The notes below the pieces were generated by a model. The model saw nothing but the letters and a program-made list of their open reading frames with translations. It had not been told where the DNA came from and did not search any database. The position numbers and the translations under genes were made by a program. Shown here piece after piece: positions 1 to 64,000 of a stretch of 64,000 nucleotides of DNA (position 1 is its first letter; the number at the start of each line of letters is the position of its first letter). The DNA comes from Gottfriedia acidiceleris (GTDB lineage Bacteria; Bacillota; Bacilli; Bacillales; Bacillaceae_G), in NCBI RefSeq assembly GCF_023115465.1, contig NZ_CP096034.1, positions 930,001 to 994,000 of the forward strand. The letters are read 5' to 3'.

Positions 1-97
1 GGTAGTTAATAGAGAATCAATCATTTTTGAGAACGAAATGATTCGAAATCAAACGTCAACAAAAGAAGAAGAAATTGATATTGACGCACTTTTATAA
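1..97 (+). CDS. C-terminal end of a gene running in from the left, possibly thiI
   Basis: An open frame enters from the left edge (first full codon at base 2) and stops at TAA 95-97, giving about 31 residues ending in an acidic stretch (EEEIDIDALL). The tail itself carries no diagnostic motif. In B. subtilis the gene immediately before sspA is thiI (tRNA 4-thiouridine sulfurtransferase), so by position this is probably the ThiI C-terminus. The assignment rests on synteny alone. Confidence 0.4.
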   Translation, partial: VVNRESIIFENEMIRNQTSTKEEEIDIDALL

Positions 98-178
98 AAT
101 TACTAAAAATTACCAGTAAAAAAATGAATTAAGATATGTGTTTTATCACACTCTATACTCACAAGGAGGTGACAACAC

Positions 179-388
179 ATGTCAAATAGAAATAATTCAG
201 GTAGCAATCAATTATTAGTTGATGGTGCTGAGAATGCTTTAAACCAAATGAAGTATGAAATCGCTACAGAATTTGGTGTAAACCTTGGCCCTGATACAAC
301 TTCTCGTGCGAATGGATCTGTTGGTGGTGAAATCACAAAACGTTTAGTACAAATGGCTGAACAAAGCCTTGGTGGATTTTCTCGATAA
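179..388 (+). CDS. sspA: Alpha/beta-type small acid-soluble spore protein
   Basis: 69-residue protein that coats and protects DNA in the dormant spore. It has the family hallmarks: the germination-protease cleavage region YEIATEFGV near residues 26-34 and the C-terminal DNA-binding segment with [13 protein letters not shown]. Length is normal. A very strong ribosome binding site (AAGGAGGTGA, 161-170) precedes the ATG. It is monocistronic with its own terminator, and its place beside mbcS/ytcI matches sspA of B. subtilis. Expression in the forespore is expected from the family; I did not delimit the promoter. Confidence 0.95.
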
Positions 389-413
389 TATAATTTAAAT
401 ATTTATGGATTAA

Positions 414-442
414 GGGGTAGGGTAAAACCTACCTCTTTTCTA
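414..442 (+). terminator. Intrinsic terminator after sspA
   Basis: Stem GGTAGG (416-421) pairs with CCTACC (428-433) over a short A-rich loop, followed by a T-rich tract. Confidence 0.75.
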
Positions 443-488
443 TTTGTTTAACCTGTTCTTGGCTTGATTTAATATTTAAGATTAACTT

Positions 489-497
489 TGCTATAAT
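489..497 (+). promoter_or_regulatory. Extended -10 promoter for the epimerase-like gene
   Basis: TGCTATAAT: TATAAT at 492-497 with a TG one base upstream, about 32 bases before the start codon. No good -35 lies at 17-bp spacing, which fits an extended -10 promoter. Confidence 0.5.
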
Positions 498-528
498 AGA
501 GGGAATAAATTAAAGGAGAGACCTGTTC

Positions 529-1401
529 ATGTCATATATTGAAAATGAATTTATTAAAATTACAACTAAATCAAAGGGAGCAGAGTTGACGGGTATCTAT
601 ACAAAAAAAGATAATTTAAATTATTTGTGGAATGCTGATCCAGCTTATTGGGGGAGACATGCACCAGTTTTATTTCCGAATGTAGGTAAATTAATTGATA
701 ATAAATATAAAGTAGATAATAAAGTCTATGAGCTTTCTCAACATGGTTTTGCAAGAGATATGGATTTTCAATTAACTGAAATGAAAGAAGACTATATAAA
801 CTATGAGCTAATGAGTAGTGAACAAACGCTTTTAAAATATCCATTTGAATTTTCATTAAATATTAATTATAAGATTAGGAATAATACTGTTTTTATTAAA
901 TATGTTGTAACGAATAAGGATCAGAAATCAATGCCATTTTCAATAGGGGCTCATCCAGCGTTTAACATACCTCTGAAGGAAGATGAAACATTTAAGGATT
1001 ATTACTTACAGTTTGAAGAGGAAGAAAGATTAGAAACAATTAAATTAGAAGGATCATACAGAAATGGTAAAAGAGAACTAATCGGTCAAAATATTAAAAA
1101 CTTACCATTAACTCGTGAACTATTTAAGGATGATGCATTAATTTTTGAAAAACTTAAAAAAAACGAGCTGACAATTCGTTCGAAAAATCATAGTAATAAA
1201 ATCAAAGTTCATTTTGAAGGGTTTCCATACGTTGGAATATGGACTACACAAAAAGCACCTTTTCTATGTATTGAGCCATGGTACGGAATTGCAGATGAAA
1301 TCGGCCCAATAAAAGAAATGAAAAATAGACTTGGTATTCAAATGCTTAATCCAAGTGAAACTTTTACTTGTACATACAGCATTACAGTTGAAAATGGTTG
1401 A
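529..1401 (+). CDS. Aldose 1-epimerase (GalM/LacX-like) family protein
   Basis: 290-residue protein of the galactose-mutarotase-like fold, which interconverts sugar anomers or related hexose-6-phosphates. Visible family features are the early segment with NADPAYWGRHAPVLFPNVG (about residues 35-53), the QHGFARDMDF segment carrying the conserved His, the SIGAHPAFNIPL segment with the second His (about residue 144), and the late CIEPWYGIAD motif containing the catalytic-type Glu. Ribosome binding site AAAGGAGAG sits well before ATG 529. It is a single gene between sspA and mbcS, where B. subtilis has none to my knowledge. The exact substrate cannot be told. Confidence 0.85.
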   Translation: MSYIENEFIKITTKSKGAELTGIYTKKDNLNYLWNADPAYWGRHAPVLFPNVGKLIDNKYKVDNKVYELSQHGFARDMDFQLTEMKEDYINYELMSSEQTLLKYPFEFSLNINYKIRNNTVFIKYVVTNKDQKSMPFSIGAHPAFNIPLKEDETFKDYYLQFEEEERLETIKLEGSYRNGKRELIGQNIKNLPLTRELFKDDALIFEKLKKNELTIRSKNHSNKIKVHFEGFPYVGIWTTQKAPFLCIEPWYGIADEIGPIKEMKNRLGIQMLNPSETFTCTYSITVENG

Positions 1402-1435
1402 GGAAAGGCGAGAAGTTTGCTCGCTATTTTGATGA

Positions 1436-1470
1436 AATAAACTATCTTTTTTAGGTAGTTTATTTTTTTT
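1436..1470 (+). terminator. Intrinsic terminator after the epimerase-like gene
   Basis: AAACTATC pairs with GGTAGTTT (one G-T wobble), followed by a run of eight T at 1463-1470. Confidence 0.8.
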
Positions 1471-1609
1471 GTGAGTTTTTGTTTAAATTTTCTGAAAAAT
1501 AGTCGAAATATAGCAGGAATTGACTATACAATTAACGAAACCATTATTATTCTATTTTGCAAAATTCAAAATATAATTTTAGTAATGATCAAAAGGGGGA
1601 CAAACTAAG

Positions 1610-3184
1610 ATGAACAGTACAAGTCTAATCGCTCCAAAAGTTTATAATCTCGTTTGGGAAATTGAAAAATTTGCTTCAACTGATAAAGTGGCGTTAAAGT
1701 GGGTTGACCTAAATGGAGAATCCCATCAATTAACATATAAGGAACTATATAATAAAGTTCACCAATATGCTTTTACATTTAAAAATAGTGGCATCGAAAA
1801 AGGGGACAAACTTTTTGTCATGATGCCAAGATGTGTTGAGACTTATGTAGTTTATTTAGCTATTTTAAAAATTGGATGTGTTGTAATCCCAGGATCTGAA
1901 ATGTTAACGGTTAAGGATATTCAATACCGTCTTGAACATAGTGAAGTAAAAGCGATTGTATCGCATGATGAATATATAGGTACTTTTAGCGATATTGCTA
2001 AAACTGGAAAATATAAATTATTTACGATTCATAACCAACAAACAGTGTGGACTTCATTAAATGACCAAGCAATTAGTGGAGCACATGTATTAACTGTGGA
2101 AACAAAAAGTGATGACTTAGCGTTTATCTCATATACGTCAGGAACGACTGGCAATCCAAAAGGTGTTGTACACACCCACAGTTGGGGATATGCACATATT
2201 CGTACAGTTGCTTCGAATTGGCTGGATGTGACAGAAGATGATACTGTATGGGCAACTGCAGGGCCAGGATGGCAAAAGTGGATTTGGAGTCCATTTTTAG
2301 CGACATTAGGCAGTGGGGCAACAGGATTCTTTTATGAAGGGAAATTTGATGCAGATACTTTCCTAACATTGTTAAAGGAGCAAAATATAACAGTATTTTG
2401 TAGTACGCCAACGGAATATCGATTTATGGCAAAGGTTGAAAATCTAGATCAATATCAATTACCTACATTAAGAAGTGCTGTATCAGCAGGAGAACCTTTA
2501 AATCAAGAAGTAATCCGTACATTCAAAAAGCATTTCAATGTTGATGTAAGAGATGGTTATGGACAAACTGAAAATACATTATTAATCGGAACGATGAAGG
2601 ATATTAAGGCAAAAGTAGGTTCAATGGGAATTCCAACGCCAGGTAACTTAGTTGAAATCGTTAATGATGAAGGAAATCCAATCGGGGTTAATGAAGTAGG
2701 GCATATCGCAGTACATTTAAGCTCACCAGCATTATTTAAACATTATTATAATGATATGGAACGTACAAAAGCTCAAAGAAAAGGTGAGTATTATTTAACG
2801 GGTGACCGAGCTAAGAAAGATGAAGATGGCTACTATTGGTTTGATGGACGTAGTGACGACATAATTATTAGTTCTGGTTATACAATTGGTCCTTTTGAAA
2901 TAGAAGATGCGTTGGTACAACATAAGCTTGTAAAAGAATGTGCAGTGGTTGCTAGTCCAGATCCATTACGTGGTAATGTTGTGAAAGCATTTGTTGTTTT
3001 GACTGAAAATGTTACAAATCAAGATGACTTAGTATCTGAACTACAAGAACACGTGAAGAAAATTACTGCTCCATATAAATATCCACGTAAAATTGAATTT
3101 GTCCAAGAGCTACCAAAAACAACTTCTGGTAAAATTCGCCGAGTAGAATTACGCGCGATGGAACAATTACGTGAATCGAATTAA
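1610..3184 (+). CDS. mbcS: Acyl-CoA synthetase, MbcS/YtcI type
   Basis: 524-residue AMP-forming acyl-CoA ligase. The ATP/AMP motif ISYTSGTTGNPKGVVHTH lies near residues 173-190, the A5-type motif DGYGQTENT near 317, the hinge region TGDRAKKDEDGYYWFDGRSDD near 398-418, and the C-terminal catalytic lysine region PKTTSGKIRRVELR near 504-517. In B. subtilis the syntenic YtcI (MbcS) activates branched short-chain acids such as 2-methylbutyrate for branched-chain fatty-acid synthesis, so a similar substrate is inferred. Ribosome binding site AAGGGGGAC precedes ATG 1610. It has its own terminator. Confidence 0.88.
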   Translation: MNSTSLIAPKVYNLVWEIEKFASTDKVALKWVDLNGESHQLTYKELYNKVHQYAFTFKNSGIEKGDKLFVMMPRCVETYVVYLAILKIGCVVIPGSEMLTVKDIQYRLEHSEVKAIVSHDEYIGTFSDIAKTGKYKLFTIHNQQTVWTSLNDQAISGAHVLTVETKSDDLAFISYTSGTTGNPKGVVHTHSWGYAHIRTVASNWLDVTEDDTVWATAGPGWQKWIWSPFLATLGSGATGFFYEGKFDADTFLTLLKEQNITVFCSTPTEYRFMAKVENLDQYQLPTLRSAVSAGEPLNQEVIRTFKKHFNVDVRDGYGQTENTLLIGTMKDIKAKVGSMGIPTPGNLVEIVNDEGNPIGVNEVGHIAVHLSSPALFKHYYNDMERTKAQRKGEYYLTGDRAKKDEDGYYWFDGRSDDIIISSGYTIGPFEIEDALVQHKLVKECAVVASPDPLRGNVVKAFVVLTENVTNQDDLVSELQEHVKKITAPYKYPRKIEFVQELPKTTSGKIRRVELRAMEQLRESN

Positions 3185-3195
3185 ATACTTATGTT

Positions 3196-3223
3196 AAAAT
3201 GAGGGAAAATTCCCTCATTTTTT
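3196..3223 (+). terminator. Intrinsic terminator after mbcS
   Basis: Near-perfect stem AAAATGAGGGAA / TTCCCTCATTTT with a two-base loop, ending in T residues. Confidence 0.88.
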
Positions 3224-3289
3224 GATTTTGGGACAATTTATCTTCAAAATAAAAAACGAATCTATTTAAAGAACGGATGGTGGAATGAA

Positions 3290-4864
3290 ATGAAGAAGCT
3301 TTGGCATAATGGTTTATTTTATACGATGGAAAATGAAGGGCAAACGGTAGACTCAATCATTACGGAAGATGAACAAATTTTAAAAACAGGAACATATGAC
3401 GATTTGCTTTCTTTTTTAGACGGTGAACAATTTGAGAAAATCAATTGTAATGGAAAAATCGGTTTTCCAGGTTTCATTGATAGTCATTTGCATTTAATTG
3501 GTCATGGTGAAGCGATGAATCGTGTAGATTTGTCAAAGTGTCGATCATATGACGAGATGCTTGATCGAATGAAAAAAGTTGTAATGGACGCGCACCCCAA
3601 TGAGTGGATTGTTGGGGAAGGATGGAATGAAAACGAATGGGAATCAAAAGCAGTATTCAACATTGACGATTTAAATAGTTTATCAAGCACAAATCCTCTT
3701 GTATTAAAGAGAACTTGTAGACATGTCTACTTTGTAAATTCTCTTGCACTTAGTCATGCAGCAATAAATAAACAGATGCAAATCGAAGGAGGACAAATTG
3801 GCAACTTTGAGGATGGTCGATTAAACGGATTATTGTATGATGAAGCTGTCAATTTAATCATTAAAGCGATGCCAGCACCTGACGATCAGTATTTGTCAAA
3901 AGCAATCATTTCCGCCATTAAAGATTGTTATCAATACGGTATTGTTGGAGCGGTAACAGAGGATTTATCTTATTATGGAAACGCAAATTTAGTGATAGAT
4001 TTATATGAGCGATTGTTAAATGAAGTTCCATTTCATACTCATGTTTTAATTCATCATACTTCTTTGGATGAAGTCAATGGAAGATTACATAATGGTAATA
4101 AAAATGTATCATTTGGAGGCGTAAAAGCATTTATTGATGGTTCATTTGGAGGTCGCACTGCACTGTTACAAAAACCTTATGACGACGATCAAAGCACAAC
4201 AGGATTACAAGTGACTTCTTTAGAAAAATTAGAAGTAATTACAAAAAAAGCGCGTGAAAAAGGATTGCCAATAGCATTTCATATGATTGGAGATTTAGCC
4301 GTTAAGCAAGCCATTGATGTTGTTAAAAAATATCCTAATCAAACTCAGCTACCTGATCGATTTATTCATTGTGCACTTTTATCTCCAAAATTAATTGAGG
4401 AAATGAAAGAATTAAACATTGTTGTAGATGTGCAAACCTCATTTATCTATGCCGATTATCCATGGCTAGTAGAACGTATTGGCCAAAGCCGAAATGAATA
4501 TGCATATTTAATTAAAACACTACTAAATGAATCAATTGCTATAGCAAATGGTTCAGATACACCGATTGATACAATTAATCCGTGGCAAGGAATATATACA
4601 GCAGTTACCCGAAAAGCAAAGGACGGGGAAGCATATAATATCGATGAAGCAATTAGCTTATATGAAGCAATAAAACTATATACGATTGATAGTGCAGCTT
4701 CGTTTCGTCAAGAAGATAAAAGAGGTCTCATAAAAGAAGCATATACTGCTGACTTTATTTTATTTGATGAAAATCCATTTGAGTTAGAAAAAGATGATCT
4801 ACTGTATGTTAAATGTAGTGAAACTATTTGCCGAGGAAATATTGTCTATAAAAGAAATGGGTAA
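3290..4864 (+). CDS. ytcJ: YtcJ-like metal-dependent amidohydrolase
   Basis: 524-residue member of the YtcJ/NfdA-like amidohydrolase family (TIM-barrel hydrolases acting on amide or related bonds; physiological substrate unknown). The metal-binding PGFIDSHLHLIGHG motif is near residues 63-76, a HMIGDLAVKQAID segment near 335 supplies a later barrel histidine, and ANGSDTPIDTINPWQGIY near 425 carries the conserved Asp. Length matches the family. It follows mbcS as ytcJ follows ytcI in B. subtilis. Its terminator follows about 70 bp downstream. Confidence 0.85.
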   Translation: MKKLWHNGLFYTMENEGQTVDSIITEDEQILKTGTYDDLLSFLDGEQFEKINCNGKIGFPGFIDSHLHLIGHGEAMNRVDLSKCRSYDEMLDRMKKVVMDAHPNEWIVGEGWNENEWESKAVFNIDDLNSLSSTNPLVLKRTCRHVYFVNSLALSHAAINKQMQIEGGQIGNFEDGRLNGLLYDEAVNLIIKAMPAPDDQYLSKAIISAIKDCYQYGIVGAVTEDLSYYGNANLVIDLYERLLNEVPFHTHVLIHHTSLDEVNGRLHNGNKNVSFGGVKAFIDGSFGGRTALLQKPYDDDQSTTGLQVTSLEKLEVITKKAREKGLPIAFHMIGDLAVKQAIDVVKKYPNQTQLPDRFIHCALLSPKLIEEMKELNIVVDVQTSFIYADYPWLVERIGQSRNEYAYLIKTLLNESIAIANGSDTPIDTINPWQGIYTAVTRKAKDGEAYNIDEAISLYEAIKLYTIDSAASFRQEDKRGLIKEAYTADFILFDENPFELEKDDLLYVKCSETICRGNIVYKRNG

Positions 4865-4936
4865 GTTAAAGAGCTGGGTTGTCCTAGAAGTTGTTTGTTA
4901 CAACGAAGTTCAAAAATCTTATATTTTACTTCTCGA

Positions 4937-4968
4937 AAAGAATGGTGTGTAATTTAACCATTCTTTTT
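4937..4968 (+). terminator. Intrinsic terminator after ytcJ
   Basis: AAAGAATGGT (4937-4946) pairs with ACCATTCTTT (4957-4966), followed by T residues. Confidence 0.85.
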
Positions 4969-5018
4969 GTTTATCCAGAAGTTTGTTTGCCCATACTGAT
5001 ACAAAAAAGGGTGATTTT

Positions 5019-5648
5019 TTGCTTTACATATACTCTATTCTAATTTTTATTGCAATCGTTGTTTTACTGTTAATCATTTTCGTCCTTTTTATAAATATGA
5101 AAGTAAATATTTTATCCGTTTATACAAATGAAGAACGATTTATGAATATTAAACTGTCTATCTTGAACAACCTATTGCATTTCGCCTTTACGATTCCTTT
5201 AAAGAGACCGAAAGAGGTAAAGGAGGACGTATCAGATTTAGAGAAAAAAAGGGATTTGTCTGTCTTTCAACAAATTGATTTTTTCATAAATTTATACTCA
5301 AACGGACATACTATCATTACAAAATTTTTAAACACTGTACAAATTTACAATTTAACTTATCATATTCATTTCGGTGTCGGAAATTCTGCTTTAACAGGGA
5401 TATCAATTGGAACAGCTTATAGTGCGATCGGCATTTTTGAAAACCTATTAAAGAAATTTACGATATTACATCATCCGCCAACGATCGATATCACGCCCAA
5501 TTATTATTCGTCCGTAATGGAAACTACAGGTAAGATAAGGTTTTCATTTTCGGTACGAAAGGCAGTCTTTGCAGGATTATTATTATTGAAAGCATATTTA
5601 AAAACTAGAAAAGACTTTAGAGCAACACATCCAATCGAAACTAATTAG
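5019..5648 (+). CDS. ytfI: YtfI-like DUF2953 membrane-anchored protein
   Basis: About 209 residues. I place the start at TTG 5019 because AAGGGTGA lies the right distance upstream; a TTG at 4983 is in frame but has no ribosome binding site. One strong N-terminal transmembrane helix (about residues 1-26) is followed by a cytosolic or surface domain with the HIHFGVGNSALTGISIGTAYSAIG segment seen in DUF2953/YtfI proteins. It is 12 bp ahead of the GerW-family gene ytfJ, the same order as in B. subtilis. A sporulation-related role is inferred from that pairing; no biochemical function is known to me. Confidence 0.8.
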   Translation: MLYIYSILIFIAIVVLLLIIFVLFINMKVNILSVYTNEERFMNIKLSILNNLLHFAFTIPLKRPKEVKEDVSDLEKKRDLSVFQQIDFFINLYSNGHTIITKFLNTVQIYNLTYHIHFGVGNSALTGISIGTAYSAIGIFENLLKKFTILHHPPTIDITPNYYSSVMETTGKIRFSFSVRKAVFAGLLLLKAYLKTRKDFRATHPIETN

Positions 5649-5660
5649 AGGTGATTAACA

Positions 5661-6104
5661 ATGAGTCAACATCCTATTGGAGACTTAATGCACGCAGCAA
5701 TGGAAAATTTATCAGCAATGATTAATGTAAATACAATTATTGGTGATCCAATTTCAACACCAGATGGAAGCTTAATTTTAACCGTATCAAAAGTAGGGGT
5801 TGGCTTTGCAGCTGGTGGAAGTGAATTCCGAAATTACCATTTAGTAGATGGTGTTAAAGAAGCTGAAGTAAGAAGTCCACATCCATTTGGAGGAGGTACA
5901 GGTGGAGGTGCATCAATCACTCCGATTGCATTTTTAATTGTAGGTAAAGAAGGTGTTAAATTACTTCACTTAGATCAAAATACACATTTAATTGAAAAGC
6001 TAATGGATTTAACGCCACAAGCGTTAGAAAAAGTAAAAAAATATATGAAGAAAAAAGATGAATCAGATAAACATGAGGAAGATTTTGATTCAGATTTAGA
6101 TTAA
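5661..6104 (+). CDS. ytfJ: GerW-family sporulation protein YtfJ
   Basis: 147 residues of the GerW/YtfJ family: the N-terminal HPIGDLMHAAMENLSAMINVNTIIGDPI, the glycine-rich HPFGGGTGGGASITPIAFLIVGKEGVKLL and an acidic C-terminal tail are all characteristic. Members are linked to spore formation or germination; the mechanism is not settled. Ribosome binding site GAGGTGATT precedes ATG 5661. Likely co-transcribed with the DUF2953 gene 12 bp upstream. Confidence 0.9.
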   Translation: MSQHPIGDLMHAAMENLSAMINVNTIIGDPISTPDGSLILTVSKVGVGFAAGGSEFRNYHLVDGVKEAEVRSPHPFGGGTGGGASITPIAFLIVGKEGVKLLHLDQNTHLIEKLMDLTPQALEKVKKYMKKKDESDKHEEDFDSDLD

Positions 6105-6195
6105 ATATAAAATTTAAGTAAAGTTAATTGCATTCAAGGTTTCCTTCCAGTAAGATAAATGTTGTGAACATTTTGTAATTTTGGGAGGAAATATC

Positions 6196-6696
6196 ATGGC
6201 ATCTGTAACATTTAAAAACAATCCAGTAACTCTTATTGGACAAGAAGTAAAAGTAGGAGAAAAAGCTCCAAGCTTTACTGTATTAGCAAATGATTTAAGC
6301 CCTGTAACTTTAGAGGCTTCAGCTGGTAAAGTACGCTTAATTAGCGCAGTACCTTCTGTAGATACAGGAATTTGTGATGCACAAACTCGTCGTTTTAACG
6401 AAGAATTATCAAGCGTAGAAAACGTTGAAGTTTTAACAATTTCAATGGACTTACCATTCGCGCAAAAAAGATGGTGTGCTGCAAGTGGTTTAGAAAATGT
6501 ACATACTTACTCTGATCACCGTGATGCATCGTTTGGTGAAGCATTTGGTGTGTTAATGCAAGAATTACGTTTATTAGCTCGTGCAGTATTCGTAGTAGAT
6601 TCAAATGATGTTGTTACTTACGTTGAGTACGTAGCTGAAGGTACAACTCATCCAAACTATGAAGCAGCAATCGAAGCTGTAAAAGCTGCAAAATAA
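6196..6696 (+). CDS. tpx: Thiol peroxidase Tpx
   Basis: 166-residue atypical two-cysteine peroxiredoxin that reduces peroxides using thioredoxin. The peroxidatic Cys60 sits in [14 protein letters not shown] and the resolving Cys94 in KRWCAASG, both at the family positions. ATG 6196 is chosen because GGGAGGAAA (6183-6191) is correctly spaced from it; an in-frame TTG at 6181 would overlap that site. It follows ytfJ and in B. subtilis would be followed by ytxK-ackA; here two other genes are inserted first. Terminator 6725-6753. Confidence 0.95.
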
Positions 6697-6724
6697 TAAC
6701 ATTAACTCTTTTTAGAGGTAAAAG

Positions 6725-6753
6725 ACTGTCGAGTAAATCTCGGCAGTTTTTTT
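6725..6753 (+). terminator. Intrinsic terminator after tpx
   Basis: ACTGTCGAG / CTCGGCAGT stem (one G-T wobble) with a five-base loop, then seven T. Confidence 0.88.
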
Positions 6754-6763
6754 GCATTAAATA

Positions 6764-6787
6764 AGGCATTCACAAATATGAATGCCT
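6764..6787 (-). terminator. Terminator for the minus-strand proline gene
   Basis: AGGCATTC (6764-6771) and GAATGCCT (6780-6787) form a hairpin; reading the minus strand it is followed by an imperfect T-rich tract. Confidence 0.55.
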
Positions 6788-6819
6788 CAGTGTGTATATT
6801 ATGAGACTGTTGCCAAAGA

Positions 6820-7626
6820 TCATTTACCTAAAGACACTGATTTCTCTGTACAACGTTCCATGGCAGAAATAATAGATGAGCGGAAGCCTTGTTTTTCTAA
6901 TTCGGCAATTGCTTCTATTGTTGCACCACCTGGTGTGCAGACTTGGTCCTTTAATTCTCCAGGATGTAGTTCAGTTTCAAGTACCATCTTTGCTGCACCT
7001 AGAACTGCTTGGGCAGCCAACTTATATGCTTGGTCTCTCTTTATACCTTGTAATACAGCTCCGTCTGCTAAAGCTTCAATCATTAAGTAAACATAGGCTG
7101 GAGAAGAACCACTAACAGCAGGAATCGCATCCATTAATTTTTCATTTACTAATTCGCATTTTCCAAAGCTATTGAAAATTTCCATTACTTCACTTAACTC
7201 TTCATTGGTCACTACTTGATTATGACATAGTGCACTCATGCCTTCTCTAACTAACGAAGGAGTATTTGGCATCGTTCTAACGATTTTAACCTCTTTACCG
7301 AATGATTTCTCAACACCTTCTAAAGTAATTCCAGCAGCAATCGTAATGATCACTGTATTACTTGAAACAACTTCTTTAATTTCCTCAATAATAGTTGGAT
7401 ATAAATCAGGTTTAACTGCTAAAAACAAATAATCAACCTGCATTGCTAAATCGATATTACTATTTAATGTGTGAACATTATATAAATTTTTCACTTTTAC
7501 AAGTGTTTCACTAGACCTTGCACTTACATAAATTTGATGCTTTTCAATTACATTCGAATCAATTAACCCACCAATCATAGCTTGGGCCATTTTACCGCAA
7601 CCAATAAAACCAATCTTCTTATTCAT
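6820..7626 (-). CDS. proC: Pyrroline-5-carboxylate reductase
   Basis: 268-residue NAD(P)H-dependent enzyme for the last step of proline synthesis. The N-terminal Rossmann motif IGFIGCGKMAQAMIGG is at residues 5-20, and the C-terminal family signature (PAVSGSSPAYVYLMIEALADGA and TPGGATIEAIAELE) is intact. Length is normal. B. subtilis has several paralogues (ProG, ProH, ProI, ComER); which one this equals cannot be decided here. It lies on the minus strand between tpx and an aminoacyltransferase-like gene, interrupting the B. subtilis-type tpx-ytxK order. Confidence 0.93.
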   Translation of the reverse strand: MNKKIGFIGCGKMAQAMIGGLIDSNVIEKHQIYVSARSSETLVKVKNLYNVHTLNSNIDLAMQVDYLFLAVKPDLYPTIIEEIKEVVSSNTVIITIAAGITLEGVEKSFGKEVKIVRTMPNTPSLVREGMSALCHNQVVTNEELSEVMEIFNSFGKCELVNEKLMDAIPAVSGSSPAYVYLMIEALADGAVLQGIKRDQAYKLAAQAVLGAAKMVLETELHPGELKDQVCTPGGATIEAIAELEKQGFRSSIISAMERCTEKSVSLGK

Positions 7627-7791
7627 TTGTTCTCACATCCAATATATTTAATAAATTGAATTATACAGTAGGGGTTAATTATTACCAAATAATACATGAT
7701 TAAATAAATTTAATGTATGGATATCCACAATGAATTATTTTTTGTAAAATAGAAATTGTAAAGAAAATTGACTCTTTATTTTGGGGGTATT

Positions 7792-8835
7792 ATGAAACAA
7801 ATTTTAAAAGAATCAAATCATAAAACTACAATTGAGATTATTCAACAACTTATTCAAACATATGGTGGAACTTCATTAACACATTTAGGATTACTTGGAG
7901 ATAAAAAAGTATTTCTTTCAGAAGATCAAAAATCTGCATTTGTTTACCGTAAACAGGGGAATAAATTAGTTGTTCTATGTAATCCAATTGGTGAGATTTC
8001 TTTTGAAAAAATAAAGGAGTTTGAAAATTATTCAAGGAGTATAAAATGTATTCCGTGCTTTTATCAAATAGACGAAAACTCAAAAATGTTGTATGAAAAA
8101 GCTGGCTATCGATTATTAAAATTAGGTGAAGAAGCAATAGTTGAATTAGAGAATTTCGAAATCGCAGGTAAAAAAGGCGCAAAACTAAGAACAAAAAGGA
8201 ACAAATTCATTCGACAAGGATATCAATTTGAAGTGTCTATGCCTGGACATTCTATAGGTCTACTTCAAGAGTTAAAAGGGGTCTCTGATGTATGGTTAAA
8301 CGGAAGAGAAGAGCTATCCTTTTCAGTTGGTTCATTTCATTTTGATTATGTTTCAAATTTTCCGATCGGAATCTTAAGGGATCAAAATGGTCAAGTTATT
8401 GCTTTTGCGACATTACCGATTCAAGACCAAAATATAACAATCGATTTAATGAGATATTTAAAGGAATTACCATATGGAACGATGGATATGCTTTTTGTTT
8501 CAATTATGTTTTGGGCAAAGCAAAATGGATTTAAAAGCTGCAGCCTTGGAATGGCACCATTAGCAAATGTTGGCCAAGATTCAAAATCATCAATCATCGA
8601 AAAATCTGCAAAAATGATCTTTAAATATGGTAACTCAATTTATAACTTCAAAGGGTTATTAACTTTTAAAAGCAAATTTGCGAATAAATGGGAATCAAAA
8701 TATTTAGCATATAAACCATATACATTACTTTCGGTTATCACAAGCTTATACCGCCTAGTTCATGGTACGAAATCTTTGAACTATATAACCCGATTTATGA
8801 AACCTTTAGAAAAGAAAAAAGTGAATATAAGCTAA
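7792..8835 (+). CDS. Stand-alone MprF-type C-terminal (DUF2156) aminoacyltransferase-like protein
   Basis: 347 residues from ATG 7792, which has GGGGGT seven bases upstream; an in-frame TTG at 7768 lacks a site. The whole protein resembles the cytosolic catalytic domain of phosphatidylglycerol lysyltransferases: LTHLGLLGDKKVFLSED, AFVYRKQGNKLVVLCNPIG, KRNKFIRQGYQFEV, and the late segments TIDLMRYLKELPYGTMDMLFV and CSLGMAPLANVG. The multi-spanning N-terminal flippase of full MprF is absent, and no clear transmembrane helix is visible. It may transfer an amino acid from tRNA to a lipid or other acceptor; the acceptor is unknown. No strong terminator directly follows. Confidence 0.75.
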   Translation: MKQILKESNHKTTIEIIQQLIQTYGGTSLTHLGLLGDKKVFLSEDQKSAFVYRKQGNKLVVLCNPIGEISFEKIKEFENYSRSIKCIPCFYQIDENSKMLYEKAGYRLLKLGEEAIVELENFEIAGKKGAKLRTKRNKFIRQGYQFEVSMPGHSIGLLQELKGVSDVWLNGREELSFSVGSFHFDYVSNFPIGILRDQNGQVIAFATLPIQDQNITIDLMRYLKELPYGTMDMLFVSIMFWAKQNGFKSCSLGMAPLANVGQDSKSSIIEKSAKMIFKYGNSIYNFKGLLTFKSKFANKWESKYLAYKPYTLLSVITSLYRLVHGTKSLNYITRFMKPLEKKKVNIS

Positions 8836-8972
8836 ATTGAAGACGCTAAAAAATAGACATGTACATATACTTATTCTTTAAGAGTAGAAAATTAGGAACT
8901 CAATTAATGAAGGTCTTTAGCGTGTAAAATAGCAAAAAATTGTAAGTAACTTAAGAAAAACAATTCATTTGA
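8836..8972. other. Noncoding stretch before the interspersed repeat
   Basis: No open frame of note. An 8-bp inverted pair (8843-8850 with 8916-8923, TTTAGCGT on the right) spans about 65 bases; it could be a weak long-loop terminator for the preceding gene but has no T-run. Confidence 0.4.
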
Positions 8973-9208
8973 CTATTTGATTAGGTTTTTATTAAAGACT
9001 TTTTTAGATGAATAAGTTGATTGGAATGGAGGGATGCTCGACTCCTATGGGATAAGCGGGAAGGCTGAGACCCCACAGGCTTGCCGAGGAGGCTAAAGAA
9101 TCTCGCCCCATGGAAAGCGAGCATCCTGTAATGGAAATCAACATCACTCTACTCCTTTCACGAAAAACTGATAATTAATTGACAAGGTAGTTTTTCAACA
9201 GCATGAAA
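8973..9208 (+). repeat. Interspersed foldable repeat, copy 1
   Basis: About 236 bp that recurs almost identically at 51788-52020. The core folds on itself: GTTGATT and GGATGCTCG on the left pair with AATCAAC and CGAGCATCC on the right. The interior is markedly GC-richer than the surroundings. It carries no credible gene. Similar elements are common between genes in Bacillaceae as I remember them, but their role is not established to my knowledge. Confidence 0.85.
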
Positions 9209-9241
9209 GACCTCATTTTTTTTATGAGGTCTTTATTTTTT
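9206..9241 (+). terminator. Strong hairpin-plus-T-run terminator just after repeat copy 1
   Basis: AAAGACCTCAT pairs with ATGAGGTCTTT, followed by a T-rich run. It abuts the repeat; the second copy of the repeat lacks it. Confidence 0.85.
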
Positions 9242-9375
9242 TGTATGAAACTACATAAAAAGTTCAAAATGTATTAAATAAAAGTAAACATTCATCAATT
9301 AAAATTAAATTAACAGTATTGGATTAAAATTGATAAAAAAAACCAAATACTTTCTAATAGAAGAAATTATTAAAG

Positions 9376-9404
9376 TGGACACGTTTAAAAGCCATACGTA
9401 TAAT
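9376..9404 (+). promoter_or_regulatory. SigA-type promoter for ytxK
   Basis: TGGACA (9376-9381) and TATAAT (9399-9404) with exactly 17 bases between them, 42 bases before the ytxK start. Confidence 0.7.
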
Positions 9405-9446
9405 GAAACACAATGACTGTTCTATTATGAAAGTGAGGAAAGAAAA

Positions 9447-10439
9447 ATGGTAAAAGAGAATTCAGTAGAATTTTTATTTAATTACATAGATGAATCGACA
9501 GAATGTTTAAAAGATAATTTAGAAATTTCTTACTTAGAGGCATTAATTGAAACGGGTGAAAATTTCTTTGATGGGGAAGTTTTGCAAGAAGAAATTAATG
9601 GTTCACAAAAAGATAAGCTTATGCATACAATTCAGCAATTTACTTCGGCTTCAAAAGATAATGAGAGTATTCGTAGAGCATTTCAATTAGCTATATTAAA
9701 GGGAATGAAGCAAGGAGTACAAAGAAATCATGAAATGACTCCAGATGGTATTGCTTTTATTATTACTTATTTAGTTGGCAAGCTTACAGAGGGGAAACAA
9801 AATTTAACTATTTTAGACCCGGCAATTGGTACTGGAAATCTTTTATTAACAATTTTAAATTCTTCAAAGGATAAATTTACTGAATCTGTTGGAATAGATG
9901 TAGATGATGTTCTTGTTAGAATCGCATTTGTTATCGGCAACCTACTAGGACATGAAATAGAACTATTTAATCAAGACAGTTTAGCACCTTTATTTGTAGA
10001 CCCGGTCGATCTTGTTGTTTGTGACCTACCAATTGGATTTTATCCAATTGCTGAACGTGCAAAAGAATATACTTTAAAAGCAAAAGAAGGCATGTCTTAT
10101 GCTCATCATTTATTTATTGAGCAAAGTATGAATTACTTAAAATCTGGAGGATTTTTCATCTCGCTAGTTCCAAATTACCTATTTACTTCAGATCAATCTG
10201 CACAATTACAAAGCTATATTAATGAAACAGGTGTTATTCAAGGATTGATACAGTTGCCAGTATCTGCCTTTAAGGATGAAAGACATCAAAAAAGTATATT
10301 AATAATCCGCAAAAATGCAGAAAATATGAAGAAGCCAAAACAGGCTTTATTAGTTGATTTCCCTAAGTTATCAAATATGAAAGCAGTTGAAGATATTATG
10401 CTTCAAATGAATGAATGGTTTAAAGAAAATTTACAATAA
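9447..10439 (+). CDS. ytxK: YtxK-like class I SAM-dependent methyltransferase
   Basis: 330 residues of the N6-adenine DNA methylase-like family. The SAM-binding motif LDPAIGTGNLLLTIL is near residues 122-136. The catalytic motif IV position reads VVCDLPIGFYP, a D-L-P-I form rather than the canonical NPPF/Y, as in other YtxK-type proteins I recall. It has no specificity domain or restriction partner, so a restriction-modification role is unlikely. It precedes ackA by about 90 bp, the conserved Bacillus arrangement, and the two are probably co-transcribed. Target unknown. Confidence 0.85.
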   Translation: MVKENSVEFLFNYIDESTECLKDNLEISYLEALIETGENFFDGEVLQEEINGSQKDKLMHTIQQFTSASKDNESIRRAFQLAILKGMKQGVQRNHEMTPDGIAFIITYLVGKLTEGKQNLTILDPAIGTGNLLLTILNSSKDKFTESVGIDVDDVLVRIAFVIGNLLGHEIELFNQDSLAPLFVDPVDLVVCDLPIGFYPIAERAKEYTLKAKEGMSYAHHLFIEQSMNYLKSGGFFISLVPNYLFTSDQSAQLQSYINETGVIQGLIQLPVSAFKDERHQKSILIIRKNAENMKKPKQALLVDFPKLSNMKAVEDIMLQMNEWFKENLQ

Positions 10440-10448
10440 TTGAACTTT

Positions 10449-10477
10449 TAAACACGTAAACTAATTTGTGTTATAAT
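10449..10477 (+). promoter_or_regulatory. Extended -10 promoter for ackA
   Basis: TAAACA (10449-10454), 17-bp spacer, and TATAAT (10472-10477) with an upstream TG one base away. No convincing cre site was found nearby. Confidence 0.6.
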
Positions 10478-10529
10478 AATTTCAGCTAAAAAAATATAAC
10501 AGTTTCATGTTTAAAGGAGATGTAAAAAC

Positions 10530-11720
10530 ATGGCAAATATTCTTGCTATTAATGCAGGCTCATCGTCATTAAAATTTCAATTAATTGAAATGCCTAGCGA
10601 AAAAGTACTTACAATTGGTTTAGTAGAACGTATCGGTATAAAGGATAGCGTATTTGTAATTTCAGTAAACGGGGAAAAAATTAAAGAAGTAACTGATATT
10701 GCTGATCACTCTGTTGCAGTAAAAATGCTTCTTGAAAAGCTAACAGGTTTAGGAATTATTTCTTCATTCGATGAAATTCATGGTGTTGGACATCGTGTAG
10801 TTCACGGTGGAGAACTATTTACAGATTCTGCTTTAATTACTGAAGAAGTTGAAAAACAAATTGATCAACTTTCAGATTTAGCACCACTTCATAACCCAGC
10901 TAACCTAGTTGGTATTCGTGCATTTAAAGAATTATTACCAAATATTCCTGCAGTAGCTGTATTCGATACTGCATTCCATCAAACAATGCCTGAAGAGTCT
11001 TACTTATATAGCTTACCTTATGAGTACTATAAACAATTTGGTATTCGTAAATATGGATTCCACGGTACATCACATAAGTATGTAACAGAAAGAGCTGCTG
11101 AATTAATTGGTAAACCAATTGAAGACCTAAGACTTATTTCATGTCACTTAGGAAATGGTGCAAGTATTGCTGCAGTTGAAGGTGGAAAATCAATCGATAC
11201 TTCAATGGGATTCACTCCACTTGCTGGTGTAACAATGGGAACTCGTTCAGGTAACTTAGACCCAGCTTTAATTCCATTTATTATGGAAAAAACAGGTAAA
11301 ACGGCCGAGGAAGTACTTGATGTATTAAATAAACAAAGTGGTATGCTTGGTATCTCTGGATTCTCAAGTGACTTACGTGATATTGAGACTGCAGCTGAAG
11401 AAGGTAATAAACGAGCTAAAATCGCTCAAAGTGTATTCATTGAACGTATTCACAAATATTTAGGATCTTATGCTGCACGTATGAAAGGTGTAGATGCGAT
11501 TATCTTCACTGCTGGTATTGGTGAAAATGGTCCAGAGATTCGTCAAGCCGTATTAGAAGGTCTTGAATTTATGGGTGTTTATTTTGACCCAAGTAAAAAT
11601 AACTTTAGAGGAAAAGAAGCATTCATTAGCTTTGATCACTCTCCAGTTAAGGTTATCGTAATTCCTACTAATGAAGAAGTTGTAATTGCAAGAGATGTAG
11701 TACGAGTTGGAATGAAATAA
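10530..11720 (+). CDS. ackA: Acetate kinase
   Basis: 396 residues; phosphorylates ADP from acetyl phosphate in the overflow pathway, or acetate in reverse. The N-terminal ASKHA nucleotide-binding motif [15 protein letters not shown] is at residues 4-18. HRVVHGG near 90, the second phosphate loop [27 protein letters not shown] near 207-233 and the C-terminal FTAGIGENG motif near 327 are intact. Strong ribosome binding site AAAGGAGAT. It follows ytxK and has its own promoter and terminator. Confidence 0.98.
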
Positions 11721-11735
11721 TCAATAAGTAAGCAT

Positions 11736-11808
11736 AAACGTAGAGCATACAAAAATAGATGATCTCATATTCTTAAATTGAGTTCACTTTTTGGCTCTAC
11801 GTTTTTTT
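11736..11808 (+). terminator. Long-loop terminator after ackA
   Basis: AAACGTAGAGC (11736-11746) pairs with GCTCTACGTTT (11794-11804), followed by T residues. The intervening ~47 bases may hold a small inner hairpin. Confidence 0.7.
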
Positions 11809-11825
11809 ATATTCGAGGTGATAGT

Positions 11826-12677
11826 ATGGATCAGATGAAAGAGTATAATTTATGGCTTGAACTTAACGATATGATTGAAAAGAAACAACAACAGCAAAAT
11901 TTAAATAAATTAGAACTTATGTATCAAAATGCTTCTAATTTTCTCCTCCAAAAAATACCTCAGAGCTATTCGAATACTTTTAATGAATTTTTTTCAACTG
12001 CTTTTTTCCACACTCAATCTTTAATACAAACAACAAAACAGTTTCAAGAAAAGAAATTAGATATACTTCATCGAGCACAAATTTTAAAAAGTGATATTAA
12101 GACAATAAGCGATTTAAGAAAGCTACCATTAAGACAATTGAATTTCTTAGCTGAGCAAGAAATATCGAAAGCACTAATCGTTTCAAGTGTTCAAGGTGGA
12201 ATAAGTGGAACTAGCACAAAGCTTGCTTTATTTGGTGATTTACCGTCCTTATTATTTATCAATCTGAAAACGGTACAAGAAATAGCACTTTGTTATGGTT
12301 ATGATGTAAGTATCCCAAAAGAGATGGAATGTAGCTTAAAAGTTCTACAAGGTGCAATCCTCCCTTCGACAGAAAAATACGTTGTTTGGAGTAATTTAAT
12401 GAACGATATTTTAAAGCATGAGGATTCTGACGTATTTGCAACTTGGGAAAATGAATTTAATGGAGAAGGAGTCTATTACACAGTCATATTACAAATGTGC
12501 AAATTATTAATGATCCATTCATTACGAAATAAGGTTTTAGGTGGTATTCCTTTATTAGGAGTTACTGTTGGGGCAAAGTGGAATGAATCTTTTACAAAAA
12601 ACGTATTAGAATATACAAAGAAATTTTATCAATATCGTATATTATCGCAACGGGTAAAACATGAGCCAACAGATTAA
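11826..12677 (+). CDS. EcsC-family protein
   Basis: About 283 residues. ATG 11826 is chosen because GAGGTGA lies 6 bases upstream; an earlier in-frame start would sit inside the ackA terminator. Regions typical of EcsC-family proteins are the central VQGGISGTSTKLALFGDLPSLLFINLKTVQEIALCYGYDV (about residues 127-166) and the late GGIPLLGVTVGAKWNESFTKNV. The first half is rich in Gln and Lys and mostly helical. The molecular function of stand-alone members is unknown; in EcsC proper it accompanies an ABC transporter, but no transporter gene adjoins here. Confidence 0.8.
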   Translation: MDQMKEYNLWLELNDMIEKKQQQQNLNKLELMYQNASNFLLQKIPQSYSNTFNEFFSTAFFHTQSLIQTTKQFQEKKLDILHRAQILKSDIKTISDLRKLPLRQLNFLAEQEISKALIVSSVQGGISGTSTKLALFGDLPSLLFINLKTVQEIALCYGYDVSIPKEMECSLKVLQGAILPSTEKYVVWSNLMNDILKHEDSDVFATWENEFNGEGVYYTVILQMCKLLMIHSLRNKVLGGIPLLGVTVGAKWNESFTKNVLEYTKKFYQYRILSQRVKHEPTD

Positions 12678-12689
12678 ATTCAAATTTGA

Positions 12690-12718
12690 GAAGCTAACAA
12701 ATTATCTGTTAGCTTTTT
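12690..12718 (+). terminator. Terminator after the EcsC-family gene
   Basis: AAGCTAACA pairs with TGTTAGCTT, then T residues. Almost the same hairpin recurs at 13057-13088. Confidence 0.8.
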
Positions 12719-12850
12719 CATAGTGTAGAGTGAATGGAAACCGAAATACTTGAACCTAAATTAGACAATTTACCCTTATCTAAATCAATACCCGTTTGGT
12801 TGTATACGAGTATGTGGTATGCTAAAAGAAAACCAATCAAGGAGACAATT

Positions 12851-13039
12851 ATGAAGCCTACATCAAGCTTTCAACTAGAACAATCCGTTGGCAAGTTACG
12901 AAAAGTAATTGACCAACTAAACAAGCAAATTAAAGAAGCATCTTCCGATAAAGTTGCAAATGAAACCATCCGACTAAAAGAGGAACTGAAAACAATCGGA
13001 GACACGCTTATACAAATTCAAAAGCGCGAAAATGAATAA
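12851..13039 (+). CDS. Small coiled-coil protein of unknown function
   Basis: 62 residues from ATG 12851, supported by AAGGAGA (12839-12845); the frame is open upstream to 12734 but without a ribosome binding site. It is charged, heptad-like and probably one or two helices (LRKVIDQLNKQIKEASSDK). I recognise no family. A possible promoter (TTGGTT, 16 bases, TATGCT) lies upstream within the longer frame, which supports the later start. It is flanked by two near-identical terminator hairpins. Confidence 0.65.
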   Translation: MKPTSSFQLEQSVGKLRKVIDQLNKQIKEASSDKVANETIRLKEELKTIGDTLIQIQKRENE

Positions 13040-13056
13040 GCATAATAGAAGTACAG

Positions 13057-13088
13057 AAAAAAGCTAACAAATTTATTGTTAGCTTTTT
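13057..13088. terminator. Bidirectional terminator between convergent small genes
   Basis: AAAAAAGCTAACAA pairs with TTGTTAGCTTTTT. A-run and T-run on the two sides allow termination on both strands. Confidence 0.85.
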
Positions 13089-13410
13089 AACCATGTATTT
13101 TTGTTTCATTGGACATTTGTTGGTTACTTCTAAACCAAATCCAAAGGTCGTTAATAATGGATGCTAATTCTGCAATTTCAGAATTTAATTTACAGCTCAA
13201 AGCAAAATTAGATTCATGATTTAATTGCTCTTGTTTATGATTAATCGAAAACTCTAAACGCTTAATTTGATCAGGTATTCCACCACGGATATATTCCCAT
13301 TCAGTAAGAATCATTAGTTGTTGATCGTGAGAGTAATCTTCCCAATCCAGCTTTAGGCTTGGTAGAGAAATACCTAATCGTTCATCGTATGAAAAATATT
13401 CTTGTAACAT
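13087..13410 (-). CDS. Hypothetical helical protein
   Basis: 107 residues on the minus strand, starting at ATG with GGGGGAG eight bases upstream. The N-terminal third is acidic and aromatic (LDWEDYSHDQQLMILTEWEYIRGG); the rest is helical with a possible coiled coil. No signal peptide, membrane helix or known domain is apparent. Probably cytosolic. It is convergent with the preceding small gene. I do not recognise the family. Confidence 0.65.
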   Translation of the reverse strand: MLQEYFSYDERLGISLPSLKLDWEDYSHDQQLMILTEWEYIRGGIPDQIKRLEFSINHKQEQLNHESNFALSCKLNSEIAELASIINDLWIWFRSNQQMSNETKIHG

Positions 13411-13781
13411 TTATTTACTCCCCCTCATGACTATATTATACATTGAAAAAATATGTGAAACATATTGATTTTTTAAATTCTAGTTTGTGAAATAAAAATT
13501 GTTTGTAAATAGCTTAAAATCTAAAAATAAAAATTATTAAAATAAAAGGAAAATAATTCATAATAATAGAAAACATAGTTATCTTTTAATAAAATAATCT
13601 TACTAAATTAAAGATATATGTATAAGTTAATGACATAATTTTTTAGTGGACTCGCTTTATGCTTAAATAACCAATTAAAAGGTTAGTGAGAATAGATTTT
13701 ACAAATACATACAATTGATTGATATATCTAGATGATTTTCACAAATATATAAAATTATTTAGACTCGAAAGGAAGAGTTTT
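13411..13781. other. AT-rich intergenic region
   Basis: About 370 bases with no open frame, no strong hairpin and no promoter I can defend; very A/T-rich. It separates divergent genes and must contain both their promoters. Confidence 0.4.
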
Positions 13782-14555
13782 ATGAGGCATGCTGTCATTA
13801 CGGCAGGATCAAAGGGGTTAGGGAAGAAAGTCACTGAAGCATTTTTGAAGGATGGATATTCAGTAACAGTTACGTATTTTTCTGATGAAAAAGCTATCAA
13901 AGAGCGAAAAGAAGAATGGAAGGATTATTTGGACCGAGTTCTTTTTGTAAAAGGAGATATTTGCGATAAACAATTTATAAATGAGATTGTCTCAAAAACG
14001 ATGGAGAGATTCGGTAGGGTTGATTGTCTTATCAATAATGCTGGCCCGTATTTATTTAACCGTAAAAAACTGGCTGACTACACTGATGAAGAGTGGGAAT
14101 ACTTGTTGTATGGAAATTTGCACAGCGTGTTTTATCTTTTAAAGCAAATTATTCCTATTATGAGAAAGCAGAAATATGGACGTATCATAAATTATGGATT
14201 TCAAGGTGCCAATTCAGCTTCGGGATGGATTTATCGTTCTGCATTCAGCGCAGCTAAAGTAGGTCTAGTTTCATTAACTAAAACAATAGCCTACGAGGAA
14301 GCAGAGAATGGTATAACATCTAATATGATTTGTCCAGGGGATATTTTTGGTGATATGAAAGAAGCAAATCAAACTGAAGCAAGTAAGGATGGAAAAGGTC
14401 TTGCACCAGTTGGAAGATCTGGTACTGGGGAAGATATAGCAAGAATGGTGCAATTTTTGTGTAAGGAAGAGTCTGATTTTATAACAGGTGATATATTTGA
14501 AGTCACTGGTGGCTTGGATGTAATTAATAAATACAGACATTTTCCATTATCATGA
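13782..14555 (+). CDS. SDR-fold protein with degenerate catalytic residues
   Basis: 257 residues from ATG 13782, preceded by AAAGGAAGAG; the frame opens at 13719 but without a site. Rossmann dinucleotide motif AGSKGLGKKV near residues 7-16 and the structural CLINNAGPY motif near 84 are present. In the catalytic region the usual Tyr of YxxxK is Phe155 (FSAAK, Lys159 kept), and the usual Ser pair after IIN reads Gly-Phe. Thus the fold and cofactor site look sound, but the Ser-Tyr pair of normal short-chain dehydrogenases is missing. Similar to YtkK-type proteins as far as I recall. Function unknown. Confidence 0.8.
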   Translation: MRHAVITAGSKGLGKKVTEAFLKDGYSVTVTYFSDEKAIKERKEEWKDYLDRVLFVKGDICDKQFINEIVSKTMERFGRVDCLINNAGPYLFNRKKLADYTDEEWEYLLYGNLHSVFYLLKQIIPIMRKQKYGRIINYGFQGANSASGWIYRSAFSAAKVGLVSLTKTIAYEEAENGITSNMICPGDIFGDMKEANQTEASKDGKGLAPVGRSGTGEDIARMVQFLCKEESDFITGDIFEVTGGLDVINKYRHFPLS

Positions 14556-14750
14556 GAATCCGTGGGACAATTCCATTTTTAAAGCATATTTTATAGTAAA
14601 AAAGATTCTGAATTAATATTTATTAAACGAAATTAAGCGTTTTCATTTTCTGCACTATCTGTTTTGTGTTAATATAAAAATGTATTATTTTTTAATAAAT
14701 AGAGCTCATCCTAAGAGGCACGAATTAAATATATTTCAGGGGGAAATAAC

Positions 14751-15884
14751 ATGCGTATTGGGGTACCAAAAGAAATAAAAAACAACGAAAATCGTGTAGC
14801 AATGACACCAGCTGGAGTAATGAACTTAGTTGGACATGGACATTCAGTTTACATTGAAACAAATGCTGGACTTGGTTCAGGATTTACTAATGAAGAATAC
14901 GTAAATGCTGGCGCAACAATTGTTGAAACAGCTGAAGAGGCTTGGAATAATGAAATGGTTATGAAAGTTAAAGAACCAATTCCAAGTGAATATGGATACT
15001 TCCGTGAAGGATTAATTTTATTCACATACTTACACTTAGCTCCAGAGCCTGAATTAACTAAGGCTTTAATTGATAATAAAGTAGTAGGAATTGCTTACGA
15101 AACTGTACAAGTTGGTAATACATTACCGTTATTAACTCCAATGAGTGAAGTAGCAGGACGTATGTCAGCTCAAATCGGTGCACAATTCCTTGAGAAAAAT
15201 AAAGGCGGAAAAGGTATTTTATTAGGTGGGGTACCAGGAGTACGTCGTGGAAATGTTACAATCATTGGTGGAGGTGTAGCAGGAACAAATGCTGCTAAAG
15301 TAGCTGTTGGTCTTGGTGCTCATGTAACGATGATTGACTTAAATCCAGATCGTTTACGTCAATTAGATGATATTTTTGGTCATCAAATTACAACTTTAAT
15401 GTCAAACCCTTACAATATTGCTGAAGCGGTTAAAGAATCTGATCTTGTAATCGGTGCAGTATTAATTCCAGGTGCAAAAGCGCCAAAACTTGTAACAAAA
15501 GAAATGATCGAATCAATGGAACCAGGTTCAGTTGTAGTTGATATTGCAATTGACCAAGGTGGTATTTTCGAAACTACAGATCGTATTACAACTCATGATT
15601 TCCCAACATATGAGAAGCATGGAGTAGTACACTACGCTGTAGCAAACATGCCAGGTGCGGTACCTCGTACTTCTACTATGGCATTAACAAACGTTACAGT
15701 ACCTTATGCAGTTCAAATTGCTAACAAGGGTTATCAAAAAGCTTGCTTAGATAACTCTGCTTTATTCAAAGGTATTAATACACTTGATGGATATGTAACT
15801 TACGAAGCAGTAGCGGAAGCTCACGGCTTAGAATATAAAGAAGCAACTACTTTATTACAAGGTACATCTGTTTCTGCAAACTAA
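14751..15884 (+). CDS. ald: Alanine dehydrogenase
   Basis: 377 residues; NAD-dependent interconversion of L-alanine and pyruvate plus ammonia, used in alanine catabolism and sporulation. The N-terminus [20 protein letters not shown], the [10 protein letters not shown] substrate-site segment, the Rossmann loop [22 protein letters not shown] near 168-189 and the [21 protein letters not shown] segment near 299-319 are all diagnostic. Ribosome binding site AGGGGGAAA. Stand-alone gene with its own terminator. Confidence 0.98.
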
Positions 15885-15892
15885 TTAAAAGA

Positions 15893-15932
15893 AAAATCCC
15901 TTTATCGAAGACGGTAAAGGGATTTTTTTTTC
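15893..15932 (+). terminator. Intrinsic terminator after ald
   Basis: AAATCCCTTTA pairs with TAAAGGGATTT, followed by a long T-run. Confidence 0.9.
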
Positions 15933-15947
15933 TCAATTTTAATAACA

Positions 15948-15976
15948 TTCACTTTCTATTTATAGTAAAATAATAT
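15948..15976 (+). promoter_or_regulatory. SigA-type promoter for the small membrane-anchored protein
   Basis: TTCACT (15948-15953), 17 bases, TAATAT (15971-15976). Confidence 0.5.
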
Positions 15977-16012
15977 TATAATTTCCATTTTATGTAAAAA
16001 GGAGCGAGAGTA

Positions 16013-16297
16013 TTGGTGTTTATTTTAATCCTTATTTTTCTGATTGCAGGTACTTTCTGGTTTAACTGGCTAATGGGTTATCGTAATCAAAATATTACAT
16101 TAGATTTAAATGAACGCTATATAAATCTAAATGATTATGCGAAGGCTGTGAAGGCTGAATTAGAAAGCCAAGGTAAGACAGTTGATTACAGAGGAAATAG
16201 ACTTTTTATAATAAATGGTAAACAATATCATCTTATTGAACGAAATGTATCGATGGGTGGTATTCCGTTACAACATACGATCCTTCAAAAGGTTTAA
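16013..16297 (+). CDS. Small membrane-anchored hypothetical protein
   Basis: 94 residues beginning TTG 16013, or GTG 16016, with AAAAAGGAGC eight bases upstream. Residues 1-20 form one transmembrane helix (FILILIFLIAGTFWFNWLMG); the remaining ~70 residues are soluble with a YAKAVKAELESQGKTVDYRGNRLFIINGKQYHLIE segment. No known domain recognised. Its own promoter and terminator suggest a genuine single-gene unit. Confidence 0.7.
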   Translation: MVFILILIFLIAGTFWFNWLMGYRNQNITLDLNERYINLNDYAKAVKAELESQGKTVDYRGNRLFIINGKQYHLIERNVSMGGIPLQHTILQKV

Positions 16298-16300
16298 TAT

Positions 16301-16336
16301 AAAAACCCTTCTTCAATAAATGAAGAAAGGTTTTTT
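16301..16336. terminator. Bidirectional terminator
   Basis: AAAACCCTTCTTCA pairs with TGAAGAAAGGTTTT (one mismatch) between convergent genes, with A and T runs on the two sides. Confidence 0.8.
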
Positions 16337-16346
16337 CATTTGGTAT

Positions 16347-16880
16347 TTAAACCTGACTTAAATTATATTCTTCTTTCAACATGCTATATTGATACATATC
16401 ACGATGAGCACCTTTGAAAAACTCATGCTTGCGCAATATACCATCTAAATGAAAGCCTAATTTTGTAAGGAAATTTTGTGAAGTGATATTATATTCGTAT
16501 ACTTCACCGTATATTTTTATGAGTTTTAATTCATTAAAAGCATAATTTAGTAGATGGTTTAATGCAAATGATCCGATTCCTATATTTTGCATTGATCGAT
16601 CTCCAATTACGATTCCAAAAGCGGCATGATTATTCTCTTGATCAAGATTTCCTAATTCAATTCTTCCTACACAAATACCATTGTATTCGATTGTGAACAA
16701 GTGGAGATTAGGTTTAAGTCCGTCAAAATATTTTTCATATCCTTGTACCATTTCATCTAAAGAACGTGGTTTTTCTATTCCTACAAGCTTACCAATCTCA
16801 TCATCACATTCCCATTTATGCATGATCGGGATATCTGAGGGAAGTACCTGCCGAATAGTTATTAATCGGCCTTGGTTCAT
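16347..16880 (-). CDS. GNAT-family (RimJ/RimL-type) N-acetyltransferase
   Basis: 177 residues. The fold is recognisable from the ITIRQVLPSDIPIMHKWECDDEIGKLVG start, the acetyl-CoA pyrophosphate-loop region DRSMQNIGIGSFALNHLLNYAF near 93-114 and the end LTKLGFHLDGILRKHEFFKGAHRDMYQYSMLKEEY. The DRSMQNIGIG loop keeps the Q/R-x-x-G-x-G/A pattern. Substrate unknown (amino group of a protein, antibiotic or small molecule). It begins 1 base beyond the stop of the upstream M24 peptidase gene, so the two are translationally linked. Confidence 0.85.
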   Translation of the reverse strand: MNQGRLITIRQVLPSDIPIMHKWECDDEIGKLVGIEKPRSLDEMVQGYEKYFDGLKPNLHLFTIEYNGICVGRIELGNLDQENNHAAFGIVIGDRSMQNIGIGSFALNHLLNYAFNELKLIKIYGEVYEYNITSQNFLTKLGFHLDGILRKHEFFKGAHRDMYQYSMLKEEYNLSQV

Positions 16881-16881
16881 A

Positions 16882-17985
16882 TTATAGGATGATTAATTCT
16901 TTAGGGAACTTCGTTAATGTCATTGCACCTGTTTCTGTAATAACGATATCATCTTCAATACGAACTCCACCAACATTTGGTACATAGATTCCTGGCTCAA
17001 TTGTATAGGACATACCAGTTTTAATAATATCAGTATTTGAATCATTTACTGATGGGTAATCGTGTATACCAATACCTAAACCGTGACCAATACGGTGAAC
17101 GAAGTATTCGCCATATCCAGCGTCTGTGATAATTTGACGAGCAGCACGATCAACATTTCCTAATACCTCACCTGGTTTACTCACTTCGATTGCAGCAAGT
17201 TGACCTTTTAAAACGGTTTCATAAATTTCTCGTTGTTGCTCATTTGGTTGACCAAACATTACTGTACGAGTAATATCTGAGCAATATCCATCAACGATAA
17301 AACCTAAGTCCATAAGTACGAAATCACCTTTTTTAATTGGGTTAGTACCTGGATTTCCATGTGGTAATGCTGAGTTTGCACCAGTTAAAATTAAAGTGCT
17401 AAATGAAGTTTTAGAAATACCTTTTTTCTTCATTTCGTATTCCATATCAGCAATTAAATCCATTTCTGTTTTGCCTTCAGCAATACGATCAACAATAATT
17501 TGGCAAGCCATGTCAGCAGCTTCAGCAGCAACTTGCATACGACGAATTTCTTCACTGTCTTTAATTAAACGTAAGTCATGTAATTTTTCCTCAGCTGCAA
17601 GGAATTGTACGCCAGGGAAAAGTTGTACTATTCTTTCATAGCGGCCAACAAGAAGATGTTCTTTTTCGATCGCCATACGATTTACTGTAATATTACGTTT
17701 TGCTAATGATTCTTGTATCATTGCCCAAGGATCTTGACTATCATTAAAGCCTATTACGTCATATTTCCAGCCTGCGTTTTGCACATGTCCTACTTCCATT
17801 TGTGGACATACAAGAATTGGCTCATCATTTGGAAATACAAGACAAGCTAAAAGACGTTCATGTGGATTACAATGGAAGTTAGTTAAATAAAATACGTTCT
17901 CAGTAGATGTAATAAATCCTAGTTGAATATCTTGCTCTTTTAACCAAGTTGATAGATTTTGTATACGGTGTTCCATTTGTAACAT
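16882..17985 (-). CDS. Xaa-Pro aminopeptidase/dipeptidase, M24 family
   Basis: 367 residues: an N-terminal creatinase-like domain (about 1-130) and a pita-bread catalytic domain. Metal ligands are visible as Asp in FVLMDLGF and CSDITRTVMFG, His in VHRIGHGLGIGIHDYP, and Glu in YTIEPGIYVP and VRIEDDIV. It should release N-terminal residues before proline or split Xaa-Pro dipeptides in the cytosol. Upstream of, and probably co-transcribed with, the GNAT gene. YqhT or YkvY would be the nearest B. subtilis types; which one is not clear. Confidence 0.92.
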   Translation of the reverse strand: MLQMEHRIQNLSTWLKEQDIQLGFITSTENVFYLTNFHCNPHERLLACLVFPNDEPILVCPQMEVGHVQNAGWKYDVIGFNDSQDPWAMIQESLAKRNITVNRMAIEKEHLLVGRYERIVQLFPGVQFLAAEEKLHDLRLIKDSEEIRRMQVAAEAADMACQIIVDRIAEGKTEMDLIADMEYEMKKKGISKTSFSTLILTGANSALPHGNPGTNPIKKGDFVLMDLGFIVDGYCSDITRTVMFGQPNEQQREIYETVLKGQLAAIEVSKPGEVLGNVDRAARQIITDAGYGEYFVHRIGHGLGIGIHDYPSVNDSNTDIIKTGMSYTIEPGIYVPNVGGVRIEDDIVITETGAMTLTKFPKELIIL

Positions 17986-18117
17986 CCTTTCTTATAAAAC
18001 AAATTACTGCAATCAACAAAAAAGTTTTTACAGTTTATAACACTCTTATATTATCATTTTTTATCGAATTACGTAAAATAGTTAACTTATTTCTTATTTT
18101 TTTTATAGAAAATAATC

Positions 18118-18126
18118 TGTTAAAAT
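18118..18126 (+). promoter_or_regulatory. Possible extended -10 element for ytkL
   Basis: TGTTAAAAT: TAAAAT at 18121-18126 with TG one base upstream, 40 bases before the start. No clear -35. Confidence 0.35.
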
Positions 18127-18165
18127 GTGGTAGAGACTAATTTGATAATAAAGGAGCGAATTCAT

Positions 18166-18852
18166 TTGAAAATTACATATTTTGGGCACAGTGTTATTTT
18201 AGTAGAACACGGTCAAGATTCAATTATTATTGACCCATTTATTAACGGTAATCCACATACTAATGTGAAGGTAGAAAATATTAAAGTGAATTATATTTAT
18301 GTAACACATGGTCATGGCGATCATTTAGGTGACACAGTTGAACTAGCAAAACGAAATGATGCAACTGTTATTGCTCCTGTGGAATTAGCAACTTGGATCT
18401 CGTGGCAAGGTGTCAAAGTTATCCCTATGCATATCGGGGGAGAAAAAGAGTTTTCATTTGGGAAATTAAAATTAATAGAAGCAATCCATGGTTCAAGTAT
18501 TGTTGATGAAGAAAATAAACAAATAATTAATGTAGGACCACCGTCAGGCGTTTTATTAAAAATAGCTGGGAAAACAATTTATCATGCTGGTGATACTGCA
18601 TTATACAGAGGTATGAAAACATTAGGTGAGTATGAAAAGATCGATCTAGCATATTTACCAATTGGCAATCATTTTACAATGGGAATCGACGATGCAGTAA
18701 TTGCTTCTGAATGGATTAACGCGCAGCAAGTGATTCCGATGCATTATAATACATTTCCACCAATCCAAGTGGATCCAAATGAGTTCCTTGCAAAATTACC
18801 AAAGAATAATGGTTTCATTCATGAGCCAAATACAACAATTTCACTATTGTAG
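18166..18852 (+). CDS. ytkL: UPF0173 metal-dependent hydrolase YtkL
   Basis: 228 residues from TTG 18166, which follows AAAGGAGC at good spacing; the frame extends upstream to 18127 without a site. Metallo-beta-lactamase fold with the metal motif THGHGDHLGD (about residues 45-54), GSSIVDE near 116, and YHAGDTALYRGM near 139. The UPF0173 family has a short compact form matching this length. Substrate unknown. It is the left neighbour of ytoI, as in B. subtilis, and has its own terminator. Confidence 0.92.
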   Translation: MKITYFGHSVILVEHGQDSIIIDPFINGNPHTNVKVENIKVNYIYVTHGHGDHLGDTVELAKRNDATVIAPVELATWISWQGVKVIPMHIGGEKEFSFGKLKLIEAIHGSSIVDEENKQIINVGPPSGVLLKIAGKTIYHAGDTALYRGMKTLGEYEKIDLAYLPIGNHFTMGIDDAVIASEWINAQQVIPMHYNTFPPIQVDPNEFLAKLPKNNGFIHEPNTTISLL

Positions 18853-18887
18853 TATAGGCCATTGAAGAAAATATTAGTACAGTATTA

Positions 18888-18914
18888 GAAGCACGTTGAA
18901 ACGTGCTTTTTTTC
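18888..18914 (+). terminator. Terminator after ytkL
   Basis: AAGCACGTT pairs with AACGTGCTT, followed by T residues. Confidence 0.85.
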
Positions 18915-18982
18915 ATGGTATGAATTGTTATATAATAGTTAATAAAAATATTAATACAACCATTGAAAGCTTGGTGAGGTAA

Positions 18983-20299
18983 TTGACTACAAAGCACGAT
19001 CAAATACTAGAACATATTGAACAACTACCGGTCGGTCATAAAATATCAGTAAGACAAATTGCAAAAGATTTAAGTGTAAGTGAAGGTACTGCATATAGAG
19101 CAATTAAAGATGCGGAAAACAAAGGATTTGTTAGTACCATTGAACGTGTAGGTACGATTCGTATTGAAACGAAAAGAAAAGAAAATATTGAAAAATTAAC
19201 TTTTGCAGAAGTTGTTAATATTGTTGATGGACAAGTTTTAGGTGGTAAAGAAGGATTACATAAAACACTTAATAAGTTTGTTATTGGTGCAATGCAGCTT
19301 GATGCGATGATGAGATACATTAGTGCAAATAATTTATTAATCGTCGGAAACCGAGTGAAAGCGCATGAATTAGCATTAAAAGAAGGGTCAGCGGTTTTAG
19401 TAACAGGTGGATTTGATACGGATGAAAGTGTAAAACGACTTGCAGATGAAATGAAAATGCCGATTATTTCTTCTAGTTATGATACATTTACTGTTGCGAC
19501 GCTAATTAATAGAGCAATTTATGATCAGTTAATTAAGAAAGATATAGTACTAGTTGAGGATATACTCATTCCAACTGAAAAAACAGCTACACTATCTCCA
19601 TTTGATGAAGTTGAAAATTGGTATGAACATAACAGAGACACAGGCCATGGAAGATATCCAGTAATTGATGATCGAGGAAAGCTAATAGGAATTGTAACTT
19701 CAAAGGATATTATACATGAACAACGTACTCAAAGAATTGATAAAGTGATGACTAGACAACCAATAAGTGTAAATGAAAAGATGTCGGTTGCGGCAGCTGC
19801 TAGAATGATGGTTTGGGAAGGCATAGAGTTGCTACCAGTTGTAAATACATCGAATAACTTAATCGGTATTATAAGTCGTCAAGATGTACTTGAAGCATTA
19901 CAGCAATTGCAACGTCAACCTCAAGTAGGAGAAACAATTGATGATATAGTTACTAGTCAATTTCATAATAATAAAGATCAAAAAAATGATGACTTTACGA
20001 TTAGATGTAATGTAACTCCCCAAATGACGAATGTAATTGGTACTCTTTCACATGGCGTATTTACGACAATTGTAACCGAGGCAGGTAAACGAGCAGTTCG
20101 TGATATGAAAAAAGGGGACTTAATCGTAGAAAATATTACAATTTACTTCGTACAGCCAGTTCAAATTGATGATGTAATTGAAATTAAACCAAAAGTCTTA
20201 GAATTAGGTCGTAAGTTTGGAAAAGTTGATGTTGAAGTATTTCAACAAGGAATATTAGTAGGTAAAGCATTGATGATGATGCAGTTATTAGATCGATAA
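18983..20299 (+). CDS. ytoI: YtoI: HTH, DRTGG, tandem CBS and hot-dog domain protein
   Basis: 438 residues from TTG 18983 (GAGGTAA upstream). Domain order: winged HTH at about 1-70 (VRQIAKDLSVSEGTAYRAIKDAENKGFV), DRTGG domain about 80-185, two CBS motifs about 200-310 (GRYPVIDDRGKLIGIVTSKDI and LLPVVNTSNNLIGIISRQDVLEAL), and a C-terminal hot-dog thioesterase-like domain about 325-438. The set suggests an adenine-nucleotide-sensing regulator of unknown target, possibly acting on lipid or acyl-CoA metabolism. Conserved beside ytkL and ytpI/nrnA. Own terminator. Confidence 0.9.
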   Translation: MTTKHDQILEHIEQLPVGHKISVRQIAKDLSVSEGTAYRAIKDAENKGFVSTIERVGTIRIETKRKENIEKLTFAEVVNIVDGQVLGGKEGLHKTLNKFVIGAMQLDAMMRYISANNLLIVGNRVKAHELALKEGSAVLVTGGFDTDESVKRLADEMKMPIISSSYDTFTVATLINRAIYDQLIKKDIVLVEDILIPTEKTATLSPFDEVENWYEHNRDTGHGRYPVIDDRGKLIGIVTSKDIIHEQRTQRIDKVMTRQPISVNEKMSVAAAARMMVWEGIELLPVVNTSNNLIGIISRQDVLEALQQLQRQPQVGETIDDIVTSQFHNNKDQKNDDFTIRCNVTPQMTNVIGTLSHGVFTTIVTEAGKRAVRDMKKGDLIVENITIYFVQPVQIDDVIEIKPKVLELGRKFGKVDVEVFQQGILVGKALMMMQLLDR

Positions 20300-20304
20300 G
20301 ATAT

Positions 20305-20335
20305 GGAAGCCCTAATAGGGCTTCCATTATTTTTT
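20305..20335 (+). terminator. Terminator after ytoI
   Basis: GGAAGCCC / GGGCTTCC stem with a five-base loop, followed by T-rich sequence. Confidence 0.85.
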
Positions 20336-20348
20336 AATTAATTAAAAA

Positions 20349-20372
20349 AAAGCAGGAAACGATTCCCGCCTT
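20349..20372 (-). terminator. Terminator for the minus-strand helical-repeat gene
   Basis: On the minus strand GCGGGAA pairs with TTTCCTGC (one G-T wobble), followed by a long T-run (the A-run at 20343-20350). Confidence 0.75.
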
Positions 20373-20402
20373 TGTAGTTTATGAAAAAATCATCCCGTAT
20401 TT

Positions 20403-21416
20403 TTAATTTGAAAGTAGTTTATTAACTCGATTAACAAATTCATTATTTTCATTTCTAGTATCAAAATCTTTTGCTAAGTCATATACAATTTTCTCTAATT
20501 TCTCTAAATCATAAATAAATTCTTCTTCATTTATTTTCAATTTTTTCGCCATAAATAATGCTGCTAGCCAAAACTCAAATTTATATGATAGATTCGAAAG
20601 ATTATCACATAAATCAACATGTTTATAGAACAATTCAATTGCTCTGTCTGGATCACAAAAAGTTAAAAAAATCATTTGTTCACTTAGTTCAGGAATGTAT
20701 TTTGTGCGATTGTATGTTACAAAATAAGCTTTTTGTTGAATAATTAATGCTTCATCTATTTTGCTCTCTTCTAATAAAGGAAGCAGTAATTTTGAGTATG
20801 ATTTGTGAATCGCTTCGTCACAATCCACTGAGCTATCCATTATTTTATTTTGTAAATTTAGCGCTTCTTGTAGATGATCAGTTTTTAGTAAATAAATCAT
20901 TTCACCATACATTTCACATTTTTCACAATTACTTAAATGATCCCTTGGAGATTTTTTATATAGTTGATAGTTTTGTTTTGCGTAATCAATTTGATTTAAA
21001 TATAAGTTCATTAAAAATAGAGCTTGAAAATAAGGTCTTAAAGAATAATTAGCAATCACTAAACGATTCTTAAAATCCTCGAAATAATGATGAATTTCTT
21101 CTAACGAGAATCTCAGGGACTGAGGTATTATTTCTAACAACCACTTGTACAGCCATAGGATCTGCTCTTGCTCCATACGTTCTTCGTTTTGGTCATATAA
21201 ATCTACACACCACAAAAAAGTATCAATAAATAAGTCTATTTCACCAATAGAAAAAGCAGTTTCTGCTAATTCCATATTAACGTAATATAGATAACCCCAT
21301 TCCTCTTGATTCTCTAATTCTTCTGCAAAAGTAAGTAGTTTTTGAAGTTTATTACTAGAATGTGATAATTCTACTAGTTCATCAAATTTTGATGAAAATA
21401 GTTCTTCAGTCATCAT
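20403..21416 (-). CDS. Unrecognised all-helical, TPR-like protein
   Basis: 337 residues, acidic, Leu/Tyr/Glu-rich and apparently all alpha-helical. It reads like successive 30-40-residue helical hairpins (for example YYVNMELAETAFSIGEIDLFIDTFLWCVDLY and YFQALFLMNLYLNQIDYAKQNYQLYKK), which suggests tetratricopeptide-type protein-binding repeats. A CEKCEMYGE segment has a C-x2-C pair but no second pair. No signal peptide or membrane span. It sits between ytoI and ytpI, where B. subtilis has no such gene as far as I recall. A protein-protein interaction role is an inference. Confidence 0.65.
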   Translation of the reverse strand: MMTEELFSSKFDELVELSHSSNKLQKLLTFAEELENQEEWGYLYYVNMELAETAFSIGEIDLFIDTFLWCVDLYDQNEERMEQEQILWLYKWLLEIIPQSLRFSLEEIHHYFEDFKNRLVIANYSLRPYFQALFLMNLYLNQIDYAKQNYQLYKKSPRDHLSNCEKCEMYGEMIYLLKTDHLQEALNLQNKIMDSSVDCDEAIHKSYSKLLLPLLEESKIDEALIIQQKAYFVTYNRTKYIPELSEQMIFLTFCDPDRAIELFYKHVDLCDNLSNLSYKFEFWLAALFMAKKLKINEEEFIYDLEKLEKIVYDLAKDFDTRNENNEFVNRVNKLLSN

Positions 21417-21449
21417 GTAAGTTTTCTCACTTTCTAGATTACTATAAGA

Positions 21450-21740
21450 TTAAACAATTTGTTTATTTTCAATTGCTTTATAATGCTTATTCTGTAAGTA
21501 TCCACGATATAAATTTGCCGCACCAAATAGAATGAAAATAATACCGACACAAATTGTTATTAATTCAAGCTTTGCTACCATTTGATTTATACCGTAAAGC
21601 AATAAGAATAATCCAAAAGTTAATCTTGCACGTGATCCTGCAATTTTTTTTGTTAATAGTTCGCTTGTAAAGAAAAATTTGGTAACGTAAAATAAGAAGA
21701 ATAGAAAAGATATAATTACGATTGTTGCAATGCTATTCAC
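21450..21740 (-). CDS. ytpI: YtpI-like membrane protein
   Basis: 96 residues with three predicted membrane helices (about 3-25, 38-58 and 62-82) and the SRARLTFGLFLLLYGINQMVAKL core typical of YtpI-like proteins. Divergent from nrnA, as in B. subtilis. Function unknown; the conserved pairing with nrnA gives no mechanistic hint. Confidence 0.85.
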   Translation of the reverse strand: MNSIATIVIISFLFFLFYVTKFFFTSELLTKKIAGSRARLTFGLFLLLYGINQMVAKLELITICVGIIFILFGAANLYRGYLQNKHYKAIENKQIV

Positions 21741-21833
21741 TTAGCTTCCACCTTTCAATGACTAATACATAATTCTATTTTACAGTCATAGAAACTATAT
21801 TTCAAAAGTTTTCATATAAAGGAGAGTTTAATC

Positions 21834-22772
21834 TTGAAGGAACTAATTTTAAAAGATATACATTCGTTTGATACGATAATCATTCATCGTCATGTTCGCC
21901 CAGATCCAGATGCAATTGGTTCACAGTGCGGTTTAGCAGAGATGATAAAAGCAAGTTATCCTGCAAAAAAAGTATATGTAGTAGGGCATTTGCCACAATC
22001 TCTAGAGTATTTATATAAAATGGATGAAATTGCAGATGAAGTATATAAGGATGCACTTGTTATTGTTTGTGACACTGCCAATACTGAGCGAGTAGATGAC
22101 GCGAGATATTCGACTGGAAAGAAACTGATTAAAATTGACCATCACCCAAACGTGGATCCATACGGTGACATTATGCATGTAGATACCACTGCAAGTTCAA
22201 CAAGTGAGTTAATTTTTGAACTTGCAGAGAGTAGTAATGAACAATTAGTTGTAACTGACAAAGCTGCAAGACTAATTTATGCGGGGATTATTGGAGATAC
22301 AGGAAGATTCTTATTTCCAAGTACAACAGAAAGAACTTTTCATGCAGCTAGTAATTTGATAAAAAAGGATTTTTCTATTAATGAAATCTATGACAATATG
22401 TACGAAACATCAATTGAGATGGCACATTTAAATGGATATGTTCTTCAAAATTTTAAACTAACAGAAGAGGGAGTCGGTCATATAAACATGACAAAGGCTC
22501 TAATGGATGAATACAATGTAAACTCAGAACAAGCTTCATTGGCTGTAAGTTCACTTGGACATATAAAAGGGGTAAAAGCTTGGGTTATCTTTTTAGAAGA
22601 AGAGGATTTAATTCGAGTACGTCTTCGTTCAAAAGGCCCAGTTATAAATGGAGTAGCTGCTATGTTTAACGGGGGTGGACATCCGCTTGCATCTGGAGCG
22701 AAAGTCTTCTCATGGGAAGAAGCAGAAAAAGTAGTGGAAGAATTAAAAAAGGTTTGTAGGGAAGAAAACTAA
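21834..22772 (+). CDS. nrnA: NrnA: oligoribonuclease and 3'-phosphoadenosine 5'-phosphate phosphatase
   Basis: 312-residue DHH/DHHA1 phosphoesterase that degrades nanoRNAs of 2-5 nucleotides and hydrolyses pAp to AMP. Metal-binding motifs are visible as RPDPDAIGS near 23-31, VCDTANTERVDD near 79-90, IDHHPN near 103, and the C-terminal FNGGGHPLASGA (DHHA1 nucleotide-binding) near 281. TTG 21834 is the start, with AAAGGAGAG upstream. Shares a bidirectional terminator with ytrI. Confidence 0.95.
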   Translation: MKELILKDIHSFDTIIIHRHVRPDPDAIGSQCGLAEMIKASYPAKKVYVVGHLPQSLEYLYKMDEIADEVYKDALVIVCDTANTERVDDARYSTGKKLIKIDHHPNVDPYGDIMHVDTTASSTSELIFELAESSNEQLVVTDKAARLIYAGIIGDTGRFLFPSTTERTFHAASNLIKKDFSINEIYDNMYETSIEMAHLNGYVLQNFKLTEEGVGHINMTKALMDEYNVNSEQASLAVSSLGHIKGVKAWVIFLEEEDLIRVRLRSKGPVINGVAAMFNGGGHPLASGAKVFSWEEAEKVVEELKKVCREEN

Positions 22773-22787
22773 AGCTTGAAAATAAAT

Positions 22788-22818
22788 ATGAGAGGCTAAT
22801 CGAATACTAGCCTCTCAT
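22788..22818. terminator. Bidirectional terminator between nrnA and ytrI
   Basis: ATGAGAGGCTA pairs with TAGCCTCTCAT with a nine-base loop between convergent genes. Confidence 0.85.
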
Positions 22819-23322
22819 TTATTTTGTGCTTTTTATTTTTAATGTGATTTCTAATACGGTATCAAAGTAGATTGTATCTATTTCAAGTTTAAATCGGCGA
22901 TCATCTTTAATATAAACTTTGTTTTCGATTGCACGTCTTAATAATTCCCGATTTTGGGAAACGCTTTTTATATCTTGAGTCAGTAAATTACTTAGGTCAT
23001 CCTTTACATCAGTAACAAGTTGATTATTAGTAAAGGCATTTATATTGTATTGTTTGTAATTTAAAATTGTCACTTTGATATCCTGAACTGTTAAATTTCG
23101 TTTCTTTTCCTTGTTCATACGCTCCATATTTTCAATAAAGATATTTTTATCTCTTAAATATTGTTTATTGAGCATTTTCAATTCAGATATTTGTTTAACT
23201 TGCTCTTCTTCTGTCACACCATAAAAATAAATAAAGACAAGCCAACTAATGATAAACCCGAAAAAAATGCCTACAAAAAATTTTGCCCAAGCGTGGGAGA
23301 GTTGTTCTGGTGGGGCTTTCAT
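22819..23322 (-). CDS. ytrI: Sporulation membrane protein YtrI
   Basis: About 167 residues. ATG with A at 23322 is preferred: it overlaps the ytrH stop as TAATG, and AGGAG lies about ten bases upstream. The frame is open eight codons further, but that would place the site inside the coding region. One membrane helix (about 15-37: FFVGIFFGFIISWLVFIYFYG) is followed by a charged coiled-coil segment (about 45-80) and a C-terminal domain. YtrI and YtrH are forespore-expressed sporulation proteins in B. subtilis. Confidence 0.85.
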   Translation of the reverse strand: MKAPPEQLSHAWAKFFVGIFFGFIISWLVFIYFYGVTEEEQVKQISELKMLNKQYLRDKNIFIENMERMNKEKKRNLTVQDIKVTILNYKQYNINAFTNNQLVTDVKDDLSNLLTQDIKSVSQNRELLRRAIENKVYIKDDRRFKLEIDTIYFDTVLEITLKIKSTK

Positions 23323-23657
23323 TAAACATGTTCTCCTGTAAACCATTGGATAATGATTGTCCCTGTATGTGTTCCTCCCATAGCGGCTATAATCATGAAA
23401 ATTTGCTTAATGAATTCGATTGTTTCTCCTTCAAATAATCCTTTTTCAAAACTATAGAATGTATCAAATGTTCCGCCAATCGCCCCAACAATTGCCCAAA
23501 TTCGTAACTTCATTGATAAATCATACATGCTGCTAAGTGGTGGCTGTCCAATGACGTAGTAACCGATTGAACCAATTATCGATCCACCTATTATGATTCC
23601 TAATGAAATAAAATACATTGAAATCAATGCTGGTATAAATGGCAACTTAAGCTCCAA
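23322..23657 (-). CDS. ytrH: Sporulation membrane protein YtrH
   Basis: 111 residues with about three membrane helices and the YtrH signatures LGIIIGGSIIGSIGYYVIGQPPLSSMYDLSMKLRIWAIVGAIGG, and a final AAMGGTHTGTIIIQWFTGEH. First gene of a two-gene minus-strand unit with ytrI, overlapping by TAATG. Divergent from dnaE, as in B. subtilis. Confidence 0.9.
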   Translation of the reverse strand: MELKLPFIPALISMYFISLGIIIGGSIIGSIGYYVIGQPPLSSMYDLSMKLRIWAIVGAIGGTFDTFYSFEKGLFEGETIEFIKQIFMIIAAMGGTHTGTIIIQWFTGEHV

Positions 23658-23830
23658 TTGTCCTCACTCCCTCAATTAATATATATGGACAAAGTGTTAT
23701 GTGTATGATGAGTATTAAAGTAAGTTTAAAATAAAAGATTTGTTTTAATGTTCACGAACAAAAATAGAATGTAAGTTCGTATTTTGTGATAGAATAGATT
23801 ATATTGAAAAGATGGTAAGGAGGAATGTAG

Positions 23831-26800
23831 ATGAGTTTTGTTCATTTGCAAGTTCAAAGTTCTTATAGTTTATTGCAAAGCGCATGTAAAATAGATGAAT
23901 TAATTAATGCTGCTGTTAGAGAAGGACATCCTGCGCTTGCTATTGCAGATGAAAATGTCATGTACGGGGTAATTCCTTTTTATCATGCGTGTAAAAAAGC
24001 AGGGATTAAGCCAATTATTGGGGTGAAAATCTCAATTTTAATGGATGAACATCAGTCTTATCCGATGATTTTATTAGCGAAAGATTTGACTGGTTATCAA
24101 AACCTTTTAAAACTTACAAGTATAATAGGGACAAAATCACCAGAAGGAATTCCTAAAAAGTGGTTATCGGCATATAGTAACGGCATGATTGCAATTACGC
24201 CAGGTATTGAGGGAGAGATTGAAAACTTACTATTGAATGGAGAAATCGAAAGAGCAATTGTTCATGTAAAAGAGTATCAATCAATTTTCGATCACTTTTT
24301 TGTCAGTATTCAAGATCACGGTTTACCTGAAGATCGTTCGCTATATCCATTAATTAAACAAGTACAAAAAGAAACAAACATCAGTTTAGTTGTTACAAAT
24401 GACGTTCGATATATTGAAAAAGAGGATGCACTTATACAAGATGCATTATTTTCAGTTAAAAATGGTACTAAGCTATCGGACGAATCAAGACCAAGATTAC
24501 ATTCAAACGAATATTATTACAAATCAAAAGCCGAATTATTGAAGTTGTTTTCTGACGAAGAAGAAGCATTTCAAAACACTATACATATTTCAGATATATG
24601 TGATGTAACGATTCCTTTTCATCAGCCATTATTGCCTAAGTATCCAGTACCTGATGGATATTCAACAATGGATTATTTAAAAATGGTTTGCGAAAAAGGC
24701 ATGATTGAGCGTTACGGAGAAATAAATGATGAACTTAAACAAAGATTAGAATTTGAGTTAAATACAATCAATAAGATGGGATTTAATGATTACTTCCTCA
24801 TTGTTTGGGACTTCATTAAATATGCACTTGAACAAGGGATATTTGTTGGACCAGGACGTGGTTCAGCCGCTGGATCTTTAGTGGCTTACGTATTAAAAAT
24901 TACGAATGTAGACCCAATACATTATAATTTACTATTTGAACGTTTCTTAAATGAAGAAAGAATTACAATGCCAGATATTGATATTGATTTTCCCGATCAT
25001 CGACGAGATGAAATGATTGATTATGTCGCTGCAAAATATGGTGATGTGCATGTTGCACAAATTATTACATTTGGAACATTAGGTGCAAAAGCAGCCATTC
25101 GAGATATTGCCAGGGTAATGGGGCTAACACCAACTGAAATAGATCGGTATTCGAAGCTAATTCCATCATCACTAGGAATTTCATTACAAGATGTTTATGA
25201 GCAATCAAAAGCTTTTAAAAGTCATGTTGAACATTCTGGTATTCATAAACGGATATTTGAGGTAGCTTGCCAAGTTGAAGGATTACCTCGTCATACAAGC
25301 ATCCATGCAGCAGGTGTAATTATTTCTGAACTTCCCTTAACAAATGTTGTTCCGTTACAAGAGGGGAATCATGGAGTGTTTTTAACACAATATCCTGCAG
25401 AAATCCTTGAAGAACTTGGATTAGTAAAGATGGACTTTCTTGGACTACGTAACTTAAGTTTATTGGAAGATGTCTGTCGATTAATTTATGAAGCAAAAGG
25501 CGAAGTAATTAATTTGGAAGAGATTCCGTTACAAGATCTAAAAACATTTGAAATTCTTAGTAAAGGGGATACCTCAGGTGTATTTCAGCTAGAATCATCA
25601 GGTATGAGAAGGGTACTACAGCAATTACAGCCTAATCAGTTTGAAGATATAGTGGCTGTAAACGCGTTATATCGTCCGGGTCCAATGGAGCAAATCCCTA
25701 AATTTATTCAATATAAACATGGATTGGAGAAAGTTACGTATCCACATCCGGTTTTAGCAAAAATATTAAAACCAACATATGGGGTAATTATCTATCAAGA
25801 GCAAATCATGCAAATAGCTTCAACTCTTTCAGGATTTACGTTAAGTGAAGCAGATTTACTTCGAAGAGCTGTAAGTAAGAAGAAGAAGGAAGTTTTAGAC
25901 AAAGAAAGAATTCATTTTGTAGAAGGTGCAATAGCTAAAGGTTATGATGAACAAGTTGCAAATGAAGTATACGATTTAATTGTCCAATTTGCTAACTATG
26001 GATTTAATCGGAGTCATGCTGTTGCGTATAGTATGATTGCTTATCAACTAGCATATTTAAAGGCGAATTTTCCTCTAGAATTTTATGCAGCACTTTTATC
26101 GAGTTTTATAGGAAGTGAAGAGAAAGTTTCGAATTATATTGGTGAAGCAAAATTGAAAGGGATCCCAATCTATCCACCTTCAATCAATAAAAGTCAATAT
26201 GCATTTGTAGTTGAAGGAAATGGAATTCGATATAGTTTATTAGCTATTAAAAATATTGGAATGGCAACTGTTAGGGAAATTCTACAAAAGCGGCCATATA
26301 AAGATTTTTTTGAAGTGTGCATTAAAATTTCACCAAAAGCATTAAACCGAAAAAGTATAGAAAATTTAATTTTTTCGGGGTGCTTTGATGAGTTTGAGCT
26401 CGACCGTGCAACGCTATTAGCAAATATTGATATGATATTTGATTACGTGGATATAGTAAGACCTGAAAATGAAGATCAATTTGATTTATTTCTTGATGAA
26501 GATTTTGTGCCTAAACCAGAAATTATTAAAGTGGAGCCAATGAAAATTTCAATTAAGCTTGAACTTGAAAAACAGGCATTAGGTACTTATTTATCAGGTC
26601 ATCCGATTAGTCAATACGAGAAGTTGCTTAATGAAAGTGATGCCGGGACTATTTCATCAATTATGATGAAGAAAGATACAGAGCATCTACTGTTCGTCTA
26701 TATTAAGGATTTAAGGATTACAAAAACAAAAAAACAACAGCATATGGCTTTTTTACAAGTTGAAGATTTAAGTACTACAATTGATGCTGTTGTATTTCCG

Positions 26801-27175
26801 ACTACATTTGAAAAATACCGTCATAAATTAAAAGAAAAAGAAGTAGTTGTAGTTAAAGCAAAAGTTGATGAACGGGATGAAAGAAAACAATTAATAATAA
26901 ATGAAGTGCTTACAATCGAAGAAATGGAAGAAATAAACGATCAAAAGAAGTATACTTTATTTATTAAAATAACGGGACATACTAATAAAAATATTTCCTA
27001 CACAATACAGCAAACGATCGCTAAGTTTAAAGGGCATGCGAAAGTTGTTCTTTACTATGAAGAAGATAAAAAAGCTGTTCAGTTATCTGAGCACTATTAC
27101 GTGAATCCTTCTGTGAATTGTCTTTCGATGTTAAAAAATATAGTAGGGGATGCAAATGTTGTATTAAAGAAATAG
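23831..27175 (+). CDS. dnaE: DNA polymerase III alpha subunit DnaE
   Basis: 1114 residues. N-terminal PHP domain (about 1-210, SFVHLQVQSSYSLLQSACKIDELI), polymerase core with the VGPGRGSAAGSLVAYVL motif near 338-354, and the catalytic acidic motif MPDIDIDFPDHRRDE near 381-395. Palm/fingers elements include YRPGPM near 616 and GVIIYQEQIMQIAS near 653, with FNRSHAVAYSMIAYQ near 723. An OB-fold is near 955-1040. No 3'-5' exonuclease insert, so it is DnaE rather than PolC; in Bacillus DnaE extends primers on the lagging strand before handing over to PolC. Start ATG with AAGGAGGAA. Confidence 0.97.
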   Translation: MSFVHLQVQSSYSLLQSACKIDELINAAVREGHPALAIADENVMYGVIPFYHACKKAGIKPIIGVKISILMDEHQSYPMILLAKDLTGYQNLLKLTSIIGTKSPEGIPKKWLSAYSNGMIAITPGIEGEIENLLLNGEIERAIVHVKEYQSIFDHFFVSIQDHGLPEDRSLYPLIKQVQKETNISLVVTNDVRYIEKEDALIQDALFSVKNGTKLSDESRPRLHSNEYYYKSKAELLKLFSDEEEAFQNTIHISDICDVTIPFHQPLLPKYPVPDGYSTMDYLKMVCEKGMIERYGEINDELKQRLEFELNTINKMGFNDYFLIVWDFIKYALEQGIFVGPGRGSAAGSLVAYVLKITNVDPIHYNLLFERFLNEERITMPDIDIDFPDHRRDEMIDYVAAKYGDVHVAQIITFGTLGAKAAIRDIARVMGLTPTEIDRYSKLIPSSLGISLQDVYEQSKAFKSHVEHSGIHKRIFEVACQVEGLPRHTSIHAAGVIISELPLTNVVPLQEGNHGVFLTQYPAEILEELGLVKMDFLGLRNLSLLEDVCRLIYEAKGEVINLEEIPLQDLKTFEILSKGDTSGVFQLESSGMRRVLQQLQPNQFEDIVAVNALYRPGPMEQIPKFIQYKHGLEKVTYPHPVLAKILKPTYGVIIYQEQIMQIASTLSGFTLSEADLLRRAVSKKKKEVLDKERIHFVEGAIAKGYDEQVANEVYDLIVQFANYGFNRSHAVAYSMIAYQLAYLKANFPLEFYAALLSSFIGSEEKVSNYIGEAKLKGIPIYPPSINKSQYAFVVEGNGIRYSLLAIKNIGMATVREILQKRPYKDFFEVCIKISPKALNRKSIENLIFSGCFDEFELDRATLLANIDMIFDYVDIVRPENEDQFDLFLDEDFVPKPEIIKVEPMKISIKLELEKQALGTYLSGHPISQYEKLLNESDAGTISSIMMKKDTEHLLFVYIKDLRITKTKKQQHMAFLQVEDLSTTIDAVVFPTTFEKYRHKLKEKEVVVVKAKVDERDERKQLIINEVLTIEEMEEINDQKKYTLFIKITGHTNKNISYTIQQTIAKFKGHAKVVLYYEEDKKAVQLSEHYYVNPSVNCLSMLKNIVGDANVVLKK

Positions 27176-27312
27176 ACATTCTTCTCTAAACTATTTATTA
27201 TTAACATACATGTGATATCATACAAAAAGAAAATTTTACCTTTTAAAGAGAAAATCACTAAGAAATATACAGTTGAAAAGTCAACTCGTCAACATTAGGG
27301 AGAGTGAATAGT

Positions 27313-28545
27313 TTGTCATTATTAAGTGAAGAAGCATTACATATGCATAGAGTACATCAAGGTAAATTAGAAACAGTTTCTAAGGTGCCAGTTACAAATG
27401 CTAAAGAACTAAGTTTAGCGTACTCACCAGGTGTTGCCGAGCCGTGTAAAGAAATTTACGAAGAAAAAAGCAGAGTGTATGAATACACAATGAAAGGTAA
27501 TATGGTTGGTGTAGTTTCTGATGGGTCTGCTGTTCTTGGACTAGGTAATATTGGACCAGAGGCTGCATTACCTGTAATGGAAGGTAAGGCTGCGTTATTT
27601 AAAAGCTTTGCTGGTGTTGATGCATTTCCTATCTGCTTAAATACGCAAGATGTAGAGCTAATCATTCAAACAGTAAAATTGTTAGAACCTACATTTGGTG
27701 GAATAAATTTAGAGGATATTGCAGCTCCAAACTGCTTTATAATAGAAGAGCGCTTAAAGCGTGAAACAAATATTCCAATATTCCATGATGATCAACATGG
27801 AACGGCTATCGTTACACTTGCAGGTTTAGTAAATGCTTTAAAAATAGTGAATAAAAATATGGCTGATATTAAAGTAGTCCTAAATGGTGCAGGAGCGGCA
27901 GGTATTGCTATATTAAAATTATTGTATCGTTTTGGTGTTCGTCAGATTATTATGTGTGATACAAAAGGCGCGATTTACGAAGGTCGTCCAAATGGGATGA
28001 ATAGCGTTAAAAGTGAAGTTGCAAAATACACAAATAAAGATAAAATTCAAGGTAGTCTAAAAGAAGTACTTGAAGGGGCAGACGTATTTATTGGGGTTTC
28101 TGTAAAAGGAGCAGTAACTCAAGAAATGGTTCGTTCAATGAATGAAAATCCTATTATTTTTGCAATGGCTAATCCTGATCCAGAAATTATGCCTGAAGAT
28201 GCAAAAGAGGCAGGGGCTTTAGTAATCGGTACTGGTCGAAGTGACTATCCTAACCAAGTAAATAACGTTCTTGCATTCCCAGGAATTTTCCGTGGAGCAT
28301 TAGATGTTCGTGCTACACATATTAATGAAGAGATGAAAATTGCTGCAGTAAATGCAATTGCAAGCTTAGTAAGTGAAGCTGATTTATCTCCAGATTTTAT
28401 TATTCCAGCACCATTTGATCCTCGAGTGGCTCCAAAAGTTGCTGCTAGTGTGGCAAAAGCTGCAATGGAAACAGGGGTTGCGAGATTGAATGTTGACCCG
28501 AAAGAAATCGAAGAAAAAACAAAAAAACTAGCTTTAATTAAATAG
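27313..28545 (+). CDS. ytsJ: NAD(P)-dependent malic enzyme (YtsJ/MaeB type)
   Basis: 410 residues; oxidative decarboxylation of malate to pyruvate. TTG 27313 is preferred because AGGGAGAGTG lies correctly for it; the GTG at 27304 overlaps that site. Signatures: LSLAYSPGVAEPC near 34, MEGKAALFKSFAGVDAFPICL near 87, the metal-site INLEDIAAPNCF, FHDDQHGTAIV near 156, and Rossmann VVLNGAGAAGIAILKLL near 188. The short form without an ACT or PTA domain matches YtsJ, the NADP-dependent malic enzyme of B. subtilis; cofactor preference is inferred from that. Precedes accDA as in B. subtilis. Confidence 0.93.
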   Translation: MSLLSEEALHMHRVHQGKLETVSKVPVTNAKELSLAYSPGVAEPCKEIYEEKSRVYEYTMKGNMVGVVSDGSAVLGLGNIGPEAALPVMEGKAALFKSFAGVDAFPICLNTQDVELIIQTVKLLEPTFGGINLEDIAAPNCFIIEERLKRETNIPIFHDDQHGTAIVTLAGLVNALKIVNKNMADIKVVLNGAGAAGIAILKLLYRFGVRQIIMCDTKGAIYEGRPNGMNSVKSEVAKYTNKDKIQGSLKEVLEGADVFIGVSVKGAVTQEMVRSMNENPIIFAMANPDPEIMPEDAKEAGALVIGTGRSDYPNQVNNVLAFPGIFRGALDVRATHINEEMKIAAVNAIASLVSEADLSPDFIIPAPFDPRVAPKVAASVAKAAMETGVARLNVDPKEIEEKTKKLALIK

Positions 28546-28573
28546 TTTTATTACCAGATATCAATATTAATGG

Positions 28574-28623
28574 GGATAGTATTACAATACTAAAATTAAG
28601 TAATGTAGTACTATCCTTTTTTA
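28574..28623 (+). terminator. Terminator after the malic enzyme gene
   Basis: GGATAGTA (28574-28581) pairs with TACTATCC (28609-28616) across a 27-base loop that may fold further, followed by T residues. Confidence 0.7.
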
Positions 28624-28783
28624 TCTGATATAATACTTAGATGTGGTAAAAAGTGCAGAGATTGTTGGAAATTAAAGGGATTTCATAAAAAATGCATAAA
28701 TTAGTTTTTTAAGATTTTCTACAAATTTCAAGTTGATTAAATGATTGAAATGACGAAATTTAGCTGAATTTTATCGACAAATG

Positions 28784-28811
28784 TTAACAAAAAGTGTATA
28801 ACATTTATAGT
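28784..28811 (+). promoter_or_regulatory. Candidate promoter for accD-accA
   Basis: TTAACA (28784-28789), 16 bases, TATAGT (28806-28811). An alternative pair with TCGACA (28774-28779), 17 bases and TATAAC (28797-28802) is also plausible. Confidence 0.45.
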
Positions 28812-28817
28812 ATCCTA

Positions 28818-28834
28818 TTAGTATTTAGTACTAA
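28818..28834 (+). promoter_or_regulatory. Candidate FapR operator upstream of accD
   Basis: A perfect 17-bp inverted repeat TTAGTA-N5-TACTAA between the putative -10 and the accD ribosome binding site. The half-site and spacing resemble the FapR box (repressor of fatty-acid and phospholipid synthesis, relieved by malonyl-CoA) as I remember it. Confidence 0.5.
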
Positions 28835-28854
28835 AAAAGTTAGGAGGAATTAGG

Positions 28855-29715
28855 TTGCAAATAAAAGACTTATTTTCCAAAAAGAAAAAATATGCATCTA
28901 TACCTTCAGAAGTAATGAGACAAGATTTACCTGACGGTGTTATGACAAAATGTCCTAAATGTAAAAAAATTAGTATTACAAAAGAATTAATAAAAAACCT
29001 AAAAGTTTGTAATAGTTGTGGATATCACCATCAAATGACAGCATTCGAACGAATCGAAAGCTTAATTGATGAAGATACTTTTGAAGAGTTTGATCACAAT
29101 ATGGTTTCTGCAAATCCTTTACATTTCCCTGATTACATAGAGAAACTTGAAGGGGATCGTAAAAAAACAGAACTTAACGAGGCGATTGTTACAGGAAAAG
29201 GAAAAATTGACGGAATTCCTGTTGTAATTGCAGTTATGGATGCAAGATTCCGAATGGGAAGCATGGGATCTGTTGTTGGAGAGAAAATAACTCGTGCAGT
29301 TGAGCAAGCCTCATCTGACGGTTCACCATTTATTATTTTTACTGCATCTGGCGGAGCTCGTATGCAAGAAGGTATTTTAAGTTTAATGCAAATGGCAAAA
29401 ACTAGTGCTGCGCTTAAAAAGCATAGCGAGCTAGGTTATTTAGCTATTTCTATTATGACAAATCCAACTACAGGTGGAGTATCTGCTAGTTTTGCTTCTT
29501 TAGGCGACTTTAACTTTGCTGAGCCTGGTGCTTTAATTGGTTTTGCTGGTAGACGTATTATTGAGCAAACGATTCGTGAAGAACTACCTGAAGACTTCCA
29601 AACTGCTGAATTCCTTTTGAATCATGGTCAGCTTGATGCAGTCATTTCACGATTAGAATTACGTTCAAAATTATTTACAATTCTTAACTTACATCAAGGG
29701 GGTGTCTTGCAATAG
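28855..29715 (+). CDS. accD: Acetyl-CoA carboxylase carboxyltransferase subunit beta
   Basis: 286 residues from TTG 28855 (AGGAGGAAT upstream). N-terminal zinc ribbon with Cys33, Cys36, Cys52 and Cys55, followed by the crotonase-like carboxyltransferase domain, whose acyl-CoA-site glycine segments read [12 protein letters not shown] and [18 protein letters not shown]. With AccA it transfers the carboxyl group from biotin to acetyl-CoA to make malonyl-CoA, the commitment step of fatty-acid synthesis. Overlaps accA by one base (TAGTG). Confidence 0.97.
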
Positions 29716-30671
29716 TGGTTATGTTAGAATTCGAAAAACCGATTCATGAACTAAAGACGAAAATAGACGAGCTAAAGGTTTATACAAGTCAACATGATGT
29801 TGATTTTTCTGAAGAAATCAGACGTTTAGAAGAACGTTTAAAAACCTTAGAAAATGAAATATACGGTAACATGGGAGTTTGGGATCGTGTACAAGTTGCT
29901 AGACATCCAGAACGACCAACTACTTTAGATTATGTTAATAGATTATTTACGGATTTCTTTGAGTGTCATGGTGATCGATTATTCGGAGACGATGCTGCAA
30001 TCGTTTCAGGTATCGCATCTTACCGTGGATTACCTGTTACTATCGTTGGACATCAACGTGGTAAAGATACAAAAGAAAATATAAAACGTAATTTCGGTAT
30101 GCCACATCCAGAAGGGTACCGAAAAGCACTTCGTTTAATGAAGCAAGCAGAGAAATTTAACAGACCAATTATCGCGTTTATCGATACAAAAGGTGCATAT
30201 CCTGGTAAGGCAGCTGAAGAGCGTGGACAAAGTGAAGCAATTGCCCGAAATATTTTTGAAATGGCAGGCTTAAAAGTACCTACTATTTGTATTGTAATTG
30301 GCGAAGGTGGTAGTGGTGGAGCGTTAGCATTAGGAATTGGTAATAAGTTACTGATGTTAGAAAACTCGACTTACTCTGTTATTTCACCAGAAGGTGCAGC
30401 AGCATTATTATGGAAAGATGCTTCACAAGCACGTAGAGCAGCTGAAACAATGAAAATTACAGCTCCAGACTTATTAGAATTAGGTGTAGTTGACCAAATT
30501 ATTCCAGAAGTAAAAGGTGGAGCACAAAATGATGTTGAACAACAGGCTAAATATATCGATAAGTACTTATATGAAACATTAAAGTCACTTTTAACTATGG
30601 ATAAAGAAGAGCTAGTTCAACAACGATATGAAAAACACGCAAAATTAGGGAAAATTTCTTTTAATCAATAA
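29715..30671 (+). CDS. accA: Acetyl-CoA carboxylase carboxyltransferase subunit alpha
   Basis: 318 residues. GTG 29715 overlaps the accD stop and has AAGGGGGTG about ten bases upstream, so it is a better start than ATG 29721, which is 16 or more bases from that site. Starts with a helical N-terminus ([16 protein letters not shown]) and carries [27 protein letters not shown], and the oxyanion-type [19 protein letters not shown] near 195-213. Normal length. Translationally coupled to accD. Confidence 0.97.
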
Positions 30672-30903
30672 TATTTAGTTTAACTTCTAGAGTGTGTGAA
30701 ACAATATGTTAGCATGCTCTTTTTGTATTTTTTTTATAAAATTAGTAAAAAATAGCTATATGCTAAAAGATGTCGTCATACTTTTTAACAGTGTTTCATT
30801 CATTAATAAAAGTTTATGAAAAAGTTCACATTATTTCTATTGTTTAAATAGGCATTACATGGTACTTTATTAAAATGAATAAAGACATAAGGAAAATCAT
30901 TGA

Positions 30904-31875
<972 letters not shown>

Positions 31876-31954
31876 TTCGATAGATTAAATTGGGCAATCG
31901 ATTTCATAAATTTCGTAAAAGTATAGAGTTTTATATAACTTTGGAGGGTAAAAA

Positions 31955-33709
31955 ATGCGTAAAACAAAAATAGTTTGTACGATCGGTCCTGCTAGTGAAA
32001 CGGTAGAAAAATTAGTAGAGTTAATTAATGCAGGAATGAACGTAGCACGTTTAAACTTCTCACATGGTTCTCATGAAGAGCATGCTGCAAGAATTACAAG
32101 TATCCGCGAGGCTTCAAAAAGAACTGGTAGAACTGTAGCGATTCTTTTAGATACAAAAGGTCCAGAAATTCGTACTTTAGATTTTGAAGGTGGCCAAGCA
32201 GAATTAAAAACTGGAAATGAAGTTATTATTACTACTGAACCGGTAGTAGGTACAGCAGAAAAATTTGCAGTATCGTACGAAGGATTAATTGATGACGTAC
32301 ATGTTGGTTCTAAAATTTTAATCGATGATGGATTAATAGGATTAGAAGTAATCGGAATTGAAGGAAATGATATTCGTACTAAAGTGTTAAACAGCGGTTT
32401 AGTAAAAAATAAAAAAGGTGTAAACGTACCAAATGTACGTGTGAATTTACCTGGTATTACAGAAAAAGATATAAGCGATATCGAATTTGGTATTGAACAA
32501 AATGTTGATTTTATTGCTGCATCTTTCGTTCGTAAAGCTTCTGATGTATTAGAAATTCGTGAGCTTCTAGGTAAACATGGCGCAGAGTATATTCAAATTA
32601 TACCGAAAATCGAAAACCAAGAAGGGATCGATAATATCGATGAAATTCTTGAGGTTTCAGATGGTTTAATGGTTGCACGTGGAGATATGGGTGTAGAAAT
32701 TCCACCAGAAGAGGTACCAATCGTTCAAAAACTATTAATTAAAAAATGTAATAACTTAGGTAAGCCAGTAATTACAGCTACTCAAATGTTAGATTCAATG
32801 CAACGTAATCCTCGACCTACACGAGCAGAGGCAAGTGACGTTGCAAATGCCATTCTTGATGGAACTGATGCAATTATGTTATCAGGAGAAACAGCAGCAG
32901 GTTCATATCCAATCGAATCAGTTTCAATGATGAACTCAATTGCGCTTCGAATTGAAAAAAGCTTACAATACGAAGAATTATTTAAAAAGCGTCAAAGAGA
33001 AAATAAAGGAACGATTACAGATGCAATTGGTCAATCGGTTGCAGCAACAGCTTTAAATCTAAAAGTAGCTGCAATTATTGCTCCTACAGAGAGTGGACAT
33101 ACTGCGAAAATGATTTCAAAATATCGTCCAAAAGCTCCAATTTTAGCTATTACATCTGACATACGAATTTGTCGTCGCCTAACTTTAGTTTGGGGAGTTC
33201 AAACTGAATATAGAGAAAGAGCAAACTCAACTGATGAAATGTTACAACATGCTATGGAAGCAGCTCAAGACGCTAAATTTGTTTCAAATGGTGATACTGT
33301 CATCATTACTGCTGGATTACCAATTGGTGAAACAGGTATGACAAATATGATGAAAATCCATGTAGTAGGTGACGTGATCGCTCAAGGTCAAGGTATTGGC
33401 CGCAAAACTGCTGCAGGAAAAGTTGTCATCGCAAAAACTGGTGAAGAAGCTGTTTCGAAAGTTACACCAGGAAGTATTCTTGTAACAAATAGTACAGATA
33501 GAGACATGATGCCAGCAATAGAAAGAGCAGCAGCTATTATTACTGAAGAAGGTGGATTAACTAGCCATGCTGCAGTAGTAGGTGTTAGCTTAGGAATTCC
33601 CGTAATTGTTGGAGTTGAAAATGCAACAAACATCTTTGTAAATGGACAAGCTGTCACAGTAGATGCTTCTAGAGGAATAGTTAGTACAGGACATAAAAGC
33701 ATATTTTAA
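31955..33709 (+). CDS. pyk: Pyruvate kinase with C-terminal PEP-utiliser domain
   Basis: 584 residues: barrel and B domains, allosteric C domain to about 470, and an extra C-terminal phosphohistidine-like domain (about 480-584, with [24 protein letters not shown]). That extension is normal in Bacillus and Geobacillus. [15 protein letters not shown] start, KIENQEG lysine motif near 220, [12 protein letters not shown] near 241 and [10 protein letters not shown] near 271 are present. Converts PEP and ADP to pyruvate and ATP. Confidence 0.98.
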
Positions 33710-33715
33710 GATATA

Positions 33716-33752
33716 ATAAAGAGAAGGACAAAGTTTCCTTCTCTTTATTTTT
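33716..33752 (+). terminator. Terminator after pyk
   Basis: AAAGAGAAGGA pairs with TCCTTCTCTTT, extended by A-T pairs, then a T-run. Confidence 0.88.
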
Positions 33753-33810
33753 TGACATGCATAAGATTATTAAGAGATATTTTTAATTCTAAGCAAGAGG
33801 TGAAACTATC

Positions 33811-34206
33811 ATGAAAAAACTGGTTGGTTGGCTATTGTTAATCCCATTAATTGATTTAATCTGTTTAACATTACTTAGTAGAGTAATTGGTTCCTTATCA
33901 GTATTTCTTTGGCTAATTGGTACGCTTTTGATTGGTATATATATCATGAGATCCGTTTGGGTTACAGTTAAACAACAAGCCGGAGAACAGATTCGGGCAG
34001 GTAAAATGCCAGATTTAATCATGATAGAGGGATTATCATTTTTCCTAATTGGTCTCCTATTTTTTATTCCAGGACCAATTACCGACTTACTAGCAATCGT
34101 GTTGCTAATTAAACCAATTAGAATAAAATTTGTTCAACAACTTATTTATTTTGTAATGAAAAAGCTAAAAGGTAATGTTGTTTGGACTGGATTTATAAAG
34201 AAATAA
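33811..34206 (+). CDS. fxsA: FxsA-family membrane protein
   Basis: 131 residues with the FxsA pattern: LVGWLLLIPLIDLICLTLLSRVIG, the central GIYIMRSVWVTVKQQAGEQIRAGKMP and the GLSFFLIGLLFFIPGPITDLLAIVLLI helices. Ribosome binding site GAGGTGAAA. FxsA in E. coli relieves F-exclusion of phage T7 when overexpressed; its natural role is unknown. In B. subtilis the syntenic gene is ytzA. A bidirectional terminator follows. Confidence 0.9.
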   Translation: MKKLVGWLLLIPLIDLICLTLLSRVIGSLSVFLWLIGTLLIGIYIMRSVWVTVKQQAGEQIRAGKMPDLIMIEGLSFFLIGLLFFIPGPITDLLAIVLLIKPIRIKFVQQLIYFVMKKLKGNVVWTGFIKK

Positions 34207-34242
34207 ACATTGATAATGAATAAGATTTTTTATAAGAGGCAA

Positions 34243-34274
34243 AAAACGAGAAAGCAGTTAGCTTTCTCGTTTTA
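34243..34274. terminator. Bidirectional terminator between fxsA and ytvI
   Basis: AAAACGAGAAAGC pairs with GCTTTCTCGTTTT with a five-base loop. Confidence 0.9.
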
Positions 34275-34306
34275 ATTTGCACAGAAATAAAAATTTGATT
34301 TTCAGC

Positions 34307-35419
34307 TTAATTCGAACCTCTAATATAATACCAAATTTCATGGAAGACTCTTGCTCGATACAAGGTTGATAAAATTACTAAAGTTACTGGACCTGCTATC
34401 AATCCTAGTAAACCAAAAAATTTAAAACCAACAAATAACGAGATTAAAGTAGGAAGTGGTTGTAATCCAATATTTGAAGATAGAACTTTTGGCTCTGCAA
34501 GTTGACGTTGGACAATTACAACACCATATAAAATTGCAAGACCAATCGTTAATTTATAATCGCTAGACAAAAACGTATATAAGATCCATGGTACGAAAAT
34601 TAAGCCAGTTCCTAAGTAAGGAAGTAAGTCGATGAAACCGATTAAAATAGCGATCGTGATAGCAAAAGGAATTCTTAATATTAATAATCCGATTAAGACT
34701 AGCACTGTCGTCATAGAAATAAGAGTGATATGTGCTTTTATAAAACCAAATAAAGCTTTTCGTAAATCAATAAAAATTGTTTTGCTGTAATGTTGAATTC
34801 GATCTGGAGTATATTTTGCGAATAAATTTTTTATTTTGTACCAATCTTTACTAATAAAGAATGTTGCTAATAAAGAAACGAATATTAAAGTAGCAGTATT
34901 TGGTAATAAAGCAATTACTAATTTAATTCCTACAATAATTCCGTTTAATGCTTCTTTTCCTAGATTAATTGCAGAATCGCCAATTGATTGTATATTTGTA
35001 CGAATCGTTTGCTGTTGACCAGCACCAAGTTGACTATATTTACTCATAATTAAGTCATATAAAGGAATGACCTTATCAGTAACAATATTTTCAACAAAAT
35101 AAATTAATCGCTCGAAGCTTTCGGGAACAACTTGAATTAAATAGGTTGAACCTGAAATTATTTCCGTAATTAGTAATGTAAATAATCCTCCTAGAACAGC
35201 TAACAGTAAAATAATTGATAAAAATGCTGCTATTCCTCTTGGTATTCTTGCTTTTTCGTTTAATAAATTTACTAGTGGATTTAAAAGGTATGCAACGATA
35301 AAAGCAATGATGAAAGGGTATGTAAGTTTTGAGATGAATAGTGCCACGTAAAGACCTAAAATAGTACATGCGATTACAAATAAAAACCGAATAATCTGAA
35401 AAACTAAAGTTCTATTCAA
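34307..35419 (-). CDS. ytvI: Sporulation integral membrane protein YtvI (AI-2E transporter family)
   Basis: About 370 residues. Start TTG with T at 35419 is preferred because GGAAGGAGGTAAAAG precedes it; a longer frame would begin inside that site. Six to eight membrane helices, with family motifs FIVAYLLNPLVNLLNEKARIPRG near 38-60 and the late GFIDLLPYLGTGLIFVPW near 263-280, plus LSTLYRARVFHEIWYYIRG at the end. Related to the YtvI/AI-2E exporter superfamily and tied to sporulation in B. subtilis. Divergent from ytwI. Confidence 0.9.
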   Translation of the reverse strand: MNRTLVFQIIRFLFVIACTILGLYVALFISKLTYPFIIAFIVAYLLNPLVNLLNEKARIPRGIAAFLSIILLLAVLGGLFTLLITEIISGSTYLIQVVPESFERLIYFVENIVTDKVIPLYDLIMSKYSQLGAGQQQTIRTNIQSIGDSAINLGKEALNGIIVGIKLVIALLPNTATLIFVSLLATFFISKDWYKIKNLFAKYTPDRIQHYSKTIFIDLRKALFGFIKAHITLISMTTVLVLIGLLILRIPFAITIAILIGFIDLLPYLGTGLIFVPWILYTFLSSDYKLTIGLAILYGVVIVQRQLAEPKVLSSNIGLQPLPTLISLFVGFKFFGLLGLIAGPVTLVILSTLYRARVFHEIWYYIRGSN

Positions 35420-35542
35420 ACTTTTACCTCCTTCCAAAGTGAAATGAGTCCTCTTGTCTTATTTTATCAAGAATTATTTTTTTATAATAGTAAAGTTTGA
35501 TAGTATTTATTAATAAATTATACATTAAGGGGATAATAACAA

Positions 35543-36001
35543 ATGAGTGAATCGACAATATTTCTCTTAGTTTTATTATTAATTGGTGCAATCGCTAAAA
35601 ATAACTCTTTAATTATTTCAATTATAGTATTGTTAGTACTAAAATATACTCCTCTAGGAGACCGAGTATTTCCGTATATGCAATCAAAAGGTATTAATTT
35701 AGGCGTAACGATTATTACGATTGCGGTATTAGTACCAATCGCGACTGGTGAAATCGGTTTTAAAAATTTGATTGATGCATTAAAAACGCCTGTTGCTTGG
35801 ATCGCACTACTCTCTGGTATCGCTGTGGCTCTTCTGGCTAAAGGTGGAGTACAATTATTAGCTACTAGTCCACAAATAACAGCAGCATTAGTACTAGGTA
35901 CTGTACTGTCTGTAGCGGTATTTAAAGGGGTTGCAGTAGGGCCTTTAATTGGAGCTGGAATCGCATATCTATTCATTTGGATTGTAGAATTAATTAAGTA
36001 A
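35543..36001 (+). CDS. ytwI: YtwI-like DUF441 membrane protein
   Basis: 152 residues, about four or five membrane helices; VLKYTPLGDRVFPYMQSKGINLGVTIITIAVLVPIATGEIG is the DUF441 hallmark (about residues 31-71), followed by a KTPVAWIALLSGIAVALLAKGGV segment. Placed just upstream of citZ as in B. subtilis. Function unknown; likely a membrane protein with no visible catalytic residues. Confidence 0.9.
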   Translation: MSESTIFLLVLLLIGAIAKNNSLIISIIVLLVLKYTPLGDRVFPYMQSKGINLGVTIITIAVLVPIATGEIGFKNLIDALKTPVAWIALLSGIAVALLAKGGVQLLATSPQITAALVLGTVLSVAVFKGVAVGPLIGAGIAYLFIWIVELIK

Positions 36002-36036
36002 TTGCATAATAATTATATTTTAGTAAATTGTTTTCA

Positions 36037-36065
36037 TTCACAAAAGTCAGATTATTGTTTATAAT
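36037..36065 (+). promoter_or_regulatory. SigA-type promoter for the citZ operon
   Basis: TTCACA (36037-36042), 17 bases, TATAAT (36060-36065), about 108 bases before the citZ start, leaving a ~100-base leader. Confidence 0.6.
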
Positions 36066-36172
36066 AAATGATAGTAGGGTTCCTTTCTATGTATACTCGG
36101 TATTTTATAAGAGTTATACCAGTATATGTATTAAATACTAGGGAAATTTTTGCGTAAAGGAGAGAGGGGAAT

Positions 36173-37291
36173 ATGACAGTTAAAAGTGGTTTAGAGGGTG
36201 TTGTAGCAGCTACGACTTCTATAAGTTCTATTATTGATGATACATTAACGTATGTAGGTATCGGTATTGATGAATTAGCAGAATATGCAAGTTTTGAAGA
36301 AGTAGTATATTTATTATGGCATCGCAAATTACCAAATAAGGATCAACTTAAAAAACTTGCTTCTCAATTAGCAGATAATGCTGAATTACCAGAAGAAGTT
36401 ATTACTTACTTAAAATCAACTAATTTAAAAAATGTACATCCAATGTCTGTACTACGTACAGTTATTTCAATGCTTGCATTGTATGATAAAAATGCTGAAG
36501 CAATGGACTCAGATTCAAATTATCTTAAAGCAATCCAACTTCAAGCTAAAATTTCGACATTTGTGGCAGCGTTTTCTCGAATTCGTCAGGGGCTTGAACC
36601 AGTCGCTCCTAATAAAGATTTATCATTCGCGGCTAACTTCTTATACATGCTAACTGGTGATAAACCTAATGCAATTGCTGAAGAAGCAATTAATAAGGCT
36701 TTAGTACTACACGCTGACCATGAATTAAATGCTTCAACATTTACTGCACGCGTTTGCGTAGCTACATTATCTGATATTTATTCAGGTATTACAGCTGCAA
36801 TTGGAGCTTTAAAAGGTCCATTACACGGCGGCGCAAATGAAAGCGTTATGAAAATGTTAGCTGAAATCGGTGAGATTGAAAATGTTGAATCGTACATTCA
36901 AGAGAAAATGGATGCTAAAGCTAAAATTATGGGATTCGGACATCGCGTATACCGTGGTGGGGACCCACGTGCGAAACATTTAAAAGAAATGTCTCGTCAA
37001 TTAGGTGCAATTACTGGAGAGTTAAAATGGTACACAATGTCTGAAAAAATTGAAGAACTTGTTACAACTCAAAAGAATATTCCACCAAATGTTGATTTCT
37101 ACTCTGCATCTGTTTATCACAGCTTAGGAATTGAACATGATTTATTCACTCCAATCTTTGCTATTAGCCGTATGTCTGGCTGGACTGCACACATTTTAGA
37201 ACAATATGAAAATAATCGTATTATTCGTCCGCGTGCAGATTATACAGGACCAGAGAAAAACTCTTACATTCCAATTGAAGAGCGTGCATAA
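36173..37291 (+). CDS. citZ: Citrate synthase
   Basis: 372 residues; condenses acetyl-CoA and oxaloacetate. Conserved residues are visible in LHADHELNASTFTARV (His region near 180), KGPLHGGANESVMKML near 215, MGFGHRVYRGGDPRAKHLKEM near 254, and NVDFYSASVYHSLGIEHDLFTPIFAISR near 304. Ribosome binding site AAAGGAGAGAG. First gene of citZ-icd-mdh, the usual Bacillus TCA operon. Confidence 0.97.
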   Translation: MTVKSGLEGVVAATTSISSIIDDTLTYVGIGIDELAEYASFEEVVYLLWHRKLPNKDQLKKLASQLADNAELPEEVITYLKSTNLKNVHPMSVLRTVISMLALYDKNAEAMDSDSNYLKAIQLQAKISTFVAAFSRIRQGLEPVAPNKDLSFAANFLYMLTGDKPNAIAEEAINKALVLHADHELNASTFTARVCVATLSDIYSGITAAIGALKGPLHGGANESVMKMLAEIGEIENVESYIQEKMDAKAKIMGFGHRVYRGGDPRAKHLKEMSRQLGAITGELKWYTMSEKIEELVTTQKNIPPNVDFYSASVYHSLGIEHDLFTPIFAISRMSGWTAHILEQYENNRIIRPRADYTGPEKNSYIPIEERA

Positions 37292-37425
37292 AGAAGTAAT
37301 TGAATACTTAAAATAGTATTTAATATTCGAACAATAGTGGTATAGTAAAGAGAGGAAGAGGAATCTTCCTCTCAAAAGCATGTATTTTAATGAATTTAAC
37401 TTATTTATACAAGGGGGAGCATGTA

Positions 37426-38706
37426 ATGCAAGCTGAAAAAATTACATTAGTAGACGGCCAATTAAACGTGCCAAACAATCCAATTATTCCTTTTATTGAA
37501 GGCGACGGTACAGGCCCAGATATTTGGGCAGCATCTTCACGTGTTTTAGATGCAGCTGTTGAAAAAGCATATAATGGTAATCGTAAAATTGAATGGAAAG
37601 AAGTTCTTGCTGGTGAAAAAGCATTTAATGTTACTGGTGAATGGTTACCTCAAGAAACTTTAAATTTAATTCAAGAGTACATGATCGCAATTAAAGGACC
37701 TTTAACTACTCCAGTTGGTGGTGGTATTCGTTCATTAAACGTTGCTCTACGTCAAGAACTAGATTTATTTGTGTGTTTACGTCCTGTACGTTACTTTGAA
37801 GGTGTACCTTCACCAGTTAAACGTCCAGAAGATACAGATATGGTAATTTTCCGTGAAAACACTGAAGATATCTATGCTGGTATCGAATATGAAAAAGGTT
37901 CTGAAGCAGTTCAAAAAGTGATTGAATTTTTACAAAAAGAAATGGGTGTTAATAAAATCCGTTTCCCAGAAACATCTGGTATCGGTATTAAACCAATTTC
38001 TGAAGAAGGTACAAAACGTCTTGTACGTGCAGCAATTAATTATGCAATTCAAGAAAACCGTAAATCTTTAACTTTAGTTCATAAAGGTAATATCATGAAA
38101 TTTACTGAAGGTGCATTTAAGAACTGGGGTTATGAAGTTGCTGAGCAAGAATTCGGCGATAAAGTATTTACATGGGCAGAATACGATCGCATCGTAGAAA
38201 CAAGCGGTAAAGATGCTGCAAACAAAGCAATGGATGAAGCTGAAAAAGCTGGTAAAATCCTAGTAAAAGACAGCATTGCTGATATCTTCTTACAACAAAT
38301 TTTAACTAGACCACGTGAGTTCGATGTAGTAGCTACAATGAACTTAAATGGTGACTATATTTCTGATGCACTAGCTGCTCAAGTAGGTGGAATTGGTATC
38401 GCTCCTGGAGCAAATATCAACTACGAAACTGGACATGCTATTTTTGAAGCTACTCATGGTACAGCACCTAAATATGCTGGACTAGATAAAGTAAACCCAT
38501 CTTCAGTTATTCTTTCTGGAGTATTAATGCTTGAGCATATGGGTTGGAATGAAGCAGCTTCTATGATTCTTAATTCAATGGAAAAAACAATCGCTTCAAA
38601 AGTTGTTACTTATGACTTTGCTCGTCTAATGGATGGAGCTACTGAAGTGAAATGTTCTGAATTTGCAAACGAATTAATTTCAAATATGGAATCAGTTCTT
38701 GTATAA
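37426..38706 (+). CDS. icd: NADP-dependent isocitrate dehydrogenase
   Basis: 426 residues. ATG 37426 is chosen because AAGGGGGAG (37411-37419) precedes it and the protein then aligns with the usual N-terminus ([21 protein letters not shown]); the frame is open 12 codons further up. The phosphorylatable-type region [24 protein letters not shown] and [26 protein letters not shown] with the [15 protein letters not shown] segment are typical. Middle gene of the citZ-icd-mdh run. Confidence 0.97.
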
Positions 38707-38742
38707 TTAAATTGTGTTTGTAAACAAAAGGGAGGTATTTAT

Positions 38743-39681
38743 ATGTCAATTCGTAGACGTAAAATTTCCGTGGTAGGTGCTGGGTTTACTGGTGCTACAA
38801 CAGCTTTCTTGCTTGCACAAAAAGAATTAGGGGATGTAGTAATAGTTGATATTCCACAACTAGAGAACCCTACTAAGGGAAAAGCCTTAGACATGCTTGA
38901 AGCAAGTCCAGTTCAAGGATTTGATGCTAATATTATTGGTACTAGTGATTATGCTGACACAGCTGATTCAGATGTAGTAGTCATCACAGCAGGTATCGCT
39001 CGTAAACCGGGTATGAGCCGCGATGATCTAGTATCAACAAACTCAAACATCATGAAAGCAGTTACTCGTGAAATCGTAAAATACTCTCCTAACTGTACGA
39101 TAGTTGTTTTAACTAATCCGGTTGATGCAATGACTTATACAGTATACAAAGAAGCTGGTTTTCCTAAACACCGCGTTATAGGACAATCTGGAGTTCTTGA
39201 CACAGCTCGTTTTAGAACCTTCGTAGCTCAAGAATTAAATTTATCTGTTAAAGATATTTCTGGATTTGTTTTAGGTGGTCACGGAGACGATATGGTACCA
39301 TTAGTGCGTTATTCATATGCTGGTGGTATTCCATTAGAAAAATTAATTCCAAAAGATCGTTTAGAAGCTATTGTAGAACGTACTCGTAAGGGTGGCGGAG
39401 AAATCGTTAATCTACTAGGTAACGGAAGTGCTTATTATGCTCCTGCCGCATCTTTAGTAGAAATGGTTGAAGCTATACTTAAGGATCAACGTCGCGTGTT
39501 ACCTACAATCGCTTATTTAGAAGGCGAATATGGGTACAGCGGTATTTACTTAGGAGTTCCTACAATTATTGGCGGAAACGGTATTGAACAAATTATCGAA
39601 TTAGATTTGACTGCTGATGAAAAAACAGCATTAGATCGCTCAGTTGCTGCTGTTAAAAACGTTATGAACGTTTTAGCTTAA
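38743..39681 (+). CDS. mdh: Malate dehydrogenase
   Basis: 312-residue lactate-dehydrogenase-like NAD enzyme. Rossmann loop [18 protein letters not shown] near 9-26, substrate-specificity segment [16 protein letters not shown] near 83-98, active-site [16 protein letters not shown] with the catalytic His near 180. Last gene of the citZ-icd-mdh run, 37 bp after icd, with a strong terminator. Confidence 0.98.
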
Positions 39682-39684
39682 AAA

Positions 39685-39728
39685 GAAGACCCACAAGGTA
39701 ATTTCTAATTACCTTGTGGGTCTTTTCA
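39685..39728. terminator. Bidirectional terminator after mdh
   Basis: An 18-bp near-perfect stem (GAAGACCCACAAGGTAATT side with its complement) between convergent mdh and an unknown gene. Confidence 0.92.
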
Positions 39729-39738
39729 GTTTTAAGCT

Positions 39739-40203
39739 TTAATATTCACCTTTAATGACAAAATACGAGCCACGAATCGTTCCAGCTAGTTTAGACTTCT
39801 GCCTAGCAAACTTAAACTTCTCTACTAACTCCGATGGAATTTCCATTCCTTCAGAAAGTTTAAAACCAACTGCACGCTTTTTAGGATCATCAACCGTATA
39901 CATAACGTTGACCGAAAGTCCATCCTCATAAAAGACGTAGGTAAATTTAATATTTTCTACTTGAAAACGTGAAGTTTCTAAAGGTTTAGCAGCGAATACG
40001 ATATCACGTTCTTCTTTCAAAATTCGGTTAACATAATCAAGTGTCTCCTGACTTTCACTAGCAGGTACAACCGTAAATTCATGTTTGTACTTGTTCATAA
40101 AATAACGAGCTTCATTAGCGCGTAAGCCAGCAAGTGCATCGACTACTGGGGAAGACTCTAAACCAACCGTAGACACATTTTTAAAATCAACTGTATAGGA
40201 CAT
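39739..40203 (-). CDS. Hypothetical protein
   Basis: 154 residues. The second ATG (A at 40203) is preferred: AAAGGAGAG overlaps the first ATG but is correctly spaced from the second. Looks like a mixed alpha/beta cytosolic protein (for example FKNVSTVGLESSPVVDALAGLRANEARYF and VENIKFTYVFYEDGLSVNVMYTVDDPKKR). No motif, signal peptide or membrane span recognised. It lies between mdh and the MaoC-like gene, on the opposite strand to both. Confidence 0.7.
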   Translation of the reverse strand: MSYTVDFKNVSTVGLESSPVVDALAGLRANEARYFMNKYKHEFTVVPASESQETLDYVNRILKEERDIVFAAKPLETSRFQVENIKFTYVFYEDGLSVNVMYTVDDPKKRAVGFKLSEGMEIPSELVEKFKFARQKSKLAGTIRGSYFVIKGEY

Positions 40204-40534
40204 GCCCATCTCTCCTTTTCACTTAGCCAAACTTTAATATAACTATCTTATCTATTAAATTATACCAAAAACTTATGTTTCTGAAACGACGTTTCACGAT
40301 ATAAGTATGTACAAGTTTTTTATGCAACAAACCATATGATTTTCAAGCAATGTATCGGATTTAAAAGTCGTAACTAACTGGAGTATTTAGAAAGATAGAA
40401 TTTTATCTTCCATAAGGGGGAAAATATGGACAGAAGAATATTAAAATTTTTTTATAAAAATTTTGCCGATTAAGAAGGAATTTTGCTGTTGTTTATCGAA
40501 TTTTTAAAATATTAAGATAAACAGGGGGTTTAAT
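40204..40534. other. Divergent intergenic region with two inverted repeats
   Basis: About 330 bases, no gene. Contains TGAAACGACGTTTCA (40282-40296), a perfect 6-3-6 palindrome, and TGTTTATC (40490-40497) opposite GATAAACA (40516-40523), an 18-base-loop inverted repeat just before the MaoC-like ribosome binding site. Confidence 0.55.
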
Positions 40535-41005
40535 ATGTTAACTAAAAAAGCAAAAATCGGGCGAAAACTTGAAGACATTTCAATTGGTGAAAAGTTAATT
40601 GTAACAGAACATATTGATGAAAAACATATTTACTTATACCTGGCTCTAACAGGCGATACAAACCCATTATATACTCAATATAACTATGCTTCTCAAACAA
40701 AATATAATAAACCGATTGTTCCAAGTTTTATTATAAGCGGGTTAGTCTCTGCTGCAGTTACAAAACATTTACCTGGCCCAGGAAGTCATATTATTAAAAA
40801 AGAACTTCAATTCGATCAACATATATATCACAATGAAACAATTTCAATTCATTTTGAGGTAGTCGAAATTAACTCAGATTTAAATGAAGTATGTATTAAT
40901 GTAAGCGTTTTAAATAAAACACAAACAGAAATTGCTAATGGGAAACTGACAGTTATTCCACCAACGGTAAACCAATCGAATGCTCTACTATATGAAAATT
41001 TTTAA
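40535..41005 (+). CDS. MaoC-like hot-dog protein with altered active site
   Basis: 156 residues, hot-dog fold. The hydratase-2 motif region reads TGDTNPLYTQ: Asp41 and the NP pair are present, but the catalytic His of D-x-N-P-x-H is Tyr46. The following TKYNKPIVPSFIISGLVSAAVTKHLPGPGSH is a normal MaoC-type segment. True (R)-hydratases use the Asp-His pair, so enoyl-CoA hydratase activity is doubtful. Ribosome binding site AGGGGGT. Upstream of phoP but separated by a terminator. Confidence 0.8.
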   Translation: MLTKKAKIGRKLEDISIGEKLIVTEHIDEKHIYLYLALTGDTNPLYTQYNYASQTKYNKPIVPSFIISGLVSAAVTKHLPGPGSHIIKKELQFDQHIYHNETISIHFEVVEINSDLNEVCINVSVLNKTQTEIANGKLTVIPPTVNQSNALLYENF

Positions 41006-41010
41006 CTTAA

Positions 41011-41037
41011 AGAATGTCAACTGACATTCTTTTTTTA
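41011..41037 (+). terminator. Terminator after the MaoC-like gene
   Basis: AGAATGTCA pairs with TGACATTCT with a two-base loop, then a T-run. Confidence 0.9.
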
Positions 41038-41082
41038 TTGTTTTACCTTTGTATGAAACTTTTCTATCCCTGCTTTTTACGT

Positions 41083-41111
41083 TTTACGTTTGATAGAATT
41101 TTTAGTATGAT
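41083..41111 (+). promoter_or_regulatory. Candidate promoter for phoP-phoR
   Basis: TTTACG (41083-41088), 17 bases, TATGAT (41106-41111), about 73 bases before the phoP start. TTTTACG occurs twice in tandem just here (41075-41088). Confidence 0.45.
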
Positions 41112-41183
41112 TAAAAGTAGATATAGATAAATTAAATAGGATCAAAATGGATGAGGGTTAAACAATACCTGGAGGAATATGAA

Positions 41184-41900
41184 ATGAACAATAAAATTCT
41201 TGTAGTTGACGACGAAGAGCATATCTTAACTTTAATCAAATTTAACTTAGAACAAGCAGGCTTTCAAGTTGTTACAGCTACTGATGGGGAAGAAGGTTTA
41301 CAAAAGGCTGTAGAGGAAAAACCAGAATTAATTGTTCTAGATTTAATGCTACCTAAAAAAGATGGTATGGAAGTATGTAAAGAATTAAGACTTCAAAGAA
41401 ATACGACGCCTATTTTAATGGTTACAGCAAAAGATGATGAATTTGATAAAGTATTAGGACTTGAACTTGGTGCAGATGATTATATGACAAAACCATTTAG
41501 CCCAAGAGAAGTCGTAGCTAGAGTTAAAGCTATTTTAAGAAGATCTAAACTTACTGAGACACCAGTACAATCAAACGAAGATGCGGATACTTTAATAATA
41601 GCTGATTTAAAAATTCTACCTGAGTATTATGAAGCATATTTCCAAGGTGAAAAATTAGAGTTAACACCTAAGGAATTTGAATTATTATTATATTTAACGA
41701 AAAATAAAGGTAGAGTATTAACTCGAGATCAATTATTAAGTGCCGTTTGGAATTATGATTTTGCAGGTGACACTAGAATTGTCGATGTTCATATTAGCCA
41801 TTTAAGAGAAAAAATTGAACTGGACTCGAAAAAACCAGTTTATATAAAAACAATTCGTGGATTAGGATATAAATTAGAGGAACCAAGATTAAATGAGTAA
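41184..41900 (+). CDS. phoP: Response regulator PhoP
   Basis: 238 residues from ATG 41184 (TGGAGGAAT upstream; the frame is open 11 codons further). Receiver domain with acidic pocket Asp9/Asp10, phosphoacceptor Asp53 (VLDLMLPKKDG), Thr in MVTAKDD and Lys in MTKPFSPRE. OmpR-type winged helix from about 135 (LELTPKEFELLLYLTKNKGRVLTRDQL, VDVHISHLREKI). Controls the phosphate-starvation response with PhoR; coupled to phoR by an 8-base overlap. Confidence 0.95.
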   Translation: MNNKILVVDDEEHILTLIKFNLEQAGFQVVTATDGEEGLQKAVEEKPELIVLDLMLPKKDGMEVCKELRLQRNTTPILMVTAKDDEFDKVLGLELGADDYMTKPFSPREVVARVKAILRRSKLTETPVQSNEDADTLIIADLKILPEYYEAYFQGEKLELTPKEFELLLYLTKNKGRVLTRDQLLSAVWNYDFAGDTRIVDVHISHLREKIELDSKKPVYIKTIRGLGYKLEEPRLNE

Positions 41901-43659
41901 TCTAAACCGAAAATTGCTCTATGGATTCTCTGCAATCATAATCGTTATTCTTGTTATATTAGGAATCGTGCTAGGTCAAATATTTAAATCGTTTTATCTG
42001 ACAAACTATGATCAAAGAATTGAGAAAGAGACGAATTTAATTGCCTCAATAATGGAGTCGAATACCCCATTAACAAAGAATATTTCTAATCAAATGTTAA
42101 AAAAGATATCTAAGGATTTAAATATCGATATAATTTTATTTGATGATCATTATAATCTTATCGCTAAATCTAGCAATGAGAATTTGGAATTGAATATATC
42201 ATCAAAGAATTTAAAAGCTTATCTAGAACGACTTGATAAAGTAGATTCTGCAGCTAAATTTATCGAAAAAGATTCTGCTGCTAAATATTACGGCAAGAAA
42301 ATAACAGATAAAAACGGTAATAAGCAATTTTTGATTGTTGATTATTCAACTAAGTCAATCAAGGAAGTTTACCGAAGTATTTCGATGTTATTATTTTCAT
42401 TATTAGGTTTTGTTTTATTTGCCATCATAATTTTACTGATACGATACTCGCATCAATTTTCAAAACCAATTGAAGATATTACACAAGTTGCGATTGAATT
42501 ATCCAAAGGGAATTATAAAGCTAGAACATTAGCCGAAAGTAATGAATCGACAACAATGTTAAGCCAAGCAATGAATGTACTCGCAAAAAATCTACAAGAA
42601 ATGACTAGTCAACAAGAAATGCAGCAAGACCGATTAAACACATTGATCCATAATATTGGTAGCGGAGTTGTTTTAATTAATAGTAGAGGTCATGTAAACC
42701 TAATTAATAAAACATATCGAGAAACGTTCAAAATTGACTCCAGAAGTATACTGGGTGAGCTATATTATGATGCATTTAAACATAAAGAAGTTATTGAAAT
42801 TGTGGAAGAAATTTTTCTAAAAGAAATAAAAGTTAGAAAGCAAATCATTCTACCATTATCAATTGAAAGAAAACATTTTGAAATATATGGTGCACCAATT
42901 ATTGGGATAAATCACGAGTGGAAAGGAATCGTTCTGGTTTTCCATGATATAAGTGAATTAAAGAAATTAGAGCAAGTTCGAAAAGATTTTTTTGCAAATG
43001 TATCTCACGAGCTTAAAACGCCAATTACCTCTATTAAAGGGTTTACTGAAACTCTACTAGATGGTGCAATGGAAAATGATGAATTATGTAAAAACTTCTT
43101 ATCGATTATTTTAACGGAAAGTGATCGTATGCAGACACTTATTCAAGATTTATTAGACCTTTCAAAAATTGAGCAACAGAATTTTAAATTAGAACTAGCA
43201 GAAGTCTCAGCAAAACAAGTTATTGAAGATGTACAGCAGATGCTTAATCAAAAAGCAGAAGAGAAGAATATAGACTTCAAATTATACATGAATAGTCCGT
43301 TAGTCGTATATGCTGATGCGTTAAGATTAAAACAAGTAATTATTAATTTAGTTGATAACGCAATTCACTATACTCCAGCTGGTGGTAAAGTATTTATTAC
43401 TGCCTCCGAGACAAATGATCATATTGTTTTAAAGGTCAATGACACAGGAGTCGGAATTGGGAAAGAGGACATATCTCGTATTTTCGAACGTTTTTACAGG
43501 GTAGATAAAGCAAGAAGTAGGAACTCAGGAGGGACAGGCCTAGGACTAGCAATCGTAAAACATCTTGTCGAAGCTCATAAAGGCAAAATCGAAGTTGAAA
43601 GTAAACTAGGCCATGGGACATCATTCATTGTAACATTAAATAAAAATATTTCGATGTGA
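41893..43659 (+). CDS. phoR: Sensor histidine kinase PhoR
   Basis: 588 residues: TM1 about 10-30, an extracytoplasmic sensor region of about 120 residues, TM2 about 162-183, HAMP-like linker, PAS domain about 240-360, HisKA with His372 in NVSHELKTPITSIKGF, and HATPase_c with N-box LKQVIINLVDNAIHYTP and G-boxes NDTGVGIGKED and GGTGLGLAIVK. Membrane-bound partner of PhoP. Identity as PhoR rests on the phoP neighbour and the mdh-phoP-phoR-polA order. Confidence 0.93.
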   Translation: MSNLNRKLLYGFSAIIIVILVILGIVLGQIFKSFYLTNYDQRIEKETNLIASIMESNTPLTKNISNQMLKKISKDLNIDIILFDDHYNLIAKSSNENLELNISSKNLKAYLERLDKVDSAAKFIEKDSAAKYYGKKITDKNGNKQFLIVDYSTKSIKEVYRSISMLLFSLLGFVLFAIIILLIRYSHQFSKPIEDITQVAIELSKGNYKARTLAESNESTTMLSQAMNVLAKNLQEMTSQQEMQQDRLNTLIHNIGSGVVLINSRGHVNLINKTYRETFKIDSRSILGELYYDAFKHKEVIEIVEEIFLKEIKVRKQIILPLSIERKHFEIYGAPIIGINHEWKGIVLVFHDISELKKLEQVRKDFFANVSHELKTPITSIKGFTETLLDGAMENDELCKNFLSIILTESDRMQTLIQDLLDLSKIEQQNFKLELAEVSAKQVIEDVQQMLNQKAEEKNIDFKLYMNSPLVVYADALRLKQVIINLVDNAIHYTPAGGKVFITASETNDHIVLKVNDTGVGIGKEDISRIFERFYRVDKARSRNSGGTGLGLAIVKHLVEAHKGKIEVESKLGHGTSFIVTLNKNISM

Positions 43660-43751
43660 CATTTACATTGTTTTTACATTGTATTTATTAATAATTAATA
43701 AAAAATTGTTATAGTTATGATGAAAACCCCTTCATCCAAGGAGTTGTCTTA

Positions 43752-43783
43752 AACCGGGAGTAGTTATACTTCCGGGATTTTTT
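43752..43783 (+). terminator. Terminator after phoR
   Basis: CCGGGAGTA pairs with TACTTCCGG (one wobble), followed by a T-run. Confidence 0.75.
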
Positions 43784-43875
43784 ATATTTAATACTGTTTT
43801 ATTTTTTCTTTAAGGTGTCCATACTAGTGGATACCTTTTTTATTGCACTTTAAGATAATTGGTAGCTAGTAATCA

Positions 43876-43951
43876 CCAATTTTAGGAATAAAGTATAAGT
43901 GCTACTACGCCTCTACTAAAAGACTTGTCAGTCGCCGAGTTTTCTTTTTTT
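43876..43951 (+). repeat. Short repeat element, copy A
   Basis: Begins with 27 bases identical to the segment at 57489-57515 (CCAATTTTAGGAATAAAG and onward), followed by a diverged middle and an end resembling a CTTG...CGAG hairpin with TTTTCTTT. Noncoding. Confidence 0.7.
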
Positions 43952-44020
43952 GATCATATTACTTTTATAATTATTGGGGAAATTATGAGTGTTGAATCAT
44001 ACATCGGAGGGTGGATACAG

Positions 44021-44197
44021 ATGTACGAATACGAATTTGTAAAAGTTAACACGAAATCATCAAATCGACATTATTATGATGTAGTTGGGAACTATGCTAA
44101 GAGTGGCTGGCGCCTTCATCAGGTTGTAAACAATCAGCAATCAATAGAAGGTTCATGTGTTGAACTAATTTTTGAGCGAGAAATCGACTTAAATTAA
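44021..44197 (+). CDS. Small DUF4177-like protein
   Basis: 58 residues from ATG 44021, with GGAGGGTGG upstream; the frame is open further up without a site. YEYEFVKVNTKSS, GNYAKSGWRLHQVVNN and the end VELIFERE match the DUF4177 pattern (small single-domain beta-rich protein). Function unknown. Followed by a large nested inverted repeat before polA. Confidence 0.75.
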   Translation: MYEYEFVKVNTKSSNRHYYDVVGNYAKSGWRLHQVVNNQQSIEGSCVELIFEREIDLN

Positions 44198-44201
44198 TTA
44201 C

Positions 44202-44306
44202 AGAGGTAGTCTTACGATTCATTCTTAAAAGTCATCATTATTCAACTTTAATCTCAAGTGAATAAAAACTTTTAATATGCATGAATCAAAGACGACCTCT
44301 TTTTCT
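44202..44306 (+). terminator. Nested stem structure, probable terminator
   Basis: Outer arms AGAGGT ... ACCTCT with flanking GATTCAT/ATGAATC, middle arms AAAAGT/ACTTTT and an inner TTATTCA/TGAATAA, ending in T-rich sequence. Confidence 0.6.
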
Positions 44307-44438
44307 TTTATGAATAGTTCGTGTTAAAATGGTAAGAGCAAGGAATGAGGAAACGATTAATTTCTTAAAAAGATAAAGTATGAAATAAAAATTATACATA
44401 AAAAGATAGTGAGAATTGTAATAGGAAGGGGATCTATT

Positions 44439-47063
44439 TTGAAGAAGAAATTGGTTTTAATTGATGGGAATAGTATTGCCTATAGAGCTTTCTTTGCATT
44501 GCCTCTTTTGAGTAATGATAAAGGTGTACATACAAATGCAATTTATGGGTTTACAATGATGTTAATGAAGATTCTTGAAGATGAGAAACCAACCCATATG
44601 CTTGTTGCATTTGATGCAGGGAAAACAACATTTAGACATAGTACCTTTAAAGAATATAAAGGTGGAAGACAAAAGACTCCACCAGAGTTAAGTGAACAGT
44701 TTCCACTTGTTCGTCAGCTATTAGATACATACGGAATTGCACGTTATGAATTAGAGAATTATGAAGCGGATGACATAATTGGTACACTTGCAGGTCAAGC
44801 TTCTAAAGATGAATATGAAGTAAAGGTTATCTCAGGTGATCGAGATTTATTACAACTAGTTGATGACCGTATTACAGTAAGTATGACTAAAAAAGGTATT
44901 ACTGAAGTTGAAGAATATACTCCTGCAGCGATTCATGAAAAGTATGAGATTACACCTGATCAAATTATTGATATGAAAGGATTAATGGGTGATAAATCTG
45001 ATAATATTCCAGGTGTACCAGGTATTGGGGAAAAGACTGCAATTAAACTTTTAAAACAATTTCAAACAGTAGAAGGTCTGTATGAAAATATAGAGGAAGT
45101 AAGTGGAGCTAAGCTACTTCAAAATTTAAGTGAAAATAAAGAACAAGCCTTAATGAGTAAGCAATTAGCGACAATTAATAAAAACTCACCAATTGAATTA
45201 ACTTTAAATGACACAACGCTTCCTGAAGCCGATACGAATAAAGTTGCGGAATTTTTTAAATCTCTTGGATTTACATCATTATTAGCTAAATTGGACATCA
45301 AAGAATCGATTAAAGATCTAGAAGAGATTAACTATGAAGTACTAGATTCAATTGAAGAGAAACATCTAGCGAATCATTCAAGCTTAATCGTTGAAATGAT
45401 CGGAGAAAATTATCATACAGAAGAAATTCAAGGATTTGGTCTTTCAAATGAAAAAGGTCATTTCTTTATTCCAACAGCTGTAGGGTTAGAGTCGGATTTA
45501 TTTAAAAAATGGCTTGAGGATGAGCGTGTTTATAAAAATGTATATGATGCAAAAGGTGCTTATGTTGCACTAAAGTGGAGAGGAATTAATTTAAATGGTG
45601 TTAATTTCGATCCGTTACTTGCTTCATATATATATGACCCGGCCCAGTCTAATAAAGAATTTGCTGATATTGTAAATAGTAGAATAGATTTTTCAATTCA
45701 AACTGCAGAAACGATTTATGGTAAGGGTGCAAAGCAAACTAAGCCATCAGATGAAGTTTTATCAGAATTTATTGTTCGGAAAACAATTGCTATTAGTAAA
45801 TTAAAAGAAACATTAGAAGAATCATTACGAAAAAACAGTCAATTTGAACTACTAACCGAATTAGAATTACCATTAACTTTTATTTTAGGTGATATGGAAT
45901 TTGAAGGGGTAACAGTTAGAGAAGAGACTCTTCGTACGATGGGTTCAGAACTAGCTAATACGTTAAAAGAGCTTGAAGAGTCTATTTATGAGTTAGCTGG
46001 TGAAAAATTCAATATTAATTCACCAAAGCAATTAGGTGTTATATTATTTGAAAAGTTAAATTTACCATCTGGTAAAAAAACAAAAACTGGTTATTCGACT
46101 TCTGCTGATGTACTTGAAAAATTAGAGGCAGAACATGAAATCATTCGATTAATTCTCCACTATCGTCAAGTTGGGAAATTAAATTCTACTTATGTAGAAG
46201 GTTTATTAAAAGTGATAAATGAATCAGATTCTAAGGTTCATACACGATTTAATCAAGTATTAGCACAAACTGGTCGCTTAAGTTCAATTGATCCTAACCT
46301 GCAAAACATTCCTATTCGTTTAGAAGAAGGTAGAAAAATTAGAAAAGCTTTTGTCGCATCTAAAAAAGACTGGCTGATCTTTGCTGCTGATTATTCTCAA
46401 ATTGAATTAAGGGTATTAGCTCATATAGCACAAGACGATAATTTAATGGATGCATTCAAAAATGACTTTGATGTTCATACAAAGACTGCAATGGATGTTT
46501 TCCATGTTAGTGCTGATGAGGTAACAAGTAATATGAGAAGACAAGCAAAAGCTGTTAACTTTGGGATTGTCTATGGAATTAGTGATTATGGATTATCACA
46601 AGGGTTAGGAATTACAAGAAAAGAAGCGTCTATATTTATTGAAAAGTACTTTGCTAGTTTTCCAAAAGTAAAAGATTATATGTCAGATATTGTTCAAAAG
46701 GCTAAACTAGAAGGATTTGTAAGTACTATTTTAAATAGACGTCGTTATATTCCTGAAATTTCAAGCTCAAACTTTAATGTTCGTGGATTTGCTGAAAGAA
46801 CAGCGATGAATACGCCAATACAAGGTAGTGCAGCAGATATTATAAAGAAGGCTATGATTTTATTAGATGAGCGTCTTAAAGTAGAAAAACTTCAGGCAAA
46901 ATTAATTTTACAAGTACATGATGAATTAATATTAGAAGCTCCAAAAGAAGAATTAGTAATTTTAGAAAAAATTGTACCAGAAGTAATGGAACACGCAGTC
47001 GAGCTAGTAGTGCCATTAAAAGTTGATTATAATTTTGGAGATTCTTGGTTTGAAGCAAAATAA
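44439..47063 (+). CDS. polA: DNA polymerase I
   Basis: 874 residues from TTG 44439, preceded by GGAAGGGGA; the frame is open ten codons upstream. 5'-3' exonuclease domain (about 1-290, KKLVLIDGNSIAYRAFFALP, GDRDLLQLV, GIGEKTAIKLL), a degenerate 3'-5' exonuclease domain (no D-x-E pair in LIVEMIGENYHTEEIQ, as in Bacillus enzymes), and a polymerase domain with motif A FAADYSQIELR, O-helix RRQAKAVNFGIVYG and motif C LQVHDEL. Fills gaps in repair and Okazaki processing. Followed by mutM, 19 bp away. Confidence 0.98.
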   Translation: MKKKLVLIDGNSIAYRAFFALPLLSNDKGVHTNAIYGFTMMLMKILEDEKPTHMLVAFDAGKTTFRHSTFKEYKGGRQKTPPELSEQFPLVRQLLDTYGIARYELENYEADDIIGTLAGQASKDEYEVKVISGDRDLLQLVDDRITVSMTKKGITEVEEYTPAAIHEKYEITPDQIIDMKGLMGDKSDNIPGVPGIGEKTAIKLLKQFQTVEGLYENIEEVSGAKLLQNLSENKEQALMSKQLATINKNSPIELTLNDTTLPEADTNKVAEFFKSLGFTSLLAKLDIKESIKDLEEINYEVLDSIEEKHLANHSSLIVEMIGENYHTEEIQGFGLSNEKGHFFIPTAVGLESDLFKKWLEDERVYKNVYDAKGAYVALKWRGINLNGVNFDPLLASYIYDPAQSNKEFADIVNSRIDFSIQTAETIYGKGAKQTKPSDEVLSEFIVRKTIAISKLKETLEESLRKNSQFELLTELELPLTFILGDMEFEGVTVREETLRTMGSELANTLKELEESIYELAGEKFNINSPKQLGVILFEKLNLPSGKKTKTGYSTSADVLEKLEAEHEIIRLILHYRQVGKLNSTYVEGLLKVINESDSKVHTRFNQVLAQTGRLSSIDPNLQNIPIRLEEGRKIRKAFVASKKDWLIFAADYSQIELRVLAHIAQDDNLMDAFKNDFDVHTKTAMDVFHVSADEVTSNMRRQAKAVNFGIVYGISDYGLSQGLGITRKEASIFIEKYFASFPKVKDYMSDIVQKAKLEGFVSTILNRRRYIPEISSSNFNVRGFAERTAMNTPIQGSAADIIKKAMILLDERLKVEKLQAKLILQVHDELILEAPKEELVILEKIVPEVMEHAVELVVPLKVDYNFGDSWFEAK

Positions 47064-47082
47064 ATAGATAGGATGACTTTGT

Positions 47083-47916
47083 ATGCCTGAATTACCAGAA
47101 GTTGAAACGGTCAGACGAACTTTACTGGATTTAATAGTTGGGAAAACAATCTCAACAGTAATCGTTTCGTGGGGAAAAATAATAAAGAAACCTAATGAAG
47201 TAGATGAGTTTCAAATTTTACTAAAAGGTCAAACAATAGAAAATATAAATCGTCGAGGTAAGTTTCTACTTTTTCAACTAAGTGATTTTACACTTGTTTC
47301 GCATTTAAGAATGGAAGGGAAATTTCGTGTGTTCCCAGCGGATGAACCCGTAGCATCTCATACTCATGTTCGATTCCTATTTGAAGATGGAACAGAACTT
47401 CGGTATCAAGATGTTCGTAAATTTGGCACAATGCATTTATTTAATAAAGGTGAGGAGAATGAGGGACCACCACTTGCTAAATTGGGTCCAGAGCCATTTT
47501 CCGATGAATTTACCGCGGATTATTTAAGAAAAAAGCTAGAAAGTACAAACCGAAAAATTAAAATCGTTTTATTAGATCAGGAGTTAGTAGTCGGTTTAGG
47601 CAATATTTATGTCGATGAGGTTTTGTTTAAGGCTAAGATTCATCCGGAAACACCTGCATCATCATTAAAGCCTAAACAAATAAAAATACTTGCCGAATCC
47701 ATTACAGCAACTTTACAAGAAGCTGTGGATTTAGGTGGAAGCACAATTCGTTCTTATGTAAATTCACAAGGTCAAATAGGAACTTTTCAAGATATCATAA
47801 AAGTATATGGCAGAAAGGGTTTAGAGTGTCATAATTGCGGCCAACCAATAGAAAAAATAAAAGTTGGCGGCAGAGGTACTTCTTTTTGCCCAGTCTGTCA
47901 GCCTAAAAAAAATTAA
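47083..47916 (+). CDS. mutM: Formamidopyrimidine-DNA glycosylase
   Basis: 277 residues; excises 8-oxoguanine and formamidopyrimidines. N-terminal Pro2-Glu3 catalytic pair in MPELPEVETV, H2TH region, and C-terminal zinc finger with Cys249, Cys252, Cys269 and Cys272. VGLGNIYVDEVLF and SQGQIGTF are normal. Adjoins polA, as usual in Bacillus. Confidence 0.97.
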   Translation: MPELPEVETVRRTLLDLIVGKTISTVIVSWGKIIKKPNEVDEFQILLKGQTIENINRRGKFLLFQLSDFTLVSHLRMEGKFRVFPADEPVASHTHVRFLFEDGTELRYQDVRKFGTMHLFNKGEENEGPPLAKLGPEPFSDEFTADYLRKKLESTNRKIKIVLLDQELVVGLGNIYVDEVLFKAKIHPETPASSLKPKQIKILAESITATLQEAVDLGGSTIRSYVNSQGQIGTFQDIIKVYGRKGLECHNCGQPIEKIKVGGRGTSFCPVCQPKKN

Positions 47917-47974
47917 CATAAGGTACCTCTCTTTCATACTATATCAAGAGTACGGAAGAGAGGGGCCTATTTTT

Positions 47975-48619
47975 ATGGTTAATATGCTATCATTAATACT
48001 ACTAGCATGCGCACTAAGCTTAGATAGTTGCAGTGTTGGATTTACTTATGGACTTCGAAAAGTAAAAATTCCTTTAAAATCAATCATTACAATTGCATCT
48101 TGTTCAGGGATCATATTAATGACATCCATGGGGATTGGGCATGCAATAACAGACTTTTTTTCACCAATAGTAGCAAAAAGAATCGGAGGATTTGTACTTG
48201 TATGTATAGGATTATGGGTACTTTTTCAATTTTACCGATCAAATAAAGGATCAACTATAGAAGAAAAGAATGAGATAGAAGATAAAGGGATTGACTGGGA
48301 ATTTGAAATTCTAGGTGTTGTCGTAAAAATTTTAAAGAAGCCTACAACTGCAGACATAGATCGCTCAGGTAGTATTAATGGATTGGAAGCGATGTTACTT
48401 GGGTTTGCACTTTCACTTGATGCCTTTGGGGCTGGTATAGGTGCATCACTACTTGGATTTTCACCACTATTGACGGCAATCGTAACATCTACTGCAAGTG
48501 CTTTATTCCTATTATTTGGTATGAAATTAGGAAATGTGTTATCGAAAACATTGTGGCTTCAAAAGTTAACTTTTTTACCAGGTGTTTTTTTAATATTAAT
48601 TGGATTAATGAAGATGTAA
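47975..48619 (+). CDS. ytaF: Sporulation membrane protein YtaF (MntP-like fold)
   Basis: About 214 residues from ATG 47975 with GAGAGGGG upstream. The frame is open back into mutM, but no site supports an earlier start. Two repeated three-helix halves: LLACALSLDSCSVGFTYGLR in the first and MLLGFALSLDAFGAGIGASLLG in the second, each with the conserved Asp of the MntP/LysE-like fold. Sporulation role is from the B. subtilis name; transport activity is an inference. Confidence 0.88.
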   Translation: MVNMLSLILLACALSLDSCSVGFTYGLRKVKIPLKSIITIASCSGIILMTSMGIGHAITDFFSPIVAKRIGGFVLVCIGLWVLFQFYRSNKGSTIEEKNEIEDKGIDWEFEILGVVVKILKKPTTADIDRSGSINGLEAMLLGFALSLDAFGAGIGASLLGFSPLLTAIVTSTASALFLLFGMKLGNVLSKTLWLQKLTFLPGVFLILIGLMKM

Positions 48620-48695
48620 TAAAAATAATGAAAGAGTGTATCCGAATGGATTTATTCCATTTGGTCCTCTTTATTTATAGTAAGGAGAAGAAAAG

Positions 48696-49292
48696 ATGGG
48701 TAAAATTTTTGGCCTAACTGGTAGCATTGCAAGTGGAAAAAGTACAGTTTCCAATTTCTTAAAGGAATTAAATGTACCAATTGTTGATGCAGACGTAATT
48801 GCAAAAGAAGTGGTTGAAATTGGACAACCTGCATATAAAAAAATTGTTGAGGCTTTCGGAAGTGAGATTCTTTTAGATTCTGGTGAAATTAATCGACCAT
48901 TTCTCGGAAGTATTATTTTTAATAATGAAGAAAAGCGCTTACAACTTAATGAAATAGTCCATCCAGAAGTAAGACGCGAAATGAAAGAACAAGCTGATCG
49001 ATACATAAAACAAGGTGAACCACTTGTTATATTAGATATTCCTCTTTTATATGAGGGTAACTCAATTGAATTGGTGGAAAAAGTAATTGTAGTGACAGTT
49101 TCGGAAGAAAATCAACTAAAGCGTTTGATGAATCGTAATGGTTTATCGAAAGAGGATGCACTTTTACGTATTGCATCTCAAATACCAGTTAAAGAAAAAG
49201 CAGCACGAGCTGATTACGTAATTAATAACAATGGTGACTTTGAGGATACAAAAAGACAAGTTAAAGACCTATTAAATAAAATTATTTCATAA
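48696..49292 (+). CDS. coaE: Dephospho-CoA kinase
   Basis: 198 residues; last step of CoA synthesis. Walker A GLTGSIASGKST at residues 6-17, DADVIAKEV near 31, and ILDIPLLYEG near 112. Ribosome binding site AAGGAGAAG. In B. subtilis coaE also follows mutM-ytaF; here the ytbE/ytbD genes that usually follow are absent and gapB comes next. Confidence 0.96.
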   Translation: MGKIFGLTGSIASGKSTVSNFLKELNVPIVDADVIAKEVVEIGQPAYKKIVEAFGSEILLDSGEINRPFLGSIIFNNEEKRLQLNEIVHPEVRREMKEQADRYIKQGEPLVILDIPLLYEGNSIELVEKVIVVTVSEENQLKRLMNRNGLSKEDALLRIASQIPVKEKAARADYVINNNGDFEDTKRQVKDLLNKIIS

Positions 49293-49326
49293 AATAATGT
49301 AAATAGTTTAACCAAAATCCAACTTA

Positions 49327-49337
49327 TGTGTTATACT
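49327..49337 (+). promoter_or_regulatory. Candidate CcpN operator
   Basis: TGTGTTATACT fits the CcpN consensus TRTGHYATAYW as I remember it, at all 11 positions, and coincides with the gapB -10 region. CcpN represses gluconeogenic gapB and pckA in glucose-grown B. subtilis. Confidence 0.55.
49332..49337 (+). promoter_or_regulatory. -10 element of the gapB promoter
   Basis: TATACT with TG one base upstream; no strong -35. It lies inside the candidate CcpN site at 49327-49337. Confidence 0.55.
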
Positions 49338-49384
49338 AATTGCAGGGAGATAATAAACAGTATAACTTAATTGGGGGTTTACTT

Positions 49385-50404
49385 ATGGTAAATGTAGCAA
49401 TAAATGGATTTGGTCGAATTGGACGCATGGTTTTCCGTCAAGCGATAAATAATGGAGATTATAATATCGTTGCAATTAATGCAAGTTATCCTTCTGAAAC
49501 TTTAGCGCACTTAATTAAATATGATACAGTTCATGGCAAGTTTGATGGTGAAGTAATTGCAAATGCAGATCATTTAATCGTTGATGGTAAGCGTGTGGAA
49601 TTAATTAGTGAAAGAAATCCAGAGTTACTTCCATGGAACGAGCTTAATGTTGATATAGTAATTGAAGCAACAGGAAAATTTAATGATGCTGAAAAAGCAA
49701 AAATGCACATTACTGCTGGAGCTCAAAAAGTAATTTTAACAGCACCTGGTAAAAATGAAGATATCACAGTAGTAATTGGCGTAAATGATGACAAATTAGA
49801 CCTAGAAAATCATCATATTATTTCAAACGCATCTTGTACAACTAACTGTTTAGCGCCAGTTGTAAAAGTATTAGATGAGCAATTTGGTATTGTTAATGGA
49901 TTAATGACAACTGTTCATTCATTTACAAATGATCAAAAAAATATTGATAATCCACATAAAGATTTACGTCGTGCTCGTGCTTGCAGTCAATCAATTATTC
50001 CAACAACTACAGGTGCAGCAAAAGCATTATCTAAAGTACTTCCACATTTAAATGGCAAGTTACATGGTATGGCTTTACGTGTTCCAACTCCAAACGTATC
50101 ACTTGTTGACCTAGTTGTTGACTTAAAGAGAGAAGTAACTGTAGAAGAAATTAATGAAGTATTTGAAACGGCTTCTAAAGGTTCAATGCATGGAATTATC
50201 GAATATTGTAACGAACCATTAGTATCCATCGATTTTAATACAAATACACACTCTGCAATTATTGATTCTCTTTCTACAATGGTAATCGACGGTACAAAAG
50301 TTAAAGTATTAGCTTGGTATGATAATGAGTGGGGCTACTCAAGACGTGTAGTTGACTTAGTGTCAATCGTTGCATCTAAAATAAAAAAGCTTGAAACTGT
50401 TTAA
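49385..50404 (+). CDS. gapB: Gluconeogenic glyceraldehyde-3-phosphate dehydrogenase GapB
   Basis: 339 residues from ATG 49385 (TTGGGGGTTT upstream; an in-frame earlier codon would fall in the promoter region). NAD(P)-binding NVAINGFGRIGRMVFRQ at the start, catalytic SNASCTTNCLAPVVK near 150, and FTNDQKNIDNPHKDLRRARA. The INASYPSETLAHLIKYDTVHGKF and MVIDGTKVKVLAWYDNEWGYS segments fit GapB better than glycolytic GapA. NADP preference is inferred. Next to speD as in B. subtilis. Confidence 0.94.
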   Translation: MVNVAINGFGRIGRMVFRQAINNGDYNIVAINASYPSETLAHLIKYDTVHGKFDGEVIANADHLIVDGKRVELISERNPELLPWNELNVDIVIEATGKFNDAEKAKMHITAGAQKVILTAPGKNEDITVVIGVNDDKLDLENHHIISNASCTTNCLAPVVKVLDEQFGIVNGLMTTVHSFTNDQKNIDNPHKDLRRARACSQSIIPTTTGAAKALSKVLPHLNGKLHGMALRVPTPNVSLVDLVVDLKREVTVEEINEVFETASKGSMHGIIEYCNEPLVSIDFNTNTHSAIIDSLSTMVIDGTKVKVLAWYDNEWGYSRRVVDLVSIVASKIKKLETV

Positions 50405-50445
50405 TCATTAAAATATTGTACTTATAAAAAATTGTAAACGAATAC

Positions 50446-50479
50446 AAAAGACTAACTAGTTTATCTGGTTAGTCTTTTT
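50446..50479 (+). terminator. Terminator after gapB
   Basis: AAAGACTAACTAG pairs with CTGGTTAGTCTTT (one wobble), then T residues. Confidence 0.88.
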
Positions 50480-50704
50480 GAAGTTGTATAACACATTAAG
50501 GAGAAATGTGATTTTATGACTATACTGAGGTCTAATATGTGACTTAATATCCAATAAAGAAGTCGCACTTTACAATACATATATAACCATATATTCCCTA
50601 AAAAACCTGTACCTTTGTTTCCTTGTTAAACATGCATTTATCGCACTTCCAGACATATTTTCTTCACAATTAATTGGGTAAATAACAAAAAAATAAAATT
50701 TATC

Positions 50705-50733
50705 TTGCAATTCAAATTTAAAAAAAGTATACT
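50705..50733 (+). promoter_or_regulatory. SigA-type promoter for speD
   Basis: TTGCAA (50705-50710), 17 bases, TATACT (50728-50733). It predicts a transcript start near 50740 and a leader of about 129 bases. Confidence 0.65.
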
Positions 50734-50739
50734 AACTTT

Positions 50740-50868
50740 CGTGAACTTCTAAAAGTATAACTAATTACTTAAAGGGTTAGGACCTCTTTGGACTAACTTT
50801 CCCCCGTGGTAGTTGATCATACTTTCGCAATAGAAGTCATGACAAATTATTTTAAGGGGGAAATGAAT
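50740..50868 (+). promoter_or_regulatory. Structured speD leader with anti-Shine-Dalgarno complement
   Basis: ACTTCTA (50745-50751) pairs with TAGAAGT (50831-50837); AAAGTAT (50752-50758) with ATACTTT (50819-50825); AACTA (50759-50763) with TAGTT (50810-50814). Inside, GTTAG (50776-50780) pairs with CTAAC (50793-50797). TTTCCCCC (50798-50805) is exactly complementary to GGGGGAAA (50856-50863), which contains the speD ribosome binding site. These pairings are read directly from the bases; folding and function are inferred. Confidence 0.6.
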
Positions 50869-51255
50869 ATGGATACTATGGGTCGTCACGTCATTTCAGA
50901 ATTATGGGGATGCAATACAGAAAAATTAAATGATATGAAATTTATTGAGGAGACTTTTGTTGATGCTGCGTTACGCTCTGGTGCAGAAGTTCGTGAAGTT
51001 GCTTTTCACAAGTTCGCTCCTCATGGCGTTAGTGGTGTCGTAATCATTTCAGAATCACACTTAACTATTCACAGTTTTCCTGAGCATGGTTATGCAAGCA
51101 TCGATGTTTACACTTGCGGTGATAGAATTGATCCGAATGTAGCTGCAAACTTTATCGCTGAAGCTTTAGAAGCTGATACTCGCGAAAACGTTGAGTTACC
51201 AAGAGGAATGGGTCCCATTCAAGTTGATAATGTAAAAGTTGTAAATGGTAACTAA
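50869..51255 (+). CDS. speD: S-adenosylmethionine decarboxylase proenzyme
   Basis: 128 residues from ATG 50869, preceded by AAGGGGG with eight-base spacing; the frame is open further up but within the structured leader. Cleavage gives the pyruvoyl group at Ser63 in [20 protein letters not shown]. Conserved Cys15 (WGC) and the VYTCGD segment are present. It makes decarboxylated SAM, the aminopropyl donor for spermidine. Stand-alone, between gapB and nrdR. Confidence 0.95.
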
Positions 51256-51263
51256 AAAGAATT

Positions 51264-51293
51264 GAGAGAGGTGATTTTTCATCTCTCTTTTTT
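51264..51293 (+). terminator. Terminator after speD
   Basis: AGAGAGGTG pairs with CATCTCTCT (one wobble), followed by a T-run. Confidence 0.85.
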
Positions 51294-51787
51294 GTTTTGG
51301 CTAAATTATCATACCTGAAAAATAGATTAGTTTAATACTTCTTCAAGGTTAGCGGATTAGATTATCTAAACAATCTAGCTTTTAATAGCCTTCTGGAGAA
51401 TGAACTAGCATTACATAGTGAAAAATATTTCCATTAACATAAATTAATGAAATTTCGTTGAGCATGAAAAATAGGCTTTGTGACTTTTAAGAAATAAACT
51501 TTAGTTTATTTCAGAGTGTTGAAATATAAAGACGTCAATAGGGAAAACGGACTTTAAATGAACATTTAATAATGATGAATTTAGCATTTTTTGAATGATT
51601 TTTTAATGATTTTAAATGTAAATGTGTTTGAGCGATTTTATTTCCTATAATACTAGTAGTGATTTTTTTAGAAGTTAAAAATATTATGGGCTATTTTTAG
51701 GAAAACAAATTCGATTGTTTAGTTTAATAACTGTTCTATATTAATTGATCTACAATCTGATTAAAGTTAGATTAATCTAAGTAAAGG
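51294..51787. other. AT-rich noncoding stretch before repeat copy 2
   Basis: About 490 bases without a credible gene. It holds a perfect 10-2-10 palindrome at 51491-51512 whose first 21 bases recur at 52017-52037. A TATAAT hexamer at 51646-51651 has no good -35. Confidence 0.6.
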
Positions 51788-52020
51788 CTATTTGATTAGG
51801 GTTTATCTCAGACATTTTTTGATGAATAAGTTGATTGGAATGGAGGGATGCTCGACTCCTATGGGATTAGCGGGAAGGCTGAGACCCCGCAGGCTTGCCG
51901 AGGAGGCTCAGGTCTCGCCCCATGGAAAGCGAGCATCCTGTAATGGAAATCAACATCACTCTACTCCTTTTACGAAAATTTGATAATTAATTGACAAGGT
52001 AGTTTTTCAACAGCGTGAAA
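51788..52020 (+). repeat. Interspersed foldable repeat, copy 2
   Basis: About 233 bp, near-identical to 8973-9208 with a few substitutions and a two-base length difference in the GAGGAGGCT region. The long arms with GGATGCTCG and CGAGCATCC are unchanged. A short open frame inside (51792-51983) is an artefact of the repeat. It lies between speD and the nrdR promoter. Confidence 0.85.
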
Positions 52021-52036
52021 TAAACTTTAGTTTATT

Positions 52037-52065
52037 TTGAATTTGTTATAGTATAGAGTTATAAT
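52037..52065 (+). promoter_or_regulatory. SigA-type promoter for nrdR-dnaB-dnaI
   Basis: TTGAAT (52037-52042), 17 bases, TATAAT (52060-52065), 41 bases before the nrdR start. An AT-rich palindrome (52017-52037) abuts the -35. Confidence 0.7.
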
Positions 52066-52106
52066 AATACGTTTAAACAATTAAGTGTTTGGAGTGAACT
52101 ATAACG

Positions 52107-52577
52107 ATGAGATGTCCAACGTGTAACTTCAATGGGACAAGAGTACTTGATAGTAGGCCAGTAGATGAAGGTCGTTCAATTAGAAGAAGACGTGAATGTG
52201 AAGAATGTCAGCATCGTTTTACAACTTTTGAGCGAGTTGAAGATAATCCAATTTTAGTTGTAAAAAAAGAGGGAGCTCGTGAAGAATTTAGTAAAGATAA
52301 GATGTTAAGGGGACTGATTAAAGCGTGTGAAAAACGCCCTGTCTCTTTATCTCAGCTAGAAGATATTATTCATAGCATTGAAAAAGAACTGAAAAATAGT
52401 GGCACATCAGAAGTTCCGAGTGAAGTTCTAGGTGAAATGGTCATGGAGCATTTATCTAAAGTGGATGAAGTTGCATACGTACGATTTGCGTCAGTTTATC
52501 GTCAATTTAAAGATATCAATGTATTCATTGATGAATTAAAAGATTTAATTAACAAAGAGCGAGGTAAAGACGAATAA
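52107..52577 (+). CDS. nrdR: Transcriptional repressor NrdR
   Basis: 156 residues: zinc ribbon with Cys3, Cys6, Cys31 and Cys34, then an ATP-cone domain ([29 protein letters not shown]). It represses ribonucleotide reductase genes according to ATP and dATP levels. It begins the replication-initiation run nrdR-dnaB-dnaI, the conserved Bacillus order. Confidence 0.97.
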
Positions 52578-52613
52578 TACTTCGCTCTTTTGATACAAGA
52601 AAGGAATGTTTGA

Positions 52614-54044
52614 ATGTCTATTGATAAGCAACACTGGATGGATGTTCTACCTGCGGATCCTTATACTGTAATGGCAGCTGGGTATTTACATAATTTTCAC
52701 AGGCAAGTATTGACGATGTTGTATCAACCTATAATTGGTAGTCAAGCTTTAAGTTTATATATGACGCTTTGGAGTGAATGTGAACAAACGGACCTTAATC
52801 CTAATACGTTAACACATCATTCTTTAATGCTTGGAATGAAAAGTAATTTAAAATCAATTTATGAACAAAGATTAATCCTTGAAGGAATCGGCTTACTTAA
52901 AGTTTATGAAGGATTTGAAAATAGTACAAAAAAGCTTCTATATGAGCTTCAATCTCCGCTAGATCCTCATTCTTTTTTCGAAGACCCTATCCTAAATATC
53001 TTTCTGTTTAAAACAATTGGAAAAACACAATATCAACGAACTAAAACCTTTTTTAGTAGACAGGCATTTTCGAAAGAAGGGTTTCGTGAGATTTCACGTT
53101 CATTTGATTCGGTATTCCAAGCAATTACAGTTGAGCAATTAAATGAAATTCAACAAAGTAATGATCTTTCTACGTCAAATGATCGTAGAATTTTACAAGA
53201 CAATCAGCCAATTAAACTATCTGTCAAAATGGAAGAGTTTGACTATGCTTTATTTTTAGATGGATTGTCAGATTCGTTTGTTCCAAAAAGAGCATTTACT
53301 ACAGAAGTAAAAGAAACAATTTTAAAACTTGCATTTTTATATGGAATAAATCCAATTCAAATGAAAACGATTGTTATGCGCTCATTAAATGAAGATAATA
53401 AAATCAATATTGAGACGCTTCGACTTGAAGCAAGAGACTGGTATCAATTCCAACATCATGAAGCTCTGCCTACGATTGTGGAAAAGGTTCAACCCATTCA
53501 GCATAGACAAATGATCAATGAGCAGCCATCAACTCAAGAAGAAAAATTAATTCATTGCTTCGAAACAATTTCTCCTCGCAGGTACCTTAAGGAGATATCG
53601 GGTGGTGCTGAACCAAGTGAAGCTGATTTGAAAATTATCGAAGAGATTATGATTGATCAAAAGCTTCTACCTGGAGTCGCAAATGTGTTAATTGACTATG
53701 TAATGATTCGTTTAGATAAAAAACTTTCTAGAAATTACGTAATTAAGATAGCAAGTCATTGGGCGAGAAAAGGTGTAACAACAGTTAAACAGGCTATGGA
53801 CCTTGCCCGTAAAGAGTTTGAAGAAACTAAACAGAGTGCAACTGCTGCAAAAACTCGCACAAGTAATAGACGAAATAAAACAATTCGAACTGAGATTGTA
53901 CCTGACTGGCTTCAATCGAGTGAGTCAAAAGATTCACAGACTGCACCGGCAACAATCAATAATCAAAATAATTCTTCGATAGATGAAGAACGAAAACGAT
54001 TAGAAAAAGAACTAGAAATGTTTAAAAATAAAAAGAAACGTTAA
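52614..54044 (+). CDS. dnaB: Replication initiation and membrane-attachment protein DnaB
   Basis: 476 residues. Bacillus DnaB is a helicase-loading factor (not the DnaB helicase of E. coli). N-terminal MDVLPADPYTVMAAGYLHNFHRQVLTMLYQPIIGSQALSLYMTLW is typical, a DnaD-like domain follows in the second half (ISGGAEPSEADLKIIEEIMIDQKLLPGVANVLIDYVM), and the C-terminal tail is charged and Gln/Asn-rich. Precedes dnaI by 14 bp. Confidence 0.93.
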   Translation: MSIDKQHWMDVLPADPYTVMAAGYLHNFHRQVLTMLYQPIIGSQALSLYMTLWSECEQTDLNPNTLTHHSLMLGMKSNLKSIYEQRLILEGIGLLKVYEGFENSTKKLLYELQSPLDPHSFFEDPILNIFLFKTIGKTQYQRTKTFFSRQAFSKEGFREISRSFDSVFQAITVEQLNEIQQSNDLSTSNDRRILQDNQPIKLSVKMEEFDYALFLDGLSDSFVPKRAFTTEVKETILKLAFLYGINPIQMKTIVMRSLNEDNKINIETLRLEARDWYQFQHHEALPTIVEKVQPIQHRQMINEQPSTQEEKLIHCFETISPRRYLKEISGGAEPSEADLKIIEEIMIDQKLLPGVANVLIDYVMIRLDKKLSRNYVIKIASHWARKGVTTVKQAMDLARKEFEETKQSATAAKTRTSNRRNKTIRTEIVPDWLQSSESKDSQTAPATINNQNNSSIDEERKRLEKELEMFKNKKKR

Positions 54045-54058
54045 ATGGGAGGACGCTA

Positions 54059-54994
54059 ATGGAACCTATTCAAAACGCATTTAGTGCATTAATGAAAAAT
54101 AAACAATTCCAGGACACATTTCAAAAAATGCGACAAGAAGTCCGTAGTCACCCAAAAATTATTTCATTTTTAGCTGAGCATAAAAATGAAATTACGGATC
54201 AAATGATTGATAGTAGCTTAGTTAAGCTATATGAGTATATTGGACAAAGTGTAAATTGTGAAGATTGCCCATCTTTTAATGAGTGTAAAAATATGGTGCA
54301 TGGTTATCATCCTCATTTGATTATTCAAGGAAAACGAATTGATGTTCAATATGATCGTTGTCCAAATGGTGTCAAAAATGATAAACGCAAAAAACATGAG
54401 TCATTGATAAAATGCATGTACTTACCAAAGGATGTTCTTCAAGCTTCTATGTCAAATTTGTCTTTAGAAGACCCTGGCCGTTTTGAAGCAATTTCTGCTG
54501 CTAGACAGTTTATTATGAATTATGAAAAAGGAAAAATGGCTCAAGGTTTATATTTACATGGTCCATTTGGGGTTGGAAAAACGTTTATACTTGGGGCTAT
54601 AGCAAATGAACTAGCAGAGGAAGAAATAACTTCAATGCTCGTTTATTTACCAGAATTTTTACGCGAACTAAAAAGCTCTATTAGTGATGGTACATTAGAG
54701 GAGAAAATTGAAGTTGTAAAAAAAGTGGAAGTTCTTATGTTAGATGATATTGGTGCAGAGCAAATGTCTAGTTGGGCAAGAGATGAAATATTAGGTACAA
54801 TTCTGCAATACCGCATGCTAGAAAAATTGCCTACCTTCTTTACATCTAATGCTGATTTAAGTCAATTAGAGCATCACTTGACATATTCCCAACGTGGAGA
54901 AGAAGAAAGGGTTAAAGCAGCACGTATTGTAGATCGTGTTAAGTTTTTAGCCAAACCAGTTAAAATTTCTGGTTCAAATTTAAGACATTCATAA
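54059..54994 (+). CDS. dnaI: Helicase loader DnaI
   Basis: 311 residues. N-terminal zinc-binding helicase-interaction domain (CEDCPSFNECKNMVHGYHPHL near 68-89, about 1-110) and a C-terminal AAA+ ATPase with Walker A GPFGVGKTF near 170-178 and Walker B VLMLDDIGAE near 226-235. Loads the replicative helicase DnaC with DnaB. Its terminator lies at 55002-55052. Confidence 0.95.
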   Translation: MEPIQNAFSALMKNKQFQDTFQKMRQEVRSHPKIISFLAEHKNEITDQMIDSSLVKLYEYIGQSVNCEDCPSFNECKNMVHGYHPHLIIQGKRIDVQYDRCPNGVKNDKRKKHESLIKCMYLPKDVLQASMSNLSLEDPGRFEAISAARQFIMNYEKGKMAQGLYLHGPFGVGKTFILGAIANELAEEEITSMLVYLPEFLRELKSSISDGTLEEKIEVVKKVEVLMLDDIGAEQMSSWARDEILGTILQYRMLEKLPTFFTSNADLSQLEHHLTYSQRGEEERVKAARIVDRVKFLAKPVKISGSNLRHS

Positions 54995-55001
54995 AAAAAT
55001 C

Positions 55002-55052
55002 AAAAAATGGCGTGAAATCACAAATTACTAAGTGATTTTGCGTCATTTTTTA
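55002..55052 (+). terminator. Terminator after dnaI
   Basis: AAAAAATGGCGTGAAATCAC pairs imperfectly with GTGATTTTGCGTCATTTTTT, ending in T residues. Confidence 0.8.
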
Positions 55053-55105
55053 ATTATTTCTTTAATATATATAGGACTAGGTGGTGCTAGAAAGGGGGGA
55101 ACAGG

Positions 55106-55939
55106 GTGATTGAAATTTTTTTCAATGAACCCATTGACGCAGCTTATGTCTACGAACGATTACAAAAACGCTTAAAAAAGCAATCGAGACCATACATTTT
55201 AAGAAGACACAAAATCAATACAATTTTAATCACATTTCCTCAAAACACTGAAGATTTAATAAAAAGTATTTTAGTTCCGACACTAGTACAATTTATTTTA
55301 CTTCAAAAAGAAGATAAGTGGATTCAATCCATTTTACATACATCTTTTTTCTATGAGGAAGACGAGCAAAGTCAAATCATACCGATCGCACAATCATTAT
55401 TAAGAGGAACTAGAAGAAGCATACCAAACCAGAAAAAAATTCGTAGAAGTAAGAATTTAGTTTCATATGCAATTTCTGAGTATTTAAAAGATGGAGTAAA
55501 TTTTAGCTTCGATTCATTTATTACATTTCGTTTGAAGGAATATTATAAGCAGTTAGCCTATGTTTGTGAAATTGCAATAGATGAATACAAATTAGAAAAC
55601 GAATACCAGAATCTTATTGAGAGTCTTAGACAGCAGGTACTTAAAACGGATGCGGTTATTCCACATGTGCATATTGTATTTGATGGGAAATTTAGCGTAT
55701 ATGATCATCTTTTTTTACCACTTACTAAAGATGTATTAAAAGAATATGGCAAACAAGTGGAAAATAGAGAGTATATTGATAACGAATTAATTTTGCCATT
55801 AACGGCAATTGCACCTAAAAGAATTCATTTATACACTTCATCAGTCGATATTTCATTAATCATTACACTTCAAAATATCTTTCAAGAACGAGTCCTATTA
55901 CATACATTACAAGAGTTTTCACAGGAAAAATTGAAATGA
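55106..55939 (+). CDS. ytxC: YtxC-like sporulation protein
   Basis: 277 residues from GTG 55106 (AAGGGGGGAA upstream). YtxC-like pattern: the KKIRRSKNLVSYAISEYLKDGVNFSFDSFITFRLKEYYKQLAYVCEIAIDEYKLENEYQNL segment (about 111-172) and the end TAIAPKRIHLYTSSVDISLIITLQNIFQERV. No membrane helix. Precedes infC directly; thrS, which lies next to ytxC in B. subtilis and its relatives as I recall, is absent here. Confidence 0.82.
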   Translation: MIEIFFNEPIDAAYVYERLQKRLKKQSRPYILRRHKINTILITFPQNTEDLIKSILVPTLVQFILLQKEDKWIQSILHTSFFYEEDEQSQIIPIAQSLLRGTRRSIPNQKKIRRSKNLVSYAISEYLKDGVNFSFDSFITFRLKEYYKQLAYVCEIAIDEYKLENEYQNLIESLRQQVLKTDAVIPHVHIVFDGKFSVYDHLFLPLTKDVLKEYGKQVENREYIDNELILPLTAIAPKRIHLYTSSVDISLIITLQNIFQERVLLHTLQEFSQEKLK

Positions 55940-56020
55940 AAATTTATAATTTAAAAAAGCATTGTCATAAATAAGTTTCTTTGATATAATAAATTTCGTT
56001 GCGAACAAAGCATACGAATA

Positions 56021-56049
56021 TTGACAACATCATGTCGCTATGTTATAGT
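56021..56049 (+). promoter_or_regulatory. SigA-type promoter for infC-rpmI-rplT
   Basis: TTGACA (56021-56026), 17 bases, TATAGT (56044-56049): near consensus. Confidence 0.85.
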
Positions 56050-56055
56050 AACGAA

Positions 56056-56193
56056 AGAAAAGAATACTTATTTGTTGAAGAAGAAGCACCCGCTTCTCAC
56101 CTGGATGACGCTTGAAGCTGTTATCAGGTAACAGAATCATTAATTACTTTGATACTGTCAGTGTGGGTGTATTTATATACCCACACTTTTTTG
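56056..56193 (+). promoter_or_regulatory. L20-type ribosomal protein leader with attenuator
   Basis: Between the promoter and infC lies a leader with several helices and a strong terminator hairpin: GTGTGGGT (56161-56168) with ACCCACAC (56179-56186) and a T-run. The GAAGCACCCGCTTCTC and CTGGATGACG segments are of the kind seen in Bacillus infC leaders that bind L20 and attenuate the operon. Identification is by position and recalled pattern. Confidence 0.75.
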
Positions 56194-56260
56194 TTGGGTT
56201 ATGATTGCTTCAACGATACAAATTAAGGTCATTCTTACAATACCTTGGAGGTGTTTTACT

Positions 56261-56776
56261 ATTAGCAAAGACATGATGGTAAACGATGGAATTCGTGCTC
56301 GTGAAGTTCGATTAATTGGTCCTAACGGAGATCAACTTGGAATCAAGACAAAACAAGAGGCTCTAGAGTTAGCTTCGAATGTTAATCTTGATTTAGTGAT
56401 GGTAGCACCAACGGCAAAACCACCTGTATGTCGAATTATGGACTACGGAAAATTCCGTTTCGAGCAACAAAAGAAAGACAAAGAGAGCCGTAAAAACCAA
56501 AAAATTATTAGCATGAAAGAAGTTCGTTTAAGTCCTACAATTGATGAACATGACTTTAACACAAAGCTTCGTAATGCAATTAAGTTCTTAGAAAAAGGCG
56601 ATAAAGTTAAAGCGTCTATTCGCTTCAAAGGACGCGCTATTACGCATAAGGAAATTGGACAACGAGTACTTGATCGTTTCTCAACTGCTTGTGCAGAAGT
56701 TGCAACTGTTGAGTCACATCCAAAAATGGACGGTCGTAGTATGTTCTTAGTCTTAGCACCTAAAAACGAAAAGTAA
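56261..56776 (+). CDS. infC: Translation initiation factor IF-3
   Basis: 171 residues from ATT 56261, with TTGGAGGTG correctly spaced. The [20 protein letters not shown] sequence matches the known IF-3 start once ATT is read as Met; the frame is open upstream only by chance. Use of the non-standard ATT start is the classic autoregulatory feature of infC. Both domains are present ([23 protein letters not shown], and [17 protein letters not shown]). Confidence 0.96.
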
Positions 56777-56799
56777 TTTATTTGAGGAGGAAACACGAT

Positions 56800-57000
56800 A
56801 TGCCTAAAATGAAAACTCACCGTGGTTCAGCAAAACGTTTTAAAAAGACTGGATCTGGTAAATTAAAACGTGGTCGTGCATACACAAGCCACTTATTCGC
56901 TAACAAATCTACAAAAGCAAAACGTAAATTACGTAAAGCTTCATTAGTAAGCAAAGGCGATTTCAAACGTATCCGCTTTATGCTTACAAACATGAAATAA
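56800..57000 (+). CDS. rpmI: Ribosomal protein L35
   Basis: 66 residues from ATG 56800 (GAGGAGGAAA upstream; six extra in-frame codons are unsupported). Start [20 protein letters not shown] is diagnostic. Part of infC-rpmI-rplT. Confidence 0.98.
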
Positions 57001-57042
57001 GAACGATAAACGTATTAGATAGATATCTAGGAGGGAAACAAT

Positions 57043-57399
57043 ATGCCAAGAGTTAAAGGCGGTACAGTTACACGCGCTCGTCGTAAAAAGGTTATTAAAT
57101 TAGCAAAAGGTTATTACGGTTCTAAACATACATTATTCAAAGTTGCAAACCAACAAGTTATGAAATCATTAATGTATGCTTACCGTGACCGTCGTCAAAA
57201 GAAACGTGATTTCCGTAAATTATGGATCACTCGTATCAACGCGGCTGCTCGTATGAACGGACTTTCTTACAGCCGATTAATGCACGGATTAAAATTAGCA
57301 GGTATCGAAGTTAACCGTAAAATGTTAGCTGACCTAGCTGTTGCTGACGAAAAAGCATTTGCTGAATTAGCAAACGCTGCAAAAGCTAACTTAAAATAA
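57043..57399 (+). CDS. rplT: Ribosomal protein L20
   Basis: 118 residues, [26 protein letters not shown] at the start and the usual C-terminal globular domain. It assembles the 50S subunit and autoregulates this operon through the leader. Last gene of the operon. Confidence 0.99.
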
Positions 57400-57407
57400 T
57401 TCGTTTA

Positions 57408-57440
57408 AAAAATCCTTAACATTTGTTAAGGATTTTTTTT
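57408..57440 (+). terminator. Terminator after rplT
   Basis: AAAATCCTTAACA pairs with TGTTAAGGATTTT, followed by a T-run. Confidence 0.92.
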
Positions 57441-57488
57441 CACTTTAAAGTATAAATTGGCAACGAGGAAGTTAATTCGACGTGGTAT

Positions 57489-57569
57489 CCAATTTTAGGA
57501 ATAAAGTATAAGTGCAACTAAACCTCTGTCTTCGCCTTAAGGCTTGCCAATCGGCAAGTTTTCTTTATT
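57489..57569 (+). repeat. Short repeat element, copy B
   Basis: First 27 bases identical to 43876-43902. It ends with CTTGCC-AAT-CGGCAAG, a small stem, then TTTTCTTT. Copy A is similar with a weaker stem. Noncoding. Confidence 0.7.
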
Positions 57570-57580
57570 TGAATAGATTC

Positions 57581-58402
57581 TTAAACGAAACTAAATTCTT
57601 TTTTCATGTTATTAACGTTTGATTCATGACAATATTTTGTGAAACTAGAAGGAAATGAAAACTCTTTTTCTAATGAATTTATTTCTGCCTCATTTTTATT
57701 CTTTACAGCTTTTTGAAGTCTTTTTAAGTAACTTCTTCCTAGCTCAATTCGAGTAATAATCTCTTCTTTATTTGATGAAACTTGACCGTGACCTGGAACT
57801 AACAAGGATAATTCAAACTTATTAATTAGTTCTTCTGCCTTATCTAAAGTATTGTAATAGCTTTTTACACTATCAAATACAATCGGAAGTTCAAAATCAG
57901 ATAAATAATCCCCTGTAACCCATATTCCTAAATTTTCAATATAAAGGAATAAACCATCTTTCGTATGCCCAGGAGAATGATAAAATCTTAATGTTGTCTG
58001 TCCAATTTTAATTTCTTGGCCATCTTCACTAATCATTAAATCAATTTTTGGAAATTGTATTGGTCTGGCATGATTAATATAATTGTCATTGTAAAATTGA
58101 CGGATTTTTGATAGTTTAATATCTTTTTCAGGATGGTTATGTAAATTTTCGCTTCCAATAGTCTTAGCGTTAGGAAATGCATAATAACCTATAATGTGAT
58201 CAAAATCTCCATGTGTAAAGTATAAATAAATTGGTCGTTCATTTTTAATTGATTCAACAAATTCCTTTATCTCATTTATTTCATGAGGTAACCAAGTTGG
58301 ATCCACAATAATGATACAATCGTCGGTCGCTACAACGGTTGAGTTAGTTTGAAATAATGCACTTTGAAATACTGTAATATTGTCATTTTGAAATAAAATC
58401 AT
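57581..58402 (-). CDS. Metallo-beta-lactamase-fold hydrolase
   Basis: 273 residues. Metal motif YFTHGDFDHIIG near 62-73, SPGHTKDGLFLY near 143, GDYLSD near 164 and VPGHGQ near 204 give the full zinc-ligand set of the glyoxalase II-like class. Single domain with a helical C-terminal tail. Substrate unknown. Minus strand between rplT and nos, where B. subtilis has ysdA-ysdB. Confidence 0.88.
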   Translation of the reverse strand: MILFQNDNITVFQSALFQTNSTVVATDDCIIIVDPTWLPHEINEIKEFVESIKNERPIYLYFTHGDFDHIIGYYAFPNAKTIGSENLHNHPEKDIKLSKIRQFYNDNYINHARPIQFPKIDLMISEDGQEIKIGQTTLRFYHSPGHTKDGLFLYIENLGIWVTGDYLSDFELPIVFDSVKSYYNTLDKAEELINKFELSLLVPGHGQVSSNKEEIITRIELGRSYLKRLQKAVKNKNEAEINSLEKEFSFPSSFTKYCHESNVNNMKKEFSFV

Positions 58403-58464
58403 TGAATTACTCCTTTACTAATTTTTAGAACATTATGTTGATACTTAATATTGTATCAAATAAT

Positions 58465-58513
58465 AGAAAAAACCTTAATGAATTAACTACAAATGTGTCA
58501 GTTCATTAAGGTT
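58465..58513 (-). terminator. Terminator after nos
   Basis: AACCTTAATGAA and TTCATTAAGGTT form a 12-bp stem; reading the minus strand it is followed by six T. Confidence 0.85.
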
Positions 58514-58526
58514 ATACCTAGAATGA

Positions 58527-59597
58527 TTAGCTTGGAAAGAAATTTGGCTTAACGATTGTATCATCGTATCGTTTATGAAATACATGAGTTGTAGCAGGCG
58601 ACATAGGCGGAATTAACCACTTCCAATTACCTGTTAACTCACGGCCACATGATTCTTCTTGTTTTTCAAATTGAAGAAATTGCTGTGCGGCAGAATGATG
58701 ATCAACAATACTAACACCATTTTTTTTATATGAATATAAAACGGCAATATTTAATTCAACTAGTGCACGATCTTTCCAAAGTGTACTGTTTCTTTTCGTA
58801 TCTTGGCCGATAATTTTGGCTACTTTAGGCAAAAGATTAAAACGAAATTCATCAGCTAAATTTCGAGCACCAATTTCAGTTCCCATATACCATCCATTAA
58901 ATGGGGCAGCACGATAAGATATACCACCAATCTCTAGAGTCATATCTGATATCATCGGAACAGCGTACCATTTAGTATTTAGAGGGGAAAAATCGTATTC
59001 CGGATGTTCAATAGGTACTTCGAGTACGATTTCAGTTGGGATCGTAAAATAGTTTGGTTCATGACTGTCTAATGAATAAACAATGGGCAAAATGTCGAAG
59101 TTAGTACCATTTCCTTTCCAACCAAGACTCTCACATTCTTTTGTAAACTCGATCGACTTTGGGTCTCCAATTATTCCATTTTCTGTTTCGTAGCCAGCAT
59201 ATCGAATCAGCTGGTGATTATGGATTTTAAGAGTATTATTTGCTCCTAGATTTGGTTTGAAAATTGTAATTGTAGGTAGAATCTTACCTGAATTTGTAGC
59301 ATAGCTTATATGATGCAATAGTTCGTGCTCTATACTTTTATCATCGTTAATATGGCGAGCATCTAAAACATGAAGCTTATCCCAAAATAGTCTACCGATA
59401 CAGCGGTTACTATTGCGCCACGCCATTTTCGCACCGTGCTCTAATTCCTCATACGTATGAGTGTAAAAACCAGTATCTCGAATCTCGGCTTCGATACTTT
59501 TTAATCGTTTTTCTATTTGATCTGATTTATCGAGTTCCTTATAGCATTGTGATATAAAGGAAAATGCTTCTTTATATAAAGCGGAAGTTGTTATCAT
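58527..59597 (-). CDS. nos: Bacterial nitric-oxide synthase oxygenase
   Basis: 356 residues, oxygenase domain only, no reductase domain. The proximal heme ligand is Cys66 in [12 protein letters not shown]. The substrate/pterin region ([30 protein letters not shown]) and the end [24 protein letters not shown] match the family. It oxidises arginine to NO and citrulline with electrons from cellular flavoproteins. Single gene, divergent from the M42 peptidase gene. Confidence 0.97.
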
Positions 59598-59734
59598 ATT
59601 AATCTCCAGTTGGTTAATTTAAAAAACTAGTAATAATTTATAAGCCTCATTATTATACCCCACAAATAATTTGGAGAAAATTAATATAATATTTATATGT
59701 TTTAATACGAGGGCTGAAGAACTATCTAAAAATT

Positions 59735-59763
59735 TTGTCAAAAGGAATCCCAAATTGTATAAT
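59735..59763 (+). promoter_or_regulatory. SigA-type promoter for the M42 peptidase gene
   Basis: TTGTCA (59735-59740), 17 bases, TATAAT (59758-59763). Confidence 0.75.
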
Positions 59764-59805
59764 GTTATATGTACATAATCTTAATTTAAAAAAGGATGGA
59801 TGAGT

Positions 59806-60891
59806 TTGTCTACTTTAGATGCAAAGTTACAAATGTTAAAAGAACTAACGGATGCAAACGGCGTAGCTGGATTTGAACATGAACCACGTGAAGTAATGAG
59901 AAAATATATTACACCACTTGCTGATGAGGTTGTAACTGATAATTTAGGAAGCTTAATAGCAGTTAAAACCGGAGACCCAAATGGTCCAAGAATTGAAGTT
60001 GCTGGACATCTTGATGAAGTTGGATTTATGGTTACACAAATTGATGACAAAGGATTTTTACGTTTTCAAACAATTGGTGGCTGGTGGTCCCAAGTAATGC
60101 TTGCTCAGCGTGTTACCATTTCAACAAAAGAAGGTAATATTACAGGTATTATTGGTTCGAAACCGCCTCATATTATGAGTGCAGAAGCAAGAAGAAAAGT
60201 AGTAGACATTAAGGATATGTTTATTGATATCGGTGCTTCAAGTAAAGAAGAGGCATTAGAATTTGGGGTTCGTCCTGGAGACCAGGTTGTTCCATATTTT
60301 GAATTCCAAACGATGAAAAATGAAAAATTATTATTAGCAAAGGCATGGGATAATCGTATCGGTTGTGCTATTGCAATTGACGTTTTAGAACAATTACAAG
60401 GCCAAGCACATCCAAATATTGTATTTGGAGTTGGTACAGTTCAAGAAGAAGTAGGACTTCGTGGTGCAAAAACATCTACATATAAAATCGAACCAGATAT
60501 CGGTTTTGCATTAGATGTTGGTGTTGCAGGTGACATGCCAGGTGTATCTGAAAGAGAAGCACAAGGTAAATTAGGCAAAGGCCCGCAAATCGTTTTATAT
60601 GATGCATCAATGGTGTCTCATAAAGATTTACGAGAATTTGTAGTAAATGTAGCAGATGAAATTGGAATTCCATATCAATATGAGTCCATGCCTGGCGGAG
60701 GAACTGACGCTGGTTCAATGCATATTACTATGAAAGGTGTTCCAGCATTAGCAATCACAATTCCAACGAGATATATTCATTCTCACTCTGGTATCCTTCA
60801 TCGTGATGATTATGAAAATACAGTTAAATTAATCGTAGAAGTAATCAAACGATTAGATCGCGATACAGTAGAGCGTTTAACATATAACTAA
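59806..60891 (+). CDS. ysdC: M42-family glutamyl aminopeptidase-like metallopeptidase
   Basis: 361 residues from TTG 59806; ATG 59800 is too close to AAAGGATGG. Metal ligands are in [11 protein letters not shown] (about 64-74), AWDNRIGC (about 179) and [13 protein letters not shown] (about 207-219), with [16 protein letters not shown] near 321. Forms a large cytosolic peptide-degrading complex in homologues. Near rplT as ysdC is in B. subtilis, which supports the symbol; YtoP is the close paralogue. Confidence 0.9.
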
Positions 60892-60899
60892 CAAGAATC

Positions 60900-60929
60900 A
60901 ATCCCTCATTTATTGAGGGATTTTTTTTA
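60900..60929 (+). terminator. Terminator after the M42 peptidase gene
   Basis: ATCCCTCA pairs with TGAGGGAT with a short loop and a T-run. Confidence 0.9.
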
Positions 60930-61340
60930 ATAGTCAACCAAGCCTATATGAATTGCAACATCTACTATTTATAGATACCATTCTAAATTATAAGATTTAG
61001 CAGTCATAGTAACTCATGAAGCCCTTATGAGTAACTAAATAAGAGTAACTAAATTTCACCAACTTGCTTTTTTACATGATCATGATTCCATATCTCCGAA
61101 AAAACCTCATTTATTAAGGCGTTTTTGCTAATTCTACTTACCTACCAAACCTAATTTTCCCATTTTTTCCGTCTTCAACGTTATCGAACTGAAACAAATT
61201 GTATTATTCCTATAACTAGTTTGAAATAGTTTTGTCACATCTTATTGTTATCATAAATGCACGCTTTTCGAATAAGGATACTCGGAAATAGAGTTTGAAA
61301 AATGGTTTCTTACGTAATTTTTTAAAGCTAATAAATAAAA
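60930..61340. other. Noncoding AT-rich stretch
   Basis: About 400 bases with no credible open frame, no strong hairpin and no promoter I can defend. Confidence 0.4.
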
Positions 61341-61344
61341 TTTA

Positions 61345-61410
61345 GACTCCAATTTTGTAAATGGAGTTTCCTAAGGAGCCAAGACTTAATTAGTACTTGG
61401 CTGATTTTTT
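61345..61410 (+). promoter_or_regulatory. Two-hairpin leader with terminator before opuAA
   Basis: ACTCCA (61346-61351) pairs with TGGAGT (61362-61367), and AGCCAAG (61377-61383) with CTTGGCT (61396-61402) followed by a T-run. This lies before the opuAA start without any gene that needs terminating, as in an attenuator. Confidence 0.5.
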
Positions 61411-61476
61411 TTATAGGGAGACACCTTATTTAAAATATGGAAAAGCAAAATAAATATTAAGTTTTGAGGTGAGTTA

Positions 61477-64000
<2,524 letters not shown>

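Follow-up and report, generated by a model that had tools for sequence, protein, structure and literature searches.

A conserved structured leader of speD in Bacilli, probably an undescribed riboswitch-like class controlling translation of SAM decarboxylase

The window analysed here, a 64,000-nucleotide stretch of the Gottfriedia acidiceleris genome, carries speD behind a leader that spans positions 50734-50868, with the ATG start codon of speD at 50869 (Table 1). Assignment of the target as S-adenosylmethionine (SAM) decarboxylase was confirmed by NCBIfam in the window and in three divergent loci. The consensus-like promoter proposed in the initial annotation is present (TTGCAA, 17-nt spacer, TATACT), and its hexamers recur, as judged by eye, in most rows of an alignment of 45 leaders; a promoter scan returned 5 promoter-like sites in the region, the speD promoter among them, versus 4.7 expected, and the call is therefore supported by conservation in relatives and not by the scan. 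A terminator search of the window found no terminator inside the speD leader, and control should therefore be translational; transcription attenuation was rejected on the same result, which covers the window's leader. A leader peptide appears unlikely, as TAA, TAG and TAA lie within the conserved core and the in-frame GTG and ATG starts of the window are not kept in relatives (by eye). A search of the whole window against Rfam 15 gave a single hit at the gathering score, outside the speD leader: the ribosomal protein L20 leader (L20_leader, RF00558, 87.7 bits) at 56072-56198.

Table 1 Features of the speD locus in the window
Feature	Position	Strand	Evidence
Sigma-A-type promoter of speD (TTGCAA 50705-50710, 17-nt spacer, TATACT 50728-50733)	50705-50733	+	Hexamers recurring in relatives; promoter scan
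5′ element TCGTGAACTTCT, 5′ strand of outer helix P1	50739-50750	+	TCGTGA in relatives; helix versus shuffles
5′ strand, distal part of P2 (AAAGTAT)	50752-50758	+	Fold with SD unpaired
5′ strand of P2 adjoining the core	50762-50768	+	Two-sided changes in relatives
Junction strand TTAAAGGG	50769-50776	+	RNAalifold; loop motif counts
Hairpin P3 (GTTAG 50776-50780 / CTAAC 50793-50797, inner CC/GG)	50776-50797	+	Changes in divergent members
Anti-Shine-Dalgarno tract TTTCCCCC	50798-50805	+	Sequence, loop-SD complementarity, folds
3′ strand of P2 (GTAGTTG)	50809-50815	+	Two-sided changes in relatives
3′ strand, distal part of P2 (ATACTTT)	50819-50825	+	Fold with SD unpaired
3′ strand of outer helix P1 (TAGAAGTCATGA)	50831-50842	+	Fold; weak comparative support
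Shine-Dalgarno (SD) GGGGGAAA, anti-SD partner	50856-50863	+	GGGGG 3′ of core in 172/172 type-A copies
speD, S-adenosylmethionine decarboxylase	50869-51255	+	NCBIfam TIGR03330 SAM_DCase_Bsu, 140 bits, cut-off 75.65
Terminator-like hairpin 3′ of speD	51264-51289	+	Terminator search

The segments of a three-part stem, ACTTCTA, AAAGTAT and AACTA at 50745-50763 and TAGTT (50810-50814), ATACTTT and TAGAAGT (50831-50837) 3′ of the core, were located as initially annotated, together with the inner GTTAG/CTAAC hairpin, and the described 8-of-8 match of the loop tract to the speD SD is exact, TTTCCCCC being the perfect complement of GGGGGAAA. Counting both strands, the window contains 4 copies of the 8-mer TTTCCCCC, two of which make up the anti-SD/SD pair, versus 1.29 expected, and at least 4 occurrences were reached in 5 of 100 shuffles; 8-mer complementarity alone is weak evidence, and the pair is credible because of its conservation rather than the 8-mer by itself. 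When the SD was forced to remain unpaired, the long stem was the nested optimum (-29.7 kcal/mol) and the outer helix P1 folded well, whereas in the unconstrained nested minimum free energy (MFE) fold (-34.8 kcal/mol) the tract pairs directly with the SD and the long stem is broken. The fold of 50735-50880 had a z-score of -2.62, with 3 of 200 shuffles equally good.

A blastn search with 50700-51000 matched 54 of 60 genomes, its own included, in 40 of 45 genera. The scan pattern for the core was found in 53 of these 54 genomes (own included) and a fuller core expression in 52; the one leader that the scan pattern misses (L009) retains this core but for an A-to-T substitution in P3. A pattern scan of genomes recovered at least 118 stretches with 119 copies, and 118 of the 119 listed copies lie upstream of a speD match, the exception (L145) being in a stretch that ends 62 bases after the core. 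The listed copies share the pattern by construction, and the invariance of their core is partly due to selection, from which the blastn set is free. Genera carrying the leader include Bacillus, Planococcus, Halobacillus, Exiguobacterium and Alicyclobacillus, and it is present in B. tequilensis (L091) and B. halotolerans (L110), close relatives of B. subtilis. One locus, from Bacillus sp. FJAT-42315 (L125), has two leader copies (334-362 and 899-927, approximately 565 bases apart) flanking a stretch of N; the first copy was paired by the script with the speD of the second, 660 bases on, and is directly followed by an N-interrupted speD start, possibly reflecting a duplicated or misassembled start of speD.

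A covariance model (R1) was built from 115 diverse copies, those of 172 that were kept in an alignment (A1) at under 90% identity. R1 matched 244 of 299 genomes of the order (93 of the 116 genera sampled there), 192 of 398 genomes of the class, with at least one false hit, and 9 of 398 genomes of the phylum, 8 of which belong to the own genome, order or class; the three samples overlap and one hit was counted per genome. A SpeD match was found in 275 of the 398 class-sample genomes. By eye, the only R1-positive class genomes without one were G545, a false hit with no speD in the locus, and G546, where the hit lies at a contig end. Among divergent R1 loci, 29 of 30 precede speD. In 38 genomes without an R1 match, laxer filters gave a best E-value of 0.2. 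One R1 hit (L235, E = 6e-4) was discarded as its locus has no speD, and hits L236-L243 (E = 0.2-0.47) were discarded on E-value alone. Overall, among the 275 genomes of the class sample that have speD, at least 229 carry a leader of this family before the gene (190 by R1, and 39 of 46 further genomes examined). The check for conservation across speD upstream regions thus came out in favour of the initial annotation, the structured leader being kept in hundreds of Bacillus relatives. speD was the only target seen for the element, and no polyamine gene was recognised by eye in the ORFs after speD at 15 divergent loci.

Covariation in P2 and P3 was computed on a sequence-only MAFFT alignment of 115 sequences. 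In the part of P2 adjoining the core, two-sided changes were found at 7 of 7 pairs, a value also reached by 33 of 500 shuffles. The number of two-sided cells in P2 (96 versus 31.2 in shuffles) and the covariation score (0.221 versus 0.118) were both matched by 0 of 500 shuffles, which ignore the relatedness of the sequences. Paired cells made up 91.8% of P2 with P3, and at most 52.5% when the partner was slid. P3 is invariant in alignment A1, partly since the search pattern fixes this hairpin. A survey that parsed 64 of 102 distinct loops found P3 as GUUGG/CUAAC in 13 loops and, in divergent members, as GUGGG/CUCAC in 7 and GUUGG/CCGAC in 1, with at least one pair lost in 5. In one member (L212), the P3 apical loop is enlarged by an insertion of approximately 50 nt. 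A DNA operator in place of an RNA element was considered unlikely, as P2 carries two-sided changes.

Relatives placed the helix next to the core in a different register, 50762-50768 with 50809-50815 (TAATTAC/GTAGTTG) and not AACTA/TAGTT; the layout of the annotated stem therefore stands, its innermost register does not, and its outermost helix is weakly supported. TCGTGA is present in at least 93 of 162 distinct type-A leaders, a lower bound given the limited upstream context, and P1 pairing was analysed in 93 of the 162. The longest helix with the 3′ segment was 6.02, versus 5.59 (sd 0.11) in shuffles, and helices of at least 6 pairs were found in 61 of 93 leaders versus 43.6 expected. Support from these comparisons for P1 as a family-wide feature is modest. 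The element TCGTGAACTTC, directly after the -10 hexamer, is kept in many relatives despite its weakly supported pairing, and may have another role, for example as an initially transcribed region, in 5′ end stability or in a second contact.

A second subtype (type B) was found among class genomes with SpeD and without an R1 match, 19 of 25 of which have a related leader before a SpeD of approximately 37-44% identity, with the layout UAGGAACCAGGAUUCACU, loop, AGUGAAUGACGUAGGUCCUAGC, then SD. Of these 19 leaders, 18 were read by eye (G330 being partly alike) and one (G445) was found by a second model, R2. No such leader was seen in the remaining six (G138, G164, G189, G320, G382 and G459), none of which has GGGGG by the start. 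R2 was built from 32 of 35 divergent leaders and intermediates (alignment A2; L252, L256 and L259 omitted) and matched 37 of the 38 genomes given to it, the miss being G362 and one match, G435, coming from the training set. Trained without the window, R2 found the window's leader at 50752-50866 (E = 6.5e-9). In the phylum, it matched 10 of 289 genomes at E up to 0.01, four of them outside the class; of these, the hit in G753 (L305, E = 8.7e-10) precedes speD, and L311-L313 (E = 0.003-0.006) were discarded as weak and without speD in the locus. As judged by eye, L305 and L206, the latter likewise from beyond the class, retain the stem with substitutions in its pairs. The type-B stem itself barely varies, with two-sided changes at 2 pairs and no more pair types than in shuffles.

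Six genomes of one family (G355, G369, G395, G405, G425 and G455) have two leaders each. In the five where both were read (all except G395), one is a long-loop form and the other a CUCCU form (L257/L270 in G355, L261/L269 in G369, L280/L318 in G405, L279/L316 in G425 and L278/L315 in G455), and each precedes its own speD paralogue where read. In type-B leaders such as L257 and L263, there are two potential partners for the 3′ strand GGUCCUAGC, the 5′ strand UAGGAACC and a GCUAGGA immediately upstream of the SD; this may be an additional switch helix.

In type-A leaders, the anti-SD tract of the loop can pair with the GGGGG before speD; all 172 of the 172 copies have GGGGG 3′ of the core. At least five contiguous Watson-Crick pairs between loop and SD were found in 95 of 95 distinct type-A leaders and in 59 of 64 distinct type-B leaders, versus 74.2 and 30.8, respectively, expected from dinucleotide-shuffled loops; the other five type-B leaders have fewer. 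Anti-SD and SD are nearly invariant outside one short-loop subgroup, in which each of the 13 CUCCU loops is accompanied by an SD reading AGGAG (11 cases) or GGGGAG (2 cases). Compensatory proof of the pseudoknot is limited because this variation rests on one or few evolutionary events. Duplex energies of 64 type-B leaders did not differ significantly from those of permuted partners (-15.70 versus -15.33, sd 0.23; 115 of 2,000 permutations as low), since the G-runs of other SDs likewise offer partners to C5 loops; the set comprised leaders with a matching anchor expression (73 rows, 64 distinct), with L299, L320, L321, L323 and L324 among those omitted. GGGGG also serves as SD in 67 of 786 ORFs not labelled speD (approximately 8%, from crude ORF calling, with at least 2 of the 67 being speD), and the unusual SD was rejected as sole evidence, such SDs being fairly common.

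The leader thus has a loop complementary to a tract 3′ of its closing stem, and this complementarity is kept in evolution. The predicted H-type pseudoknot that would hide the speD ribosome binding site is well supported by these comparisons as a layout, and concerted differences in loop tract and SD were seen in one subgroup. The proposed covariation check therefore gave a graded outcome, favourable for P2 and, in divergent members, for P3, modest for the outermost helix and limited for anti-SD/SD compensation. It is very likely that the leader hides the SD of speD. A local alternative to this pairing is suggested by GGG at 50774-50776, which is able to pair with CCC at 50801-50803; RNAalifold prefers the GGG before P3 paired with the anti-SD CCC (columns 25-27 with 52-54), making it a possible candidate anti-anti-SD. 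As raw counts, 91 of 95 type-A loops carry AAGG or AGGA within their initial 12 nt, as do 59 of 64 loops of type B.

These observations can be joined in a model of the speD leader as an RNA switch that works in cis on translation initiation. The long imperfect stem P1/P2 would carry a conserved core with hairpin P3 and the anti-SD tract; with the core folded around its signal, the anti-SD would pair with the SD downstream of the stem, and the resulting H-type pseudoknot would block ribosome binding. In the alternative state, local pairing would sequester the anti-SD, for instance with the SD-like AAGGG/AAGGA with which the loop begins, and speD would be translated. We infer that a small metabolite sets the state and turns speD off; spermidine, as the end product, or a compound closely related to it would be the most likely candidate, with decarboxylated SAM next. 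That the leader is a structured regulatory RNA is almost certain, and we favour, with some reservation, the model as a whole, a translational switch in cis with a metabolite-set pseudoknot on speD. A small-molecule ligand is itself reasonably probable; a polyamine in that role is a tentative suggestion. A conserved, structured, aptamer-like core is present in the 5′ leader of a metabolic gene, as in riboswitches, and complementarity and folds point to an expression platform overlapping the ribosome binding site. Translational feedback on SAM decarboxylase is the natural reading of this arrangement from sequence comparison, and the leader probably represents an undescribed riboswitch-like class exerting end-product control. 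The most specific form of this proposal is an undescribed riboswitch class, widespread in Bacilli and also present beyond them (L206 and L305), that comprises two or more subtypes (C5/G5 and CUCCU/AGGAG) sharing stem and anti-SD logic in different loops and that gates SAM decarboxylase in response to spermidine, decarboxylated SAM or a metabolite related to them; it has a slightly less than even chance of being correct.

Membership in a known class, either the spermidine riboswitch derived from SAM-I or another known SAM riboswitch, is suggested by the shared pathway and by the inclusion of speD among the targets of the SAM-I variant, as given in the available text of PMC10853860. However, no Rfam 15 family was detected in the leader of the window with E-values allowed up to 10, and none was detected in the leaders at 17 divergent loci with E up to 1; the hits listed outside the leader at those loci were to RNase P and, within RNase P, to Bacillaceae-1, or were weak. 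Known Rfam families including SAM-I were rejected for want of a covariance-model match, and membership in a known SAM class is highly improbable. The earlier statement that no described riboswitch matches the leader held for Rfam and for the literature searched, which held no description of the motif and had most subscription papers, supplements and bioRxiv outside its scope.

The main rival to a metabolite-set switch is autoregulation by protein, with SpeD or another RNA-binding protein binding the core and blocking translation. It would fit the restriction of the element to speD (118 of the 119 matches listed), the ORFs after speD at 15 divergent loci, where no polyamine gene was recognised by eye, and the 14.1-fold enrichment with Hfq of a 79-nt B. 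subtilis RNA between speD and gapB, labelled 'Unknown or speD leader region' in the available text of PMC3574147, although Hfq enrichment does not show function. The type-A core, however, is nearly unchanged where SpeD identity has fallen to approximately 42% (L207, L208). Metabolite aptamers also typically keep their core while the surrounding helices vary. Autoregulation by protein is considered rather unlikely. Folds that occlude the SD would also suffice with no ligand at all, the leader setting a fixed low level of translation or answering temperature, ions or an antisense or sRNA partner, and the nested MFE hides the SD unaided; yet a core kept in 93 of 116 order genera sampled exceeds the needs of simple occlusion, and this explanation is unlikely. 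The metabolite-set switch is therefore preferred.

The presence of one leader family before speD in most sampled class genomes having the gene offers an answer, direct and open to testing, to the question of how Bacilli set polyamine synthesis. Should the leader bind spermidine or decarboxylated SAM, a broad riboswitch class would be added to the polyamine pathway. Since close relatives of B. subtilis carry the leader, tests in this standard laboratory organism should be simple.

Among known systems, the translational SAM-II, SAM-III (SMK box) and preQ1 riboswitches are compact leaders in which a pseudoknot or anti-SD hides the SD, a likeness to the speD leader, which differs from them in its core and has no Rfam match. 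The odc1 motif (alphaproteobacteria, before ornithine decarboxylase, with a predicted pseudoknot) and the potE motif (before an antiporter) are also candidate polyamine-gene leader RNAs, set apart by their target genes and, for odc1, by its hosts as described in the available text of PMC8632094. The B. subtilis 'speD leader region' RNA is, in the text available, an Hfq co-precipitated peak without structure, conservation or mechanism, and is likened to the present leader by label and not by coordinates (PMC3574147). According to the available text of PMC10853860, evidence for polyamine riboswitches was unconvincing before rare SAM-I variants were shown to sense spermidine in related bacteria, and end-product control by RNA therefore exists in this pathway. 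That riboswitch, an off-switch with 13 examples, resembles the present element as a Gram-positive leader RNA with polyamine-pathway targets including speD, but is based on the SAM-I aptamer, whereas the element described here does not match SAM-I, is spread over hundreds of genomes and had speD as its sole observed target.
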